A stretch of 64,000 bases of DNA from Geodermatophilus telluris (GTDB lineage: Bacteria; Actinomycetota; Actinomycetes; Mycobacteriales; Geodermatophilaceae), in assembly GCF_900102745.1 (NCBI RefSeq), contig NZ_FMZF01000001.1, positions 310,001 to 374,000 on the forward strand. The letters are read 5' to 3'. The notes beneath the pieces are model-generated. The model was given only the letters and a program-made list of their open reading frames with translations. It was not told where the DNA came from and did no database searches. A program made the translations under genes and the position numbers. The number at the start of each line of letters is the position of its first letter. Within the stretch, counting starts at the first letter, position 1. Positions 1 to 64,000 of the stretch are shown piece by piece.

Positions 1-1974
1 CAGGTCCGGCCAGATCCCCTCCTGCACGCCGGCCACGCAGACGAGGTCCCACTCCAGGCCCTTGGACGCGTGCGCGGTGAGCAGCCGCACCGCCTCCGGC
101 GCGCCGTCGCGGACCGCCCCGGAGAGCCCGGGCAGCTCCTGTGCCGAGAGGTGCTCGACGAACGCGCCGACGGTGGCCGACGGCAACCGGTCGACGAAGC
201 CGGCGGCGGCGTCGAACAGCGCGACGACGGCGTCGAGGTCGCGGTCGGCCACCGCCCCCGCGGCCCCGCCGGCCGCGCTGGCACGGGCCCACCGGGACGC
301 CAGCCCGCTGCGCTGCCACATCGCCCACAGCACGTCCTCGGCCGACCCGTCGCGCGCCAGCGCCACCCGCCCGGCGGCGAGCACGGCGGCCACCCGCCGG
401 GCCGGCCGGGCGACCGGCTCGGGCAGCGCCTCGAGCAGCGGCTCGTCGGCCAGCGCCGTGGCCAGCGGCGCCCCGCGCTCGTCGGCGTCGACGCCGCGCT
501 CGGCCTGCGCGATGCGCACCGCCCGCCGCAGCCGGCGCAGGTCGAGGACGGTGGCGCCGCCCAGCGGCGAGGCCAGCAGCGCCTCCGCGCCGGGCTCGTC
601 GAGGGTCAGCGCCCCGGGCTCGGTGCCGGGGTGCGGCAGCAGGGCGGTGAGCGCGGCGAGGAACGGCGCGACGGCGGGCTGGGCGGCCAGCGGGACGTCG
701 TCGGCGGACACCTCGACCGGCACCCCGGCCGAGGTCAGGGCGCGGCGCAGCGGGGCGATGGCGAGCGCGGTGCGCACCACCACGGCCATCCCCGACCACG
801 GGACGCCGTCGACCAGGTGGGCGCGGCGCAGCACGTCGGCGACGTAGGCGGCCTCCACCGCCGCCGACCCGAACACGTGCACCTCCGCGGCGCCCTCCTC
901 GGCCCCGGGCACCGCCTGCAGCCGGCGGTGCTCCCAGGGACCGGGCAGCGCCTCGGCGACCCGGCGGCTCACCGCGAGCAGGCCGGGCCCCGACCGGCGG
1001 CACACCCCGAGCGAGAGCCGCCGCGCGGGCCGGCCGTCGACGGTGCGGAACCGCTCGGGGAACTCGACGATGCCGCGCGGCTCGGCACCGCGGAAGGCGT
1101 AGACCGACTGGTCGGGGTCGCCGACGACGACCAGGTCCCCGCCGCCGCCGGCGAGCAGCTCGAGCAGCTCCACCTGCGCGGGGTCGGTGTCCTGGTACTC
1201 GTCGACGAACAGCCAGCGGGCGCGCTCGCGCTCGTGGCGCAGCAGCTCGGGGTCGTCCTCCAGCTCGGCGATCGCGGCGCGGACCAGCTCGGCGGGGTCG
1301 TAGCCCGAGGCGTCGCCGCCGCCGGCCGTGGAGAAGGCGGTGACCGCCTCGTACTGCTCCTGGAACGCCGCCACGTGCCCCCACGCCTCGGTGCCGGTCT
1401 CCCGGCCCCAGGCGGCCAGCAGCTCCGGGTCGACGCCGCGCTCGGTGGCGCGCAGCAGCAGGTCGCGCAGCTCGCCGCGGAAACCGGCGGTGCCCAGCGC
1501 GGGCAGCAGCGACGCCGGCCACCGCACCGCGCCCTCCCCGGCGAGGTCGCCGCGGAGCAGCTCGGCGACGAGCGCGTCCTGCTCGGCGGCGGTGAGCAGG
1601 CGGGGCGGGGCCTCGCCGCGCAGCAGCGCCGCCCGCCGCAGGACGCCGTAGGCGTAGGAGTGGAAGGTGCGGGCCAGGGGCTCGCGGATGGTGCGCGCCA
1701 CCCGGGCCGTGATGCGCGTGCGCAGCTCCGCGGCCGCTCGGCGGCTGAAGGTCAGGACCAGCAGCTGCTCGGGGTCGGCGCCGCGGTCGATGCGCGCGGC
1801 GACGGCCTCGACGATCGTCGTCGTCTTGCCGGTGCCGGGGCCGGCCAGCACCAGCAGCGGGCCGCCGGGGTGCTCGACGACGGCCTGCTGCGTGGGGTCG
1901 AGCCGGGGTGGCCGCACGGGCGCCGGCCCCGGCTGCACGAGCCGGTAGACCGGCGCCGCCTCGTCCCCCCGCAC
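1..1974 (-). CDS. adnA: AdnA-like superfamily 1 helicase-nuclease subunit, C-terminus off the window
   Basis: Only the N-terminal 658 residues are in the window; the gene continues past base 1. It is a UvrD/PcrA-type superfamily 1 helicase: Walker A GPGTGKTT at about residues 45-52, Walker B DEYQD near 257, then GDPDQSVYAFRG, and the frame ends in a motif IV/V-like stretch (AHASKGLEWDLV, EGIWPD). Such motors unwind double-strand ends for repair. In mycobacteria the helicase in this position, next to an alkyltransferase-like gene and moeZ, is AdnA of the AdnAB complex, which ends in a RecB-type nuclease domain; that domain cannot be seen here. The start is GTG at 1974 because CGAGG-type SD sequence GGAGG (1981-1985) lies 6 nt upstream; GTG at 1980 would abut it. 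A plain UvrD-family helicase is the alternative. Confidence 0.8.
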   Translation of the reverse strand, partial: MRGDEAAPVYRLVQPGPAPVRPPRLDPTQQAVVEHPGGPLLVLAGPGTGKTTTIVEAVAARIDRGADPEQLLVLTFSRRAAAELRTRITARVARTIREPLARTFHSYAYGVLRRAALLRGEAPPRLLTAAEQDALVAELLRGDLAGEGAVRWPASLLPALGTAGFRGELRDLLLRATERGVDPELLAAWGRETGTEAWGHVAAFQEQYEAVTAFSTAGGGDASGYDPAELVRAAIAELEDDPELLRHERERARWLFVDEYQDTDPAQVELLELLAGGGGDLVVVGDPDQSVYAFRGAEPRGIVEFPERFRTVDGRPARRLSLGVCRRSGPGLLAVSRRVAEALPGPWEHRRLQAVPGAEEGAAEVHVFGSAAVEAAYVADVLRRAHLVDGVPWSGMAVVVRTALAIAPLRRALTSAGVPVEVSADDVPLAAQPAVAPFLAALTALLPHPGTEPGALTLDEPGAEALLASPLGGATVLDLRRLRRAVRIAQAERGVDADERGAPLATALADEPLLEALPEPVARPARRVAAVLAAGRVALARDGSAEDVLWAMWQRSGLASRWARASAAGGAAGAVADRDLDAVVALFDAAAGFVDRLPSATVGAFVEHLSAQELPGLSGAVRDGAPEAVRLLTAHASKGLEWDLVCVAGVQEGIWPDL

Positions 1975-2026
1975 TGCCACCCTCCGATGACACCACGACC
2001 GGCCGACAGCGCCGCGGAGCCCTTCG

Positions 2027-2563
2027 TCACGCCGGCGGGTACCTCACCCGGTACCAGTGCTCGGTCTCCCCGGGGACGCGGTCGAGCAGCACCTGCGTGC
2101 CGCCCGGGTGGTCGAACACCCGGACGCCGTCCCCGAGCAGGACCGGCGCGAAGAACAGCAGCACCTCGTCGAGCAGCCGGGCGTCGAGCAGCTGCCGGGC
2201 GACGTCGGCCCCCAGCACGTCGACGACCCCGTCCCCGGCCGCCTCCCGGGCGAGGTCGACGGCGTGGTGCAGGTCGTCGGTGGCGGTGACGCCGTCCGCC
2301 GTCCGCCCGGCCGGCCGGTGGGTGAGCAGCACGACCGGCCCCGACCACTGCCCGCCGAAGGCACCCTCCTGCTCGGTGCCACGGTTCGGGTCGTCGCCGC
2401 CGAAGGTGCGGGCGCCGACGAGCAGCGCGCCGACCCGGGACAGCAGCCGGTCGGCGGTCGGGTTCGGCGCGGCCAGGTGCGGCGTCAGCCAGGACATGTC
2501 GCCGCCGGGGCCGGCGATGAAGCCGTCCAGCGACGCGGTCGCGGAGTACAGCAGGGTGGCCAC
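2027..2563 (-). CDS. Dihydrofolate reductase-family protein (RibD C-terminal domain)
   Basis: A 178-residue stand-alone RibD_C/DHFR-fold protein. The N-terminus ATLLYSATASLDGFIAG is the usual first strand and helix of this family, followed by a conserved PxxDRLLSRVGALLVGARTF-like segment and, near 125-135, GxDVxxQLLDARLLDE, typical of NADPH-binding reductases of the YwjB/YyaP type. Substrate is unknown; these are generally cytosolic NAD(P)H-dependent reductases. GTG start with AGAGGGA about 5 nt upstream. It lies between the helicase and the alkyltransferase-like gene on the same strand, separated by about 50-60 nt on each side, so co-transcription is possible. Confidence 0.85.
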   Translation of the reverse strand: MATLLYSATASLDGFIAGPGGDMSWLTPHLAAPNPTADRLLSRVGALLVGARTFGGDDPNRGTEQEGAFGGQWSGPVVLLTHRPAGRTADGVTATDDLHHAVDLAREAAGDGVVDVLGADVARQLLDARLLDEVLLFFAPVLLGDGVRVFDHPGGTQVLLDRVPGETEHWYRVRYPPA

Positions 2564-2623
2564 GGTTCCCTCTCGGTCGGGCGGACACGGGGCAGACCGC
2601 CCCGGGCCCCGGGACTCATCGCC

Positions 2624-2920
2624 TCAGGGCCAGCCGACGGCGGACAGGTCCACCCGGCCGTCGCGCGCCGGCACGCCCTCGGCGGACAGCAGCGCCAGCT
2701 GCCGGACCCGCACCGGCTCGGCGCAGGTGCCGTCGGCGCGCAGCACCCGGTACCAGGGCACCGCTCCCCCGCCGGACGACAGCGCCCTGGCCACCCGCCG
2801 CGGGCCGACGCCGACCAGCCGGCCGACCGCGCCGTAGGTGCTCACCCGGCCCGGCGGGATCCGCTCGACGACGTCGAACACCGCCTCGTCGACGTCGGCC
2901 GGGTCGACCGGTTCACGCAC
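2624..2920 (-). CDS. Alkyltransferase-like DNA repair protein (ATL, MGMT family)
   Basis: A 98-residue protein matching only the DNA-binding domain of O6-alkylguanine-DNA methyltransferase. The winged-helix part (PPGRVSTYGAVGRLVG) and arginine finger region (RRVARALS) are present. Where methyltransferases have the catalytic PCHR, this protein reads PWYR, so the alkyl-accepting cysteine is replaced by tryptophan. Known ATL proteins with PWHR-type motifs bind alkylated guanine, flip the base and route the lesion to nucleotide excision repair without removing the alkyl group. The GTG start overlaps the stop of the upstream DinB-like gene by 8 nt, implying coupled translation. Its position near the AdnA-like gene fits a repair neighbourhood. 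Confidence 0.88.
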   Translation of the reverse strand: MREPVDPADVDEAVFDVVERIPPGRVSTYGAVGRLVGVGPRRVARALSSGGGAVPWYRVLRADGTCAEPVRVRQLALLSAEGVPARDGRVDLSAVGWP

Positions 2921-3494
2921 GGCGGCCGAAGCGGGCCAGCAGCCGGTCCTGCGGCGACGCGCCCTCGGCGACGTCGACCGGCGGGTCGAACAGGCCGGGG
3001 ACGCCGTCCGCGGGCAGCCGCTCGGCGAGGGACCCGGCGGCGCGCACCAGCGCGGCGTCGAGCCGCTCGTCCCCGCCGGTGGCGCGGGCGAGGTCCCAGG
3101 AGTGCACGGTGAGGTCGGCGGTGAGCTCCTCGACGTACTCGCGCGCCGGTGTCGGGCCGCGGGAGAGGTGCACGGTGCCGGTGAGGTCGCCGGCGGCCGC
3201 GACGGCGGCCAGCGCCTCGTCGGCCACGGCCTCCCACGCGGTCAGCGGGTCCGGGGCCAGGAGCGCGTCGGTGCCGGCGGGGACCTGCGCGGCGACGTCG
3301 TCGAGCGGCTCGCCGGCGAGCAGGCCGGGCACCCAGTGCGCCTCCCCCACGAGGTGGGCGACCAGGTCGGCGACGGTCCAGCCGGGCAGCGCCTCGAGGT
3401 CCCACTGCCCCGGCTCGACGGCGTCGACGCGGTCGGTGAAGGCGGCCTGGGCACGCTGGAAGAGCTCGAGCAGCTCGGTGGCGGAGGTGGTCAC
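2913..3494 (-). CDS. Mycothiol-dependent maleylpyruvate isomerase/DinB-family (TIGR03086-like) protein
   Basis: About 193 residues with the actinobacterial MDMPI_N four-helix metal-binding fold. The N-terminal helix ends in PGWTVADLVAHLVGEAHW, where the histidine is a metal ligand, and the second signature VEELTADLTVHSWDLARATG lies near 125-145 with another conserved histidine. Members use or resemble mycothiol-dependent enzymes; the exact substrate is unknown. The start is uncertain: GTG at 3494 (directly after GGGGAG) or GTG at 3509. The 3' end overlaps the alkyltransferase-like gene by 8 nt, so the two are probably one transcription unit. Confidence 0.78.
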   Translation of the reverse strand: MTTSATELLELFQRAQAAFTDRVDAVEPGQWDLEALPGWTVADLVAHLVGEAHWVPGLLAGEPLDDVAAQVPAGTDALLAPDPLTAWEAVADEALAAVAAAGDLTGTVHLSRGPTPAREYVEELTADLTVHSWDLARATGGDERLDAALVRAAGSLAERLPADGVPGLFDPPVDVAEGASPQDRLLARFGRRA

Positions 3495-3551
3495 CTCCCC
3501 AGTCAACACAGCCGCCGAGGGCCCGGCACCCGCGGACGGGTACCGGGCCCA

Positions 3552-3670
3552 GGAACGTGCTGGAGCGGCCCCTCCCAGGGTCCCGGCCCGAGCGCGGCGA
3601 GGGACTGGAACGGCCTCGTCCCAGGGGCCCGCGGCGCGCGGAGCGCGTCGTGGGGAGGGACGAGGTCCTC
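3552..3670 (-). repeat. Stem-loop repeat element downstream of moeZ (two units)
   Basis: Directly after the moeZ TAG stop the minus strand reads GGACC, then the arm CCTCGTCCC (3657-3665, complement), a GC-rich loop ending in GGGCCCC, the arm GGGACGAGG (3614-3622) and GGCCGTTCC. The arms pair over 9 bp. A second, related unit (3555-3606, containing ACGTGCTGGAGCGGCC on the plus strand) follows. Its CCCCTCCC at 3569-3576 could alternatively pair with GGGGAGGG at 3652-3659. The same flanks and loop occur after ahcY and whiB with a different stem sequence. Most likely a transcription terminator belonging to a repeat family. Confidence 0.75.
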
Positions 3671-4831
3671 CTAGTAGGTGGGCAGCGTCTTGTCGATGCG
3701 CGTCGCCCACGCCGTCACGCCGCCCTGGACGTGGACGGCGTCGGAGAAGCCGGCGTTCTTGACCGCGGCGAGCACCTCGGCCGAGCGGACGCCGGTCTTG
3801 CAGTGCAGCACGATCGGCTTGTCGTTCGGCAGCTGCGCCAGCGCCCGGCCGGAGAGGATCTCGTCCTTGGGGATGAGCGTCGCGCCGGGGATGGACACGA
3901 TCTCGTACTCGTTGGGCTCGCGGACGTCGATGAGCTCGAAGTCCTTGCCGGCGTCCATCATGTCCTTGAGCTCGTCGACGGTGATCGTCGAGCCCGCGGC
4001 CGCCTCCTGGGCCTCGGCCGACACGACGCCGCAGAAGGCCTCGTAGTCGATGAGCCCGGTGATCGGCTCGCCCTCGGGGTCCTTGCGCACCGTGATGGTG
4101 CGGAAGGTCATCTCCAGGGCGTCGTAGACCATGAGCCGGCCGAGCAGCGTCTCGCCGATGCCGGTGATCAGCTTGACCGCCTCGGTGGCCTGGATGGCGC
4201 CGACGGTCGCGCACAGCACGCCGAGCACGCCGCCCTCGGCGCAGCTCGGGACCATGCCGGGCGGCGGGGGCACCGGGTAGAGGTCGCGGTAGTTGGGCCC
4301 GTGCTCGTCCCAGAACACCGACACCTGGCCGTCGAAGCGGTAGATCGAGCCCCAGACGTAGGGCTTGCCGAGCAGCACGCACGCGTCGTTGACCAGGTAG
4401 CGCGTGGCGAAGTTGTCGGTGCCGTCGACGATCAGGTCGTACTGGCCGAAGATCTCCAGCACGTTGTCGCTGTCCAGCCGCGTCTCGTGCAGCCGGACGT
4501 CGACCAGCGGGTTGATCTCCCGGATGGAGTCCCGGGCGCTCTCGGCCTTGGACCGGCCGACGTCGGACGCGCCGTGGATGATCTGGCGCTGCAGGTTGGA
4601 CTCGTCGACGGTGTCGAACTCGACGATGCCGAGGGTGCCGACACCGGCGGCGGCCAGGTACATGAGCACCGGCGAGCCGAGGCCGCCGGCGCCGACGGCG
4701 AGCACCTTGGCGTTCTTCAGCCGCTTCTGCCCGTCCATCCCGACGTCGGGGATGATGAGGTGGCGGCTGTAGCGGCGGACCTCGTCGATCGACAGGTCGG
4801 CGGCGGGCTCCACCAGGGGTGGCAGGGACAC
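3671..4831 (-). CDS. moeZ: Adenylyltransferase/sulfurtransferase MoeZ
   Basis: A 386-residue MoeB-rhodanese fusion. Residues 1-265 form a ThiF/MoeB adenylation domain: nucleotide-binding GAGGLGSPVLMYLAAAG, the LQRQIIH segment, and GTDNFATRYLVNDAC. SCAEGGVLGVLC carries conserved cysteines. Residues from about 290 form a rhodanese domain with active-site loop LHCKTGVRSAE, cysteine intact. MoeZ adenylates C-terminal glycines of ubiquitin-like sulfur carriers and converts them to thiocarboxylates for molybdopterin, thiamin, thioamide or CysO-dependent cysteine synthesis. GTG start with GAGGAG about 7 nt upstream. The stop codon abuts a stem-loop repeat that probably ends the transcript. Confidence 0.96.
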   Translation of the reverse strand: MSLPPLVEPAADLSIDEVRRYSRHLIIPDVGMDGQKRLKNAKVLAVGAGGLGSPVLMYLAAAGVGTLGIVEFDTVDESNLQRQIIHGASDVGRSKAESARDSIREINPLVDVRLHETRLDSDNVLEIFGQYDLIVDGTDNFATRYLVNDACVLLGKPYVWGSIYRFDGQVSVFWDEHGPNYRDLYPVPPPPGMVPSCAEGGVLGVLCATVGAIQATEAVKLITGIGETLLGRLMVYDALEMTFRTITVRKDPEGEPITGLIDYEAFCGVVSAEAQEAAAGSTITVDELKDMMDAGKDFELIDVREPNEYEIVSIPGATLIPKDEILSGRALAQLPNDKPIVLHCKTGVRSAEVLAAVKNAGFSDAVHVQGGVTAWATRIDKTLPTY

Positions 4832-4912
4832 GCGTGACTCCTCGGTTCGCGACCAGCGGCCCGCGGGGGCCGGCGTTCGTGCGGGTAACAGCGTCCCAGG
4901 CCGCGGGATTCC

Positions 4913-6553
4913 CTAGCCGCGGAGGTCCCTGCGGACGTACCCGACGAGCCCGGCGGCGGCCAGCGCGAGCGCGACGACGACCATCCCGGCCGCCCCCGCC
5001 ACGTCCCAGGGTTCGGCGGGCACCGCCGCCAGGTGCGCGAATGGCGAGAGCCCGCGGACCCACGCGGGCCAGCCGAAGCTGTCGGCGAGCACCAGCAGCA
5101 GGAAGCCCCCGGCCCCGGGGAGGACCCCGACGGGCAGCACCACCGACGGTGCCCAGCCCAGGGCCAGCAGCGCGGCGCCCAGGCACAGCAGCGCGACGGG
5201 CAGCACCGACAGCGCGCCGCCGAGTGCCCCGCCGAGCCCGAGGCCGGCCCCGACCCACGACGCCCCGGTCCACGTCGCCACCCCCGCGGCGGCCGCGACG
5301 AGGGCGGCGCCGGCGGCGGCCACCGCGGCCTCCCAGCCGGCCCACCGCACCCGGCCGACCGGCCGGGAGTACAGCAGCGTGAGCCGGGACGCCGCCTCGT
5401 CCGCCGCCAGCGCGGCGACCCGCGCGGCGGCGAAGGCGCCCACGGGCACCGCCAGCAGGCCGAACAGCGAGGCGGCGTAGCCCTCGACGGAGGCCAGCCG
5501 GGCGAAGCCGACGGCAGCCGCCATCTGCGCGAAGACCGGGTTGTCGCGCAGGAAGTCGAGCATCGCGGTGGCCAGCAGCCCGATGAGCAGGAAGTAGGCG
5601 GCCACGCCCAGCGACCAGGTCGCCGCCGGCCGCCGGGTCCGGTGCACCGCGAGCCCGGGCAGCGAGCGCAGCAGCCGGCTCGGGGGACGCGCCCGGTCCC
5701 GGCCCTGCCACCGGCCGGTGCCGACGTCGCGCGTGCCGGCCAGCACGACGGCCAGGACGGCCGGCACCGCGGCCAGCACGCCGAGGGCGAGCAGCGGCGC
5801 CCAGCGGTCGTGCGCGTAGGGGGCGACCCGGCCCAGCAGCCCGAACGGGCTCAGCCACTGCAGCCACGCCAGCGCCGGCACCCCGTCGCCGACCATCCGC
5901 GCCAGCAGCCCCGTGAGCAGGACGGCGACGGCCAGCCCGGACGCGGCCCGGCGCTCGGTCAGCAGCTGGCCGGTGAGCACGCCGAGCGCGCCGCCGGCCA
6001 CCGCGGTGCCGCCGACGAGGACGCCGAAGAGCACCGCCCCGGCCCACGCGGTCCCCGCCGCCCACACGCCCGCGGTGACGGCGAGGCCCACGCCCGCGCC
6101 CGCGCCGAGGAGGACGGCCAGCGCGGTGCGCACGAGCGTGACCGGCCGGACCCGGCCGGCGAGCAGCAGGTCCGCCCGGCCGGCCTCCTCCTCGCCCCGG
6201 GTCACCCGCGTGCCTGCGAGCGCGGCCCACACCCCGGCCAGCACGGCCACGACGGTGCCGGTGCGCCAGACGGTGAAGCCGCCGGGGTCGTCGAGCGCGA
6301 GTGGCGGGCCGAACAGCGTGCGGATCGCCGGGTTCTCCGCCAGCGCGGTGAGCGAGCCGACGCCGACCGCGCCGCTGAGGGTCTGCTCGTACTCCTGCGC
6401 CACGAACGCGGTCAGCCCGCCGCAGAGCACCGCGACGACGACCGTCCCCCGGCGCACCTGGCGCACGACGGCCCGCCGGACCGCCGTCCCCGGGTGGGCC
6501 GGTGCGGGCGGCCGCCCGGTGCCGGCGACCCGCGGCGGCGTCCGGGTGGTCAC
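4913..6553 (-). CDS. ABC-2-type exporter permease
   Basis: A 546-residue polytopic membrane protein with about twelve hydrophobic segments in two halves, as in the large actinobacterial ABC permeases linked to polyketide or drug export. Conserved features include the early FVAQEYEQTLSGAVG-type loop and TRVTRGEEEAGRADLLLAG, the latter repeated in weaker form as DEAASRLTLLYSRPVGR in the second half, which indicates an internal duplication. Its GTG start overlaps the stop of the ATPase gene (GTGA, 6550-6553), so the two are translationally coupled and form one exporter. Substrate is not evident. Confidence 0.88.
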   Translation of the reverse strand: MTTRTPPRVAGTGRPPAPAHPGTAVRRAVVRQVRRGTVVVAVLCGGLTAFVAQEYEQTLSGAVGVGSLTALAENPAIRTLFGPPLALDDPGGFTVWRTGTVVAVLAGVWAALAGTRVTRGEEEAGRADLLLAGRVRPVTLVRTALAVLLGAGAGVGLAVTAGVWAAGTAWAGAVLFGVLVGGTAVAGGALGVLTGQLLTERRAASGLAVAVLLTGLLARMVGDGVPALAWLQWLSPFGLLGRVAPYAHDRWAPLLALGVLAAVPAVLAVVLAGTRDVGTGRWQGRDRARPPSRLLRSLPGLAVHRTRRPAATWSLGVAAYFLLIGLLATAMLDFLRDNPVFAQMAAAVGFARLASVEGYAASLFGLLAVPVGAFAAARVAALAADEAASRLTLLYSRPVGRVRWAGWEAAVAAAGAALVAAAAGVATWTGASWVGAGLGLGGALGGALSVLPVALLCLGAALLALGWAPSVVLPVGVLPGAGGFLLLVLADSFGWPAWVRGLSPFAHLAAVPAEPWDVAGAAGMVVVALALAAAGLVGYVRRDLRG

Positions 6554-7461
6554 GCCGCGTCCCGACCGTAGTAGTCGAGGAAGATCTCCTCGAGCGAGGG
6601 CTCCCGGACGTCGAGGCGGGCCACGTCGGCCGCGCCGAGGGCGCGCAGCACCGGGCCGGGCGGTCCGGTCAGCGCGAGGGTGACCTCCAGCGGCGTCGCC
6701 CAGCGGACGTCGGCCACCCCGGGCAGCGCCTCCAGCCGCTCCAGCTCCGGCGCCGGCCGGACCAGCGAGACGGTGACCTCCGAGCGGCGCAGCCGGCGCA
6801 GCTCGGCCAGCCCCGCCACCTCGACCAGGCGGCCGGCGCGGAGGATGCCCACCCGCGTGCACACCGCCTCGACCTCGGCGAGGGCGTGCGAGCTGAGGAA
6901 CACCGTCTGCCCCCGGGCGGCGGCCTCGGCGAGGCAGCGGCGGAACTCGCGCTCCATGAGGGGGTCGAGGCCGCTGGTCGGCTCGTCGAGCACCAGCAGC
7001 GGCGCCCGCGTGGCGAAGGCGGCGACCAGGGCGACCTTCTGCCGGTTGCCGGTGGAGTAGGTCCGCGCCCGCCGGCCGACGTCCAGGGCGAACCGCTCGA
7101 CGAGCTCGTCGCGGTAGGCGGGGTCGGTGCCCGGCCCCACGCCGGCCAGCAGGTCGAGGCACTCGCGGCCGGTGAGCCCGGGCCACAGCGCGACGTCGGC
7201 CGGCACGTACGCCAGGTGCCGGTGCGCCCGCTCGACGTCGCCGGCCGGGTCGCCGAAGACCTCGACCCGCCCGCTCGTGGGCCGCAGCAGCCCGAGCACC
7301 GTGCGGATGGTGGTCGACTTGCCCGCGCCGTTGGGGCCGAGGAACCCGAAGACCTCACCCGGCGGGACCTCCAGGCAGAGGTCGTCGACGGCGCGGGTGC
7401 GGCCGAAGTGCTTGCTCAGGTGCTCCGCGCGCAGCGCCGCGGGCCCGGTGGGCAGGGTCAT
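6550..7461 (-). CDS. ABC transporter ATP-binding protein
   Basis: A 303-residue nucleotide-binding subunit of the exporter encoded immediately downstream. Walker A GPNGAGKSTTIR lies near residues 38-49 and Walker B LLVLDEPTSGLDPL near 155-168, followed by SSHALAEVEAVC with the switch histidine. The ABC signature reads YSTGNRQKVAL in place of LSGGQ, a variant usual in this drug-exporter subfamily. The C-terminal domain ends in SLEEIFLDYYGRD, typical of ABC-2 ATPases. ATG at 7461 is preferred because GGAG lies 7 nt upstream; an earlier in-frame start would add 18 residues lacking family similarity. Confidence 0.93.
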   Translation of the reverse strand: MTLPTGPAALRAEHLSKHFGRTRAVDDLCLEVPPGEVFGFLGPNGAGKSTTIRTVLGLLRPTSGRVEVFGDPAGDVERAHRHLAYVPADVALWPGLTGRECLDLLAGVGPGTDPAYRDELVERFALDVGRRARTYSTGNRQKVALVAAFATRAPLLVLDEPTSGLDPLMEREFRRCLAEAAARGQTVFLSSHALAEVEAVCTRVGILRAGRLVEVAGLAELRRLRRSEVTVSLVRPAPELERLEALPGVADVRWATPLEVTLALTGPPGPVLRALGAADVARLDVREPSLEEIFLDYYGRDAA

Positions 7462-7524
7462 CGGTGCACTCCGATCCACGCCGGGACCCGGCTGCCGACC
7501 GGCCCCCCGGCGCACCGGCCGCGG

Positions 7525-7530
7525 AGGCTA
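7525..7530 (-). promoter_or_regulatory. Candidate -10 element of the ABC exporter operon
   Basis: The minus strand reads TAGCCT here, matching the TA(G/C)NNT hexamer seen before many genes in this window. It would start a transcript with a leader of about 57 nt containing the SD sequence of the ATPase gene. Confidence 0.4.
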
Positions 7531-7571
7531 GTCCTCCCGGCAGCCCGGGGGCAGACCTTCGGGCGCCGCCT

Positions 7572-8609
7572 TCACGGGAACGGCCACGCGTTCCTCGTGC
7601 AGCCCTCCAGGCCCAGCGTCTGCTGCTGCATGACCGGGGCGGGCAGGCCGGGCCCGGGACAGTCCTCGTGGCCGTTGCCCAACGCGTGCCCGACCTCGTG
7701 GTTCACCACGTACTGGCGGTAGGTGGCGACGTCGCCGTCGTAGTGCGGGACGGCGGTCGCCCAGCGGGCCAGGTTGATGACGGCGCGCTCGCCGTAGCGG
7801 CAGGAGGTGTAGCCGCCGGTGCCCACGCCCGGGCAGTAGCGCTCCATGCTCCCGGGGCTGACCAGGCTGACCCGGAACTCGTAGCCGCCGGCCTCGGTGG
7901 TGTCCACGCGCTGGAAGGACATCCGGCCGCCGCTGCCCCACGAGCGCGGGTCGCCGAGGGTCGCCTCGACCGCGGCGGCGAACGCCGCGCCGTCGACGCC
8001 GATGCCGTCCTCCACCTCGACGACGAAGCGCTGCAGCGGGCCGGTGCCGTACACGGCGGAGGTGCCGGGGACCACCGACACGCTGCCGGCGCCCTGCTCG
8101 ACGTAGGTCGCGGCGGCCGTCGCCGGGGGCAGGTCCGTCGGGCCGGCGTCGCCCTCGGCCGGCGCGGTCGGGGACGCCTCCGGGGTGCTCGCCGAGGGCT
8201 CGGCGGTGGCCGGCGGGGTGTCCGTGGGCTCGCTGCCGGCCTCCGCCGACGCCGGCTGCCCCCCGTGCCCGGAGACCCCGAGGTCGACCAGCGCCAGCAC
8301 GGTGGCGACGGCGAGCAGCGGGATGGCGTAGGCCCGCCAGCCGTACCGCGCGACGAACCGGCGCACCCGCCCGGCCGGACGGCGCCGTGGCGGCGGGCCG
8401 GTGGCCGGGCGGCGCGCCCCGTCGAGCGCACTGCCGGCGAGGGGGTCGCGGCGGGCCACCAGCGGCCCGGCCGGGCGGTGCCCCCCGGTCGTGGGGCCGG
8501 TCGCGGGGCCCCGTGCCGGACGCGGGGCGCGCGGCGGCGGGGGCGGCACGCGAGGCAGGCCGCGCACCCGCTCGGGGCCCCGGTCGCCCCCGGGCGGGAG
8601 AGCTGCCAC
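7572..8609 (-). CDS. DUF3152 zinc-protease-like membrane-anchored protein
   Basis: A 345-residue protein. A basic, proline-rich cytoplasmic segment (1-85) precedes one transmembrane helix near 95-112 (YAIPLLAVATVLALVDLGV) and a Ser/Thr/Pro/Ala linker to about 165. The extracellular DUF3152 domain follows, with paired cysteines and VVNHEVGHALGNGHEDCPG near 310, an extended zinc-binding HExGHxxGxxH motif. This suggests a metallopeptidase acting outside the membrane; no substrate is known. It corresponds in position to Rv3207c, next to the TetR and DUF3107 genes. GTG start preceded by GAGGAGG at a 7-nt spacing. Confidence 0.88.
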   Translation of the reverse strand: MAALPPGGDRGPERVRGLPRVPPPPPRAPRPARGPATGPTTGGHRPAGPLVARRDPLAGSALDGARRPATGPPPRRRPAGRVRRFVARYGWRAYAIPLLAVATVLALVDLGVSGHGGQPASAEAGSEPTDTPPATAEPSASTPEASPTAPAEGDAGPTDLPPATAAATYVEQGAGSVSVVPGTSAVYGTGPLQRFVVEVEDGIGVDGAAFAAAVEATLGDPRSWGSGGRMSFQRVDTTEAGGYEFRVSLVSPGSMERYCPGVGTGGYTSCRYGERAVINLARWATAVPHYDGDVATYRQYVVNHEVGHALGNGHEDCPGPGLPAPVMQQQTLGLEGCTRNAWPFP

Positions 8610-8714
8610 GGGTGCGCCTCCTCGCCGGGTCGGGTGGCCGGGTCGTGCCCGCGCGTCCGGGGTCAGGCTCTCACGCTCGCCGCGGCGACCCGCCGACCCG
8701 CCACGCGCGTCGCG

Positions 8715-9821
8715 TCAGCCCGCGGCGCGCTCGTCCCGCCCGGCCGCCCCGGCGTCGTCCCCGGCGCCCGCCGTGACGCCGTGGGGGGCGCCGTCGGCGA
8801 CGTCCTCCAGCAGGCCGAGGACCGCACGCGCGGTCTGCTCCGGGGCCTCGAGCATCGCCACGTGGCCGACGCCCTCGAGCACCAGCAGCCGCGCGTCCGG
8901 CACGGCCGCGGCCAGGCGCGGCGCCAGCCGGGGGTCGACCAGGCGGTCGCGGTCGCCCCACACCACCAGCACCGGCACCCGCAGCGACCGGGCCAGCCGC
9001 CAGGCGTTGGCCCGGCCCACGCGCAGGTAGGAGGTGATCAGGCCGCGCATGCTGCGCACCAGCGCCCGGTTGGCCCACGCCTGCTCGGTCCGCTCGCGCA
9101 TCTCCGCGACCGCGGCGTCGACCCGCTCGCGCGGGACCCGCGCCGGGTCGCCGAAGCAGACCTGCAGCATCCCGCGCACCGACTGCTCGGGGGTGACCCC
9201 AGCCAGCCGCCGCTCGGCCAGCGACGGCACGCCGGGCAGGAGGACCAGCAGCAGCGCGCGACCGAAGGCCTGCGGCACGCGGTAGACCGGCACGGCCGGC
9301 GACACCAGCGTCAGCGAGGCCACCAGGTCGGGCCGTCGCGCGGCGACCAGGAGGGTGACCAGCCCGCCCAGGCTGTTGCCGAGCAGGTGCACCGGGCGGC
9401 CCTGCGCCTCCCCCGGCTGCGCGCGCACGTGCTCGAGCACCTCGACGACGGCGCGCACGTGCCCGCGGACGGAGTAGGAGCCGGTCGGCGGCGGCGAGGA
9501 GCGCCCGAAGCCCGGCAGGTCCACCGCCCAGCCCTCGCAGCGCACGGCGAGCAGCGCGGCGAGGTCGGTCCAGTTGGTCGAGGCCCCGCCGAGGCCGTGC
9601 ACGTACAGCGCCCGCTCCCGTGGCGCCCCGGGCCGGCCGGCCCACGGGGTGCTGCGCACGAAGACCGTGCCGCCCGGCACCGGCACCTCCTCGCCCGGCC
9701 ACGGCGGGGGCGGGGGGTCGGTCGCCGGCAGCGGGGCCGACGAGAGCCGGGCGGTGGACGACGGCGCGACGGTGGGGGGCGCCGGGACTCGGCGCGTGCG
9801 CCTGCGGGTGGCGTCGGGCAC
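8715..9821 (-). CDS. Alpha/beta hydrolase
   Basis: A 368-residue alpha/beta-hydrolase-fold protein. The oxyanion loop YVHGLGGASTNW lies near 70, the nucleophile elbow LLGNSLGGLV (Ser) near 150, the acid in VVWGDRDRLVDPRL and the catalytic histidine in GVGHVAMLEAP. The fold resembles lipases and esterases of actinobacteria; the substrate is unknown. The last 30 residues are Ala/Gly/Asp-rich and probably disordered. The GTG at 9821 is chosen because TACCGT (9829-9834) lies 7 nt upstream with no SD, a leaderless arrangement; an ATG at 9881 would run into the tetR start region. Divergent from the TetR gene with a 70-nt shared promoter region, so TetR may control it. Confidence 0.85.
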   Translation of the reverse strand: MPDATRRRTRRVPAPPTVAPSSTARLSSAPLPATDPPPPPWPGEEVPVPGGTVFVRSTPWAGRPGAPRERALYVHGLGGASTNWTDLAALLAVRCEGWAVDLPGFGRSSPPPTGSYSVRGHVRAVVEVLEHVRAQPGEAQGRPVHLLGNSLGGLVTLLVAARRPDLVASLTLVSPAVPVYRVPQAFGRALLLVLLPGVPSLAERRLAGVTPEQSVRGMLQVCFGDPARVPRERVDAAVAEMRERTEQAWANRALVRSMRGLITSYLRVGRANAWRLARSLRVPVLVVWGDRDRLVDPRLAPRLAAAVPDARLLVLEGVGHVAMLEAPEQTARAVLGLLEDVADGAPHGVTAGAGDDAGAAGRDERAAG

Positions 9822-9828
9822 GACGGCG

Positions 9829-9834
9829 ACGGTA
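9829..9834 (-). promoter_or_regulatory. Candidate leaderless -10 for the alpha/beta hydrolase
   Basis: TACCGT on the minus strand, 7 nt before GTG at 9821, without a Shine-Dalgarno sequence between. It fits the recurrent TA(G/C)NNT pattern and supports the chosen start. Confidence 0.5.
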
Positions 9835-9875
9835 GGCCAGCCCGACGCCGCACGTGCACGGGGGGAACTCGCCGG

Positions 9876-9881
9876 TAACAT
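9876..9881 (+). promoter_or_regulatory. Candidate -10 for the TetR regulator gene
   Basis: TAACAT lies 10 nt before the ATG at 9892, with no SD sequence, so transcription would begin at or just before the start codon. The spacing is slightly longer than at the other leaderless candidates. Confidence 0.35.
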
Positions 9882-9891
9882 CCCCCGCGCC

Positions 9892-10545
9892 ATGCAGACC
9901 TCCCGCCCGGTCCCCGTCCGCCGCACCTCGCGGCTGCCCCGGGGCGCCCGCCGCCTCCAGCTGCTCCAGGCCGCGCAGGAGGTCTTCGTCGCGCAGGGGT
10001 TCCACGCCGCCGCGATGGACGACATCGCCGACCGCGCGGGCGTCAGCAAGCCGGTGCTCTACCAGCACTTCCCCGGCAAGCGGGAGCTGTACCTGGCGCT
10101 GCTGGAGCAGCAGGTCACCGAGCTCACCGACCGGGTGCGCGACGCGATGGCCGGCACCGAGGACAACCGGACCCGCGTGCACGGCGCGGTGGGCGCCTAC
10201 TTCGACTTCGTCGACGCCGAGGGCGGGGCGTTCCGGCTGGTCTTCGAGTCCGACCTGCGCAACGACGACGACGTCCGAGCGCTGGTCGACCGCGGCAACC
10301 GGGCGTGCGTCGAGGCCATCGCCGAGGTGATCGCCGGCGACACCGGCAGCTCCCCGGAGCAGGCGCACCTGCTCGCCTCCGGCATGACCGGGCTGGCCGA
10401 GACCAGCGCCCGCTGGTGGCTGGCGCAGAAGGCCACGGAGCAGGGCACCGTGTCGCGCGACGACGCGGTGTCGCTGATGTCCGCGCTGGCCTGGCGGGGC
10501 ATCTCCCGCTTCCCCCGGGTCGAGGGCGAGCCGGCCGGGGCCTGA
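9892..10545 (+). CDS. TetR-family transcriptional regulator
   Basis: A 217-residue regulator. The N-terminal HTH occupies about residues 20-65 with MDDIADRAGVSKPVLYQHF, the standard TetR recognition helix, followed by GKRELYLALL. The all-helical C-terminal half would bind a ligand and mediate dimerisation. In position it matches Rv3208 of M. tuberculosis, between the DUF3152 and DUF3107 genes. It is divergent from the alpha/beta hydrolase gene, and the 70-nt gap is the obvious place for its operator, although no clear palindrome was seen there. Confidence 0.92.
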   Translation: MQTSRPVPVRRTSRLPRGARRLQLLQAAQEVFVAQGFHAAAMDDIADRAGVSKPVLYQHFPGKRELYLALLEQQVTELTDRVRDAMAGTEDNRTRVHGAVGAYFDFVDAEGGAFRLVFESDLRNDDDVRALVDRGNRACVEAIAEVIAGDTGSSPEQAHLLASGMTGLAETSARWWLAQKATEQGTVSRDDAVSLMSALAWRGISRFPRVEGEPAGA

Positions 10546-10600
10546 GCGGCGTTCGCTGTCGGCGCACCGCCGCGGCGGGGCCGCCCGCCCGGCGCTGGAC

Positions 10601-10606
10601 TAGCGT
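10601..10606 (+). promoter_or_regulatory. Candidate -10 for the DUF3107 gene
   Basis: TAGCGT on the plus strand would give a leader of roughly 30 nt that includes the GAGGAGG Shine-Dalgarno sequence at 10627-10633. Confidence 0.45.
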
Positions 10607-10641
10607 GGTCGGCAGCCGTGCAACCCGAGGAGGCATCCCGA

Positions 10642-10881
10642 GTGGAAGTCAAGATCGGTGTCCAGCACTCCCCCCGGGAGCTGGTCGTCGACAGCCCGAA
10701 GACCCCTGACGAGATCGCTGCCGACGTGGCCAAGGCCGTGTCCGGCGCCACCAAGGACGGGCTGTTGACCCTGGAGGACGAGCGCGGCCGCCGCGTCATC
10801 GTCCCGGTCGACCGCATCGCCTACGTGGAGATCGCCCAGGCCGACCAGCGCCGGGTGGGCTTCGTCGCCGGCTCCGCCTGA
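10642..10881 (+). CDS. DUF3107 family protein
   Basis: A 79-residue protein beginning VEVKIGVQHSPRELVV and containing LLTLEDERGRRVIVPVDRIAYVEI, a compact beta-rich fold typical of DUF3107. It is conserved in actinobacteria beside the TetR and ferritin-like genes (Rv3208A, TB9.4); its function is unknown. GTG at 10642 is chosen because GAGGAGG ends 8 nt upstream; an earlier ATG at 10618 would absorb the SD sequence into the coding region. A two-hairpin terminator follows the stop. Confidence 0.92.
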   Translation: MEVKIGVQHSPRELVVDSPKTPDEIAADVAKAVSGATKDGLLTLEDERGRRVIVPVDRIAYVEIAQADQRRVGFVAGSA

Positions 10882-10891
10882 GTCGAGCGGT

Positions 10892-10973
10892 CGGTCCCGG
10901 CACCCCCGGGACCGGGCCGTCGACACCGAGCACCCGTCAGGCGCCTCCTCCCCCACGGGAGGAGGCGCCTGAC
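10892..10973. terminator. Bidirectional terminator with two hairpins
   Basis: CGGTCCCGG/CCGGGACCG (10892-10900 and 10906-10914) pairs over 9 bp. A second hairpin pairs GTCAGGCGCCTCCTCCC with its complement (10936-10952 and 10957-10973), 17 bp without mismatch around the loop CCAC. It lies between the converging DUF3107 and ferritin-like genes and can serve both. No U-tract follows, as is common in GC-rich actinobacteria. Confidence 0.8.
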
Positions 10974-10979
10974 GCGTGT

Positions 10980-11630
10980 TCAGGGGTTGAGGCCGAGGGT
11001 GCGCATCCGCTCGGTGTGCGCGGCGGTGATGCGGTCGACCAGCCGGCCGATGCCGGTGAGGTCGCCGGTGCCGGCGAGGATCAGCCGGGCCAGCTCGTCG
11101 CGCTCGGCGATGACCGCCTGCGACTGGGAGATCGCCTCCCCCACCAGCCGCCGGCCCCACAGCGCCAGCCGGCCGGCCAGCGTCGGCTGGGCGGCGATCG
11201 CGGCGCGCACCTCCCGGACGGCGAAGTCGGCGTGCCCGGTGTCGGCGAGCACCTCGAGGATCAGCGACCGGTCCGGCTCGGGCAGGAACCCGGCGATCTC
11301 GCGGTAGAAGTCGGCGGCCAGCCCGTCGCCGACGTAGGCCTTGACCAGGCCCTCCAGCCACGTGCGCGGGCGGGTGCCCTCGTGGAAGCCGTCCAGGGCG
11401 CGGGTGAAGGGCGCCATCACCGCGGCCGGCTCGGCGCCGAGCTCGACCAGCCGGCGGGCCAGCCGGTCGTGGTGGCCGATCTCGGCGGCGGCCATCCGGG
11501 CGAGAGCGGCGCGGCCGTCGAGGGTGGGCGCCAGCCGGGCGTCCTCGGCGAGCCGGTCGAACGCGGTCAGCTCGGCGTAGGCCAGCACGCCGAGCAGGTC
11601 GACGACGGCGCGGGTCTCGACCGTGGTCAC
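10980..11630 (-). CDS. Ferritin-like fold protein (MiaE-like)
   Basis: A 216-residue helical protein with paired acidic and histidine motifs spread over a four-helix bundle: AYAELTAFDRL near residue 18, AAAEIGHHDRL near 48 (ExxH), GLAADFYREI near 112 and LADTGHADFAVREV near 130. These fit a di-iron site like that of ferritin-like tRNA hydroxylase MiaE. Its counterpart Rv3210c is annotated only as conserved hypothetical; a tRNA substrate is not shown by this sequence. GTG at 11630 has GGAGG 6 nt upstream. It converges on the DUF3107 gene and is divergent from the DEAD-box helicase. Confidence 0.82.
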   Translation of the reverse strand: MTTVETRAVVDLLGVLAYAELTAFDRLAEDARLAPTLDGRAALARMAAAEIGHHDRLARRLVELGAEPAAVMAPFTRALDGFHEGTRPRTWLEGLVKAYVGDGLAADFYREIAGFLPEPDRSLILEVLADTGHADFAVREVRAAIAAQPTLAGRLALWGRRLVGEAISQSQAVIAERDELARLILAGTGDLTGIGRLVDRITAAHTERMRTLGLNP

Positions 11631-12007
11631 GAGGTGCCTCCGGGGCGGGATGGGCGGGCGCCAGGGGCGCGGGACCGGCGCTGCGCACGCCTGCCGCGCA
11701 GGATCGCACGTCTGCCCCGGGAGGATGAGCCCGTGCGGCGCCCCGGCGCGCGGCGAGCGGGTCCCCGCGCCGCCCGCGCTACCATGGGAACAGGCGGGCC
11801 GCCAGGCACGCTGGTATCTGTGCGCTGACGAACGTCGCACGACGCCCCGTGGAGCCTCACCGGCACACCGGGTGCGTCCCCGGGGGTCCCCGGTCCGCTG
11901 GCCGCGTCGGCGCTGGAACGCACTCCCGCGACACCCGACCGCGGAGCGCCCGGACGACGAGGCCGTCGTCCGCCCGCCGCTCCCCCAGCAGACCAGAGGC
12001 GAGAGCA
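11631..12007. promoter_or_regulatory. Divergent promoter region and long helicase leader
   Basis: A 377-nt gap between the ferritin-like gene and the helicase. TACCAT (11779-11784) is a possible plus-strand -10 element. Downstream, about 200 nt would be untranslated if the helicase starts at 12008. A GTG at 11849 opens the helicase frame earlier, but the 53 added residues are Arg/Thr/Pro-rich and unlike the helicase family. RNA helicase genes are often autoregulated through long leaders; whether this one is folded is not shown. Confidence 0.4.
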
Positions 12008-13723
12008 CTGACCTCCACCGAGAACACCCCCACCACCCCCGAGCTCGAGCACGCCGAGACCGGCGCGCCGGCCCCCGAGCAGGTCGAGCAGACCGTCGAG
12101 CAGCTCGGCGGCGCCCCCGTCGCCGAGACCGCGCCGCTGTTCAGCGACTTCGACGTCCACCCCGACGTCGTCGCGGCGCTGGCCGACGCCGGCATCACCC
12201 GCACCTTCGCCATCCAGGAGCTCACCCTCCCGCTGGCGCTGGCCGGCCACGACCTCATCGGGCAGGCCCGCACCGGCACCGGCAAGACCCTCGGCTTCGG
12301 CGTCCCCATGCTGCAGCGCGTCGTGCCGCCGGCCGAGGGCGGTGACGGCGTCCCGCAGGCGCTGGTCGTCGTGCCCACCCGCGAGCTGTGCGTCCAGGTC
12401 GCCCGCGACCTGGCCACCGCCGGGAAGAAGCGTGGCACCCGCGTGCAGGCCATCTACGGCGGCCGCGCCTACGAGCCGCAGGTGCAGGCGCTGCAGGGCG
12501 GCGTCGAGATCGTCGTCGGCACGCCCGGCCGGCTGCTCGACCTGGCCGAGCAGGGTCACCTGATCCTGGGCAAGGTCAAGGTGCTCGTCCTCGACGAGGC
12601 CGACGAGATGCTCGACCTGGGCTTCCTGCCCGACATCGAGCGGATCCTCGGCATGGTCCCGGCGCAGCGGCAGACGATGCTGTTCTCGGCCACCATGCCC
12701 GGCCCGATCGTCACCCTGTCGCGGTCGTTCATGACCCAGCCGACGCACATCCGCGCGCACGGCAACGACGAGGGCTCGACCGTCCCGCAGACCACCCAGT
12801 TCGTCTACCGGGCGCACAACCTGGACAAGCCCGAGCTGCTCGCCCGGGTCCTGCAGGCCCGCGGCCGCGCGCTGGCGATGGTCTTCTGCCGCACCAAGCG
12901 CACCGCGCAGAAGGTCGCCGACGAGCTCGTCGAGCGCGGCTTCGCGGCCGCCGCGGTGCACGGCGACCTCGGCCAGGGCGCCCGCGAGCAGGCACTGCGC
13001 GCCTTCCGCAGCGGCAAGGTCGACGTCCTGGTCGCCACCGACGTCGCCGCCCGCGGCATCGACGTCACCGGCGTCAGTCACGTCGTCAACTACCAGTGCC
13101 CCGAGGACGAGAAGACCTACGTGCACCGGATCGGCCGCACCGGCCGCGCCGGCAGCACCGGTGTCGCCGTCACGCTGGTCGACTGGGACGACATCCCCCG
13201 GTGGCAGCTGATCAACAAGGCGCTGGACCTGGACTTCACCGACCCGCCGGAGACCTACTCCACCTCGCCGTGGGTCCACACCGACCTCGACGTGCCCGAG
13301 GGCGCCAGCGGCCGGCTGCCGCGCTCGCAGCGGACCCGCGAGGGTCTCGACGCCGAGACGATCGAGGACCTCGGCGAGACCGGCAAGAAGTCGAAGGGCG
13401 CCGGCCGCGGTCCGGGCCGCGAGGAGACGCACGGGGACGCCGAGCGGCCCGCCCGCTCGCGCAGCCGCCGCCGCACCCGCGGGGGCGGCGCGGCCGCCGA
13501 GGGGGCCGCGGCCGCCGAGGGCGCCGACACCCAGGACGCTCCCGAGGCCCCGGCCGCCGAGGGCCCCGCCGCCGGCGAGGACGCCCCCGGCAAGCCGCGC
13601 CGCCGTCGCCGCCGCCGCGGGGGCGCCAAGCGCGGCACCGGCAACGGCACCGAGGGCGCCGAGGGCGCCGGCGGCGACGACAGCGCCGGCAGCGGCTCCG
13701 ACGGCTCCGAGTCCGCCGCCTGA
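12008..13723 (+). CDS. rhlE: DEAD-box ATP-dependent RNA helicase
   Basis: About 571 residues. Motifs in order: Q motif FAIQELTLPLAL near 62, motif I ARTGTGKT near 87, PTRELC, motif II LDEADEML near 195, SAT in FSATMPGP near 226, VFCRTKRTAQ, ATDVAARGID, and motif VI HRIGRTGRAG near 372. The tail from about 450 is disordered and basic/alanine-rich with an RRRRRRR block, probably for RNA binding. It unwinds RNA in decay or ribosome assembly; the mycobacterial counterpart by position is Rv3211 (RhlE). The start is unusual: no ATG/GTG/TTG fits the family N-terminus, but CTG at 12008 follows AGAGGCGAGAG at a normal spacing. GTG at 11849 is the alternative. Confidence 0.9.
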   Translation: MTSTENTPTTPELEHAETGAPAPEQVEQTVEQLGGAPVAETAPLFSDFDVHPDVVAALADAGITRTFAIQELTLPLALAGHDLIGQARTGTGKTLGFGVPMLQRVVPPAEGGDGVPQALVVVPTRELCVQVARDLATAGKKRGTRVQAIYGGRAYEPQVQALQGGVEIVVGTPGRLLDLAEQGHLILGKVKVLVLDEADEMLDLGFLPDIERILGMVPAQRQTMLFSATMPGPIVTLSRSFMTQPTHIRAHGNDEGSTVPQTTQFVYRAHNLDKPELLARVLQARGRALAMVFCRTKRTAQKVADELVERGFAAAAVHGDLGQGAREQALRAFRSGKVDVLVATDVAARGIDVTGVSHVVNYQCPEDEKTYVHRIGRTGRAGSTGVAVTLVDWDDIPRWQLINKALDLDFTDPPETYSTSPWVHTDLDVPEGASGRLPRSQRTREGLDAETIEDLGETGKKSKGAGRGPGREETHGDAERPARSRSRRRTRGGGAAAEGAAAAEGADTQDAPEAPAAEGPAAGEDAPGKPRRRRRRRGGAKRGTGNGTEGAEGAGGDDSAGSGSDGSESAA

Positions 13724-13732
13724 CGCCGGGCG

Positions 13733-14887
13733 ATGCGCCCTCCGCCGCTGCGGGTGTGGGTCTGGACGGCGGCCGCGCTCGCGCTGGTCGTCGTCGCCAC
13801 CCTGCTGTGGCGGGGGTCGAGCGTCGCCGCGACCGACAGCACCACCGCGCCCGAGCCCGCCGTCCCGGACGCCGCCCCGGACGGGGAGCTGACGGAGGCG
13901 TGGACGGCGCAGGCCGGCGCCCCGCTGCCCCGCCGGGTGGTGGAGGGCGGCCGGGTGCTGGTGACCGACGAGCACGGGTTCGCCGCGCTCGACGCGGTCA
14001 CCGGTGAGGAGGCGTGGCACTACCGGCGCGGGGACGCCCGGCTGTGCGACGCGACCGCGGTGAACGGCCTCGTCGTGGCGGTGTTCCGCACCGCCGACCG
14101 CTGCGACGAGGCGCTCGCGCTCACCGCGGCCACCGGGGTGCGCGCCTGGACCCGCAACTTGAGCCTGCGCGGCGACGCCACGCTGGCCTCCACCGACCGG
14201 GTCGTGCTGGCTGCCGGTCCCACCGGCGTCGTCGTCCTCGACCCGGTGGGCGACAACGTCCGCTGGCGGTACGGACCCCCCGAGGGCTGCCGGCTGCTCG
14301 GGTCCGACGTCGGGAGCGCCGGCGTGGTGGTGCTGCAGCGCTGCCCCGGCACGGCCGCCCTCCAGCTGCGCCTGTTCGACGGCTCCTCCGGTCAGGCGCG
14401 GTGGACCCGCGACGTCGCCGTCCCCGAGGACGGCACCGTGCGGCTGACCGGCGCCGACCGGGTGGTCGGCGTCGTCGCCGGCGACACGCTGCTGCTGTCC
14501 CGGGCCGACGACGGCGCGGCGCTGCCGGAGCTGCCGCTGCCCGCGGCCACCGGCGACCCGGGCACGGAGCTGCTGCACCAGGCCGGGGCCGGCGACCTCG
14601 CGCTGGTCTGGGCGCGCGGCACCGTGTGGGCGCTGGACCCGGCCACCGGCGTCCCGCGGTGGCAGCTGCCCGCGCTCGGGCTGCCCTCCACCGGCGAGGC
14701 CACCGGGACGACCGACGCGGCGACGGTGTGGGTGCCCGAGGACGGCGGCTTCGTGCAGCGCGACCTGGCCACCGGCACCGAGGTCGGGCGCTCGGCCGCC
14801 GGCGGGCTCGTCCCCGGCGGGCGCACCGCCGTCGTCGGACCGGTGCTCGTCCAGCGCCTGCCCGACCGGGTGATCGGGTACCGCTGA
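13733..14887 (+). CDS. Membrane-anchored PQQ-like beta-propeller protein
   Basis: A 384-residue protein. A signal anchor near residues 8-27 (VWVWTAAALALVVVATLLW) is followed by repeated blades with the PQQ-repeat signature: LDAVTGEEAWHY, LTAATGVRAWTR, LDPVGDNVRWRY, FDGSSGQARWTR, LDPATGVPRWQL and LATGTEVGR. The beta-propeller would lie outside the membrane. The cofactor residues of quinoprotein dehydrogenases are not evident, so a structural or scaffold role is as likely as enzymatic. Starts 9 nt after the helicase stop, so the two form one unit, as with Rv3211-Rv3212. Confidence 0.85.
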   Translation: MRPPPLRVWVWTAAALALVVVATLLWRGSSVAATDSTTAPEPAVPDAAPDGELTEAWTAQAGAPLPRRVVEGGRVLVTDEHGFAALDAVTGEEAWHYRRGDARLCDATAVNGLVVAVFRTADRCDEALALTAATGVRAWTRNLSLRGDATLASTDRVVLAAGPTGVVVLDPVGDNVRWRYGPPEGCRLLGSDVGSAGVVVLQRCPGTAALQLRLFDGSSGQARWTRDVAVPEDGTVRLTGADRVVGVVAGDTLLLSRADDGAALPELPLPAATGDPGTELLHQAGAGDLALVWARGTVWALDPATGVPRWQLPALGLPSTGEATGTTDAATVWVPEDGGFVQRDLATGTEVGRSAAGGLVPGGRTAVVGPVLVQRLPDRVIGYR

Positions 14888-14937
14888 GTCCCGCCTCGAC
14901 GCGGCGCGGACGGCTCCCGCGAGGTTGACTGGAAGCC

Positions 14938-15867
14938 ATGGTGCTGCCCGGGAGCCCCGACACCTCAGACCGTCCCGCACCCGTCCTCGCCGTCGCCCCC
15001 GACGACCTGCGCCAGCTCGCCGACCACGACGCGACCCCGCGCACGCTGTCCGGCCGCGCCGGGCCGCTGGCCGCGCTCGACACCGGCGGCCCCGGCGCCC
15101 GCGGCACCGTGCTGATGGTGGCCGGCTTCACCGGCAGCAAGGAGGACTTCGCCCCGCTGCTGGCCCCGCTGGCGGCCGACGGCTTCCGGGTGGTCGCGAT
15201 CGACCAGCGCGGGCAGTACGAGTCGCCCGGTCCCGACGACCCGGCCGCCTACGCGGTGGCCGAGCTGGCCGCCGACGTCCTCGCCGTCGCGTCCGTGCTG
15301 GCCGGCGAGACCGGGCCGCCGCACCTGCTCGGGCACAGCTTCGGCGGCCTGGTCGCCCGGGCCGCCGTCCTCGCCGACCCCACCGCGTTCCGCTCGCTCA
15401 CCCTGCTCGGGTCCGGGCCGGCCGCGCTCACCGGTCCGCGGGTGGCGCTGCTCGACCACCTCGGCCCGCTGCTGGACGCCGGCGGGGTGGAGCTGGTGTC
15501 GGACACGCTCGAGCAGCTGGCCATGACCGACCCGCGCGCCCAGGCCGTCCCGGCACCGACCCGCGCCTTCTACACCCGCCGGTTCCTCCGCAACACCGCC
15601 GCGGGGCTGCGCGGGATGGCCGACGCGATGACCACCGAGCCCGACCGGGTGGCCGAGCTCGCCGCCACCGGCGTGCCGGTGCTGGTGGCCCACGGCGAGG
15701 CCGACGACGCCTGGCCGCCCCGGGTCCAGGCCGACATGGCCGCGCGGCTGGGCGCCCGCCACGAGGTGGTGCCGCGGGCGGTGCACTCCCCCGCCGTCGA
15801 GAACGCGCCGCACACGCTGCGGGTGCTGGAGTCGTTCTGGTCCTCCGTCCCGGCGAGCACCCGGTGA
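14938..15867 (+). CDS. Alpha/beta hydrolase
   Basis: A 309-residue alpha/beta hydrolase: oxyanion region LMVAGFTGSKEDF near 60, IDQRGQYES near 90, nucleophile LLGHSFGGLVAR (Ser) near 130, acid in VAHGEADDAWPP and a histidine in RAVHSPAVEN. Substrate unknown; the family includes esterases and haloperoxidase-like enzymes. GGAAG lies just before the ATG. Its stop overlaps the GTG of the MpaB-like gene (GTGA), so the two are translationally coupled, which may imply consecutive steps on a hydrophobic substrate. Confidence 0.88.
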   Translation: MVLPGSPDTSDRPAPVLAVAPDDLRQLADHDATPRTLSGRAGPLAALDTGGPGARGTVLMVAGFTGSKEDFAPLLAPLAADGFRVVAIDQRGQYESPGPDDPAAYAVAELAADVLAVASVLAGETGPPHLLGHSFGGLVARAAVLADPTAFRSLTLLGSGPAALTGPRVALLDHLGPLLDAGGVELVSDTLEQLAMTDPRAQAVPAPTRAFYTRRFLRNTAAGLRGMADAMTTEPDRVAELAATGVPVLVAHGEADDAWPPRVQADMAARLGARHEVVPRAVHSPAVENAPHTLRVLESFWSSVPASTR

Positions 15868-16715
15868 GCGGCGCACGACCCTCGTCCCGCGACTGGACCG
15901 ACGAGGAGGACCGGCGGGGCTTCTTCGGCCCGGACAGCGTCACCTGGCGGGTGCACGCCGACCCGGTCTACAGCGTCGGCGGGCTGCGGGCGCTGCTGCT
16001 GCAGACCCTGCACCCGGTCGCGATGGACGGCGTCGCCCGCAACTCGGTGTTCCGCGAGGAGCCGTGGCAGCGGCTGACCAGCACCGCCGCGTACGTCGAC
16101 ACGCTGACCTTCGGCACCCGCCGCGAGGCGGTGCGCGTGGTGCGCCGGGTCCGCGGGGTGCACCGCCGGCTGGGCGGCACCGAGGAGACCACCGGCCGCT
16201 CCTACCGGGTGGACGACCCCGACCTGCTGCTGTGGGTGCACTGCGCGCAGGTCGACTCGCTGCTCGACGTCGCCCGCCGCGCCGGCGTGGTCGACGACGC
16301 CGAGGCCGACCGCTACGTCGCCGAGCAGGTGACCGCGGCGGAGCTGATCGGCGTCGACGCCGCCGACGTGCCCGACTCGGTCGCGGCCCTGGCCGGCTAC
16401 TTCACGCGGGTGCGCCCACAGCTGGCCGTGACGCCGGCCGCGCGCGACGCCTGGCGCTTCCTCGTCGTCCCGCCCATGCCGCGGTGGGTGCAGGTGCTCA
16501 CGCCGGCCCGGCCGGCGTGGGGGTCACTGGCCTCCCTGGCGGTGGCGACGCTGCCGCCGTGGGCGCGGCGCCTGGCGTCGCTGCCGGGGCTGGCGGTCAC
16601 CGACGCGGCCGCCACCGCGGCGCTGCGGGCCCTCCGGACCGGGCTGCTGGCGCTGCCCGACCGCACGCGGCTCTCACCGATCGTGCGCGCGGGCCTGGAG
16701 CGGACCGCCGCCTAG
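15864..16715 (+). CDS. Oxygenase MpaB-family protein (DUF2236)
   Basis: A 283-residue helical protein of the MpaB/latex-clearing family. The N-terminus RGFFGPDSVTWRVHADP, the segment LLLQTLHPVAMDGVA and the later WVHCAQVDSLL are family signatures; the histidines are candidate b-type heme ligands, as described for Lcp and MpaB. Members oxidise or cleave hydrophobic substrates such as rubber or mycophenolic-acid precursors; this one's substrate is unknown. The start GTG overlaps the hydrolase stop. Its stop TAG shares the tetranucleotide CTAG with the stop of the converging nuclease gene. Confidence 0.85.
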   Translation: MSGARPSSRDWTDEEDRRGFFGPDSVTWRVHADPVYSVGGLRALLLQTLHPVAMDGVARNSVFREEPWQRLTSTAAYVDTLTFGTRREAVRVVRRVRGVHRRLGGTEETTGRSYRVDDPDLLLWVHCAQVDSLLDVARRAGVVDDAEADRYVAEQVTAAELIGVDAADVPDSVAALAGYFTRVRPQLAVTPAARDAWRFLVVPPMPRWVQVLTPARPAWGSLASLAVATLPPWARRLASLPGLAVTDAAATAALRALRTGLLALPDRTRLSPIVRAGLERTAA

Positions 16716-17596
16716 GCCGGGGACGGCGTGGCGGACGCCGCCGGGGACGCCGCGACGTCGTCCTCGGCGAGGAAGCTCCAGGTCTCGCGCGCCGGCGTCG
16801 CGGCCTGCCCCGCCGGGCAGCTGGACCGGAAGTCGCACCAGCCGCACTGCCGGCCGGTCACCGCGGGGAAAGCCTCGTCGCGCGACGCGCCGCCCTCCAG
16901 GGCCTCGGTCGCGACGGCGATGTCGGCGGCGACGTCCTCGGCGCGGCGCACGTGGTTGGCCAGCGAGCGCTCGGTGTGCTCGAAGGAGGCCACCGTCCCG
17001 CTGGGCAGGTGGTGCAGCTCGACCCGGCGGCAGGGCCGGCGCAGCGTGCGCTGGACGCCGAGGACGTAGACCGCCAGCGCCGGTGACCCGCGCGCCTCGT
17101 CGTCGGTGCTGGGCACCCGGCCGGTCTTGTAGTCGACGACGACCAGCTCGTCGCCGCGCTGGTCGATGCGGTCGACCCGGCCCGACAGCGCTAGCCGGGC
17201 CGTGGTGGCCGCGACCTGGCGCTCGGTGCCGACCGGCTCGTCGCCGGGGTCGAGGTCGGCGACGTAGTCGGTCAGCCAGCCGGCCGCGCGCGCCCGCCAC
17301 CGCTCGGACTGGTCGGCGTCGCGGAAGCCGCTGGGCGACCAGGCGCCGTAGAGCAGCTGCCGGGCCGCGCCGGCGGTGCGCCGGTCCCGGGGCAGCTCCC
17401 ACCAGGAGCGCAGCGCCGCGTGCACCGCCGAGCCCACCGAGTTGTGCGCCCACGGCGGCCCCTTGGGCGGGGTCGGGCGGTCGACGTAGGCGAACCGGTA
17501 CCGGCGGGGGCAGTCGGCGAAGGTGGCGAGCTTGCTCGGCGTCGCGGGGAACAGCCGCTGCGGCATCCCCGGCATCTCCAGCTGCGCCCCACCCAC
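16712..17596 (-). CDS. RecB-family exonuclease, PD-(D/E)XK with iron-sulfur cysteines
   Basis: A 294-residue stand-alone nuclease. FADCPRRYRFAYVDRP near residue 24 is the usual start of the Cas4/RecB domain; the catalytic core shows GSAVHAAL (His), ALSGRVDRID (Asp) and ELVVVDYKTGR (Asp and Lys). Four cysteines, one at FADC and three in QCGWCDFRSSCP, could bind a 4Fe-4S cluster, as in AddB and Cas4. Probably processes DNA ends in repair. GTG at 17596 is preferred since TAGCGT lies 7 nt upstream with no SD; GTG at 17605 would place the -10 inside the gene. Its promoter overlaps the stop of the PHP gene. Confidence 0.88.
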   Translation of the reverse strand: MGGAQLEMPGMPQRLFPATPSKLATFADCPRRYRFAYVDRPTPPKGPPWAHNSVGSAVHAALRSWWELPRDRRTAGAARQLLYGAWSPSGFRDADQSERWRARAAGWLTDYVADLDPGDEPVGTERQVAATTARLALSGRVDRIDQRGDELVVVDYKTGRVPSTDDEARGSPALAVYVLGVQRTLRRPCRRVELHHLPSGTVASFEHTERSLANHVRRAEDVAADIAVATEALEGGASRDEAFPAVTGRQCGWCDFRSSCPAGQAATPARETWSFLAEDDVAASPAASATPSPA

Positions 17597-17603
17597 GCCG
17601 GTC

Positions 17604-17609
17604 ACGCTA
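17604..17609 (-). promoter_or_regulatory. Candidate leaderless -10 for the RecB-like nuclease
   Basis: TAGCGT on the minus strand, 7 nt before GTG at 17596. Its first three bases are the stop codon of the PHP-domain gene. Confidence 0.45.
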
Positions 17610-18482
17610 ACCCGCGGCACCGGCCGGCCCGGTGAACGGCGCGGTGCCGGTCCCCGCGGCGAGCAGCGCCTCGTACTGCCCGGGGTCGGTGAGACAGGCC
17701 CCGATCGGCGTCGTCTTGTTGGCGCCGTGGTGGTCGCTGGAGCCGGTGACCAGCAGCCCCAGCTCGCCGGCCAGGCCGCGCAGGTGGTCGCGCTCGGCGG
17801 GGCCGTGGTCGGGGTGGTCGACCTCCAGGCCGAGCAGCCCGGCGCCGGCCATCGCCGCGATCGCCGCGTCGTCGACCACCCGGCCGCGCTTCCTCGCCAG
17901 GCCGTGGGCGAACACCGGCACGCCGCCGGCCTCCCGGACCAGCCGGATCCCCTCGAGGACGTCGGTGTCGGCCTTGGCCACGTAGTGGGGGCTGCGGTGG
18001 GACAGCAGCGTGGCGAAGGCCTCGTCGACCGACGCGACGACGCCGGCCTCGACCAGCGCCCGCGCCACGTGCGGGCGGCCGACCACCCCGCCGGCCGAGG
18101 CCTCGACGACGCGCTCCCACACCACCGGGTGGCCGGCCGCGGCGAGCGCGGTGACGATGCGCTCACCGCGGCTGAGCCGCTCGGCGCGCAGCCGGGTCAG
18201 CTCCGCGGTCAGCGCCGGGTGCGCGGGGTCGAACAGGTAGGCGAGCAGGTGCACGCTGACCGGCGGCTCGTCGGCCGGGAACCAGCGGCAGGACAGCTCC
18301 ATGCCGGGGACGACGGTGAGCCCGGCCGGGCGGGCGGCCCGCGCCGCGGCCCACCCGTCGGTGGTGTCGTGGTCGGTCAGCGCGACCACGTCGAGGCCGG
18401 CCGCGGCCGCGGTGGCCACCAGCGCGGCGGGGGTCTCGGTGCCGTCGGAGACCGCCGAGTGGGTGTGCAGGTCGATGCGCAT
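17607..18482 (-). CDS. PHP-domain phosphoesterase
   Basis: A 291-residue polymerase-and-histidinol-phosphatase domain protein. Metal-binding motifs appear in order: DLHTHSAVSDGTE near 5-16, LTDHDTTDGW near 41, MELSC near 65, GRPHVARAL near 158 and GSSDHHGANK near 258. The size and motifs match bacterial 3',5'-nucleoside bisphosphate phosphatase/RNase AM-type proteins, a plausible but unproven activity. ATG at 18482 begins the family N-terminus; GGGAGG lies about 10 nt upstream. Confidence 0.9.
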   Translation of the reverse strand: MRIDLHTHSAVSDGTETPAALVATAAAAGLDVVALTDHDTTDGWAAARAARPAGLTVVPGMELSCRWFPADEPPVSVHLLAYLFDPAHPALTAELTRLRAERLSRGERIVTALAAAGHPVVWERVVEASAGGVVGRPHVARALVEAGVVASVDEAFATLLSHRSPHYVAKADTDVLEGIRLVREAGGVPVFAHGLARKRGRVVDDAAIAAMAGAGLLGLEVDHPDHGPAERDHLRGLAGELGLLVTGSSDHHGANKTTPIGACLTDPGQYEALLAAGTGTAPFTGPAGAAG

Positions 18483-18498
18483 CGGCGTCCAGCCTCCC

Positions 18499-19161
18499 TC
18501 AGGCCGGTGCGGGTCCGTCCTGGCGGGGGCTGCGGGCGCCGGGGATGGGCTGGGTGTCGCGCCGACCGCCGCGCCCGCCCTCACGTCCCTCGGCGGGCTC
18601 GGGGTTGCCCTCGTCGTCGCCGCCGGCCGCACTCCCCCAGTCGCTGCCGAAGAGCAGCCCGCTGACCTGGTGGTAGAGGAGGTCGGCGCGCGGCAGGAAG
18701 GTGATCTGGGACAGCGCCTGCTGCTGGCCGGCGGACTCGAAGCGGAAGGTGCCGTAGCCGAGCACCTGGCCCAGCAGCGTCTCCTTCCAGGTCAGGTCGG
18801 TGATCCGGCGCAGCGGGAGGAGGGTGACGGTGCGGGCGACGATCCCCGAGGTGAGCAGGACCCGGCGGCGGGTGACGATGAAGTGCCGCATCCACCACTC
18901 GCCGGCGCGCAGCGCGAACGACCCCAGCGCGCCGAGGACGAGGACCAGCCCGACGGTGGCGCCGACCCGGTTGTCGGGATCGAGGGTGAGCACCCACAGG
19001 CCGGCGACGAGCACCGGCAGCGCCTTGGCGGCGGGCTCGAGCAGCACGGCCCAGTGCCGGCGGGTGGCCAGGACGGCGTCCTCACCGGGGAGCAGGTACT
19101 TCGCGGCGTCCTTGGCCCACCGCGGCGGGCGGCCGTCGCTGCCCCGCGCCGGGCCGGTCAC
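18499..19161 (-). CDS. Bacterial PH-domain (DUF304-type) membrane protein
   Basis: A 220-residue protein. PGEDAVLATRRHWAVLLEP precedes two hydrophobic helices (about 45-85), then the bPH2 domain with FIVTRRRVLLTSGIVARTV and LPLRRITDLTWKETLLGQVL, followed by GYGTFRFESAG. The last 50 residues are hydrophilic and low complexity. Family members are inner-membrane proteins of unknown role. The small membrane-protein gene lies 6 nt upstream, suggesting a shared transcript. Confidence 0.85.
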   Translation of the reverse strand: MTGPARGSDGRPPRWAKDAAKYLLPGEDAVLATRRHWAVLLEPAAKALPVLVAGLWVLTLDPDNRVGATVGLVLVLGALGSFALRAGEWWMRHFIVTRRRVLLTSGIVARTVTLLPLRRITDLTWKETLLGQVLGYGTFRFESAGQQQALSQITFLPRADLLYHQVSGLLFGSDWGSAAGGDDEGNPEPAEGREGGRGGRRDTQPIPGARSPRQDGPAPA

Positions 19162-19167
19162 GGCCGC

Positions 19168-19326
19168 CTAGACGAGCGACTCGACGAACGCGGCCAGCGA
19201 CGAGGCGGCGTCCCCGAGCGCCTCACCCGCGTTGCGCACCATCGCGGCCGAGGACTCCGGCTGCTGGATGACGTAGAAGACGACGAAGGCGACGGCCAGC
19301 CAGACGAGGATCTTCTTCAGGTTCAC
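19168..19326 (-). CDS. Small single-pass membrane protein
   Basis: A 52-residue protein: VNLKKILVWLAVAFVVFYVI gives one transmembrane helix after a short basic start, then QQPESSAAMVRNAGEALGD and an amphipathic tail. The function is not recognised. GTG at 19326 is supported by GGAGG 5 nt upstream. It lies 6 nt from the PH-domain gene, so the two products may work together at the membrane. Confidence 0.8.
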   Translation of the reverse strand: MNLKKILVWLAVAFVVFYVIQQPESSAAMVRNAGEALGDAASSLAAFVESLV

Positions 19327-19453
19327 CGCCACCTCCGGGGTCTGCTCGCACCGGCGGGCACGGTGCCCGCGCGAGTGGGCCCGGAGGCCGGTCCCATGCG
19401 TAACACAGGCCCCACGGTCCTCCCGGGCGGACACGCCGGGCGGCCCCGGCCGG

Positions 19454-20077
19454 TCACTCCCCGGGCAGGAAGTGCTCGCTGGGCGGCCCGAGCGGGAGGT
19501 CGGGGTAGAGCCGGTCGCGCAGGTCGAGCAGCGTGAGCTCCTCGGCGAGCAGCCAGCCGGCCGACATCGGCCACATGACCAGCCACAGCCACACGCCGTA
19601 GGCCTCCCCGACGAAGGCGGCGCGGTCGTCGGAGGTGGGGACGGCCCACAGCGGGGCGCGCTGTCCGGCGGCCTCGACCGCCGCCGAGGACGGCCCGGTG
19701 ATCACGTCGCCCGGGTCGAGACCGGGCAGGCCCGCGTACCCGCAGCCCACACCGGTGCCCGGCTCCTCGGCGACCAGGACCAGCTCGGCGGACCCGCCCA
19801 GCGGCGCGGGCCCGGCGCAGCCGACGACGATGGCCCGGGCGCCGGGCTCGCCGCCCCACGCCAGGCCGGTGACCGTCCAGCCCGACGGCATGGGGTCGGG
19901 CACCCAGGCCGGCACCCGGGCGTCGGCGGTGACCGCGGCGATGGCGTCGTGCGCGATGAGCGTGGTGTGGTGCAGCGGCGTCACGGCGCCGTGCACGTGG
20001 CACCAGGCGAGCGCGGAGTCCCCCGGGCGCACGACGAGCGGCTCACCGCAGCGGGGGCAGACCGGGGAGGCGCTCAT
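19454..20077 (-). CDS. DUF6758-type zinc-ribbon protein
   Basis: About 207 residues. CPRCGEPL and AWCHVHG at the N-terminus look like a zinc ribbon. The rest is a globular domain with conserved VPDPMPSGWTVTGLAWGG and LWLVMWPMSAGWLLAEEL segments found in a conserved actinobacterial family sometimes mislabelled phosphotransacetylase. No catalytic motif is visible. ATG at 20077 places the zinc ribbon at the start; an alternative start at 20098 adds seven residues. Divergent from the Nudix gene. Confidence 0.72.
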   Translation of the reverse strand: MSASPVCPRCGEPLVVRPGDSALAWCHVHGAVTPLHHTTLIAHDAIAAVTADARVPAWVPDPMPSGWTVTGLAWGGEPGARAIVVGCAGPAPLGGSAELVLVAEEPGTGVGCGYAGLPGLDPGDVITGPSSAAVEAAGQRAPLWAVPTSDDRAAFVGEAYGVWLWLVMWPMSAGWLLAEELTLLDLRDRLYPDLPLGPPSEHFLPGE

Positions 20078-20145
20078 CGGATGACACCGTCCTGTCACTC
20101 GATCGGTTCGTCAAGCGGAGTCCGACGCGTTCCGGCGTGCCGCCG

Positions 20146-20151
20146 TAGGCT
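20146..20151 (+). promoter_or_regulatory. Candidate leaderless -10 for the Nudix hydrolase
   Basis: TAGGCT ends 7 nt before the GTG at 20159, with no SD sequence. Confidence 0.5.
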
Positions 20152-20158
20152 CGCGCGC

Positions 20159-20599
20159 GTGCCCGCCTCCCCCGCCGGCGGGGGTCCCGACGCCCCCGCA
20201 GCGCCGGTGCAGCGCTGCGTGGGGGCCGTGGTGCTCGACGACGCCGGGCGGCTGCTGCTGGTGCGCCGGCGCAACGAGCCGGGTCGCGGGCTGTGGTCGG
20301 TGCCCGGCGGCCGGGTCGAGCCCGGGGAGTCGCTCGCCGGCGCCGCCGCGCGGGAGGTGCGGGAGGAGACCGGCCTGGACGTGCGGGTCGGCGCGGAGGT
20401 GGGCCGGGTGACGATCCCCGGGGACGGCGTCGTCTACGACGTCGTCGACTTCGCCTGCACGCTCACCGGCCCGGCGCGTCCGGTCCCCGGCGACGACGCC
20501 GACGCGGTGCTGTTCGCCGACGCCGCCGACCTCGAGCGGCTGACCTGCACGCCGCGGCTGCTGGAGACGCTGCGCGGCTGGGGCGCGCTGCCGGGCTGA
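20159..20599 (+). CDS. Nudix hydrolase
   Basis: A 146-residue Nudix protein. The box GGRVEPGESLAGAAAREV followed by REETGLDV matches GX5EX7REUXEEXGU with all metal ligands. The first strand CVGAVVLDDAGRLLLVRR and the loop WSVPGG are standard. It hydrolyses a nucleoside diphosphate linked to another moiety; which substrate is not evident, though the small size resembles ADP-ribose or 8-oxo-dGTP sanitising enzymes. GTG at 20159 is set by the leaderless -10 hexamer. It ends 24 nt from the converging MaoC-like gene. Confidence 0.93.
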   Translation: MPASPAGGGPDAPAAPVQRCVGAVVLDDAGRLLLVRRRNEPGRGLWSVPGGRVEPGESLAGAAAREVREETGLDVRVGAEVGRVTIPGDGVVYDVVDFACTLTGPARPVPGDDADAVLFADAADLERLTCTPRLLETLRGWGALPG

Positions 20600-20623
20600 C
20601 CGCCGCGGCGCCTCCCGCGGGCG

Positions 20624-21133
20624 TCAGCCGCGGGGCGTGGGCTCCGGGCGGCCGGGCTGCTCGCCGCCGCGGGCCTCGCCGTAGGAGCGCTTGGGCACCA
20701 TGACCTTGCGCCGGAAGGTGCAGACGACGGTGCCGTCCTGCTTGTAGCCGATCGTCTCGACGTGGACCACGCCGCGGTCGTCCCTCGACCGCGACTCGGT
20801 CTTGTCCAGGACCGTCGTCTCCCCGTAGATCGTGTCGCCGTGGAAGGTCGGCGCGACGTGCCGCAGCGACTCGATCTCCAGGTTGGCGATGGCCTTGCCC
20901 GACACGTCGGGGACGCTCATCCCGAGCAGCAGCGAGTAGACGTAGTTGCCGACCACGACGTTGCGGCCGAAGTCGGTGGTCTCGGCGGCGTAGTGGGCGT
21001 CGAGGTGCAGCGGGTGGTGGTTCATCGTGATCAGGCAGAACAAGTGGTCGTCGTACTCGGTGACGGTCTTCCCGGGCCAGTGCTTGTAGACCGCCCCGAC
21101 CTCGAACTCCTCGTAGTACCGGCCGAACTGCAT
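20624..21133 (-). CDS. MaoC-family hot-dog hydratase
   Basis: A 169-residue MaoC-like protein with the family opening GRYYEEFEVGAVYKHWPGKT, then TEYDDHLFCLITMNHHPLHLD, which carries the hydratase Asp/His region, and VVVGNYVYSLLLGMSV. Such enzymes hydrate 2-enoyl-CoA thioesters, sometimes in mesaconyl-CoA-type pathways. The length and sequence suggest a single hot-dog domain acting as a dimer. The C-terminal 15 residues are Pro/Gly-rich. No clustered fatty-acid genes accompany it, so the pathway is open. Confidence 0.88.
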   Translation of the reverse strand: MQFGRYYEEFEVGAVYKHWPGKTVTEYDDHLFCLITMNHHPLHLDAHYAAETTDFGRNVVVGNYVYSLLLGMSVPDVSGKAIANLEIESLRHVAPTFHGDTIYGETTVLDKTESRSRDDRGVVHVETIGYKQDGTVVCTFRRKVMVPKRSYGEARGGEQPGRPEPTPRG

Positions 21134-21251
21134 CTGCGCGCTCCCGACGTCGTCGTGGGGTGAGCGGGGCCCGCGCGCGGGGACCGTCCCGGCACGGGTG
21201 GCCCGTGTGCCACGGCGCGCGCCGGTGACCCGTCTGGACGGCCGCCGATCC

Positions 21252-21257
21252 TACGAT
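21252..21257 (+). promoter_or_regulatory. Candidate leaderless -10 for the 21264 gene pair
   Basis: TACGAT ends 6 nt before the ATG at 21264, with no SD sequence. Confidence 0.45.
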
Positions 21258-21263
21258 GCGCCG

Positions 21264-21752
21264 ATGGTCGAGCTCTCCCGCGCCGCCGACCCCGCGGAGG
21301 CCGAGGTGGTGGCGCTCTCCCCCGGCGGGCGACGCGCCCGTCTGGCCGCCACGGCGGTCGTCCTGGCGCTGCTGCTGGCCGGCACGGTGTGGGGCACCGA
21401 CGCCCACTTCCCGTTCGGCCCGTTCAAGATGTACTCGACCCGCGCGTCCAACGACGCCCCGGTCGTGTCCACCCGCGTCGTCGGCCTGACCGGCGACGGC
21501 CGGGAGGTGCGCCTGTCCGGCGGCGAGGTCGGCCTGCGCCGCGCCGAGTTCGAGGGTCAGCTGCCACGTCTGGTCGAGGACCCCTCGCTGCTGGTCCTGC
21601 TGGCCGACACCTACGCCGAGCACCACCCCGGCGGCCCGCAGCTGGTCGAGGTGCAGGTGGTGCTGCGCCGCTTCGAGCTCGTCGCCGGCGAGCGCACCGG
21701 CGCGTGGACCGACGACGTGCTGGTCGCGCAGGAGCTGGCGGTCGGCCCGTGA
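21264..21752 (+). CDS. Single-pass membrane protein with HFPFGPFKMYS motif
   Basis: A 162-residue protein of unknown function. A cytoplasmic stretch of about 28 residues precedes one transmembrane helix (LAATAVVLALLLAGTVWG); right after it comes THE motif-like DAHFPFGPFKMYSTR, then a small beta-rich extracellular domain. Its stop overlaps the GTG of the next, polytopic membrane gene (GTGA), so the two are tightly coupled and probably form a complex. The aromatic motif at the membrane surface is the most distinctive feature. Confidence 0.75.
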   Translation: MVELSRAADPAEAEVVALSPGGRRARLAATAVVLALLLAGTVWGTDAHFPFGPFKMYSTRASNDAPVVSTRVVGLTGDGREVRLSGGEVGLRRAEFEGQLPRLVEDPSLLVLLADTYAEHHPGGPQLVEVQVVLRRFELVAGERTGAWTDDVLVAQELAVGP

Positions 21753-22690
21753 GCACCGCGCTGCCCACCGCCGAGGCCACGACCCGCCCGGCCCCCCGGG
21801 GACCCCTGGCCGCCGTGCGCGGGTTCTGGACGCGGCCGGTGCCGCTGGCGCGGATCGCGGTGTTCCGCACCATCGCCTACCTGTTCGTGCCCGTCGACGT
21901 GTTCCTGACCACCGCGTGGGTGGCCGCCCACGCCGACGTGCCGACCGCGTACTACCAGCCGCTGGTCGTCGGCCGGCTGCTGCAGCTGCCCACGCCGACC
22001 GCCACGGTCGTGACCGTCGTCCAGTGGCTGCTGGTGGCCGCCGCGCTGGCCGCCGCCACCGGCCGGGCCCCCCGCCTGCTCGGCACCGCGGTGTTCCTCC
22101 TCTACTCCGAGTGGATGGTCATCGCGATGAGCTACGGCAAGGTCGACCACGACCGCATCGCCTACCTCGTCGCCCTCGCCGTGCTGCCGACCATCGGCGT
22201 GGCGTGCTGGCGCGACCGCCGCTCGTCGGAGGCCGCCGGCTGGGCGATGGCCGCGGTGTTCGTCACCGTGGTGCTCACCTACTTCCTCGCCGCCTGGGCG
22301 AAGGTGCGCTTCGGCGGGTGGGACTGGGCCACGGGCTCGACGATCACCCGCGCGGTCATCCGCCGGGGTACCGCGCTGTCGGAGTGGACCCTCGACGTGC
22401 CCGGTCTGCTCACGGCCGCGCAGTGGGTGATGCTCGTGGCCGAGTTCGCCGCGCCGCTGATGCTGCTGGTCCGCTCCGACCGGGCCCGGGTGGCGCTGGT
22501 CGTCTTCCTGCTCGGTTTCCACCTGATGGTGTTCGGCGGGCTGCGCATCATCTTCCTGCCGCACTGCGTGGCGATCCTGTCGATCCTGCCGTGGGAGCGG
22601 GCGCCCGAGGCCCTGGCCGCGATCCGCTCGCGGCTCGGCCGCGGGGCCGGGCGGGCCGGCGGCGTGCCCGCCGCAGACCCACCCGGCTGA
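21749..22690 (+). CDS. Polytopic membrane protein, HTTM/DoxX-like
   Basis: A 313-residue protein with about eight hydrophobic segments. LARIAVFRTIAYLFVPVDVF, EWMVIAMSYGKVDHDRIAYL and TYFLAAWAKVRFGGWDWATG recall the HTTM (vitamin K-dependent gamma-carboxylase-like membrane) domain, especially the last, conserved among HTTM and DoxX-like proteins. No C-terminal carboxylase domain is present. It is co-translated with the upstream single-pass protein. Function unknown; the HTTM assignment is by resemblance only. Confidence 0.65.
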   Translation: MSTALPTAEATTRPAPRGPLAAVRGFWTRPVPLARIAVFRTIAYLFVPVDVFLTTAWVAAHADVPTAYYQPLVVGRLLQLPTPTATVVTVVQWLLVAAALAAATGRAPRLLGTAVFLLYSEWMVIAMSYGKVDHDRIAYLVALAVLPTIGVACWRDRRSSEAAGWAMAAVFVTVVLTYFLAAWAKVRFGGWDWATGSTITRAVIRRGTALSEWTLDVPGLLTAAQWVMLVAEFAAPLMLLVRSDRARVALVVFLLGFHLMVFGGLRIIFLPHCVAILSILPWERAPEALAAIRSRLGRGAGRAGGVPAADPPG

Positions 22691-22703
22691 CCGCCGGGCC
22701 CGC

Positions 22704-22997
22704 TCAGAGCAGCGCACCGATGCGGGCGGCCATGTCCGCCTCGTGCTGCTGGTAGGACCCGGCCACCTGGCCGAGCAGCCCGCCCATGCCGGTCAGCGCG
22801 TCGCTGACCCCCTGCGCGGACAGCCGCCACTGCTCGTAGAGCGCGCTGAACTGCACGGCCGCCTGGCTGTCGGTCCAGCCGTCGAGCACCGAGGTGTTGA
22901 CGTGGCTCGACAGCGTCGCGTGGCGCGACGCGGTCTCGGCGGCCTCGGCCTGGCACTGCCCGGCCATCGACTGCAGCGTGGCGATGTCGACCTTCAT
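22704..22997 (-). CDS. WXG100-family (ESAT-6-like) protein
   Basis: A 97-residue all-helical protein beginning MKVDIATLQSMAGQCQAEAA, with a central turn LDGWTDSQAAVQF at about residue 41 and a second helix through YEQWRLSAQGVSDAL. Length and helix-turn-helix hairpin match WXG100 substrates of type VII secretion; the WxG turn reads WTD, so the glycine is replaced. ATG at 22997 with GGGAGG 4-5 nt upstream. It is divergent from the EssC-like ATPase gene across 152 nt, which suggests that it is the secreted partner. Confidence 0.82.
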   Translation of the reverse strand: MKVDIATLQSMAGQCQAEAAETASRHATLSSHVNTSVLDGWTDSQAAVQFSALYEQWRLSAQGVSDALTGMGGLLGQVAGSYQQHEADMAARIGALL

Positions 22998-23149
22998 GGT
23001 CCCTCCCGTCCGGTCCGGGTCCCTCCCGGTGGCAGCGGACGGTAGGCCGCTGCGGCCGGGGAGCCGCCCCGCCCGTCCACAGCCGGCCGGCCGTCCACAG
23101 CTGCCCGTCCCGCTGCCTGCCCCGGCCGGGACCACCGCAGGGTCGGCGC
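22998..23149. promoter_or_regulatory. Divergent intergenic region of the WXG100/EssC-like pair
   Basis: 152 nt between the two divergent starts. It is GC-rich with GGCCGG runs (23083-23098) and a TAGGCC at 23042; no clear promoter pair or palindromic operator is apparent. Confidence 0.4.
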
Positions 23150-26100
23150 GTGCCCGACGACCACCTCTCCGCCGGACCCCGCTGCTGGACCGTCGTGGGG
23201 CCCGGAGGACCCGCCGACGTGGAGGTCCGCGCGGCCGACGACGCCCGCCTCGACGCCGTCCTGCCCGCCCTCGCCGCCGCCCTCGCGGTCCCGGTCGCCG
23301 ACGTGTGGTCGGGCACCGGCCGGCTGCCCGGCGACCTGCCCCTGAGCGACGGCGCCCTCGCGCACGGGGCCGTCCTCGGTCTCGGCCGGCCGGCCGGCCG
23401 CGACGGCGGTCCGGCGCGCAGCCCGCTGGAGCTGCACGTCGTCGGCGGTCCCGCGGCCGGCAGCACCGTGCCGCTGGCCGCGGGACGGCACGTCCTGGGC
23501 CGCGGGACCGGCGCCACCCTGCCGCTGCCGGACGCGGGGGTCTCCCGCCGGCACGCCCTCCTCGAGGTGGGGGCCGGCGGCATCGCCGTGACCGACCTCG
23601 GCTCCACGAACGGCAGCCGGCTCGACGACGCCGACCTCGGTGCCGCCGCCCGGGCGTGGCCTCCGGGGGCGGTGCTACGACTGGGCGGGAGCTCCCTGGC
23701 GGTCTCCGGCCCCCGCCACGGCCCCGCCGGCCTGCGTCCCGCACCGGCCGGCCGGGTGCTCGTGCAGACCGCGCCGCAGCCGGTGCCGGTGCGGCCGGAG
23801 ACCGAGGTCCGGCTGCCCGACGCCCCCGTGACCGGCTCCCGCCGACGGGTGGCCTGGGTGGCCGTCGTCCTCCCGGCAGCCGCCGGGGTCACGATGGCGT
23901 GGGTGCTGGCGGCGCCGGTGTTCCTCTTCTTCGCGCTGCTCAGCCCGGTGGTCGCGGTGGCCACGTGGCTGTCGGAGCGGTGGAGCGGGTCCCGCAGCGG
24001 CCGGCGGGCGGCCGCGGTCCACGCCGAGGAGACCCGGGCGGCACGCGAGCGCCTGGCCGAGGCGGTGCGCGCCGACGTCCGCTGGGCACGTGCCGCCTGG
24101 CCGGACCTCGCCGCGCTCGTCACGGCGGCGCGGCGGCGGACCGGCCTGCTCTGGCACCGCGGCGCCGCCGACGCGGAGACGCTGGTCGTCCGGCTGGGCA
24201 CCGGCGCCGGCGTCACCCGGGTCCGGCGGCTGGAGGACGGCAGGCGCGAACCCGAGACGGCGGCCGACCTGCCGGTGACCGTCGACCTGCGCCGGACCGG
24301 CGGGCTCGCCGTGACCGGCCCCCGCGGCCCCGCGCTCGGCGTCCTGGCCGGGGTGCTGGCGCAGCTGGTGACCCTGTCCCCACCCGGGGAGGTCGACGTC
24401 GCCGTGCTGACGACGTCCCGACTGCTGCCCGACTGGTCGTGGACCCGCTGGCTGCCGCACCTGTCCCCCGGCGCCGTGCACGTCCGCCCGGACCCGGCCG
24501 AGGCCGCTGCGGCGGCCGACGCGGCCCTGTTGTCCTGGCTCGGCGGCCTGGCCGCGGTGGAGGACCGGCCGCGGGCCGGCGGCCCGGGCGCACCGGCCCG
24601 TCCCCGCCCCGCCCGGTGGCTGGTCCTCGTGGTCGACCGGCCGGTCGACCGCGCGCTGCGGGCGGCGCTGCGCGGCTGCCGGGAGGCCGGCGTGGTCGTG
24701 CTGGGCCGCGCCGACCGGGCCGACCAGCTCGTCGACGTCGACGCCGTGCTGCAGGTCGCCGGCGAGACCGGGGACACCGGCCACCTCCACGTCGGCGGCG
24801 CGGACCGGGTCCGGCTGGTGGTGGACCGGCTGTCCCCGGCGGTCGCCGGACGGCTGGCCCGGGACCTGGCACCGCTCGCACCGGCCCGTGCGGCGGGGGG
24901 CCTGCCCGAGGCGGTCCGGCTGCTCGACCTGGTCGGCGACGGCGGCGCACCCGTCGTCCCGGGGTGGTCCCGGGACCGGGGGTCGCTGCGCGCCCGGCTC
25001 GGTGCCGGACCGGACGGTGCGGTCGAGGTCGACCTCTGCCGCGACGGCCCGCACGCCCTGGTCGCCGGGACGACCGGCTCGGGCAAGTCCGAGCTGCTGC
25101 GCACGCTGGTCGCGGCCCTGGCGCTGGCCCACCCGCCCGACCGCTGCTCCTTCCTGCTCGTCGACTACAAGGGCGGCGCCGCCTTCGCCGAGGCGGTGGC
25201 GCTGCCGCACACCGTCGGCCTGGTCACCGACCTCGACGGCGCGGCGACGGCCCGGGCGCTGCGCTCGCTCACCGCCGAGCTCGCCCGCCGCGAGGCCGTC
25301 CTCGCCGCCGCCGGCGTGGCCGACGTCGCGGCGCTCCCCACGGACGTCGGGCTGGCCCGGCTGGTGATCGTGGTCGACGAGTTCGCCGGGCTGGTCGAGA
25401 CGCTGCCGGAGTTCGTGTCGGGCCTCGTGGGGATCGCCCAGCGCGGGCGCTCGCTGGGGGTGCACCTCGTGCTGGCGACCCAGCGGCCCGGTGGCGTGGT
25501 CTCGCCCGAGATCCGCGCCAACTGCTCCCTGCGGCTGTGCCTGCGCACCACGGGTGAGGCCGACTCCCGCGACGTGCTCGGCGGCCCCGAGGCAGCGACG
25601 GTCCCGGCCGACCGCCCCGGACGCGGGTGGCTGCGGGTCGGCAGCGAGCGCCCGGTGCCCTTCCAGGCGGCACGCGTGGCCCTGGCCGCCCCGGCCGGGG
25701 CCACCGGACCCACCGTGCGCCGCTGGGCGTGGCCGGTACCGCCGGAGGCGCCCGGTCCGGAGGTGTCCCCGGCGGGGCCGTCCGACCTCGCCCGCGTCGC
25801 CGACGCCACCGCCGCGCACGCCGAGGCCGCGGGGATCCCCGCCCCGCACCGCCCCTGGCAGCCGCCACTGCCCGGGCGGATCGGCGCCGACGAGCTCGAT
25901 CGCGCCGGTCGTCCGCCGACGGAGCTGCTCGTCGGCCTCGTCGACCACCCGGACCGGCAGCGCCGGGAGCCGCTGGTGCTCGACCTGGCGCGCGGCGGTG
26001 GCTGGCTGGCCGTCGGCGGGCCCCGCAGCGGCCGGACGACCCTGCTGCGGACCGTGCTCGCCGAGGCGGTCGGGCGCCTGCCGCCCGGGCGCCTGCACGT

Positions 26101-27337
26101 GCACGTCCTCGACCACGGCGGCGGTGCCCTGGCCGCCGAGGCGGCGCCGCTGCCGCACACCGGGACCGCGGTGGGTGCCACCGACGCGCTGCGCACCGTG
26201 CGCCTGCTCGCGCGGCTCACCGAGCACACGGCCGCCCGCCGGGCCGGCGGGGCGGACCCCGGCCCGGCGGTGCTCCTGCTGGTCGACGGCGTCGAGTCGC
26301 TCGTGGCACAGCTCGACGAGGCGGTCCCGGGCTCCGGGTCGGCGGACCTGCTGCGCCTGGTCCGCGACGGCGCGGCCGCCGGCCTGACCTGTGTGCTGAC
26401 CGGCGACCGCGCGGTGCCCGGTGGCCGGCTGGCCGGGGCGGTGGGGACCCGGCTGGTGCTGCCGCTGCCCGACCGCGCCGACTACGCCGTCGCCGGCATC
26501 CCGGTGCGCGCGGTGCCCGCCGAGCGACCGCCCGGCCGCGCCCTGCTCGGCGAGCAGGCGCGGGAGTGCCAGCTGGCGCTCCCCCGGCCGCTGCGCCCGG
26601 CAGGTGGTCCCGTCCTCGGGCCGGCCCCGCTGCGCATCCCCGCGCTGCCGCCGGACCCCCGGCTGGCCGCGGCGGACGCGGACGGCGGGCCGGACGCGCT
26701 GCCCGTGGGCCCCGGCGGCGACGAGGGCGCGGTGCTCACGGTCGACCTGCGGCGCGCCGGCGGGCTGCTGGTCGTCGGGCCGCCGGGCAGTGGCCGGACG
26801 ACGACCCTGGAGGGCCTCGCCGCGACGCTGCTGCGCTCGGGGACGGCGGTCGCCCGGCTGGTCGCCGGCCGGCGCGCGATCCGGCGGGGACCGGCCGGCG
26901 TCACCGCGCTGGCCGCCGACGACACCGCTGCGTGGCGCGCCTGGCTGGCCGGACTGGACGGTCCGGGCGCGGTGCTGCTCGACGGCGTCGGCACGCTCGC
27001 GGACTGCCCGGTCGTCGCCTCGACGACCACGGCCGCCCTGGCCGACGCCGGCGTGGTGGTGCTCGCCGCCGGGACCGCGGGAGAGCTCGCCGCCGCCTTC
27101 CGCGGACCGGTCGCCGACCTGCGCCGGTCGCGCAGCGGCCTGCTGCTGTGCCCCGGTCCCGGGGACGCCGACCTGCTGGGCACCCGGCTGCCCCGGACGC
27201 CGGTGCCGGTGCGGCCGGGCTCGGGCTGGCTGGTCACCGGTGGGACCGCGCAGCGGGTGCAGGTGGCCCGCCACCGCGGGCCGGTGCCGGGTGCGGGTGC
27301 CGGATGGGCCGCCGCCGGGGACCGGGCGGCGGCGTGA
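23150..27337 (+). CDS. FHA-containing FtsK/SpoIIIE ATPase, type VII EssC-like
   Basis: A 1395-residue protein. Residues about 5-85 resemble the YukD/ubiquitin-like start of EssC; an FHA domain covers about 95-190 (LGRGTG, VSRRH, LGSTNGSRL); two transmembrane helices lie near 230-273. Three FtsK-like ATPase modules follow: module 1 has intact Walker A GTTGSGKSE near 640 and Walker B LVIVVDEFAG near 740; modules 2 (GGPRSGRTT, near 956) and 3 (GPPGSGRTT, near 1210) have arginine for the Walker lysine. This is the motor of a WXG100 secretion system, nearer in layout to EssC of Firmicutes than to mycobacterial EccC. No other ESX component is adjacent. GTG start without a strong SD. Confidence 0.9.
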   Translation: MPDDHLSAGPRCWTVVGPGGPADVEVRAADDARLDAVLPALAAALAVPVADVWSGTGRLPGDLPLSDGALAHGAVLGLGRPAGRDGGPARSPLELHVVGGPAAGSTVPLAAGRHVLGRGTGATLPLPDAGVSRRHALLEVGAGGIAVTDLGSTNGSRLDDADLGAAARAWPPGAVLRLGGSSLAVSGPRHGPAGLRPAPAGRVLVQTAPQPVPVRPETEVRLPDAPVTGSRRRVAWVAVVLPAAAGVTMAWVLAAPVFLFFALLSPVVAVATWLSERWSGSRSGRRAAAVHAEETRAARERLAEAVRADVRWARAAWPDLAALVTAARRRTGLLWHRGAADAETLVVRLGTGAGVTRVRRLEDGRREPETAADLPVTVDLRRTGGLAVTGPRGPALGVLAGVLAQLVTLSPPGEVDVAVLTTSRLLPDWSWTRWLPHLSPGAVHVRPDPAEAAAAADAALLSWLGGLAAVEDRPRAGGPGAPARPRPARWLVLVVDRPVDRALRAALRGCREAGVVVLGRADRADQLVDVDAVLQVAGETGDTGHLHVGGADRVRLVVDRLSPAVAGRLARDLAPLAPARAAGGLPEAVRLLDLVGDGGAPVVPGWSRDRGSLRARLGAGPDGAVEVDLCRDGPHALVAGTTGSGKSELLRTLVAALALAHPPDRCSFLLVDYKGGAAFAEAVALPHTVGLVTDLDGAATARALRSLTAELARREAVLAAAGVADVAALPTDVGLARLVIVVDEFAGLVETLPEFVSGLVGIAQRGRSLGVHLVLATQRPGGVVSPEIRANCSLRLCLRTTGEADSRDVLGGPEAATVPADRPGRGWLRVGSERPVPFQAARVALAAPAGATGPTVRRWAWPVPPEAPGPEVSPAGPSDLARVADATAAHAEAAGIPAPHRPWQPPLPGRIGADELDRAGRPPTELLVGLVDHPDRQRREPLVLDLARGGGWLAVGGPRSGRTTLLRTVLAEAVGRLPPGRLHVHVLDHGGGALAAEAAPLPHTGTAVGATDALRTVRLLARLTEHTAARRAGGADPGPAVLLLVDGVESLVAQLDEAVPGSGSADLLRLVRDGAAAGLTCVLTGDRAVPGGRLAGAVGTRLVLPLPDRADYAVAGIPVRAVPAERPPGRALLGEQARECQLALPRPLRPAGGPVLGPAPLRIPALPPDPRLAAADADGGPDALPVGPGGDEGAVLTVDLRRAGGLLVVGPPGSGRTTTLEGLAATLLRSGTAVARLVAGRRAIRRGPAGVTALAADDTAAWRAWLAGLDGPGAVLLDGVGTLADCPVVASTTTAALADAGVVVLAAGTAGELAAAFRGPVADLRRSRSGLLLCPGPGDADLLGTRLPRTPVPVRPGSGWLVTGGTAQRVQVARHRGPVPGAGAGWAAAGDRAAA

Positions 27338-27345
27338 GGCGCGGC

Positions 27346-27858
27346 TCAGAGCAGCTCGAGCGCCGCACCGATCTCCTGCGTCGCGTACCAGGCCAGGTCG
27401 TGGCCCTCGGCCTGGTCGACCACGAACTGCGCGTCGTCGCTGCCGAGGTCGGCCTCCAGCACCACGGCGACGGCCGCGCGGACGTCCTCCTCGGCGTCGG
27501 CCCCGTCGAGGTGTGCGCTGGCCACGTCGGCGACCGCGACGTCCGCGGCGACCCGGACCGCCCCGGGCTCGGTGTGCGGGTCGTCGAGGGGGCTGACCGC
27601 GCTGTCGGGCACGTCCGCGGCGAGGACGACGCGGCGGCGGGCCGCGGTGGGGTCGACGTCGATCAGCCGGAGGCTGGCGCGGGCGGCGGCCAGGAGCGCG
27701 GCGTACTCGAGCTCCTCGAGGTCGGCCTCGGCGTCGCTGATCGCGTAGAACTGCCGCAACCGGGGCGTGACGGCGAAGGCGGTGTGCGGCCCGGTCAGCC
27801 GGCCCTCGTCCACGAGGGTGCGCAGGACGCTCGTCGTGGCCGGCAGGTAGATCCGCAC
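27346..27858 (-). CDS. DUF6912-type conserved actinobacterial protein
   Basis: A 170-residue protein beginning VRIYLPATTSVLRTLVDEG with TAFAVTPRLRQFYAISDAEADLEELEYAAL, a conserved arrangement in a family of unknown function in actinobacteria. The middle has RRRVVLAADVPDSAV and the C-terminus HDLAWYATQEIGAALELL. No catalytic motif is obvious. GTG at 27858 with GGGAG 7 nt upstream. It converges on the EssC-like gene with an 8-nt gap; its own promoter lies upstream. Confidence 0.78.
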   Translation of the reverse strand: MRIYLPATTSVLRTLVDEGRLTGPHTAFAVTPRLRQFYAISDAEADLEELEYAALLAAARASLRLIDVDPTAARRRVVLAADVPDSAVSPLDDPHTEPGAVRVAADVAVADVASAHLDGADAEEDVRAAVAVVLEADLGSDDAQFVVDQAEGHDLAWYATQEIGAALELL

Positions 27859-27888
27859 CCGGTGGCTCCCTTCGTCGGTGGGACGCCG

Positions 27889-27894
27889 ACGGTA
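27889..27894 (-). promoter_or_regulatory. Candidate -10 for the 27346-27858 gene
   Basis: TACCGT on the minus strand would start a leader of about 23 nt that carries the GGGAG ribosome binding site. Confidence 0.4.
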
Positions 27895-27948
27895 ACCCGC
27901 GCGCACCCGCCGCCGGGGAGCGTCCGACGCGCCCCTCTCGGAGGCGGG

Positions 27949-29331
27949 TCAGCGCACCGACTCGGTGAGCGCGGTGACCTCCTGCTCGACCAGGTCGGCC
28001 AGCACGTCGACGTCACCCACGCCGTCGCGGTCGGCGTTGAGCCCCACGTAGACGTGCCCGTCGTAGCTGGTCATCCCCACGGCCAGGCCCTGGCCGCCGA
28101 GCAGCGGCACGACCGGGAAGACCTCCAGCATCCGCGCGCCGGCGGCGTACAGGGGCACCTGCGGGCCCGGGACGTTGGTGACGACCAGGTTGAACAGCCG
28201 CCGCGACAGGCCGCGGGCCGCGCGGGCGCCCAGGGCGTGCAGCGTCGGCGGGGCGAAGCCGGTGAGCGCGATGAGGGCGTCGGCGCTCACGGTGCGGCCG
28301 GAGCGGGTGACCCCGTGCATCGCGTAGCTCAGCCGGGCCAGCCGCACCCAGGGGTTCGGCTCGCCCACCGGCAGGTCGACCAGGTGCGCGGACACGCTGC
28401 TGCCCGGCAGCTCCTGCTCCTCGCCCCGGACGGACACGGGCACCAGCGCCCGGACCGTCGTCGAGCTCAGCACCGGCTCGCCGCGGGAGAGCAGCCAGTC
28501 GCGCACCGCCCCGGTCAGCACGGTGAGCAGCACGTCGTTGACGGTCCCGCCGTGGGCCTTGCGGATGGCCCGCAGGTCCTCGAGGGAGGCACGGGCGACC
28601 GCGACCCGGCGCTGCCGGCCGACCGTCCGGTTGAGCGGGCCGTGCCGTGGGGGCACGACCGCCGACCGCGCGGCCCGCACCAGTCCCCCGGTGACCCCGC
28701 GGACGCGGGCGGCGGTCGCGCGCAGGTCGCCGGCGGCCTCCCGGGCCGCCTCGGCGACCGACGTCGGGCGCTGCACGTACTCGCCGAAGGCGTCGAGCAC
28801 CAGCTCCACGCGCCCCGGCAGCCGGCGCGGGACCCAGTCGTCGGTGGGCGGGACGGCGACGTCCGGCCCGGGCTCGAGCAGCACCTGGGCGATGTCCACC
28901 GCGCCCAGGCCGTCGACCAGCGCCGGGTGGGTCTTGGTGACCACCGCGACCCGCCCCCCGGCGAGGCCCTCGACGAGGTAGACCTCCCAGAGCGGACGGC
29001 TCCGGTCGAGCGGCCGCGAGGTCACCCGCGACACCAGGTCCAGCAGCTGCTGCTCGGTGCCCGGGCGCGGCACCGCCGAGCGCCGCACGTGGTAGGCCAC
29101 GTCGAAGTCGGGGTCGTCGGCCCACACCGGGTTGGCCAGGTGCCCGGGCACCGGCACGATCCGCTGCCGGTAGCGGGGCACGAGCGGCAGCCGGGCCTCC
29201 ACCAGGTCGGCGAGCGCGTCCAGGCCGCCCGCGACCGGCTCGAGGACGAGCACGCCGGCGACGTGCAGCGGGGCGCCGTCGTCCTCCAGGTAGAGGAACG
29301 ACGCGTCCAGGGTGCTCAGCCGCTCGGTCAT
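27949..29331 (-). CDS. Wax ester synthase/diacylglycerol acyltransferase-like protein
   Basis: A 460-residue WS/DGAT family member. MTERLSTLDASFLYLED is the standard N-terminus; PLWEVYLVEGLAGGRVAV precedes the active-site region, and the second domain has NDVLLTVLTGAVRDWLL and LVVTNVPGPQVPLYAAGA. These enzymes join fatty acyl-CoA to alcohols or diacylglycerol for storage lipid. The catalytic HHxxxDG reads HPALVDG, so the second histidine is replaced by proline, which makes activity uncertain. SD GGAGG lies 5-7 nt before the ATG, and TAGCGT (29356-29361, minus strand) is a likely -10. Confidence 0.88.
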   Translation of the reverse strand: MTERLSTLDASFLYLEDDGAPLHVAGVLVLEPVAGGLDALADLVEARLPLVPRYRQRIVPVPGHLANPVWADDPDFDVAYHVRRSAVPRPGTEQQLLDLVSRVTSRPLDRSRPLWEVYLVEGLAGGRVAVVTKTHPALVDGLGAVDIAQVLLEPGPDVAVPPTDDWVPRRLPGRVELVLDAFGEYVQRPTSVAEAAREAAGDLRATAARVRGVTGGLVRAARSAVVPPRHGPLNRTVGRQRRVAVARASLEDLRAIRKAHGGTVNDVLLTVLTGAVRDWLLSRGEPVLSSTTVRALVPVSVRGEEQELPGSSVSAHLVDLPVGEPNPWVRLARLSYAMHGVTRSGRTVSADALIALTGFAPPTLHALGARAARGLSRRLFNLVVTNVPGPQVPLYAAGARMLEVFPVVPLLGGQGLAVGMTSYDGHVYVGLNADRDGVGDVDVLADLVEQEVTALTESVR

Positions 29332-29355
29332 CGTCCCCCTCCGGATCGGACCCCC

Positions 29356-29361
29356 ACGCTA
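29356..29361 (-). promoter_or_regulatory. Candidate -10 for the WS/DGAT-like gene
   Basis: TAGCGT on the minus strand, giving a leader of about 17 nt with an SD sequence. Confidence 0.4.
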
Positions 29362-29381
29362 CGGCGCCGCCCCGAGCCGGG

Positions 29382-30671
29382 TCACCCGGCGCGGCGGCCC
29401 CACCGGCGGCCGGCCACCGGCTCGGGCACGCGCGCCAGCATGGCGGCCAGCGACCGCAGCCCCGCGCGCAGCGGCGACCCCGCCGCCACCTCGGCGAGGG
29501 TCCGGCCGGATGCCAGGGCGGCGTCGGTGGCCCGCCGGTCGGCGGGCAGGAAGGCGCGGACGGAGCGGCCGGCGAAGCGCTCGAGCGCCTCGGCGACCTC
29601 CCGGCGGGGGTCGCCGGGCACCGGCCCGCGCCGGACCTGGTTGACCACCACGGCGGGCTCGACCTCCGGCAGCACGTCGCGGAGCTGGCCGAGGGCGCGG
29701 ATGGTGCGCTGGAGCGCGACCGGGTCGGCGCCGCTGACGCACAGCACCTCGTCGGCCTCCTCGAGCACCGTGACGGTCGCCCCGTTGCGCCGCGGCGCGG
29801 CGGTGTCGAAGGACAGCTCCTCGTCCTCCTCGAGGTTGAACGCGCAGTCGACCACGGTGAGGTCGGCGACCCGGCGGGCCTCCTCCAGCACGGCGGCGAC
29901 CGCCCGCGGGCGCAGCTCCGGCCACCGGTCGGCGCGCGCCAGCCCGGTGAGCACGTCCAGGTGGGGGCGCACCGACCAGGCCAGGCGGCCCAGCGCGGCC
30001 TCGTCGAGGGTGCCCGCGGCCGCCTGCCGCGCGGCACCGGCGAGTCCCGGCGACTCGTCGAGCAGGCCGAGGACCTGCGCGACGACACCGCCGTACACGT
30101 CGGCGTCGACGAGCAGGGTCGGCACGCCGAGACGGGCGGCCTCGTCGGCCAGCCCCACCGCGACCGTCGTCCGGCCCGGGGCACCGGTCGGACCCCACAC
30201 GGCCACCACCCGGCCCCGGGCGGGGCGCCGCTCGTCGGCCGGCGGCCCGGCGGTGTCCCGGACGGGCAGCGCCGCGCGCGGGTCGGCGACGTCCCGCCCG
30301 GCGGGCAGCCGGCCGGCCACGGCCTCGCGCAGCGTGCGGACGACCTCCTCCGGGGCGGCGTCGGCGGGCAGCACCGTGCCGACGCCGAGCGCACGGAGCC
30401 GCTCGGCGGCGCGCTCGTCCCCGGGGTCGGCCAGGCCCACGACGGCGACCCCGGCCGCCGCGAGCCGCGCGACCGCCTCGCCGTCGAGCCGCCGCAGGTC
30501 GGCCGAGAGCAGCGCGGCCTGCGCGGTGCCCGTGGCCGCCGCGGCGAGCAGGTCGGGTGCGTCGACGCAGCGGCGGACCACGGTCACCCCGTGGTCGGCG
30601 CGGTCCAGGGCCCCGACGAGCGCGGACTCCCACGCCGCCCCGGTGACGGCGGTGACGACCTGCAGCGCCAT
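29382..30671 (-). CDS. CpaE-like MinD/ParA-family ATPase
   Basis: A 429-residue protein. Residues 1-120 form a degenerate receiver-like domain without the phosphoacceptor context; a linker leads to a MinD/ParA-type ATPase whose P-loop VWGPTGAPGRTTVAVGLAD is near 155-172, with arginine in place of the usual lysine, then LLVDADVYGGVVAQ and LTVVDCAFNL. CpaE proteins position pilus or secretion machinery at the pole. It follows the SAF-domain gene with a 1-nt overlap (TGATG), so the two are coupled. No TadA/TadB/TadC pilus genes are nearby. Confidence 0.82.
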   Translation of the reverse strand: MALQVVTAVTGAAWESALVGALDRADHGVTVVRRCVDAPDLLAAAATGTAQAALLSADLRRLDGEAVARLAAAGVAVVGLADPGDERAAERLRALGVGTVLPADAAPEEVVRTLREAVAGRLPAGRDVADPRAALPVRDTAGPPADERRPARGRVVAVWGPTGAPGRTTVAVGLADEAARLGVPTLLVDADVYGGVVAQVLGLLDESPGLAGAARQAAAGTLDEAALGRLAWSVRPHLDVLTGLARADRWPELRPRAVAAVLEEARRVADLTVVDCAFNLEEDEELSFDTAAPRRNGATVTVLEEADEVLCVSGADPVALQRTIRALGQLRDVLPEVEPAVVVNQVRRGPVPGDPRREVAEALERFAGRSVRAFLPADRRATDAALASGRTLAEVAAGSPLRAGLRSLAAMLARVPEPVAGRRWGRRAG

Positions 30672-31594
30672 CAGGCGGCCGGTCCGGCCGGGGTGGTGGG
30701 CGCCGGCACGGTCTCCGGCACCGCCGGCACGGTCCCCGCCGGTGGCGCGGCCGGCGCCGAGGGTGCCGGCGTGGGACCCGCAGCGGGCACGGTGGCGGCT
30801 CCCGTGGTCGGCGACGCGGACGGTCCGGACGGGGACGGCGTGCCGACGGGGACGGTGGCCGGGCCGGTGGTGGTGGGGCCGGTGGTGGTGGGGCCGGTGG
30901 TGGCGGGGCCGGTGGTGGGGTCCACCGACCCGTGCACGACGACGACCAGCGGGCGTCCCCCGATCGCGCCCAGCACACCGGGCGCCAGGGCCGCGGGGAC
31001 CGAGACGACCACCTGGACGGTCGTGGTCGCGGTCGACAGGACGCCCTCGGCGCGGCCGCTCACCGCCTGCACCGGCGCCGCCCCCACCACCAGGACCACG
31101 CCCTCCCCCGTGGCGGTCCCCGCCGGGTCGGTGACGCCGTAGACGTCGACCACCTGACCGCGGTCCAGTCCCGGCGGGACGTAGCCGGCCTGCACCGGGA
31201 GGGCGACCTGCACCAGCTCCTCGGGCTCCTCGAGCGCGGTGCGCGGCAGCAGCTCACCGGCCCGGACGGCGCGCGCCAGCGTGCGGCCCGCGGGCTCGGT
31301 GCCGGTGGAGAGGTAGGCGCCGGCCGCGTCGCCGAGCCGGACGTCGACGGCGACCAGGTCGGCCGCCTCGAGCACGGTGCCCGCGGCCAGGTCCCCGGCG
31401 ACCGACCACACCGGCACAGTGGCGTCGGCGGCGGTGACCACGCGTGCGCCGAGCAGCACCGGGCCGAGGACGAGCAGCACGCCGAGCACCAGCCGCAGGT
31501 CCAGCCAGCGCGGCGGGCGGACCCGGCGGGGTACCGGACCGGTCGACGGCTCGTCGGCGGCCGCGGCCGGGGCCGTGCGGGTCGCAGCGCTCAC
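30671..31594 (-). CDS. SAF-domain (CpaB/RcpC-like) membrane protein
   Basis: A 307-residue protein. A basic N-terminal segment and a transmembrane helix near 34-52 precede an SAF domain (about 60-130: GDLAAGTVLEAADLVAVDVR, GRTLARAVRAGELL) and a second domain like RcpC. The last 90 residues are Thr/Pro/Gly/Ala-rich and contain a run of five-residue PTTTG repeats encoded by a 15-bp tandem repeat. CpaB-like proteins assemble Flp pili; with the CpaE-like partner alone, the role is open. Confidence 0.78.
   Translation of the reverse strand: MSAATRTAPAAAADEPSTGPVPRRVRPPRWLDLRLVLGVLLVLGPVLLGARVVTAADATVPVWSVAGDLAAGTVLEAADLVAVDVRLGDAAGAYLSTGTEPAGRTLARAVRAGELLPRTALEEPEELVQVALPVQAGYVPPGLDRGQVVDVYGVTDPAGTATGEGVVLVVGAAPVQAVSGRAEGVLSTATTTVQVVVSVPAALAPGVLGAIGGRPLVVVVHGSVDPTTGPATTGPTTTGPTTTGPATVPVGTPSPSGPSASPTTGAATVPAAGPTPAPSAPAAPPAGTVPAVPETVPAPTTPAGPAA
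30861..30920. repeat. 15-bp tandem repeat inside the SAF-domain gene
   Basis: Four copies of GGGCCGGTGGTGGTG with single-base changes in the last two. They encode PTTTG-type repeats in the extracellular low-complexity tail and could vary in number between strains. Confidence 0.85.
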
Positions 31595-31803
31595 CCGGCG
31601 TCTCCTCCTCGTCGCGGGGGCTCCCGCGGATCCCCGCCGTCGTGGCGGGCGCGCGTCCGGACCGGCGTTCCGGCACGGTCGGACGCAGATGATGCGCTAC
31701 GGACGCAGGTGCGTGCACCGGCTGTCCACACGTTCGGGTGTGGACGGGATGCGCCCGGGTGAGCGCGGTCCTGACAGACTGCTCCCGAACGGACGGAGAC
31801 CCC
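31595..31803. promoter_or_regulatory. Divergent region between SAF and BldC-like genes
   Basis: 209 nt without a gene. TCCACAC and its complement (31725-31731 and 31738-31744) form a 7-bp hairpin around GTTCGG, upstream of the GGAG ribosome site (31794-31797) of the HTH gene. No clear -10 hexamer was found. Confidence 0.35.
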
Positions 31804-32097
31804 ATGCCCTCACCGCGGTTCCTGACCCTCGACGACGTCGCCGAGATCCTCAACGTCTCCTGGTCACAGGCCTACGCGCTCGTGCGGCGCCGCGAGCTGA
31901 TCGCCATCCAGATCGGCGGCCGCGGCCAGTGGCGGGTGGAGGTCGACGAGCTCGAGCGCTTCATCCAGCAGAAGTACGCCGAGGCCCGGGCCGGCGTGAT
32001 ACCCGCCGACGAGCCCGCCCCCGAGCCGGCCGCGGACCCGCCGTCCGAGGTCCCGGCCGCGGTCCCCGCCCCCGCACGAGGCCGGCGCCGCAGCTGA
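31804..32097 (+). CDS. BldC-like helix-turn-helix DNA-binding protein
   Basis: A 97-residue excisionase/MerR-type winged-helix protein: FLTLDDVAEILNVSWSQAYA carries the HTH, LVRRRELIAIQIGGRGQWRV the wing, and VDELERFIQQKYAE the last helix. The remaining 35 residues are Pro/Ala/Glu-rich. BldC-type proteins have the same single domain and bind DNA cooperatively on direct repeats. ATG at 31804 with GGAG 5 nt upstream. A region with 10-bp-spaced direct repeats lies two genes downstream (32684-32701). Confidence 0.87.
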   Translation: MPSPRFLTLDDVAEILNVSWSQAYALVRRRELIAIQIGGRGQWRVEVDELERFIQQKYAEARAGVIPADEPAPEPAADPPSEVPAAVPAPARGRRRS

Positions 32098-32099
32098 GC

Positions 32100-32654
32100 T
32101 CAGGCGGCGCCGGGCGCCAGCGTCCGCACCGCCACCACCGCACCGAGAGCCACCGCCCGCACCCCGCGCACCGCTCCTGCCCGGCGGAAGTCGTCGGGTG
32201 CGTGCTCGGCCAGCTCCACGAAGTCGGCACCGACCCGGTCGAGCGTCCCGGTCAGCACACCCCCGTCGTCGAGCACCACCGCCACCGCGCTGCGGTCGCG
32301 CACGAGCCCGCGCAGCACCCGCCGCAGGTCCACCGTCACCCGCGAGCCGTCCTCCGGTGCGGCCGTCGTGCGCACCAGCCCGGACACCGCGAGCACGGCC
32401 GGCAGGGCCACCAGGACCTCGCGACCGGCGTCGTCCTCGAGCAGCAGCCAGTCCGGCCCCCGCTCGGTCAGCCGCCCCGCCACCTCCCCCGCGCCGCGGC
32501 AGCGCAGCGACACCCGGTGCCCCACCGCGCCGCCGAGCCGGTCGGCCAGCCGCACCGTGCCGGTCTCGGCGCGCGACCGCGACGGCAGCTGCGCCCACTC
32601 CTCGGCCGCCTCGAACTCCGCCTGCAGGTCGGCGAACAACTGCTGCCAGCGCAT
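32100..32654 (-). CDS. Conserved actinobacterial protein with LSm-like segments
   Basis: A 184-residue protein of unknown function. MRWQQLFADLQAEFEAAEEW is a conserved helical start, followed by two beta-rich segments: VGHRVSLRCRGAGEVAGRLT and AVAVVLDDGGVLTGTLDRVG, each reminiscent of an Sm-like strand pattern; the C-terminus is APDDFRRAGAVRGVRAV. ATG at 32654 is supported by TACGCT 7 nt upstream with no SD. It converges on the BldC-like gene with a 2-nt gap and is divergent from the LysM gene. Confidence 0.78.
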   Translation of the reverse strand: MRWQQLFADLQAEFEAAEEWAQLPSRSRAETGTVRLADRLGGAVGHRVSLRCRGAGEVAGRLTERGPDWLLLEDDAGREVLVALPAVLAVSGLVRTTAAPEDGSRVTVDLRRVLRGLVRDRSAVAVVLDDGGVLTGTLDRVGADFVELAEHAPDDFRRAGAVRGVRAVALGAVVAVRTLAPGAA

Positions 32655-32661
32655 GCACCGG

Positions 32662-32667
32662 AGCGTA
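32662..32667 (-). promoter_or_regulatory. Candidate leaderless -10 for the 32100-32654 gene
   Basis: TACGCT on the minus strand, 7 nt before the ATG at 32654. Its -35 region would fall in the direct repeats at 32684-32701. Confidence 0.5.
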
Positions 32668-32683
32668 GATGACCCTCAACTCT

Positions 32684-32701
32684 TGCGTTTGGATGCGTTT
32701 G
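32684..32701. promoter_or_regulatory. Direct repeat, possible BldC-type operator
   Basis: TGCGTTTG occurs twice with a 10-bp period (32684-32691 and 32694-32701), followed by the weaker TTGCTTCAG. The stretch is less GC-rich than its surroundings and covers the -35 zone of the minus-strand gene in a divergent promoter. Confidence 0.5.
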
Positions 32702-32741
32702 CTTGCTTCAGTACGTCGTCACCTGCACCGGAGGAGGTCCC

Positions 32742-33437
32742 GTGTCGCTCCGTCGACTCGCCGGCACGACGGCGGCCATGGCCGCCGCGGCCGTCGGGCT
32801 GCACCTGCTCACCCCTGACCTCGGCCGGCTGGTCCCGCCCGGCGGGGACCTGCAGCGGGTCGCCGACGTCGCCGGCCCGGAGGCGCTGCTGCTGGGCGCG
32901 GTCGCGGTCCTCGCCTGGGCCGTGTGGGCGTGGGGTGCCCTCGGGCTGGCGCTCACCGCGCTGTCCGCGCTGCCCGGGTGGGCCGGCGCGCTGGCCGGGG
33001 TGCTGCTGCGCGGGGTGCTGCCCGCGTCGGGACGGCGGGCGGCCGCGCTGGCCCTCGGCGTCGGGCTCACCACCGTGGTCGCGCTGCCCGGCCCGTCCGC
33101 GGCACCGGCGCCGGTGGTGGTCGTGACCGCGGGCGCGGAGACCGTCGGCGCCGTCCCCGACTGGACCGCGTCGACGGGAGCCACCACGGCGGCCGTGCCG
33201 ATCGCACCGGCCGCCGTCCCCGACTGGCCGGCCCCGGCGCCCGGCGACCACGTCGTCCTCCGCGGCGAGTGCCTGTGGTCGATCGCGGCGGCCGACCTGC
33301 GGGCGCGGGCCGGCGCCGAGCCCTCCGACGCCGAGGTCGCCACCGCCGTCGGCCGGTGGTGGGCGGCCAACGCGGCCGTCGTCGGCGACGACCCCGACCT
33401 GCTGCTGCCCGGTCAGGTGCTGCGCCCGCCCGGCTGA
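32742..33437 (+). CDS. LysM-domain membrane protein
   Basis: A 231-residue protein. Three hydrophobic segments (about 10-25, 48-75 and 78-95) are followed by a linker and a C-terminal LysM-like domain: DHVVLRGECLWSIAAADL near 170, then RWWAANAAVVGDDPDLLLPG and QVLRPPG. LysM domains bind peptidoglycan, so the C-terminus should lie outside the membrane. GTG at 32742 with GGAGGAGG 4 nt upstream. Upstream of the Rv3235-like gene on the same strand. Confidence 0.82.
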   Translation: MSLRRLAGTTAAMAAAAVGLHLLTPDLGRLVPPGGDLQRVADVAGPEALLLGAVAVLAWAVWAWGALGLALTALSALPGWAGALAGVLLRGVLPASGRRAAALALGVGLTTVVALPGPSAAPAPVVVVTAGAETVGAVPDWTASTGATTAAVPIAPAAVPDWPAPAPGDHVVLRGECLWSIAAADLRARAGAEPSDAEVATAVGRWWAANAAVVGDDPDLLLPGQVLRPPG

Positions 33438-33532
33438 CCCGCCCGTCCGACCCGCCGTCCCGAGTCCGCACCACCCGCCCGACGACGGCCGCTCCCCCGG
33501 CCCGTCCCGCCGTCCGACCCCCGGGAGCCCCC

Positions 33533-34078
33533 GTGTCCGCACCCGTCGTCCCCCCGCCCGCGGCAGCGCCGCTGCGCCGGCTGCACCTGGCCGTCGTCCC
33601 GGCCCTGCACCCCACGCTCGACGGCCCGGCCGTGCCGCTGGTCGACTCCGCCACCCCGCCGCCGCGGCCCCCGCACCGGCCCGGGCCGCGGCCCAGCTCG
33701 CCGGGCCGGCGCCGGGTGCCGGTCGACCCCTTCGGCCCGGCCTGGTCGGTGCGCGCCGACCTGCCCGACCCGCGGGCCGCCGGTCGCACGCTGTTCACCA
33801 CGGCGCTGGAGGCGCTCGCCGGCCGGCGGCCGCTGACCCAGGTGCAGCGGCTCACCACGCCCGGCGTCCACGCGGCGCTGGTCCGCGGACGCCGGCCGGC
33901 CTGGTGCTCGGGCGGCACCGCGCCGCTGGTGCTGGGGCCGGTGCACGTGTGCGAACCGGTCGACGGCGTGGCCGAGGTCAGCGCCGTCGCGCGCCGGGGC
34001 GGCCGGGCGCACGCGGTGGCCGCACGACTGGAGGGCGTGGACGGGCGCTGGCGCTGCACCGCCCTGTCGATCGGTTAG
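33533..34078 (+). CDS. Rv3235-family protein
   Basis: A 181-residue protein: a Pro-rich N-terminal region of about 90 residues, then a conserved domain with TTALEALAGRRPLTQVQRLT, PGVHAALV and GVAEVSAVARRGGRAHAVAAR ending in DGRWRCTALSIG. This is the Rv3235 family, found next to secA in actinobacteria; its function is unknown. GTG at 33533 with GGGAG 5 nt upstream. A strong terminator follows directly. Confidence 0.85.
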   Translation: MSAPVVPPPAAAPLRRLHLAVVPALHPTLDGPAVPLVDSATPPPRPPHRPGPRPSSPGRRRVPVDPFGPAWSVRADLPDPRAAGRTLFTTALEALAGRRPLTQVQRLTTPGVHAALVRGRRPAWCSGGTAPLVLGPVHVCEPVDGVAEVSAVARRGGRAHAVAARLEGVDGRWRCTALSIG

Positions 34079-34080
34079 CC

Positions 34081-34110
34081 CCCCTCACCCCTCGGGCGAG
34101 GGGTGAGGGG
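34081..34110. terminator. Bidirectional terminator between Rv3235-like gene and secA
   Basis: CCCCTCACCCCT (34081-34092) pairs with AGGGGTGAGGGG (34099-34110), a perfect 12-bp stem around CGGGCG, between two convergent genes. Confidence 0.85.
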
Positions 34111-34124
34111 ATCGGGCTCCGGCC

Positions 34125-37196
<3,072 letters not shown>

Positions 37197-37203
37197 GGGC
37201 ACC

Positions 37204-37209
37204 AGCGTA
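37204..37209 (-). promoter_or_regulatory. Candidate leaderless -10 for secA
   Basis: TACGCT on the minus strand, 7 nt before GTG at 37196, which decides between two nearby GTG starts. Confidence 0.5.
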
Positions 37210-37256
37210 GGCGGCCCCCGCGGCGAGCCGGGGAGGCAGCGCGTGGTCGCCGGCGC

Positions 37257-37958
37257 TCAGCGCCGCACCAGCCGCTTCTCCCCCGGGTCGAGCACGACCT
37301 CCCGCGCGCCCTCGCGCAGCCCGTCGAGGACGGCGGCGACGACCTCGCCGCGGTCGTGGCCGGCGGGCAGCCGCGGCGGGGACCCCGCGAGCGCCCGGTC
37401 GACCAGGCCGGTGTCGACGTGCGGGGGCCGCACGTCGAGGACGGCCACCGACCGGCCGCGCAGCTCGCGCCGCAGCACCGAGGCCCACGCCGACAGCGCC
37501 GCCTTGCTCGCCGAGTACTCGGCCATGCCCAGCGTGGGGGCGTCGGCCACGATCGCCGACAGCAGCACCACCGCGCCGCCGTCGGCCAGGTGCGGCAGCG
37601 CGGCGCGCACCAGGCTCATCGGGGCCAGCGTGTTGACCGCGAACAGCTCCTCGGTGACGGCGTCGTCGGCGTCGGCGGCCGGCCCGAAGGCCACCACGCC
37701 CCAGGCGACGACGACGGCGTCCAGGCCGCCCAGGGCGTCGGCGGCCGCGTCCACAGAGGCGCGCACGGACTCCACGTCGACCGCGTCGGCCGCGCGGGCC
37801 GGGGCGCCACCCAGCTCGGCGGCCAGCGCCTGCAGCCGGCCCTCGTCCCGCCCGGTGAGCGCCAGCCGCGCGCCCGCACCGGCCAGCGCCCGCGCCAGCT
37901 CGCCGCCCAGCACCCCCGTCGCGCCGGCCACCAGCACCCGCGCCCCCGCCAGCTCCAC
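37257..37958 (-). CDS. Short-chain dehydrogenase/reductase
   Basis: A 233-residue classical SDR. VLVAGATGVLGGELARALAG is the cofactor-binding TGxxxGxG region, LTGRDEGRL suggests NADP(H) preference, and the active site shows VVLLSAIVAD with Ser and EYSASKAALSAW with Tyr and Lys. RPPHVDTGL follows. Substrate unknown. GTG at 37958 has no strong SD. Divergent from the PPOX gene with 42 nt between. Confidence 0.88.
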   Translation of the reverse strand: MELAGARVLVAGATGVLGGELARALAGAGARLALTGRDEGRLQALAAELGGAPARAADAVDVESVRASVDAAADALGGLDAVVVAWGVVAFGPAADADDAVTEELFAVNTLAPMSLVRAALPHLADGGAVVLLSAIVADAPTLGMAEYSASKAALSAWASVLRRELRGRSVAVLDVRPPHVDTGLVDRALAGSPPRLPAGHDRGEVVAAVLDGLREGAREVVLDPGEKRLVRR

Positions 37959-37988
37959 GCCGGCCCGGTGCCCGTCCCGCCCGCCGCC

Positions 37989-37994
37989 TAACCT
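37989..37994 (+). promoter_or_regulatory. Candidate leaderless -10 for the PPOX gene
   Basis: TAACCT ends 6 nt before the GTG at 38001; no SD sequence. Confidence 0.5.
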
Positions 37995-38000
37995 CCTGAC

Positions 38001-38396
38001 GTGGCCCACGACCTGCACGATCTCGGTCCGGAACTGCTCGCCTTCCTCCTCACCGAGCGGCACCTGGCCACGCTGACCACCCTGCGCGCCGACGGCCGCC
38101 CGCACGTGGTGCCGGTCGGCGTCACCTACGACCCGGACACCCGCACCGCCCGGGTGATCACCTCCGGCGGCTCGGCCAAGGCCCGGCACGTGCGCGCCGG
38201 GCAGGCGCGGGTGGCCGTCTGCCAGGTCGACGGCCGCCGGTGGGTGACGCTGGAGGGCGCGGCGGTGGTGCGCGACGACCCAGCCGCCGTGGCCGACGCC
38301 GAGGCCCGCTACGCGCGGCGCTACCGGCAGCCCCGGGAGAACCCGGCGCGGGTGGTCATCGAGATATCGGTCGACCGGGTGCTGGGCAACGCGTGA
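38001..38396 (+). CDS. PPOX-class F420-dependent oxidoreductase-like protein
   Basis: A 131-residue split-barrel flavin/deazaflavin-binding protein: [44 protein letters not shown] and [19 protein letters not shown] follow the FDOR-B/PPOX pattern. Such small proteins bind F420 or FMN and reduce diverse substrates; F420 is plausible because fbiA and fbiB lie in this window. The GNAT gene begins 10 nt after its stop. Confidence 0.85.
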
Positions 38397-38406
38397 CCAT
38401 GAGCCG

Positions 38407-38964
38407 GTGGACCTCACCGGTGTCGACCTGACCACCGAGGCCGTGCGCACCGACCGGCTCGTGCTGCGGCCGCACCGGCCCGAGGACGCCGACGCCGTGT
38501 TCCGCGCCTGCCGGGACGCGGAGACCCGGCGGTGGCTCCTGGCCCTGCCCGAGCCCTACACCCGGGCGGCGGCCGAGGAGTTCGTCACGGTGACCTCGCC
38601 GCGCGGGCGCGCGGAGGGCCGGGACCTGTCGTGCGCGATCGAGGCCGACGGCGAGCTGGTCGGCTCCTGCGGCCTGCACCACCTGGACGACGGGCGCCGG
38701 CTCGGCCCGGAGGTCGGCTACTGGGTCGCCCCGTGGGCCCGCCGGCGGGGCTACGCCAGCGAGGCGGCCCGGGCCCTGGCCGACTGGGCGCTGGAGCGGG
38801 GCGCCCCCCGGGTCCACCTGCTGGCCGACGTCGGCAACGGCACCTCGCAGGCGGTCGCCGAGCGGGCCGGCTTCGTCCGCGAGGGCGTCGTCCGCTCCTG
38901 CCTGTCCTACCGCGACGGCTCCCGCGCTGACGCCGTCCTGTTCGGCCGGCTGCCCGGCGACTGA
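38407..38964 (+). CDS. GNAT-family N-acetyltransferase (RimJ/RimL-like)
   Basis: A 185-residue acetyltransferase: TDRLVLRPHRPEDADAVFRA is the usual RimJ-like start, GYWVAPWARRRGYASEAARA carries the acetyl-CoA pyrophosphate loop (RRRGYA), and NGTSQAVAERAGFVREGVVR the last strands. Substrate unknown; relatives acetylate ribosomal-protein N-termini or antibiotics. GTG start; lies close behind the PPOX gene and ends at a strong hairpin. Confidence 0.9.
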   Translation: MDLTGVDLTTEAVRTDRLVLRPHRPEDADAVFRACRDAETRRWLLALPEPYTRAAAEEFVTVTSPRGRAEGRDLSCAIEADGELVGSCGLHHLDDGRRLGPEVGYWVAPWARRRGYASEAARALADWALERGAPRVHLLADVGNGTSQAVAERAGFVREGVVRSCLSYRDGSRADAVLFGRLPGD

Positions 38965-38967
38965 CGG

Positions 38968-39003
38968 GGCAGGGGCCCGTCCCGGTCGGGCCGGGCCCCT
39001 GCC
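38968..39003. terminator. Bidirectional terminator between GNAT and hpf
   Basis: GGCAGGGGCCCG (38968-38979) pairs with CGGGCCCCTGCC (38992-39003); the loop contains a further CCCG/CGGG pair. Located between convergent genes. Confidence 0.85.
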
Positions 39004-39009
39004 GCGGTG

Positions 39010-39702
39010 TCAGTGCGGGGCGGCGGCGGGCTCGGCCGGTGCCGCGGTGGTGTCGTGCTGCTGTCCCAGGGGTGGCTCGACCAGCCGGATGAGGCCGTAG
39101 TCGAAGGCGTGCCGCCGGTAGACGACGGTGGGGCGCCCGGTCTCGGCGCACTGGAAGAGGAAGAAGTCGTGCCCCACGAGCTCCATCTCGTGCAGGGCCT
39201 GGTCGACGGTCATCGGCACGGCGGGGTGGTGCTTCTCCCGCACCACCTGGCCGGGCAGGTGCTCGTCGAGGTCGGGGACCACCGGCTCGCTGCCGAGGGA
39301 CGCGGCCGAGCCGTCGACGAGGCCGAGCGCCGGGGTCTCCAGCGGCGCGGCCTCGGAGCCGCCGGACACCCGCACGCTGGGCGGGGTGCGCCGGCCGTGG
39401 TGGACGCGCCGGCGGTCGTTCGCGCGGCGCAGCCGGTTGTCGAGCTTGCCGCAGCTCAGGTCGAGCGCGGAGTAGAAGTCGGGGGCGCAGGCCTCCGCAC
39501 GGACCACCGGCCCCTTGCCCCGCAGGGTGATCTCGACGCGCTGGCAGTTGTGGGACTGCCGGGGGTTCTTCTCGTGGAACAGCTCGACATCGATCCGGGA
39601 GAGCTTCCCGTCGAACCGCTCGAGCTGACCGACCTTGTCCTCGACGCGCTGCCGGAAGTGCTCCGGCACCTCGACGTTGCGGCCACGAACCACGATCTCC
39701 AT
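39010..39702 (-). CDS. hpf: Long-form ribosome hibernation-promoting factor
   Basis: A 230-residue long HPF. The S30AE/RaiA domain (1-100) opens MEIVVRGRNVEVPEHFRQRV and has EEK-like basic ends RLRRANDRRR; the C-terminal domain (about 165-225) has MTVDQALHEMELVGHDFFLF and YGLIRLVEPP. It binds 70S ribosomes and promotes 100S dimers or hibernation under stress. ATG with GGGAGG 4 nt upstream. TAGCGT (39739-39744, minus) is a likely -10 and overlaps the end of comF. Confidence 0.94.
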   Translation of the reverse strand: MEIVVRGRNVEVPEHFRQRVEDKVGQLERFDGKLSRIDVELFHEKNPRQSHNCQRVEITLRGKGPVVRAEACAPDFYSALDLSCGKLDNRLRRANDRRRVHHGRRTPPSVRVSGGSEAAPLETPALGLVDGSAASLGSEPVVPDLDEHLPGQVVREKHHPAVPMTVDQALHEMELVGHDFFLFQCAETGRPTVVYRRHAFDYGLIRLVEPPLGQQHDTTAAPAEPAAAPH

Positions 39703-39738
39703 CTGACCTCCCGGTCGTCGGCGGGTGTGACCGAGACC

Positions 39739-39744
39739 ACGCTA
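39739..39744 (-). promoter_or_regulatory. Candidate -10 for hpf
   Basis: TAGCGT on the minus strand, giving a leader of roughly 29 nt with the GGGAGG ribosome site. It overlaps the stop codon of the upstream comF-like gene. Confidence 0.45.
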
Positions 39745-40521
39745 GTCGCTGTCCAGGGGGGTCGACAGTCGATCGAGGCGGTTCCGGAGCCCTCTCTGCG
39801 GTGCACCGTCCGCAACCGTCCCGGTGACGACCGGTACCGGCGCGCGGGGCGTCGCGGCCACCGCGGCGGCCAGGACCGGCGTGTCCCCCTCCGCGCGTGT
39901 CACGGCCAGCACGGCGGCCGCCTCGGTGAGCGTCGCGCCGCTGGTGAGGACGTCGTCGACCAGCACCAGCAGGGCTCCCGGGGGGACCGCCGGGCCACCA
40001 CGGGGGACGAACGTGCCGGCCAGGTTGGCCCGCCGCTCGGCCACCGACAGCCCGGCGGAGTCGCGCACCCGACCGGTCCGGGCCAGCAGTGGCGCCACCC
40101 GGGCGGCCACCCCGGCGGCCGACAGCTCGGCGGCGGCGACCCCGGCCAGCTCGCGCACGTGGTCGCGGCCGCGCGAGCGCAGCGAGGCCCGGCTCGGGGG
40201 CACCGGGACCAGCAGCACGGGCCGGCCGGGGAGCACCGCGGCCCCCGCCGCGACGGCCAGGGCCAGCGCCGTCCCGAGCGGCCCGGCGAGCTCGGCCCGG
40301 CCGCGCTCCTTGAACGCGAGGACCGCGGCGCGCACCGGCCCGGCGTAGACCCCGGCCGCGACCACCGGCGGCAGGCCCGCCGGCACCCGGCGCGGGGTGG
40401 CCACGTGCGGCCGGGCGAGCAGGCGGGCACAGCGCCGGCACAGCACCGCGCCGGGGACGCCGCAGCCGGCGCAGGTCCGTGGCAGGACGAGGTCGGCCAG
40501 CGCAGCCCCGAGTCCGCCCAC
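39742..40521 (-). CDS. comF: ComF-family phosphoribosyltransferase-like protein
   Basis: A 259-residue ComF/GntX protein. An N-terminal zinc ribbon (CAGCGVPGAVLCRRCARLL near 16-34) precedes a phosphoribosyltransferase-like domain with VLLVPVPPSRASLRSRGRDH and the PRPP loop VLVDDVLTSGATLTEA near 197. ComF assists DNA uptake in naturally competent bacteria; in actinobacteria the role is unclear. GTG at 40521 is chosen since it precedes the conserved region; SD is weak. Rv3242c holds the same position next to hpf and secA. Confidence 0.86.
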   Translation of the reverse strand: MGGLGAALADLVLPRTCAGCGVPGAVLCRRCARLLARPHVATPRRVPAGLPPVVAAGVYAGPVRAAVLAFKERGRAELAGPLGTALALAVAAGAAVLPGRPVLLVPVPPSRASLRSRGRDHVRELAGVAAAELSAAGVAARVAPLLARTGRVRDSAGLSVAERRANLAGTFVPRGGPAVPPGALLVLVDDVLTSGATLTEAAAVLAVTRAEGDTPVLAAAVAATPRAPVPVVTGTVADGAPQRGLRNRLDRLSTPLDSD

Positions 40522-40591
40522 CGCCCCAGCCTGCGGCTCCCGCCGGTCGGCGGACCGGCCCCCGCGGCATCTGTGGACGGCGGCCCGCCGC

Positions 40592-42301
40592 CTACACGGG
40601 GTAGAAGGGGTCCAGCCCCGGCACCGGCTGCGCACCGCGGATGAGGGTCACCCACGTGCCGCCCGACAGCTGCCACACCCACCCGCCGGCGCTGACCAGC
40701 GGCAGCTGGCCGGGTGCGGCGGCCACCGCCGTCGGCGGGCTGGGCAGCCCGGACGTGGCCACCTCCGTCAGCCCCCAGCCGTCGACGCCGACCACGTAGG
40801 GCACCGCGCCCTCCTCGCCGTCGCCGGCGAGGACCATCAGCCGGTCGGCGGTGGGCCAGGCGACGTCGACGACCGACGTCAGGCGCGGCGCCACCGGGCG
40901 CAGGTCGCGCAGCGCCACCGGTCCCTCGTCGGAGCGGACCACGGTGCCCACCAGCAGCGTCGAGCCCCCCGCCCCCCGGCTGACGACGACGGCCGCACGC
41001 ACCCCGTCGGGCGAGAGCTGCAGCGCCGTCGCCCGGCCCTGGGCCGGCAGCGTCGGGGCGTTGACCGGCTGCGGTGACCCGCCGGCCGGCAGGCGGACGA
41101 CGGTCGTCTCGTCGCGGACCACCCAGAACTCCGGCCGGGTCGCGGCGACGGTGGGCGTGGAGAAGCGGCTCGCGGTGAGCTGCGGGGCGAGCTCGCCGCC
41201 GTAGGCCCCCGCCAGCAGGGTCGCCGTCCCCTCGGACACCGACGTGCCGACCATCTCCGTGAGCGCGCTGGTGCGGGGGTCGGCCGACACCGCCGCGGCG
41301 GTCAGCCCGTAGGCGCCCTCGCCGGCCGGCCCGGGCGCCGGCTGGCCGTCGTCGGTCATCAGCCGGCCGGCGTCGAGGTAGTGGCCGTCGGCGTCGGCGG
41401 GCGCGGCCTCGGGGTCGAAGGCGGCCCAGTCGTCGGTGCGCTGCACGGCCGGGATGCCCTGGGCCGTCAGCGGCTCGCCGTTGCTGCTGACCTCCACCGA
41501 GGTGACGCCGTCGACCTGGTCGAGCGTCCACACCAGCTGCGCGCACAGCTGGGCGAGCTCGGCGGCACCGAGGTCGGTGAGACCGGCCAGGTCGACGCTC
41601 ACCGTGGACCCGGAGACGGTGGCCGCCCGGGTGAGGGTGCGGTCCTGCAGCGGGTTGCCGACGCCGGCGGCCAACGCCGGCGAGGGGCCCTCGACGAGTC
41701 GCTGCACGAGCGCCGTCGGCTGGGCGTCCCCGGTGAGCAGGTAGCGCGGGTCGGGCACCACCCGCTGCTCGGTCGGGTCGAGGAAGTAGGCGGCGCGCTC
41801 GTCGTAGAGCCGCTCGAAGTCCGGCACCAGCATGAGCAGGCCGTCGGGCGGGTTGGTGATCCGCCACTCGCCGTCGACCTCGACCAGGGTGAACTCGCGG
41901 GTGTAGGCCTCCCCCGCCGAGCCGGTGAACACCCCGCGGCTGTCCACGGTGCCCACCAGGTCGCCGGTCATGACCACGCCCCCCGCGTCGGTGGTGACGG
42001 TGGCGTAGTCGGGGCCGACGAGGGTGATGGCGCCTTCGCCGGACCAGCTGTCGGCGGCCTCGGGCGCCAGGTGCCTCCGGGCCACGGGGTACCCGGTCAC
42101 GGTGCTGGCGGCGGCGTCGACGAAGCCGCGCACGATCTCCTCCGGGGTGCCGCCCGGCGGCGGCTCCGCCGGCTCGATGCCGACCTCGCCGGCCGGCCGG
42201 GCGGGGGCCTCGGTGATCTGCACCGGCGCCGAGGAGGTGGGCACCGTGGAGCAGCCGGCGAGCAGGGCCAGCGCGCCGAGCACCGGGAGCAGGCGCCTCA
42301 C
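40592..42301 (-). CDS. lpqB: Lipoprotein LpqB
   Basis: A 569-residue lipoprotein: signal VRRLLPVLGALALLAGCS with lipobox LAGC at residue 17. A GerMN (sporulation/germination) domain covers roughly 190-300 and a beta-propeller-like region the rest (PDGVRAAVVVSRGAGGSTLL). LpqB interacts with the sensor MtrB and adjusts MtrA phosphorylation. Its GTG overlaps the mtrB stop (GTGA), so mtrA, mtrB and lpqB form one operon. Confidence 0.93.
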   Translation of the reverse strand: MRRLLPVLGALALLAGCSTVPTSSAPVQITEAPARPAGEVGIEPAEPPPGGTPEEIVRGFVDAAASTVTGYPVARRHLAPEAADSWSGEGAITLVGPDYATVTTDAGGVVMTGDLVGTVDSRGVFTGSAGEAYTREFTLVEVDGEWRITNPPDGLLMLVPDFERLYDERAAYFLDPTEQRVVPDPRYLLTGDAQPTALVQRLVEGPSPALAAGVGNPLQDRTLTRAATVSGSTVSVDLAGLTDLGAAELAQLCAQLVWTLDQVDGVTSVEVSSNGEPLTAQGIPAVQRTDDWAAFDPEAAPADADGHYLDAGRLMTDDGQPAPGPAGEGAYGLTAAAVSADPRTSALTEMVGTSVSEGTATLLAGAYGGELAPQLTASRFSTPTVAATRPEFWVVRDETTVVRLPAGGSPQPVNAPTLPAQGRATALQLSPDGVRAAVVVSRGAGGSTLLVGTVVRSDEGPVALRDLRPVAPRLTSVVDVAWPTADRLMVLAGDGEEGAVPYVVGVDGWGLTEVATSGLPSPPTAVAAAPGQLPLVSAGGWVWQLSGGTWVTLIRGAQPVPGLDPFYPV

Positions 42302-44028
42302 GGCCGGACCCCCGGACGGCGGACGATCGTGGGCCGCAGCGGCAGCGGCGAGCTGGTGAGGTCGGCGCCGGCGGTCAGCGGCAGGGTGAGCCGGAACTGC
42401 GCGCCGAGGCCGGGCTGGCCCCAGACCTGCAGCCAGCCGCCGTGCAGCCGGGCGTCCTCCAGGCTGATCGACAGCCCCAGGCCGCTGCCGCCGACGGTGC
42501 GCACCCGGGACGGGTCGGCCCGCCAGAACCGGTCGAACACGTGCTGGGCCTCGGCCGAGGACAGGCCCACGCCGTGGTCGCGGACGGTCACCGCGGCCGC
42601 CGTCCCGTTGGCCGCCAGGGTGGTGTCGATGGGCTTGCCGGAGCCGTGCTCGACGGCGTTGCCGACGAGGTTGCGCAGGATCCGCTCCACCCGCCGGGCG
42701 TCGACCTCGGCGATCACCGGCTCCGCCGGGGAGCTGACCCGCAGCTCGCAGCCGTGCCGGCCGGCCAGCGAGGACATCCCGTCGACCACCCGGCCGACGA
42801 GCGCGCCGAGGTCGGTGGGCTCCCAGTCCAGGACGGCGGCGCCGGCGTCGTAGCGGCTGATCTCCAGCAGGTCCGACAGCAGCCGCTCGAAGCGGTCGAG
42901 CTCCTCGTGCAGCAGCTCGGCGGAGCGGGCCACGTGCGGGGGGAAGTCGCCGCGCGACTCGTGCAGCACGTCGGCGGCCATCTGCACCGTCGTCAGCGGG
43001 GTGCGCAGCTCGTGGGAGACGTCGGAGGTGAACCGCTGCTGCAGCTGGGAGAGCCCCTCGAGCTGGGTGATCTGCCGCTGCAGGCTGTCGGCCATCGCGT
43101 TGAAGCTGGTGGCCAGCCGGGCCAGGTCGTCCTCGCCGCGGACGGTCATCCGCTCCTCGAGCTGCCCCTCGGCCAGCCGCTGGGCCGTGCCGGCCGCGCG
43201 CCGCACCGGGTCGACCACCAGCCGGGTGACGAGCACACCGATCCCCGCGACGAACAGGGTGAGCGCGATGCCGCTGATCGCCACCGTGGTGCGGATGAGG
43301 GAGAGCGTCTCCTCCTCCTGGTCCAGCGGAAAGGCGTAGTAGAGCTCGATCTGCCCGGCCGAGGACGCGCCGACGGGCACCGGCGAGCCCACCAGCAGCG
43401 TCGGCCGCGCCTGCCCGGAGGCGTTGGGCACCATCGCGTACTGGCTGTACTGGGCGCCGCCCGCGACGCCGGCGCGCAGCCCCTCGGGCAGCGTCGGGTA
43501 GATGCCCGGCCGGCTGACCGCCGGCGGCCGCTCGGTGTCGCCGGTCCGGTAGACCATGACGACGTCGAAGGTGCCGGCCGACCCGCCGCGGGTGAGCAGC
43601 TGCTGCACCGTGCGCTCCAGGGTGGCCCGCACGCTCGCCGCGTCGCCGGCGGCGATGCCGACCACCTCGGTCTGGGCGTAGACCACCCCGGCCTGCGCCT
43701 GGTCGACCGCGGCCTGCTCCTTGACCGACAGCAGCTGGGTGCGGATCTGGCTGAACAGCACCAGGCTGACGATGACCACGACGGTGCCGGCGACGACCAT
43801 CGTGATGGCGCCGATGCGCACGTGCAGCGACGACCGCCACGCCGAGACGGCGGAGCCGGCCAGCCGCCGCGCGCGGATGCGCGCCCGGACGGCCCGCCGG
43901 CGCAGCCCGCGCCGCAGCGCGGACCGGTCGCGCGGGCGGGGGCGGCCGGCGTCCGCCGGTGCGGGGGCCCGGGTGCTGCCCGCGTCGTCGGCCGGGGCGG
44001 CCGCCGGCGCCGGGTGGGTGGTGCTCAC
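42298..44028 (-). CDS. mtrB: Sensor histidine kinase MtrB
   Basis: A 576-residue kinase. Transmembrane helices lie near 73-95 and 243-265 with an extracellular sensor between; then HAMP, the H-box FTSDVSHELRTPLTTVQ near 336, the N-box LRNLVGNAVEHG and the G-boxes DHGVGLS and GGSGLGLSIS. It phosphorylates MtrA and controls cell-wall hydrolases, osmotic response and division. The Arg/Ala-rich first 60 residues are cytoplasmic. GTG start, 37 nt after mtrA. Confidence 0.96.
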   Translation of the reverse strand: MSTTHPAPAAAPADDAGSTRAPAPADAGRPRPRDRSALRRGLRRRAVRARIRARRLAGSAVSAWRSSLHVRIGAITMVVAGTVVVIVSLVLFSQIRTQLLSVKEQAAVDQAQAGVVYAQTEVVGIAAGDAASVRATLERTVQQLLTRGGSAGTFDVVMVYRTGDTERPPAVSRPGIYPTLPEGLRAGVAGGAQYSQYAMVPNASGQARPTLLVGSPVPVGASSAGQIELYYAFPLDQEEETLSLIRTTVAISGIALTLFVAGIGVLVTRLVVDPVRRAAGTAQRLAEGQLEERMTVRGEDDLARLATSFNAMADSLQRQITQLEGLSQLQQRFTSDVSHELRTPLTTVQMAADVLHESRGDFPPHVARSAELLHEELDRFERLLSDLLEISRYDAGAAVLDWEPTDLGALVGRVVDGMSSLAGRHGCELRVSSPAEPVIAEVDARRVERILRNLVGNAVEHGSGKPIDTTLAANGTAAAVTVRDHGVGLSSAEAQHVFDRFWRADPSRVRTVGGSGLGLSISLEDARLHGGWLQVWGQPGLGAQFRLTLPLTAGADLTSSPLPLRPTIVRRPGVRP

Positions 44029-44065
44029 CGGCGCACGGACCTCGCCGGCCCGCGGTCCCGCCCGG

Positions 44066-44794
<729 letters not shown>

Positions 44795-44805
44795 GGCCAG
44801 ATCAC

Positions 44806-44843
44806 GGAGGCGCTGGACCCGGCGCGCCGGATCCAGCGCCTCC
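44806..44843. terminator. Large hairpin between ahcY and mtrA
   Basis: GGAGGCGCTGGA (44806-44817) pairs with TCCAGCGCCTCC (44832-44843), 12 bp, then one mismatch and CCGG/CCGG closing a CGCG loop. It could end readthrough from ahcY or act in the mtrA leader, being 11 nt from its start. Confidence 0.7.
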
Positions 44844-44861
44844 CCCCTGGCGACCGGATGG

Positions 44862-44979
44862 AACGGCCCCCTCGCAGGGCCCCGCCACGGGCGGCGGTCG
44901 GCCTCCCTGCAGGGGCCCGCCGCGAGCGCGCGAGCGGTGGGGAGCAGGGAGGTCCTTACAGGGGGGCGAGGGGGTCCTT
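44862..44979 (-). repeat. Nested stem-loop repeat downstream of ahcY
   Basis: Outer arms CCCCCTCGC (44867-44875) and GCGAGGGGG (44966-44974) pair over 9 bp; inside, CCTCCCTGC (44902-44910) pairs with GCAGGGAGG (44944-44952). Both units carry the GGTCCTT and GGCC flanks seen after moeZ and whiB, and the inner loop is nearly that of the whiB copies. The element starts at the ahcY TAG stop. One repeat unit sits within another; probably a terminator. Confidence 0.8.
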
Positions 44980-46467
<1,488 letters not shown>

Positions 46468-46574
46468 GTCGCTCCAGGGTCGAGGCCCCGCGCCGGGAGG
46501 GAGCGGGACTCGGGGTCGCTGATCCGAGCGAGCATGCCGAGGCTTCGGCGGGGCTCGTGCCGCCGTCCAGGGTA
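46468..46574 (-). promoter_or_regulatory. Promoter and leader of ahcY
   Basis: TACCCT (46569-46574, minus strand) is a likely -10, which would give a leader of about 95 nt. The leader can form small hairpins (CCGA/TCGG, CTCGG/CCGAG) but does not show a recognisable SAH riboswitch core. Confidence 0.4.
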
Positions 46575-46582
46575 CCGGTTCC

Positions 46583-47428
46583 TCAGGACTCGCAGCCGAC
46601 GCCGTCGCCGTCGCCGTCCAGGGCCGGGTTCCACCCCGGGTCGCCCTCGCGCAGCGGTGCCGCGCCGGCCGCGCGCGCCGTGGCGCAGTCGGGGAAGGGA
46701 CCGGTCGGCGCGGACGGGGGCTCCTGCTGGGCGGCGGTCGCCTCGCGGCTGGGCAGCGGCTCGGCCGGGCAGGTCTCGAGCACCGCGGCCGCCGCGTCGT
46801 GCTCGGCCGCGGTCATCCACAGGCCGTAGGTCAGCTTCACCGCGACCTGCCGGGCGACGTAGGCGCAGCGGTAGGAGCGGTCGGGCGGCAGCCAGGTGGC
46901 GGCGTCGCCGTCGCCCTTCTGCTGGTTGAGCGGCCCGTCGACGGCGAGCAGGTTGAGCGGGTCGTTGGCGAAGGCGGTGCGGCGGGCGGGGTCCCACTGC
47001 TGGGCGCCCTTCTGCCAGGCGTCCGACAGCGCGACGACGTGGTCGATCTGCACCGCCTCGCTGGTGTCCTCGCCGCGGCGGAAGGCGATGGTGCGGCCGG
47101 AGTAGGGGTCGGCGAGGGTGCCGCTGACGACGACGCAGTCGTCCGTGCCCGGCGCGAAGCGCTCGCCGGTGAGGTCGCGGGCCAGGACGTCGTTGCGGGT
47201 GTCGCAGCCGTTGCGGTCGGTGTCCACCCAGCCGTCGCCGAACTCGTCGCGGGAGTACCCGGTCTGCGGCGCGCGGCCGCGGACGGGCACCGACTCCAGG
47301 GCCTCGAGCGCGCTGCCGGTGGCCGGGACGGGGTCCCCGGAGGACCCGGTGAGGTCGACACAGCCGGTGGCCAGCGCAGCGGTCAGGCCCAGGGCGCCGG
47401 CACGCGCGAGGGCGGTGCGGAGGGACAC
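46583..47428 (-). CDS. Secreted HNH-type (GmrSD/DUF1524-like) nuclease with Excalibur domain
   Basis: A 281-residue exported protein. The N-terminus is a signal peptide with a lipobox-like LATGC near 20-23. The nuclease core has [20 protein letters not shown] (the DHVV His) and [18 protein letters not shown] (NL...N). The C-terminal 40 residues form an Excalibur calcium-binding domain, with [19 protein letters not shown] and [11 protein letters not shown]. Similar proteins are secreted or surface nucleases of actinobacteria. GTG start; TAGCGT (47434-47439, minus) lies 5 nt upstream. Confidence 0.87.
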
Positions 47429-47482
47429 GGCCGACGCTACGTCCGGCCCCCGGTCCCGCCGGGCCGCGACACGCGGCCCGGG

Positions 47483-48658
47483 TCAGTGCAGGTTGGTGGT
47501 GGCCCGGTAGAGGACGGCCGGACCGCGGGCGGTGACCGGCGCGCCGGCCGGCACGAACGCCGACTGCCCGCGCTCCAGCACCAGCTCGCCGTCGGCACCG
47601 GTCAGCGTCGCCCGCCCCTCGGCGCACAGCACGACCTGCGGCCCGCGCGTGGCGAACGGGCCGGCCTGCTCGTCGAGCTGGGCGCGGGTCAGGTCGAAGT
47701 CCTCGACCGGCACCGGGTAGCGCAGGCCGCCGGGCCCGAGCACCGGGTGGATGACCGGGATGCGGCCGTCGGAGAAGTCGAGCACCTCGATGAGGGCGGC
47801 GAGGTCGACGTGCTTGGTGGTCAGCCCGCCGCGCAGCACGTTGTCCGAGCTGGCCATCACCTCGACGCCGGCCCCGGACAGGTAGGCGTGCAGGTTGCCG
47901 GCGGGGAGGAAGACCGCCTCACCGGGGGCGAGCTTGAGGTGGTTGCACATCAGCGAGATGACCACGCCGGGGTCGCCCGGGTAGGCCTCGGCCAGCGCCG
48001 CCGCCCACCGGTAGGTGTTGATGAACTCCGGGTCGTGCGCGGCCACGAAGGCCGCCGCCCGGCGCGCGACGACGTCGACGAGGTGGGTGCGCCGCATCCC
48101 CGAGAGCGCGAGCAGCTGCGGGATGGCCGCCTGCAGCCCGCCGCGGGCCAGCGCCGCGATGGTCGGCTTGAGCTCGGGCAGCTGCAGCTTGGCCAGGCAG
48201 TGCAGCGACTCCTCGACCGGCCGGAAGCCGCACAGCGCCTCGAAGGTGGTCAGCGCCAGCAGCAGCTCGGGCTTGTGCCACGGGTCCTTGAAGGTGCGCG
48301 ACGGGTCGTCGCGCGGCACCCCGGCGGCCTCCTCGGCGAGGAAGCCGGCCTGGGCCTGCTCCATCGTCGGGTGCGCCTGCAGCGACAGCGGCGCCTCCGC
48401 GGCGAGGACCTTCATGAGGAACGGCAGCCGGGCACCGAAGCGCTCGTGGACCGCCCCGCCGAGCAGGTCCTGGGGCTGCTCGGCGATCGCCTTGTCCAGC
48501 GGGGCCCCGGTCGAGAGCACGCTGGGCTGGTCGGGGTGACCGCCCATCCACAGCTCCGCGTAGGGCCGGTCGGCGGGGACCGGTTCACCCAGCAGGTCGG
48601 GGATGACGGTCCGCGACCCCCACGGGTAGTGCCGCACCGCGTTGCTCATCTGCCACAT
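47483..48658 (-). CDS. manA: Mannose-6-phosphate isomerase, class I
   Basis: A 391-residue type I phosphomannose isomerase: RHYPWGSRTVIPDLLGE, the zinc-site LSLQAHPTMEQAQAGFLAEE, DPWHKPELLLALT, and the later GNLHAYLSGAGVEVMASSDN with VLRGGLTTKHVD. It interconverts fructose-6-phosphate and mannose-6-phosphate for mannose-containing cell-envelope glycans. ATG at 48658 is supported by TAGCCT 8 nt upstream, without an SD. It follows the SIS gene by 109 nt. Confidence 0.95.
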   Translation of the reverse strand: MWQMSNAVRHYPWGSRTVIPDLLGEPVPADRPYAELWMGGHPDQPSVLSTGAPLDKAIAEQPQDLLGGAVHERFGARLPFLMKVLAAEAPLSLQAHPTMEQAQAGFLAEEAAGVPRDDPSRTFKDPWHKPELLLALTTFEALCGFRPVEESLHCLAKLQLPELKPTIAALARGGLQAAIPQLLALSGMRRTHLVDVVARRAAAFVAAHDPEFINTYRWAAALAEAYPGDPGVVISLMCNHLKLAPGEAVFLPAGNLHAYLSGAGVEVMASSDNVLRGGLTTKHVDLAALIEVLDFSDGRIPVIHPVLGPGGLRYPVPVEDFDLTRAQLDEQAGPFATRGPQVVLCAEGRATLTGADGELVLERGQSAFVPAGAPVTARGPAVLYRATTNLH

Positions 48659-48666
48659 CGCCCCGC

Positions 48667-48672
48667 AGGCTA
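48667..48672 (-). promoter_or_regulatory. Candidate leaderless -10 for manA
   Basis: TAGCCT on the minus strand, 8 nt before the ATG at 48658; no SD sequence. Confidence 0.5.
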
Positions 48673-48767
48673 CCGGTGCGCCCTCCCCCGGCCGGGCGCC
48701 CGCGATGCCCGTCTCCCCCGATCGGGCGGGGTCCGGCGGGCCGGACGACCGCCCCGCGGGCCGCGGC

Positions 48768-49910
48768 TCAGCGGCCCAGCACCCGCTCCCGGTCGAGCGC
48801 CAGCGCCAGGTAGACGGCGCTGAAGTCGGCCACCGCCAGCTGCCGGGCCAGCCGCGGCAGCCGGCCGTGGCGGTCCGGCTCGCCGTGCTCGGCCAGGCCG
48901 CTGACCGGCACGTTGTTCGCCGTCGCCGTGCGCAGCACCTCGGCCATCGCCTCCGCCGCCGACCGCGGCTCCCGCTCGCCGCTGCCGTCGTGGTGGGCGG
49001 CGTCGGTGTCGCGGATGGTGAGCAGCCGCAGCCGGCGGCCCTCGTCGTCGGTGCGGTCGCGGAAGAAGTCGTCGGAATCACGCGGGGCCAGCGGACCGCC
49101 GAGGACGGCACGGGCGGCCACCCGCTGGTCGGGCAGCCGGTAGCAGCTGGCGGGCAGGCCCGCCAGGGTGGCCAGCTGGTCGGCGAAGCGGGTGGCCGCG
49201 GTGCCGGCCAGCGGCCCCTCGGCGACGATCACCGGCAGCGCGTCGAGCAGCTCCAGGGCCAGGGTCTTGGCCGGGTTGCCGAAGGACTCGCGGGCCGGGC
49301 CGCACTCGGCGGCGACCTCGTCGAGGGTCGCGGCGACCGCCTCGCAGTCGGCGGCGGCCTGCCCGACCAGCCCCAGCTCGGTGGCCAGCCGCAGCAGCGG
49401 GGTCAGCAGCGACCACAGCGTGGTGTGCTGCACGCGCGAGCGCGGCAGCGGCACGTAGGGCATCCGCGCGGTGGAGCAGGCCGCGCGCAGCGGCGCGTCC
49501 TCGGCACCGATGCCCAGCAGCGAGACGCCGCGGCGGGCGGCCTCGTAGGCCGGCGTCACCGCGTAGGCGCCGGCGCCGGTGCGGGTGGCGACGACGGCGA
49601 CGTCGGTCGGGCCGGTCCACACCGGGAGGTCGGGGCCGGGGACGACGTCGACGGTGACCGGGCTGGAGGGGCCGAGCAGCGCCCGCAGCACCGAGGCGGC
49701 CACCGCGCCCTCGCGGCGGGCGACGATGACCATGCCGCGGGGCCGCCCGCCGGCGGTGATCCGGTCGAGACCCGCCTCGTCGGTGAGCCGGGCGGTCTCG
49801 CGCACCTGGGCGCCGGCGCCGGCGACGGCCGGCAGCAGCCCGCGGGGGTCGCGGGCACGCAGCACGTCGAGGTCGTCGAGGACCTCCTCGGCCAGCTCCG
49901 GCGAGGTCAT
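48768..49910 (-). CDS. SIS-domain bifunctional phosphoglucose/phosphomannose isomerase-like protein
   Basis: A 380-residue protein of the SIS superfamily, counterpart of Rv3256c. GGRPRGMVIVARREGAVAAS and TDVAVVATRTGAGAYAVTPA match SIS strands; the C-terminal SIS_C-type region has FGNPAKTLALELLDALPVIV and DSDDFFRDRTDDEGRRLRLL. In archaea and some bacteria such enzymes isomerise both glucose- and mannose-6-phosphate; the glycine-rich and serine contacts are weakened here, so activity is uncertain. ATG overlaps the Trm112-like stop (ATGA). Confidence 0.82.
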   Translation of the reverse strand: MTSPELAEEVLDDLDVLRARDPRGLLPAVAGAGAQVRETARLTDEAGLDRITAGGRPRGMVIVARREGAVAASVLRALLGPSSPVTVDVVPGPDLPVWTGPTDVAVVATRTGAGAYAVTPAYEAARRGVSLLGIGAEDAPLRAACSTARMPYVPLPRSRVQHTTLWSLLTPLLRLATELGLVGQAAADCEAVAATLDEVAAECGPARESFGNPAKTLALELLDALPVIVAEGPLAGTAATRFADQLATLAGLPASCYRLPDQRVAARAVLGGPLAPRDSDDFFRDRTDDEGRRLRLLTIRDTDAAHHDGSGEREPRSAAEAMAEVLRTATANNVPVSGLAEHGEPDRHGRLPRLARQLAVADFSAVYLALALDRERVLGR

Positions 49911-50101
49911 GCCGACCGGGTCCGGGCCTCGTCGAGCAGCAGCACCGGGATGCCGTCGCGGACCGGGAACGCCCGGTCGCAGGTGGGGCAGACCAGCTCG
50001 CCGGCCGCCTCGTCCACCGTCAGCGGGCTGTGGTGGGTGTCGGGGCAGGCCAGCACCTGCAGCAGCACGGGGTCGAGCCCCAGCGGTCCGGTCCCGCTCA
50101 T
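49907..50101 (-). CDS. Trm112-family zinc-ribbon protein
   Basis: A 64-residue protein with LLQVLACPDTHHSPLTVD and ELVCPTCDRAFPVRDGIPVL, a Trm112-like fold with CxxC-type zinc ligands. Trm112 activates methyltransferases in eukaryotes and archaea; the bacterial role is unclear. ATG overlaps the manB stop and its own stop overlaps the SIS-domain gene (both ATGA), so the three genes are translationally coupled. Confidence 0.9.
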   Translation of the reverse strand: MSGTGPLGLDPVLLQVLACPDTHHSPLTVDEAAGELVCPTCDRAFPVRDGIPVLLLDEARTRSA

Positions 50102-51459
50102 GCGCGCACCATCCCCAGCACCCGGTCCCGCAGCTGCGCCATGCGCGCCTCGTCGGGAGCCTCGACGTTGAGCCGCAGCAGCGGCTCGGTGTTGCTGGCC
50201 CGCAGGTTGAACCACGACCCGTCGGGCAGGTCGACGGTGAGCCCGTCGAGCTCGTCGAACGCCGCGCCGTCGGCCTCGAACGCCTCGCGGACGGCCGCCG
50301 TCCGCCCGGCCGCGTCGGCCACGGTGGAGTTGATCTCCCCGGAGGCGGCGTAGCGGCCGTAGGCGGCGGTCAGCTCCGACAGCGGCCGGCTCTGCTCCCC
50401 CAGCGCCGCGAGCACGTGCATCGCCGCCAGCATCCCGGTGTCGGCGCGCCAGAAGTCCCGGAAGTAGTAGTGCGCCGAGTGCTCGCCGCCGAAGACGGCG
50501 TCGGTGCGCGCCATCTCGGCCTTGATGAACGAGTGGCCGACCCGCGTGCGCACCGGCTCGCCGCCGTGCTCGCGGACGATCTCGGGCACCGCCCGCGAGG
50601 TGATCAGGTTGTGGATGACCGTCGTCCCCCGGCCCTTGGCCAGCTCCCGGACGGCGACCAGCGCGGTGATCGCCGAGGGGCTCACCGGCTCGCCGCGCTC
50701 GTCGACGACGAACACCCGGTCGGCGTCCCCGTCGAAGGCCAGGCCGAGGTCGGCGCCCTCCCGGCGGACGGCCTCCTGCAGGTCGACCAGGTTGGCCGGG
50801 TCCAGCGGGTTGGCCTCGTGGTTGGGGAAGGTGCCGTCGAGCTCGAAGTACAGCGGGACGACGTCGAGCGGGAGGCCGGCCAGCACGACGGGGACGGTGT
50901 GCCCGCCCATGCCGTTGCCGGCGTCGACGACCACGCGCAGCGGCCGGATCCCCGACAGGTCGACCAGCCGGCGCAGGTGCTCGGCGTAGGCGGTGAGCAG
51001 GTCGCGCTGGGTGATCTCGGCGGTGCGCGCGGGCTGCCGGTCGTAGCTGTCGCGCTCGGCCCACTCGCGCACGGTGGCCAGGCCCGACTCCTGCCCGACG
51101 GGGGCGGCGCCGGCCCGGCAGAGCTTGATGCCGTTGTACTGCGCCGGGTTGTGGCTGGCGGTGAACATCGCGCCGGGGACGTCGAGCGAGCCGGCGGCGA
51201 AGTAGAGCAGGTCGGTGGAGCCCAGGCCCGCCTCGACGACGTCGACACCGCGGGAGAGCACGCCCTCGGCGAAGGCGCGGGAGAGCGGGACCGAGGAGGG
51301 GCGCATGTCGTGGGCGGTGACGACCGCGGTCGCGCCGCTCTCGGTGGCCACGAGTTCGGCGAAGGCGGCGCCGATGCGCCGGGCGACGTCCTCGTCCCAC
51401 TGGTCGGGGACGACGCCCCGGACGTCGTATGCCTTGATGATCGCCGACAGGTCCGTCAC
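50098..51459 (-). CDS. manB: Phosphomannomutase/phosphoglucomutase
   Basis: A 453-residue alpha-D-phosphohexomutase: LSAIIKAYDVRGVVPDQWDE at the start, phosphoserine loop FTASHNPAQYNGIK near 119, metal loop AFDGDADRVFVVD near 248, sugar-binding GGEHSAHYYFRD near 332 and phosphate-binding RASNTEPLLRLNVE near 427. It interconverts mannose-6- and mannose-1-phosphate for GDP-mannose. GTG at 51459 has GAGG 6 nt upstream; GTG at 51465 would abut it. First gene of the mannose operon. Confidence 0.96.
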   Translation of the reverse strand: MTDLSAIIKAYDVRGVVPDQWDEDVARRIGAAFAELVATESGATAVVTAHDMRPSSVPLSRAFAEGVLSRGVDVVEAGLGSTDLLYFAAGSLDVPGAMFTASHNPAQYNGIKLCRAGAAPVGQESGLATVREWAERDSYDRQPARTAEITQRDLLTAYAEHLRRLVDLSGIRPLRVVVDAGNGMGGHTVPVVLAGLPLDVVPLYFELDGTFPNHEANPLDPANLVDLQEAVRREGADLGLAFDGDADRVFVVDERGEPVSPSAITALVAVRELAKGRGTTVIHNLITSRAVPEIVREHGGEPVRTRVGHSFIKAEMARTDAVFGGEHSAHYYFRDFWRADTGMLAAMHVLAALGEQSRPLSELTAAYGRYAASGEINSTVADAAGRTAAVREAFEADGAAFDELDGLTVDLPDGSWFNLRASNTEPLLRLNVEAPDEARMAQLRDRVLGMVRA

Positions 51460-51545
51460 TGCCACCCTCGCCTGGACTGCCCGGCCGCGCGGCTGCGCCC
51501 GGTGCCCGACGATCCTATGAGGCCCCCCGCGGGGACCCCATCCCA

Positions 51546-51600
51546 CTCACCCGCCGGCGCCAGCCCTCCGGGTGAGGCCGGGCCCGCGGCTGCCGGGCCC
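51546..51600. terminator. Two hairpins downstream of the DUF3499 gene
   Basis: GGGCCCG (51580-51586)/CGGGCCC (51594-51600) directly behind the DUF3499 stop, then CTCACCCG (51546-51553)/CGGGTGAG (51569-51576). They probably separate DUF3499 transcription from manB. Confidence 0.6.
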
Positions 51601-51950
51601 TAGGGGATGTCGGGGAGGACGCGCAGGTGCCCCCGGCGGGTGCCGCGGCCGTCGTCGGCCGGCGGCCGGGGCGGCTCGGGACGGGCGGCCTCGCGGACGG
51701 CGTCGGCCAGCGCGAGCAGGTCGTCACCGGTCGGACCGGAGTCCTCGACGTCGATCTCGTGCCGGACGACCTCCCAACCGCGCGGCACGGTGAGCCGCTC
51801 GGCGTGGAACTCGCAGAGGTCGTAGCTGTGCGGCTCGGAGAACGTGGCCAACGGCCCGACGACGGCGGTCGACTCGGCGTACACGTAGGTCAGGGTCGCG
51901 CCCGCCGGTTGCGCGCAGCCGCTGCGCGAGCAGCGACGTGACTGCCTCAC
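51600..51950 (-). CDS. DUF3499 zinc-binding protein
   Basis: A 116-residue protein: RRCSRSGCAQPAGATLTYVY and LCEFHAERLTVPRGWEVVRH give a CxxxxC...CxxH zinc site typical of DUF3499 (Rv3258c). A C-terminal stretch is Arg/Pro-rich. Function unknown; the zinc ribbon suggests binding to nucleic acid or protein. GTG at 51950 has GAGGA 7 nt upstream; the next GTG upstream is less well placed. Divergent from the metallopeptidase-like gene. Confidence 0.88.
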   Translation of the reverse strand: MRQSRRCSRSGCAQPAGATLTYVYAESTAVVGPLATFSEPHSYDLCEFHAERLTVPRGWEVVRHEIDVEDSGPTGDDLLALADAVREAARPEPPRPPADDGRGTRRGHLRVLPDIP

Positions 51951-52135
51951 CACCGGTTCCTCACGCGAGGCACAGTAGCCGCGACCGCGAGGTGTCGGCG
52001 ACAGGCGCACCGGGACCGAGACCTCTCCGTCACCACCGTCCCCACCCATCCAACCCGACGCCTCCGGGCACTCGGGCACCGGGTGACCGGCCCCGGCGGG
52101 GCGGCCGGTGCGCTGCCCGCGCCCGCGGGGCGCCG

Positions 52136-52141
52136 TACGCT
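52136..52141 (+). promoter_or_regulatory. Candidate leaderless -10 for the metallopeptidase-like gene
   Basis: TACGCT ends 9 nt before the ATG at 52151; no SD sequence. Confidence 0.45.
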
Positions 52142-52150
52142 CGCCCCGCC

Positions 52151-52618
52151 ATGAGCCGACCCGCCCGCCGCTCCCCCCGCACCCGCCGCGACCGGCACGG
52201 CCGGGGCCTGCGCGGCCGCCTGGTGCCCGGCGACGTGCCGCTGTCCCGCAGCCGCGCCGAGCAGTTCGACGACCTGGTCCTCGACGCGGTCGAGGACATC
52301 GAGCGCCGCTGGGAGCGGGAGCTGGCCGGGGTCGAGTTCGCCGTCGAGGACGTGCCGTGGGTCGACCACACCGACCCCGACGAGGTGGTCCTCGACCCCG
52401 ACGTCCTCGACGACGGCACGGTGCCGCTGGCCCGGGTGCTGCCCGCGCACCGCGAGGACGGCCGCGAGGTGCCGGCGCGGATCGTCGTCTACCGGCGGCC
52501 GCTGGAGATCCGCGCGCACGACCGCGACGACCTCGCCGACCTCGTCCGCGACGTCGTCGTCGACCAGGTGGCGGTGCTGCTGGGCCGCGACCCGGAGGAG
52601 ATCGACCCGACGGGCTAG
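52151..52618 (+). CDS. Metallopeptidase-family protein (Rv3259-like) without HExxH
   Basis: A 155-residue protein of the small zincin-like family: FDDLVLDAVEDIERRWEREL and VPARIVVYRRPLEIRAHDRD match. In active family members the helix after this carries HExxH; here it reads LADLVRDVVVDQVAVLLG, so both histidines are missing. It is therefore a family member that may have lost metal-dependent catalysis. Its TAG stop shares CTAG with the stop of the converging kinase-like gene. DUF3499 and whiB lie nearby in the same order as in mycobacteria. Confidence 0.8.
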   Translation: MSRPARRSPRTRRDRHGRGLRGRLVPGDVPLSRSRAEQFDDLVLDAVEDIERRWERELAGVEFAVEDVPWVDHTDPDEVVLDPDVLDDGTVPLARVLPAHREDGREVPARIVVYRRPLEIRAHDRDDLADLVRDVVVDQVAVLLGRDPEEIDPTG

Positions 52619-53520
52619 CGGCGCACCTCGACCGGACTACCGAGTTCTGCCGCGAGGCGGCGGGCCTCCTGCAGGCGCTCGCGGGCGAAGGCGGCGTCGA
52701 GGCCGTCGCCGCGGTCGGCGCGGGTCAGCCGGGCCACCAGCTGCTCGAGGGCGACGGCGTGCCACAGCAGGCCGACGTCGGGCTCCTCCCAGCCGGCGGT
52801 GCGCGACCGGACGACGTCGGCGACGCGCCCGCGGTCGTCGGCGTCGGGCGTGGTGGCCCACAGCGTGAGCAGGTCGCGGTGGCGGGGCGCGGCGCGCACG
52901 CCCGACCACTCGAGGACGACCAGCCGGCCCTCCGCGTCGGGCTCGGTGGCCGCCACGGTGGTGTCGACGACGGCGTTGGCGGCGCGCAGGTCGCCGTGGC
53001 CGGCCTCCGACAGCGGCAGCTGCGCCGCGGCCGCCCGCACCGCCCGCAGCTCACCGACCCGCACCCCGCCGCGCAGCAGCCTCGCCGCGCCGCCCACGGA
53101 ACCGCGCGCCCGGCGCAGGGGGGGCCCGGCCGGCGGGGTCCACGGCTCCCCCGCGGGGACGGGCAGCGGCGCGATGCGCAGCGCCGACTCGATCGCCACC
53201 GCCGTCCACCGGGGCCCGCCGGTGGGACCTGGGTGCACCCGCCGGGACAGCAGCCAGCGGCCGTCCTCGGCCGTGGCGAGCACCTCCGGGACCCCGACCT
53301 GCCGCTCCGCGGCCCAGCGGCGCCCCCGCAGCTCGGCGCGCAGCCGGCGCAGCCCGCTCTCGGTGACGGCGAGGTCGAGCACCGCGTCGGCGAGCACCCC
53401 CTGGACGACGCCGAGCCGGGTGCTGAGGTCCGTGACGGCGAGCAGCGGGCCGCCGACCCCCAGCTCGCCGAGCAGGGCGGCGACCCGCTCCTGCGCCGCC
53501 CCCGCCGCACCGCCCGCCAC
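52615..53520 (-). CDS. Aminoglycoside phosphotransferase-like kinase
   Basis: A 301-residue protein. EAGHGDLRAANAVVDTTVAA carries the kinase catalytic-loop signature (HGDLxxxN) near 190 and LVVLEWSGVRAAP the metal-binding region, although an Asp of the usual DxD is replaced by Glu-Trp-Ser. The N-terminal lobe is poorly conserved. Substrate unknown; it may be a maltokinase-like or choline/aminoglycoside kinase relative. GTG start without an SD. Confidence 0.68.
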   Translation of the reverse strand: MAGGAAGAAQERVAALLGELGVGGPLLAVTDLSTRLGVVQGVLADAVLDLAVTESGLRRLRAELRGRRWAAERQVGVPEVLATAEDGRWLLSRRVHPGPTGGPRWTAVAIESALRIAPLPVPAGEPWTPPAGPPLRRARGSVGGAARLLRGGVRVGELRAVRAAAAQLPLSEAGHGDLRAANAVVDTTVAATEPDAEGRLVVLEWSGVRAAPRHRDLLTLWATTPDADDRGRVADVVRSRTAGWEEPDVGLLWHAVALEQLVARLTRADRGDGLDAAFARERLQEARRLAAELGSPVEVRR

Positions 53521-53593
53521 CGCAGGATCGTGGCAGGGACCCCGGCGGGTCGCACGGAGGGCCGGCACGCAAGCCCCTGGGATGCTCTCGGGG

Positions 53594-54589
53594 ATGGACT
53601 CCCCCGCGCCGGTCGCCGCCTGGCTCGTGCTGGCGGTGGCCCTGCTGGCACTGGGCGTGGTGGCCGCCGGCCTGCTGCTCGGCCGGCGCGGGACGCCGGC
53701 GGTCGAGCCGCCGTCCCCGCCCCCGGACCGGCCGGCCGGGCGGCGATGGGCGCAGGACGACCTGCCCGGCTTCCTCGAGTCCCCTCCGGGCACGCCGGCC
53801 GCCGACGACCCGGGTCCCGGGCCGCCGGAGCCGGCCGCGCCGGGACCTGCGGGGCCCGACCCGTCGGGCCGCACGGTGGCCGGGCTGGCCGCCGCGGCGC
53901 TGGCGCTCGTCGCCGTGCTCGCCGCGGTGGCCGGCACCACCCGCGGGGGCGAGGCTCCGCTCCCCGGCGGTCCGGCGACGCCTCCCGCCCCGCGACCGCC
54001 CGCCGCGACGGCGGCCCCGCCGACCACCGCCCCGCCCGACCTGCCGCCCGTCCCCGCCGACCCCCTGCCCGGGGAGCGCGGCGCCGGCGCGCTCGCCGCG
54101 CGCTCGGTGCCCCTCGGCGACGACGGCGCCACCGCCCGGCTGGCCCTGGGCGGGCTGGTGCTGGAGCGGCGGGCGGTCGGCGTCACCGTCACCTACCCGT
54201 CGGTGAGCGTCACCGTGGGCGGGGGCGAGGCGCTGGCGCACGTGCTCCTGCCCACCTGGAACTGCCTGGGCGACGCCGCGCCGGCCGACCCCGAGCAGGC
54301 CGGCTGCACGCGCGCCGGCGTGGAGTACGCCGACCTCCCGACGCCGGCGCTGGAGGTCTCCCGCGACGGCGACGCGCTGCGGCTGACCGGGCGCTTCCCC
54401 ACCTACACCCGACCGTCGGGGACGCCGCCGGTCTACACCGGCCGGGTCTACCCGCTGAGCGTCACCGTGGCGCCGGCCGGGCCGCTGCGCGACGGGCAGG
54501 CGCGCGCCGAGGGCGCACTGTTCCTGGGCACCGACCGGGCCGGGTCCCTGCCCGACCCGTCGCTCAGCCGGATCCGCGTCGTCGGCTGA
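53594..54589 (+). CDS. Membrane protein with two transmembrane segments, unknown function
   Basis: A 331-residue protein. The first helix (about 8-29, AAWLVLAVALLALGVVAAGL) and the second (about 97-116, VAGLAAAALALVAVLAAVAG) flank a Pro-rich cytoplasmic loop; a long Pro/Ala linker and a beta-rich extracellular domain with two cysteines (WNCLGDAAPADPEQAGC) follow. No family was recognised. ATG at 53594 or 53582 may start it. It converges on the next gene with a 26-nt overlap of the 3' ends. Confidence 0.7.
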   Translation: MDSPAPVAAWLVLAVALLALGVVAAGLLLGRRGTPAVEPPSPPPDRPAGRRWAQDDLPGFLESPPGTPAADDPGPGPPEPAAPGPAGPDPSGRTVAGLAAAALALVAVLAAVAGTTRGGEAPLPGGPATPPAPRPPAATAAPPTTAPPDLPPVPADPLPGERGAGALAARSVPLGDDGATARLALGGLVLERRAVGVTVTYPSVSVTVGGGEALAHVLLPTWNCLGDAAPADPEQAGCTRAGVEYADLPTPALEVSRDGDALRLTGRFPTYTRPSGTPPVYTGRVYPLSVTVAPAGPLRDGQARAEGALFLGTDRAGSLPDPSLSRIRVVG

Positions 54590-55466
54590 GCGGCACGCGC
54601 GCCAGGCGCGCCGCGCCGCGGTCGAGGACCGCACGCAGCACCCGGCCCCGGCCGGAGACGGTCACGCCGACGGCGGGCGCGCCGCGCGCGGTGGTCAGCC
54701 CGCCGAGCTCCGAGTGCCCCCACCAGGGCAGCCGGTCCGCGCCGTCCACGAGCGTGAGCAGACCGGCGCGCAGCCGCCCGCCGTCGGTCACGGTGGCCAC
54801 CTCGACGCGGCCGAGCGCGGCGTGCAGCCGGGCGGCGGCGCGGACCAGGTCGCGGGCGCGGGCGTCGCGCTCCCCGGCCAGCAGCCCGGGCAGCACCCGG
54901 TCGACGGCACGGGCGTCCCGGCTGCGCACCACCCGGCCGGGCGCCGCCGCGTCGAGGTCGTCGACCAGGCGGGTGGTGCGCGCGCTCGCCACCCGGGCGT
55001 CGGGCCGCAGCCGGGCGAGGGCCCGCACGGTGGGGTCGCCCAGCGGCAGACCGGCCAGCCGCAGCCGCCAGGGCCGGCGCACCGAGGTCAGCAGGTCGAG
55101 GACGCCGGCCGCGAGCCGGTCCGCGGCGTCCTCGTCCCGGGCCGGGAGCCGTGCGGGCGGGCGGCCGCCGGGCGTGGGCAGGCCGTCGCCGAGCAGGGTG
55201 GCCGTCACGACCGGGCCGGCGGTGGCCAGCTCCAGCAGTGCCAGCGCGTCCGGCCCGCCCGGGCCGCGCGGCCCGACGACCACGGCCGCGGGCACCAGCC
55301 GCGGGCGCCGGTGCACCGCCTGGACGGACAGCACGGTGGTCAGCCAGGGCGACTCGGCCGTGGCCGGCGCGGCGAGGGCCCGCGCGAGCGGCGCGGCGGC
55401 GCGCAGCTCGCGGACGACGGCGGCGGTGCCGAGCACGGTGCGCGTGTCCCTGTCCCCGCCGGTCAC
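54564..55466 (-). CDS. Unrecognised protein, 300 residues
   Basis: No domain was recognised. The N-terminal half is Ala/Leu-rich with VVRELRAAAPLARALAA and RRPRLVPAAVVVGPRGPGG; a central VVTATLLGDGLPTP and the C-terminal LTLVDGADRLPWWGHSELGG and GAPAVGVTVSGRGRVLRAVL look globular. The composition is that of its neighbours. Downstream of the whiB repeat array and its terminator; the start GTG has no clear SD. Confidence 0.6.
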   Translation of the reverse strand: MTGGDRDTRTVLGTAAVVRELRAAAPLARALAAPATAESPWLTTVLSVQAVHRRPRLVPAAVVVGPRGPGGPDALALLELATAGPVVTATLLGDGLPTPGGRPPARLPARDEDAADRLAAGVLDLLTSVRRPWRLRLAGLPLGDPTVRALARLRPDARVASARTTRLVDDLDAAAPGRVVRSRDARAVDRVLPGLLAGERDARARDLVRAAARLHAALGRVEVATVTDGGRLRAGLLTLVDGADRLPWWGHSELGGLTTARGAPAVGVTVSGRGRVLRAVLDRGAARLARVPLSRRRGSG

Positions 55467-55514
55467 CGCCCCATCGGACCACAGCGCCGGGCAGTCCTCC
55501 CCCGGGACGCCGAA

Positions 55515-55541
55515 GCCCCCGACGGCGCTGCCGTCGGGGGC
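55515..55541. terminator. Hairpin terminator downstream of the whiB repeat array
   Basis: GCCCCCGACGG (55515-55525) pairs with CCGTCGGGGGC (55531-55541), 11 bp around CGCTG. Confidence 0.8.
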
Positions 55542-55556
55542 CGGTGAGGTTCGGGG

Positions 55557-55809
55557 ACGGCCTCCCTGCAGGGGCCCGCCGCGAGCGGAGCGAGTGGTGG
55601 GGGGCGGTGACGTGCTGGAACGGCCTCCCTGCAGGGGCCCGCCGCGAGCGGAGCGAGTGGTGGGGGGCGGTGACGTGCTGGAACGGCCTCCCTGCAGGGG
55701 CCCGCCGCGAGCGGAGCGAGTGGTGGGGGGCGGTGACGTGCTGGAACGGCCTCCCTGCAGGGGCCCGCCGCGAGCGGAGCGAGTGGTGGGGGGCAGGGAG
55801 GTCCTTCTC
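55557..55809 (-). repeat. Tandem array of a 63-bp stem-loop repeat downstream of whiB
   Basis: Four copies starting at 55557, 55620, 55683 and 55746, almost without change. Each has the arm CCTCCCTGC (55561, 55624, 55687, 55750) and the AGGGGCCCGCCGCGAGCGG loop; only the last copy, nearest whiB, is closed by GCAGGGAGG (55793-55801) and GGTCCTT. The others end in GGTGACGTGCTGGA, also present in the moeZ copy. Four left arms thus compete for one right arm. The 343-nt space 55467-55809 holds this array and the terminator. Confidence 0.9.
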
Positions 55810-56145
55810 CTAGATGGCGCGGCGGCGGAGGCGGCGGCGCTCCCGCTCGGAGAGCCCGCCCCAGATGCCGAAGCGCTCGTCGTTGGCCAGGGCGTACTCG
55901 AGGCACTCGGCCTTGACCTCGCAGCCGGTGCAGATCTTCTTCGCCTCGCGGGTGGAGCCGCCCTTCTCCGGGAAGAACGCCTCCGGGTCCGTCTCGGCGC
56001 ACAGCGCCTGCTCCTGCCACGACTGGGCCTCGTCCTGCAGGGCCGCGCCGAGCATCCCCACCAGGCTCTGGTCGGGCCGGCCGGCGCTGCGCCCGGTCCG
56101 CTCGGCAGAGCCGATGTAGTCACTCAGCCACGAGACCTCTGCCAT
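55810..56145 (-). CDS. whiB2: WhiB-family iron-sulfur transcription factor (WhiB2-like)
   Basis: A 111-residue WhiB protein. Four cysteines (ALCAETDPEAFFPEKG, ICTGCEVKAEC) can bind a 4Fe-4S cluster; GIWGGLSERERRRLRRR is the beta-turn and basic C-terminus that contact sigma factor and DNA. Its place between the DUF3499/metallopeptidase genes and fbiA matches WhiB2 (Rv3260c; WhmD, WhiB), which controls septation. ATG at 56145 gives the family N-terminus. A consensus-like promoter lies about 85 nt upstream. Confidence 0.94.
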   Translation of the reverse strand: MAEVSWLSDYIGSAERTGRSAGRPDQSLVGMLGAALQDEAQSWQEQALCAETDPEAFFPEKGGSTREAKKICTGCEVKAECLEYALANDERFGIWGGLSERERRRLRRRAI

Positions 56146-56231
56146 GACGATGCGTCCCCTTCGCGGTCGTCGTCGGAGGCCAGGTCCCCGGGTCTCCCCC
56201 GGGCGTCCCCCCGTGCCTCGCACCGGTCGGA

Positions 56232-56261
56232 ATTACACGCGTGTCGTTGCCTGAGCGTCAA
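56232..56261 (-). promoter_or_regulatory. Promoter of whiB
   Basis: TTGACG (minus strand, 56256-56261) and TGTAAT (56232-56237) are separated by 18 bp, close to the sigma-A consensus. It gives a leader of about 80 nt. Confidence 0.6.
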
Positions 56262-56378
56262 CTTCGCCCGGTGTAAGCGGTTGACCACACCAGCCCCACG
56301 CGTCCCACCTCGTTCGTCAGATCTCGTGCAGGCACCCGACACGCCCGGCGAACAGTGGACAACTGCCCATCGGGCACG

Positions 56379-57350
56379 ATGAGTTTCGTGGAGATCGTCG
56401 TCCTCGCCGGAGGTGTCGGAGGGGCCCGGTTCCTGACCGGCCTCCGGGACGTCGCACCCCCCGCGTCGGTCACCGCGGTGGTCAACACCGGTGACGACGT
56501 GACCCTGCACGGCCTGCGGATCTGCCCCGACCTCGACACCGTCGTCTACACCCTCGGGGGCGCCATCGACCCCGAGCGCGGCTGGGGCCGGACCAGCGAG
56601 ACGTGGACGGTCAAGGAGGAGCTCGCCGCCTACGGCGCGGAGCCGACCTGGTTCGGCCTCGGCGACCGCGACCTCGCCACCCACCTGGTGCGCACCCGCA
56701 TGCTCGACGCCGGCTACCCGCTCTCCGACGTCACCGCCGCGCTGGCCGACCGCTGGCAGCCGGGCGTGACCGTGCTGCCGATGAGCGACCAGCGGGTGGA
56801 GACGCACGTCGTCGTCGACGACCCCGACACCGGCCGCCGCGGCGCGATCCACTTCCAGGAGTGGTGGGTGCGCCACCGCGCCGAGCCCACGCCGCACGCC
56901 TTCGTCCAGGTCGGTGCCGAGCGCGCCCGCCCGGCGCCCGGCGTGGTGGAGGCGCTCGCCCGCGCCGACGCCGTCGTGCTGGCGCCGTCGAACCCGGTGG
57001 TGTCCATCGGCACCGTCCTCGGCGTGCCCGGCCTGCGCGACGCGCTGCGCGCCACCCCGGGCCGCGTGGTCGGGATCTCCCCCATCGTCGGCGGCGCGGT
57101 GGTGCGCGGCATGGCCGACCGCTGCCTCCCGGTGCTCGGCGTCGAGGTCAGCGCCGAGGGCGTCGGCCGGCACTACGGCGCCCGCTCCGACGGGGGCGTC
57201 CTCGACGCCTGGCTGGTGCACGAGGGCGACCGCGCGCAGGTGCCGGGCGTCGACGTCCGCGCCGTGCCGCTGCTGATGAGCTCGCCGGAGGCCACCGCCG
57301 CGATGGCCCGCGCCGCCCTGGAGGCCGCCGGTGTCCGGCTCGACGGCTGA
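56379..57350 (+). CDS. fbiA: 2-phospho-L-lactate/phosphoenolpyruvyl transferase for F420 (FbiA/CofD)
   Basis: A 323-residue transferase: [19 protein letters not shown] near 7-25, [20 protein letters not shown] near 40-59 and [18 protein letters not shown] near 205. FbiA joins the (enol)pyruvyl or lactyl diphosphate-guanosine to the deazaflavin Fo, making dehydro-F420-0 or F420-0. ATG at 56379 was chosen; GTG at 56388 is also possible. Its stop overlaps fbiB by 20 nt, so the pair is coupled. Divergent from whiB, as in mycobacteria. Confidence 0.95.
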
Positions 57351-58398
57351 GCGGCCTCGCGGGATCGAGGTCCTGCCGGTCCCCGGCCTGCCGGAGTTCA
57401 CCGCGGGCGACGACCTGGCCGCCGCCGTCGCCGGGGCCGCGCCCTGGCTGGCCGACGGCGACGTCGTCGTCGTCACCTCCAAGGTCGTGTCGAAGGTGGA
57501 GGGCCGGGTGGTGCCGGTGCCTCCCGGCGCCGACCGGGAGGCCGTGCGGCAGCGGGCCATCGACGCGGAGACCGTGCGGGTCGTGGCCCGCCGCGGGCCG
57601 CTGAAGATCGTGGAGACGCGCCAGGGCTGGGTGGTGGCCGCCGCCGGCATCGACGCCTCCAACGTGCCCGGCGACTCCCTGGTGCTGCTGCCCGAGGACG
57701 CCGACGCCTCGGCGCGGGCGCTGCGCGCCCGGCTGCGGGAGCTGCTCGGCGTCGAGGTGGCGGTCGTCGTCAGCGACACCTTCGGCCGCACCTGGCGCGA
57801 GGGGCTCACCGACGTCGCGGTCGGCTCGGCGGGCATCGCGGCGCTGACCGACCACCGCGGCGCCGTCGACGGCCACGGCAACCGGCTGGAGACCACCCAG
57901 GTCGCCGTCGTCGACGAGCTGGCCTCGGCCGCCGACCTGGTCAAGGGCAAGCTCGACGGCGTGCCGGTGGCCGTCGTCCGCGGGCTGCCGTTCACCGTGC
58001 TGCGCGAGGACGACGGCACCCGGCCGCTGGTGCGGCTGGGCCCCGGCGACCTGTTCCCCTACGGCAGCCGCGACCTGGTGGGCAGCCGGGCGCCGGTGGC
58101 CGACCTGGTGCCGCGGCCGGGTGACCGCGAGGCGGTGGCCGAGGCGTTCCGGGTGGCCAGCGCGGCGCTCCCGGAGTTCCCGGTGGTGCTGCGGCACGGC
58201 GGGGAGGGCGACGGCGTGGTCGACGTCCACCTGTACGAGCGGGTCACGACGACGACGGCGCTCAACCTCGGCGCGCTGGTCGGCGCGGTGCTCGTGCAGC
58301 TGCACGCGGAGGGGTGGGCCACCCGCTGGGAGCCGGTGGGCACGCCGGGCGGGTCGTCACTCGTCGGGAGGTTGTGGCTGGGCTCGCCGCGGGTCTGA
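57331..58398 (+). CDS. fbiB: F420-0:gamma-glutamyl ligase FbiB with short C-terminal domain
   Basis: A 355-residue protein. Residues 10-250 are the CofE ligase domain ([73 protein letters not shown]), which adds glutamates to F420-0. The mycobacterial FbiB has a full nitroreductase-like domain of about 200 residues behind this; here only about 105 remain, including [20 protein letters not shown], which may be a shrunken version of that fold. It shares an operon with fbiA. Confidence 0.93.
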
Positions 58399-58411
58399 CC
58401 GGCGCAGTCGC

Positions 58412-58417
58412 TAGCGT
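58412..58417 (+). promoter_or_regulatory. Candidate leaderless -10 for rmlA
   Basis: TAGCGT ends 8 nt before the ATG at 58426; no SD sequence. Confidence 0.5.
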
Positions 58418-58425
58418 CGCCGGTC

Positions 58426-59292
58426 ATGCGCGGGATCATCCTGGCCGGGGGCACGGGCAGCCGCCTCTTCCCCATCACCCAGGCGGTCAGCAAGCAGTTG
58501 ATGCCGGTCTACGACAAGCCGATGGTCTACTACCCGCTGTCGACGCTGATGATGGCCGGCGTCCGCGAGGTGCTGGTCATCACCACGCCCGCCGACCAGG
58601 CGGCCTTCCGCGCGCTGCTGGGCGACGGCGGGCGGCTGGGGATGCGGATCGAGTACGCCGTCCAGGAGCGGCCCGAGGGGCTGGCGCAGGCGTTCCTCAT
58701 CGGCGCGGCTTTCGTCGGCGACGAGTCGGTGGCCCTGGTGCTGGGCGACAACATCTTCTACGGCGCCGGCCTCGGCACCGCCCTGGGCCGGCTGCCCGAG
58801 CCCGACGGCGGGCACGTGTTCGCGTACCACGTCGCCAACCCCCAGGACTACGGCGTCGTGGAGTTCGACCGCTCCGGGACGGTGCTCTCGATCGAGGAGA
58901 AGCCGGCCGCGCCGAAGAGCTCCTACGCCGTCCCCGGGCTGTACTTCTACGAGTCGTCGGTGGTCGAGGTGGCCCGCGGGATCTCGCCCAGCGCGCGGGG
59001 TGAGCTGGAGATCACCGAGGTCAACGAGCACTACCTGCGGCAGGGCCGGCTGACCGTCACCCTGCTCGACCGCGGCACCGCGTGGCTGGACACCGGGACC
59101 TTCGCCTCGCTGCGCCAGGCCACGGAGTTCGTGTCCGTGGTCGAGGAGCGGCAGGGGCTCAAGATCGGCTGCATCGAGGAGGTCGCCTGGCGGCAGGGCT
59201 GGCTCGACGACGACGGCCTGCGCCGGGCCGCCGAACCCCTGGCGAAGAGCGGCTACGGCGACTACCTGCTCGGCCTCCTCGACGGCCGCTGA
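58426..59292 (+). CDS. rmlA: Glucose-1-phosphate thymidylyltransferase
   Basis: A 288-residue Rml[21 protein letters not shown] and [20 protein letters not shown] with the nucleotide- and sugar-phosphate-binding Arg/Lys, [29 protein letters not shown], and [18 protein letters not shown]. It makes dTDP-glucose, the first step toward dTDP-rhamnose and other dTDP-sugars for cell-wall glycans. The rmlBCD genes are not in the window. It has its own leaderless-type promoter. Confidence 0.96.
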
Positions 59293-59303
59293 GGGGCGGC
59301 GAC

Positions 59304-59320
59304 GATCAGGTGACCTGATC
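59304..59320. other. Perfect 17-bp palindrome after rmlA
   Basis: GATCAGGT and ACCTGATC around one G. Placed 12 nt behind the rmlA stop between convergent genes, it may be a weak terminator or a protein-binding site. Confidence 0.5.
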
Positions 59321-59352
59321 ATGGCGTGTCCCACCCGACCGCCCACCGTCGG

Positions 59353-59400
59353 GTAGGACGCGCTGCGGTGCGGTAGGACGCGCTGCGGTGCGGTAGGACG
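59353..59400. repeat. 20-bp tandem repeat, about 2.4 copies
   Basis: GTAGGACGCGCTGCGGTGCG is repeated from 59353 and 59373, and its first eight bases recur at 59393. It lies just past the end of the glycosylase gene; no function is apparent. Confidence 0.8.
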
Positions 59401-59408
59401 GCCCGGGC

Positions 59409-60377
59409 TCAGATGCGGCGGTGGTCGGTCGGCGCCGTCCGCGGGCCGCGCCGGGGCGGCATGCTCCCGCCGACGTGCAGCAGCCGCACCACCCGCTGCC
59501 GGTGCCCGCGCCAGGGCTCGAGCAGCTCCATCATCCCGTCGTCGTCGGTCTTCCGGCCGGCCAGCGACCAGCCCACCAGGTTCTTCAGGTGGTAGTCGCC
59601 GTAGCTGACGGTGTCCGGGCAGCCGTGGGTGCGCTGGACGACCTCGGCCGCCGTCCACACCCCGATGCCGGGCACCGTGCGCAGCTTCCGCTGCAGCGTC
59701 ACCGAGTCGCAGCCGTCGTCCGGCTCGAGGGCGTGCGCCACCGACGCGACGTGCAGCAGCGCCCGCCGCCGCGCGCCGTCGAGGCCGCAGCGGTGCCACT
59801 CCCAGTCGGTGACCTCGCGCAGCCGGCGCGGCGAGGGCAGCACCCGCATGCCCGCGGGCGCCGGTCCGGGCGCCGGGTCACCGGCCAGCCGCAGCAGCGC
59901 CCGCCACACCCGGTGCGCCTCGACCACGGTCACCTTCTGCTCGAGCACCGCCGGCACCAGCGCGTCCCAGGTGCGCCCGGTGCGGCCCAGCCGCAGGTCG
60001 GGCGTGCGCCGGGCGATCGCACCGACCAGCCGGTGGCAGTCGGGGTCGAAGCCGTCGGCGCAGTCGTCCGCACCGAGCCAGCCCGGCACCGCCGTCCCCG
60101 CCCACTCCGCGCCCGGCCCCCACGCCTGCACGTGCACCTCGCCGCCGCGGCAGGTGACGCGCACCGTCGCCGGCCCGCACGGCGTGGTGGTCGTCCGCCA
60201 GACGGCGTCGCCCTCCCACTGCATCGCGGGGTCCCCGGCGCTGCGCTGGTGCGGGCGCAGCACCGCCCTCAGGTCGAAGGGCCAGTCCGGCCGCCAGCGG
60301 TCGGTGAAGTCGGCGCCGTCGAGGGCGGGCCGCGGTGCGGGTGCCGGCGGGGTCGGGGCCGGCAGGGAGGTGGTCAC
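59409..60377 (-). CDS. DNA-3-methyladenine glycosylase II-type (AlkA-like) protein
   Basis: A 322-residue HhH-GPD protein. The N-terminal half has the AlkA-like fold with TVRVTCRGGEVHVQAWGPG; DALVPAVLEQKVTVVEAHRVW contains the QxKV helix, and the helix-hairpin-helix LRTVPGIGVWTAAEVVQRTH near 235-254 precedes the catalytic Asp (TVSYGDYHLKNLV). It excises alkylated bases in base-excision repair. GTG start with GGAG 6 nt upstream; the SDR gene ends 40 nt upstream. Confidence 0.92.
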   Translation of the reverse strand: MTTSLPAPTPPAPAPRPALDGADFTDRWRPDWPFDLRAVLRPHQRSAGDPAMQWEGDAVWRTTTTPCGPATVRVTCRGGEVHVQAWGPGAEWAGTAVPGWLGADDCADGFDPDCHRLVGAIARRTPDLRLGRTGRTWDALVPAVLEQKVTVVEAHRVWRALLRLAGDPAPGPAPAGMRVLPSPRRLREVTDWEWHRCGLDGARRRALLHVASVAHALEPDDGCDSVTLQRKLRTVPGIGVWTAAEVVQRTHGCPDTVSYGDYHLKNLVGWSLAGRKTDDDGMMELLEPWRGHRQRVVRLLHVGGSMPPRRGPRTAPTDHRRI

Positions 60378-60417
60378 GCAGGTCTCCGGGGACGAGGGAG
60401 GGGCGGCGGCCCGGGGG

Positions 60418-61188
60418 TCAGCGCGGGGCCATGCGCAGGGCGCCGTCCATGCGGATGGTCTCGCCGTTGAGGTAGCCGTGCTCGACGATGGCGAGGGCCA
60501 GCCGGGCGAAGTCGTCCGGGCGGCCCAGCCGCTTGGGGAACGGGATGCCGTTGGCCAGCGCCGTGCGGGCCTCCTCGGGCAGGCTGCCCAGCAGCGGCGT
60601 GTCGACCAGGCCCGGGGCGATGGTGCACACCCGCACCCCGACGCTGGACAGGTCGCGCGCCGCGGGCAGCGTCAGCCCGACGATGCCGCCCTTGGAGGCG
60701 GCGTAGGCGACCTGCCCGATCTGCCCGTCGAACGCCGCGATCGAGGCCGTGTTGACGACGACGCCGCGCTCCCCGTCCTCGTCGGGCTCGGTGGCCGCCA
60801 TCGCGGCGGCGGCCAGCCGCAGCACGTTGAAGGTGCCGACCAGGTTGACCATGACGGTGCGCAGGAACGGGTCGAGGTCGTGCGCGGCGTTGCCCTTGCC
60901 CACGGTGCGCTGTGCCCAGCCGATGCCCGCGCAGTTGACCGCGACGCGCAGCGGCCGGTCCTTGCCGGTGGCGTCGGCGATCGCGGCGGCCACCTGCGAC
61001 TCGTCGGTGACGTCGGTCCGGACGAAGGTCGTGTGCCCGCCCAGCTCGGCGGCCAGCGCGGCGCCGCGCTCCTCGTTGAGGTCCAGGACGGTCACCGCGG
61101 CACCGCGCGCGACCAGCGCGCGGGTGGTGGCCTCCCCGAGGCCCGAGGCCCCGCCGGACACGACAGCTGCGACGTCGAAGTTCTGCAT
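60418..61188 (-). CDS. Short-chain dehydrogenase, 3-hydroxyacyl-CoA dehydrogenase type II-like
   Basis: A 256-residue SDR: AAVVSGGASGLGEATTRALV binds NAD, VNCAGIGWA is the NNAG-like region, VVVNTASIAAFDGQIGQVAY and AYAASKGGIVGLTLPAARDL carry the catalytic Ser, Tyr and Lys, and IAPGLVDTPLLGSLPEEART follows. The pattern, including FPKRLGRPDDFA, resembles HSD17B10/3-hydroxyacyl-CoA dehydrogenases. ATG at 61188 gives the usual start; ATG at 61197 would add three residues. Confidence 0.88.
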   Translation of the reverse strand: MQNFDVAAVVSGGASGLGEATTRALVARGAAVTVLDLNEERGAALAAELGGHTTFVRTDVTDESQVAAAIADATGKDRPLRVAVNCAGIGWAQRTVGKGNAAHDLDPFLRTVMVNLVGTFNVLRLAAAAMAATEPDEDGERGVVVNTASIAAFDGQIGQVAYAASKGGIVGLTLPAARDLSSVGVRVCTIAPGLVDTPLLGSLPEEARTALANGIPFPKRLGRPDDFARLALAIVEHGYLNGETIRMDGALRMAPR

Positions 61189-61240
61189 GCGCGGCATCAC
61201 ACCACGGCCCCCGCCCACGTCCGCAGACGCCTCCGGGCGC

Positions 61241-61702
61241 TCAGCCCTGCGCGACCTGCGGGCGGTCGGCCGGGGCGGCCACGGTCGCGCCGGCGGGCGG
61301 CAGGAGCACGGCCTCCCGCTGCTGGGCGGCGCGCTGCCCGGGCCCGCGGAAGTTCGGCGTCACCCCGAGCCCGATGCGGGCCTCCGCCTCGGCCAGGGCC
61401 ACCTGCCGGGACAGCCGCACCAGCCGGGACTCCTGCTCGCGGAACCGGACGCTGGTGCTGCCCACCAGGTAGATGATCACCAGCGCGAGGACGTAGAGCA
61501 GCAGGTCGGTGCCGCGGGTGACGCCGACGATGTCGGCGGCCCACTGGGTGGCGTTGGGGAAGATGACCGCGAGCACCCCGGCGACGACGGTCAGCCCGGC
61601 CAGCAGCTTGCGGCGGGCCTGGCCGCGCAGCGAGGCGCGCGAGCGCAGCGAGGCCCAGACGGCGATGACCAGGGCCGGGACGAGCAGGAACTTGATGATC
61701 AC
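61241..61702 (-). CDS. DUF2304 membrane protein
   Basis: A 153-residue membrane protein with three hydrophobic helices (IKFLLVPALVIAVWASL, LLAGLTVVAGVLAVIFP, DLLLYVLALVIIYLVGS), then FREQESRLVRLSRQVALAEA, the basic helix of DUF2304. These small proteins usually accompany glycosyltransferases, as here. Its GTG overlaps the GT2 stop (GTGA). Confidence 0.87.
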   Translation of the reverse strand: MIIKFLLVPALVIAVWASLRSRASLRGQARRKLLAGLTVVAGVLAVIFPNATQWAADIVGVTRGTDLLLYVLALVIIYLVGSTSVRFREQESRLVRLSRQVALAEAEARIGLGVTPNFRGPGQRAAQQREAVLLPPAGATVAAPADRPQVAQG

Positions 61703-62589
61703 GACCGGCCTCCGTGACTGATCCGGTGGGCGATCGTGTCGGCCAGGATGTTGACGCTGTTGAGCAGCGGCTGGCCCTTCGCCCGCGAGTAGTCGGTGTA
61801 GAGGATGTGCACCGGGTGCTCGACCACCCGCAGGTCGGGGCTGGTCAGCTGCTCCTCGAGCTCCGAGGCGTAGGCCATGCCGGTGTGCGAGAGCCGGATC
61901 CGCGAGGCGACGTCGCGGGTGATCAGCCGCAGCCCGTTGTGCGCGTCGGTGAGCCGGTGCCCCGACTTGCGGTTCATCACCCGGGTCGCCACGCGCAGGA
62001 TGAACCGGCGCAGCGGGCTCATCGCGGTGCGCGAGTCGAGGAAGCGGGAGCCCATGACGACGTCGTAGCCCTCCCGGATGCGCTCGACCATCGCCAGCAG
62101 GTCCGACAGCTGGTGCTGGCCGTCGGCGTCGAAGCAGCCGATGTAGCGGGCGTCGGTGAAGCGCAGCGCGGCCTCGTAGCCGGTCTGCAGCGCGCCGCCG
62201 GCGCCGAGGTTGACCGGGTGGCTGACCCGGAGCGCGCCGGCGGCGTCGATCTCGCGGGCCGAGGCGTCGGTGCTGGCGTCGTCGACGGCGATGACCGCCA
62301 GGCCGGCCTGCACGAGCTCCTCGATGACCCCGCGGACGACGGAGGCCTCGTTGTAGACGCGGACCACCACGACCGTGTCGTCCCACGGCCCGGGGGCGCG
62401 CCCGTCGCGCTGGTCGGAGGTCGCCAGGTGCAGCTGCGGCTGGAGCCCCAGCTGCCCACGGTCGCCGTGTGCTGCAGCCATCGCCCGGGATGCTAGCCCG
62501 GTGGCGGCGGGCGGCCGGACCGCGACGGAGGCGGACTCCCCTGTCGACGGCGCCACGGCGGGCGACTCCTCGGTACGGGTGGCGGTCAC
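61699..62589 (-). CDS. Glycosyltransferase family 2
   Basis: A 296-residue GT-A glycosyltransferase: TVVVVRVYNEASVVRGVIEE, VIAVDDASTDASAREIDAAG, VSHPVNLGAGGALQTGYEAA and YIGCFDADGQHQLSDLLAMV with the DxD-like DAD. It resembles polyprenyl-phosphate sugar transferases, but no membrane helix is present, unlike typical DPM-type enzymes; the DUF2304 partner may supply membrane contact. GTG at 62589 overlaps the upstream acyltransferase stop (GTGA); ATG at 62481 would drop a 36-residue extension. Confidence 0.9.
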   Translation of the reverse strand: MTATRTEESPAVAPSTGESASVAVRPPAATGLASRAMAAAHGDRGQLGLQPQLHLATSDQRDGRAPGPWDDTVVVVRVYNEASVVRGVIEELVQAGLAVIAVDDASTDASAREIDAAGALRVSHPVNLGAGGALQTGYEAALRFTDARYIGCFDADGQHQLSDLLAMVERIREGYDVVMGSRFLDSRTAMSPLRRFILRVATRVMNRKSGHRLTDAHNGLRLITRDVASRIRLSHTGMAYASELEEQLTSPDLRVVEHPVHILYTDYSRAKGQPLLNSVNILADTIAHRISHGGRS

Positions 62590-64000
62590 ACGAGCTCCTC
62601 GAACAGGAAGGGCGCCAGGCTGCGGCTGTACTGGGCGGTCAGGTGGTTGGCGTCGAAGTACACGACCGCGCCGCCGATCGCCGTGTAGCAGGTCGTCTCG
62701 TCGCAGAAGTAGTCGGTCAGGTCGACCAGGTGCAGGCCCGGCGCGGCGATCCGCTCCGCGGCGAGGGTCGCCGCGTCGGGGACCACGGCCTCGTCCCGGG
62801 GACGCGAGCACTCCCGCGGGTCGTCCGGGTGGGCCTGCAGGCACTCGGGGACGTGCGGCAGCCCCGTCGTCGGGACGTCGCGCAGCACGTCGACCTCCAG
62901 CCCGGCGTCGAGCCAGGCCGTCCAGGTGGCCGCGAAGCCCTGCGCGCCCGCCTCGAGGGAGTCCTCGCCCGCGAAGGTGAAGGCGGTGGTGAAGGAGGTG
63001 GTGACGACGGCGTCGACGTCGTGCGAGGTCAGCCAGTCGGTGACCTGCCCGCCCCAGCGGGCGCAGCCCTCGGTGTCGGTGCCGTCGCCCTGGAAGGCGA
63101 GCACGCGGGCCTCGGTGACCGGGCAGGCGCCGCGGAAGATCTCCACGAGCTCCCAGCCCTGCTGGCGGGCGATCTCGTGCACCGCGCCGCGCCAGTGCTC
63201 GGCGTGCGAGTCGCCGACCAGCGCCACCCGCCGGGTCGGCGCGTCCGTCCCGAAGCGGCAGGTCTTCACGCCGAGGTCGGTGTCGCTCGGCCCGCCCCTG
63301 GTCGGGCGGCACGCGGGGTCGCGGAACCACGGCGCGTCGTCCTCGGGGAGGACGAGGGACGCCGGCGGCCCGAACACGTCGCCGCAGCCGGTGGCGCCGG
63401 GGGCCAGCGAGCCGGCGCCGAAGCACGGGTCCTCCTGCGCCGCGGCCAGCTCGTCGCGGGCGGCGGCCTGGGCGACGTCGACCCGGTGGTACTGCCAGGC
63501 GGCGACGCCGGAGACCAGCGCCATCGCCACGACGGTGCACACGCCGACGACGAGGGGGCGCCGCAGGCGGCGCCACTGCTGGGCCGGCTGCTCGACCAGC
63601 TGGCGGGTGCCCCAGGCGAGCAGCAGCGAGGCGGCCAGCACGGCGAGCTTGTCGACGGTGGTCAGCGGCCGGGCGAGGGCGAAGGGGGCCAGCACGATCA
63701 GCGGCCAGTGCCACAGGTAGACGGCGTAGGAGACGTCGCCGACGAACTGGGTGGGCGCGAGGGAGACCAGCCGCGACGACGGGTCGCGCGGCCCGGTGTC
63801 GCCCGCCGCGATGACCGCCGCGGTGCCCAGCACGGGCAGCAGCGCGAGGTACCCCGGGAACGGCGAGGCGCTGGAGAGGGTCACGGCCGCCACGGCGATC
63901 GCGGCGAAGCCGGCCCAGCGCAGCACGACCGGCACCATCGGGCCCGACGCCAGCAGCGCCTGCGCCCGCGCGCCGGAGAGCCCGAGCGCCAGGACCGCGC
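62586..64000 (-). CDS. OafA-type acyltransferase 3 with SGNH domain, N-terminus off the window
   Basis: The C-terminal 471 residues of a membrane O-acyltransferase; the start lies beyond base 64000. Several helices, among them FVGDVSYAVYLWHWPLIVLA (the acyltransferase-3 YLWHWP signature), are followed by a linker with TM near 220 (VGVCTVVAMALVSGVAAW) and an extracellular SGNH domain with VALVGDSHAEHWRGAV and VVYFDANHLTAQYS carrying the Ser and the Asp-His pair. It probably acetylates a surface glycan made with the adjacent glycosyltransferase. Confidence 0.92.
   Translation of the reverse strand, partial: AVLALGLSGARAQALLASGPMVPVVLRWAGFAAIAVAAVTLSSASPFPGYLALLPVLGTAAVIAAGDTGPRDPSSRLVSLAPTQFVGDVSYAVYLWHWPLIVLAPFALARPLTTVDKLAVLAASLLLAWGTRQLVEQPAQQWRRLRRPLVVGVCTVVAMALVSGVAAWQYHRVDVAQAAARDELAAAQEDPCFGAGSLAPGATGCGDVFGPPASLVLPEDDAPWFRDPACRPTRGGPSDTDLGVKTCRFGTDAPTRRVALVGDSHAEHWRGAVHEIARQQGWELVEIFRGACPVTEARVLAFQGDGTDTEGCARWGGQVTDWLTSHDVDAVVTTSFTTAFTFAGEDSLEAGAQGFAATWTAWLDAGLEVDVLRDVPTTGLPHVPECLQAHPDDPRECSRPRDEAVVPDAATLAAERIAAPGLHLVDLTDYFCDETTCYTAIGGAVVYFDANHLTAQYSRSLAPFLFEELV

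Follow-up and report, generated by a model that had tools for sequence, protein, structure and literature searches.

Three genes with a hairpin element behind their stop codons

The window, i.e. the whole stretch of 64,000 nucleotides analysed from Geodermatophilus telluris, carries a moeZ-like gene, ahcY and a whiB gene, each followed at its TAG stop by copies of a hairpin-forming element whose sense, like that of the three genes, is the minus strand (Table 1). The original prediction held that these copies keep their flanks and their TAG stops while their stems change in sequence, and on re-reading of the sequence this was present as claimed, with two small corrections. The outer stem (P1) of the moeZ copy differs from the others yet pairs; the whiB copy and the inner unit at ahcY pair CCTCCCTGC with GCAGGGAGG, and the outer unit at ahcY pairs CCCCCTCGC with GCGAGGGGG. 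As flanks, GGACC and GGCCGTTCC occur at all three loci, but the inner ahcY unit lacks GTTCC and ends with GGCCGACC. The GGGCCCC side of the loop, said to be kept everywhere, is replaced by GGGGCCCT in the outer ahcY unit. A TAG stands just ahead of the element at all three genes, with a gap of 0 nt at moeZ, 0 nt at ahcY and 3 nt at whiB. Partial units also occur in tandem, as at whiB (63 nt, 55544-55731) and as right halves at the ahcY genes of relatives (L189 and L195), in a manner that resembles slippage.

Table 1. Positions of the element copies and their host genes in the window
Feature	Position	Strand	Basis
moeZ copy of the element, full length with tail	3596..3670	- (gene sense)	CM match, 80.6 bits, E 1.3e-19, filters off
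moeZ TAG stop, abutting the element directly	3671..3673	-	Sequence and ortholog comparison
moeZ copy, 5' arm of outer stem P1, CCTCGTCCC	3657..3665	-	Sequence
moeZ copy, 3' arm of outer stem P1, GGGACGAGG	3614..3622	-	Sequence
Possible short second unit without interior, downstream of the moeZ copy	3551..3585	-	Weak CM match (16.2 bits, E 0.04) and sequence reading
moeZ-like host gene, ThiF and rhodanese domains	3671..4831	-	Pfam PF00899, PF00581
ahcY composite, outer element with inner element in its loop region	44860..44979	-	Sequence; further nested copies genome-wide
Inner (nested) element of the ahcY composite	44896..44957	-	CM match, 65.4 bits
ahcY, S-adenosylhomocysteine hydrolase, TAG at 44980-44982	44980..46467	-	Pfam PF05221, PF00670
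Full-length, tailed whiB copy, 3 nt after the TAG	55732..55806	-	CM match, 97.7 bits, E 2.7e-24
Three more tandem units (63, 63, 62 nt) without 5' arm, whiB	55544..55731	-	CM matches and sequence
whiB host gene, TAG at 55810-55812, start uncertain	55810..56223	-	Pfam PF02467

Anatomy, copy number and distribution

The element is about 75 nt long and consists of two stacked helices. Read in gene sense, the stop codon is followed, mostly after 0-3 nt (-2 to +3), by AAGGACC and the variable outer stem P1, and then by a C-rich strand, an inner stem (P2) and a loop of mostly 10-13 nt. After the loop come GGGCCCCT, the return strand of P1 and GGCC, to which tailed copies add GTTCCAGCACGTCACC or a near-variant.

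A loose pattern gave 13 matches within the window, a number that 16 of 100 shuffles also attained and that is thus not above chance. A tighter pattern gave 49 matches in the whole genome, 22 of them exact, and two in the reversed control. With a covariance model (CM) built from 22 copies, 144 matches at E <= 1, nested and partial tandem units included, were found in the 4.8-Mb genome among the best 150 candidates scored. This number is close to the true copy number, because 11 matches above 40 bits in 400 kb extrapolate to about 130 genome-wide. Genome G013 is denser, with 43 matches above 33 bits in 400 kb and at least 149 in the whole genome (149 of the best 150 candidates). Once 13 of the 144 copies are set aside, 131 have an intact 5' end, comprising 46 tailed copies, 44 of which lie at stops, and 85 tailless copies, 48 of which do. 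No Rfam family matched at its gathering score in the window; at 3500-3720, eight matches with E <= 10 were all far under the gathering scores.

The CM search of whole Geodermatophilaceae genomes suggested by the original prediction, with the best 43 candidates scored per genome, gave matches at E <= 0.001 in 101 of 112 genomes and in 9 of 12 genera. Without a match at this threshold were 11 genomes, namely all nine of genera g21 to g23, and G041 and G069, which belong to genera that otherwise carry the element. Matches were few in G047 (4), G057 (3), G091 (4) and G061 (12). A sample of 298 genomes from the order gave 54 with a match, 50 inside the family and 4 among at most 247 outside it; a smaller sample outside the family gave two marginal matches (E 0.002 and 0.008) in 16 genomes. 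A strong match in another family of the order (L334, G164 C17:89-162) has the sequence TGAAGGACC and is located at the end of a contig; this genome has two element matches (best E 1.9e-20), which may reflect transfer or contamination. The nearest named relatives of ahcY come from Geodermatophilus and Modestobacter (89-92% identical) and from a Geodermatophilaceae bacterium (93%), and the name Geodermatophilaceae for the family is based on these identities. Among 80 named ahcY loci, five had an element match above 40 bits, all in the Geodermatophilus/Modestobacter/Geodermatophilaceae group; one of the five is filed as Bacillus sp. AZ43, yet its ahcY is 91% identical.

Pairing is kept while sequence changes

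In a sequence-only alignment of 22 copies, both sides change in 11 of 17 pairs, and the covariation score was 0.402, compared with 0.123 for shuffled alignments (0 of 500 reach the observed score) and 0.04-0.084 for slid structures. The weakest measure in this alignment was the number of further pair types, for which 21 of 500 shuffles reach the observed value. P1 could be parsed in 137 of the 144 copies and pairs on average at 8.50 of 9 positions; 122 copies pair 8 or 9, and these contain 37 distinct 5' arms. When partners were swapped among all 137 parsed copies under the same best-match search, the mean was 7.10 and never exceeded 7.28 over 200 rounds; on average, 45.7 copies (maximum 60) reached 8 pairs. 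Both tests bear out the claim that pairing persists through sequence change, and the copies throughout the genome show covariation as well as adjacency to stops.

The strand opposite the message folds better

In P2, the non-Watson-Crick cells of 122 copies, read on the gene strand, comprise 128 A.C (G.T on the opposite strand), 10 G.T and 25 others. Among 90 distinct hairpins, the wobble direction is 95 vs 10 cells (p 1.6e-18, with cells that are not independent). P1 has no such asymmetry (11 vs 8 cells in 122 copies). The same strand preference appears in an alignment, A2, drawn from the 30 best-scoring copies, of which 29 were kept and one was omitted for an N; this is a non-random sample, the wobble count covering 122. 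Its first row is the moeZ copy, which is also one seed of the CM and for which the plus strand folds best. Read on the complementary strand, 98.6% of the cells in these 29 copies pair (0 of 500 shuffles), including 100% in the eight pairs of P2; on the gene strand, the same pairs are formed in 89.3% of cells (P2, 85.7%). Moreover, G.U is kept at specific pairs of the complementary strand, in 27/29 copies at columns 19-79 and in 22/29 at columns 37-58. On that strand the loop reads CGAG..GCGAG in 28 of the 29 copies and could form tandem G.A/A.G between G-C pairs, presumably a sheared tandem G.A motif. The exception is the moeZ copy, which has G-C and C-G at the tandem G.A positions. In the larger set, the tandem G.A pattern is kept in 104/122 copies and a Watson-Crick form occurs in four (ranks 30, i.e. 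moeZ, 35, 43 and 50). As both the wobble pairs and the loop point to it, the complementary strand, opposite to the message of the host gene, is most likely the molecule that folds.

With such a strand signature, one can ask which nucleic acid it is that folds. Sheared tandem G.A motifs are stable in RNA and in DNA, and the strand evidence is compatible with both DNA and antisense RNA and cannot separate them. If the complementary strand of the host gene were made into a structured RNA, this would suit the wobble pairs and the tandem G.A loop, both typical of RNA, and the G.U held at particular columns. Nonetheless, such an RNA would at most copies run antisense to the neighbouring gene (92/131 lie behind a sense stop), presence is patchy between relatives, and G.T is a milder mismatch in folded DNA too, so that we consider such an RNA unlikely.

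Arms that change together are also expected of a neutral repeated palindrome, in which template-switch correction during replication matches the arms without selection on structure, and the tandem partial units do suggest slippage. However, mismatches that such correction is expected to erase are fixed beside the varying matched pairs (on the gene strand, A.C in 114/122 copies and G.G in 94/122; one P2 pair is A.C there, and G.T on the other strand, in 67/122), and this process gives no reason for the direction of the wobble pairs. It seems very doubtful as an explanation.

In G013, 97 of the 149 copies found among the best 150 candidates lie on the leading strand, and genes in the 400-kb region are oriented similarly (233/368). 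Since the two shares are close, the copies give no independent hint of a single-strand mechanism coupled to replication, and a replication-strand bias was rejected.

The element begins at stop codons

Genes were called with our own codon-usage gene finder, a simple script. The location relative to stop codons, a check that the original prediction had called for, was non-random: where the 5' end is intact, 92 of 131 copies have their start within -3 to +8 nt of a sense stop. In contiguous regions, 10/16 copies of G000, 8/9 of G009 and 25/43 of G013 are stop-adjacent, where random intergenic placement expects 2.5-3.0%. The stops of the 92 element-adjacent genes are TGA in 63, TAG in 26 and TAA in 3, and TAG is in excess compared with element-free genes (44/406, 66/490 and 37/334 stops in three comparisons). 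The type of stop is coupled to reading phase over the 144 rows, TGA being in phase 2 in 56/67 and TAG in phase 0 in 23/27 (chi-square p 5e-11). Ahead of copies away from stops, a loose CAGTGG is common.

At the right end of the element, a convergent gene has its predicted stop within -25 to +6 nt in 29/144 copies. Inverted copies behind ahcY (L256, L258 and L208) have a TGA stop one base ahead of GGCC; thus the right end can also meet a stop. At tight same-direction junctions (<50 nt, with the element length subtracted), the element is rarer, with 6/43 junctions being tight where it is present vs 387/1057 where it is not (p 0.0018), and for that reason it probably costs something inside operons.

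Stop codons change together with the element

If the element is in neither genome, the stop codon differs in 27/203, 39/245 and 29/167 ortholog pairs (95/615 in sum). If it is in one genome only, the stop differs in 11/25, 6/12 and 11/21 (28/58 in sum). Change is thus about three times as frequent in one-sided pairs (pooled Fisher p 3.6e-8, for comparisons that share genes and are not independent), and each comparison alone gave p 0.0006, 0.008 and 0.0008. This test omits pairs with the element merely nearby (differing in 5/17, 0/6 and 3/13) or in both genomes (1/2, 0/1 and 1/2). In 18/25, 11/12 and 13/21 one-sided pairs, the unaligned C-terminal tails are equal in length. The moeZ gene of the window, for example, ends with TAC TAG, and its element-free orthologs in G009 and G013 end with TAC TGA; switches occur both ways, as TGA with the element where the relative has TAG was also seen.

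On landing, the element thus seems to rewrite the stop codon in many cases. The T of the old stop would be kept and the next bases taken from the purine-rich 5' end of the element, which may yield a new TGA, TAG or TAA. The suggestion that the element may supply the stop therefore gains from the phase coupling, the TAG excess and the ortholog comparison, but TAG is not the fixed stop that the three loci of the window had implied. Because the stop codon here changes with the element, the position of this stop-adjacent palindrome can be linked to insertion as well as to selection.

The ahcY locus and a possible role in the message

The C-terminus of ahcY was found in 28 of 30 family loci fetched. 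By our own reading of these 28 loci, 20 have a full sense copy at the stop, 1 has an inverted copy, 4 have remnants or broken copies and 3 have none; stems and stop codons vary among them. A further hairpin lies downstream of ahcY with or without the element, and is followed by a T-run in several loci; in G041 and G091 a bare ahcY stop is followed by that hairpin. Since this separate hairpin occurs in both situations, the element does not replace the candidate terminator at ahcY. A long-arm palindrome (about GGCATAGGAAGCTCTACCTGCGT and its inverse) was also seen behind ahcY at L192, L194, L200, L204 and L206 (genera g18 and g19), and is possibly a second hairpin family at the same site.

These data bear on the functional RNA structure that the original prediction had in mind, which at the 3' end of the host mRNA could be a terminator or stabiliser. 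Covarying stems in sense orientation a few nucleotides from the stop would suit such a role, as would the depletion at tight same-direction junctions and the frequency of the element at ahcY. On the mRNA strand, however, 10.7% of pair cells fail (P2, 14.3%), vs 1.4% on the other strand, which the wobble pairs fit. In addition, no T-run follows the stem, ahcY has its own hairpin, copies differ between congeners, and G041 and G069 have no match. Hence, a role in the host mRNA appears quite improbable. An intrinsic terminator was rejected as well, the stem being followed by a GTTCCAGCACGTCACC-like tail or other sequence with no regular T-run.

Copies come and go beside resident genes

The comparison used syntenic blocks of G000 (454 kb), G009 (368 kb) and G013 (400 kb); the long matches to G000 average 87% (G009) and 84% (G013) identity. 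A copy was scored as absent if the CM gave no match, by which old remnants could be missed, and this counts against the explanation preferred below. On that basis, copies of G000 with a syntenic pair in G013 were present in 6 and absent in 9 cases (6/15; one more without pair), and those of G013 were present in 6 and absent in 29 in G000 (6/35; 8 more without pair). Likewise, copies of G009 were present in 2 and absent in 7 in G000 (2/9; none without pair), and copies of G000 were present in 4 and absent in 8 in G009 (4/12; 4 more without pair), with two of these four present sites being spurious, as whiB tandem units matched a copy elsewhere. At several empty sites among the alignments listed, the gene ends in the same way and the junction measures 12 to 45 nt. 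Because relatives are often without a copy at the same gene, the element is likely to be mobile.

Nested copies occur at ahcY and at several other ranks. Four copies occupy one position within stretches that resemble one another at 88-92% over 0.4-1.2 kb. The copies are antisense in these near-identical stretches (L145, L147, L180 and L181, at G000 C3:723838, C3:814885, C8:149558 and C8:186182), and the one stretch of the four that was scanned has a DUF222 match on the strand opposite the element copy. A DUF222 gene of this kind is REP13E12-like, and from their sequence we read the gene copies as putative HNH-type genes; the element copies in them were probably duplicated after insertion. An autonomous carrier was rejected, as the four copies with shared flanks sit in DUF222 gene copies and not in a transposon. 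At ranks 33, 63, 74, 79 and 84 (G000 C2:517355, C2:757932, C2:54903, C3:87091 and C3:286286), a second repeat, about GGGACGTCGGGTGGGACGCGCCACGATCAG or a portion of this, flanks the element at one side, or at the opposite side if inverted; it looks like another palindromic dispersed repeat in which the element has inserted.

We think it fairly probable that the element is a mobile hairpin that folds in the strand opposite the message of the gene and inserts at or beside stop codons. It would spread by folding of that DNA strand, the folded molecule being single-stranded DNA rather than antisense RNA, and the pattern of presence and absence would mostly reflect insertion and not loss. An enzyme acting in trans might read the shape of the hairpin more than its sequence. 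Insertion at or beside a stop would do little harm to the host, and genes may tolerate the element because the stop remains in place.

Several findings count against a mobile hairpin at stops. Of the 131 intact-5' copies, 39 lie away from a predicted sense stop, including 6 nested copies and the 4 in DUF222 gene copies. Among the aligned sites listed, neither a target duplication nor a sharp 3' boundary was found, Y1, Y2 and integron-type enzymes went undetected in the element-bearing genomes searched, and folding of single sequences does not discriminate (the whiB copy has a z of -1.3 as RNA and about 0 as DNA). The full sense copy at 20/28 ahcY loci could also indicate a conserved function.

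Search for a mobilizing enzyme

Genomes of the family range from well over a hundred copies, through few, to none detected, and the missing enzyme can therefore be sought by association. The Y1 transposase (PF01797) was found in 0/108 family genomes, with 5 of 14 reference control genomes positive. The Y2 transposase of IS91/ISCR (PF04986) was found in 1/108, the element-free G082, and in 0/14 controls, so that this search has no positive control; an IS91/ISCR element was rejected on the ground of this sole match. In G082, an integrase-like frame lies beside the Y2 transposase (G082:C127:382-2234). Reverse transcriptase (RVT_1) matched in 48/108 genomes; a reverse-transcriptase-driven element was rejected, since the matches are patchy and missing in the element-rich G003, G006 and G007. 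The mobilizing enzyme is possibly one that is not recognised, or one that was active in the past.

A more specific proposal can be put forward tentatively, namely that the element is a hairpin transposon that moves as a single strand, lacks a known HUH (Y1/Y2) enzyme and is recognised by the shape of a one-strand hairpin marked by G.T and capped by tandem G.A. The stop codon would then serve as a general safe landing site, with the element writing the new stop itself.

An attC site of the integron type, whose folded strand is recombined by the integron integrase behind the stops of gene cassettes, would share with the element a structure kept while sequence varies, one strand that folds better and a place behind stops. 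However, the integron integrase (TIGR02249) was over the cut-off in 0/108 genomes, with weak matches in 108/108; the controls gave 0/14 over the cut-off and 14/14 weak, leaving the search without a positive control. The syntenic genes stay in place while the element beside them is present or absent, and no cassette movement was seen. The R' motif of attC is GTTRRRY, unlike the element's tail, GTTCCAG. Such an origin is barely conceivable.

Relation to known repeats

Passages of PMC3733652 describe REP palindromes close behind open reading frames (ORFs), in which the termini of GTAG REPs often supply a TAG stop; these REPs are thought to be moved by RAYT (Y1) transposases, and some lie inside genes. 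Against that description, the element is likewise high in copy number, dispersed, mainly behind ORFs, sometimes in genes and at TAG stops, but it is about 75 nt instead of 20-40 nt, has two stacked helices and favours TGA over TAG. Base counts of the 10 nt ahead of the element gave no fixed GTAG tag. A GTAG REP/RAYT identity was rejected, there being no such tag and no Y1 transposase in 108 genomes.

The CGTC REPs in the same passages have no dedicated transposase known, an 8-9 bp stem and varied stems and loops, and are assigned to five phyla, Actinobacteria not among them. As far as that description goes, the element resembles them in these structural traits and in its lack of a known transposase, and CGTC occurs in many of its tails. 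Unlike in CGTC REPs, its CGTC lies beyond the stem, after GTTCCAGCA, and is not a fixed terminus of tailless copies, and the loop and helix plan differ; CGTC directly at the end of an 8-9 bp stem was not found, as in tailed copies it stands at a distance from the stem, within the tail. According to a passage of PMC12306157, REPs at most 15 nt from a stop stall ribosomes.

The element is like integron attC sites, whose bottom strand is used (in a passage of PMC2727003), in that one strand folds better and structure is kept above sequence. MIRU, in a passage of PMC12548453, is said to insert at start codons and to couple its inner ORF to the gene. By that account, the element is similarly actinobacterial, short, apparently mobile and placed at gene boundaries with little harm, but its anchor is the stop codon, and not the start codon.

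Among the open-access papers listed for Geodermatophilaceae repeats or stop-linked palindromes, none describes the element by its title and the beginning of its abstract, and the main text of a family-wide genome paper (PMC9686282) mentions palindromic repeats, in the portion consulted, for CRISPR only. REPs adjacent to stops are already known; what is new in this element is its size, the strand that folds, the loop motif and the rewriting of the stop.
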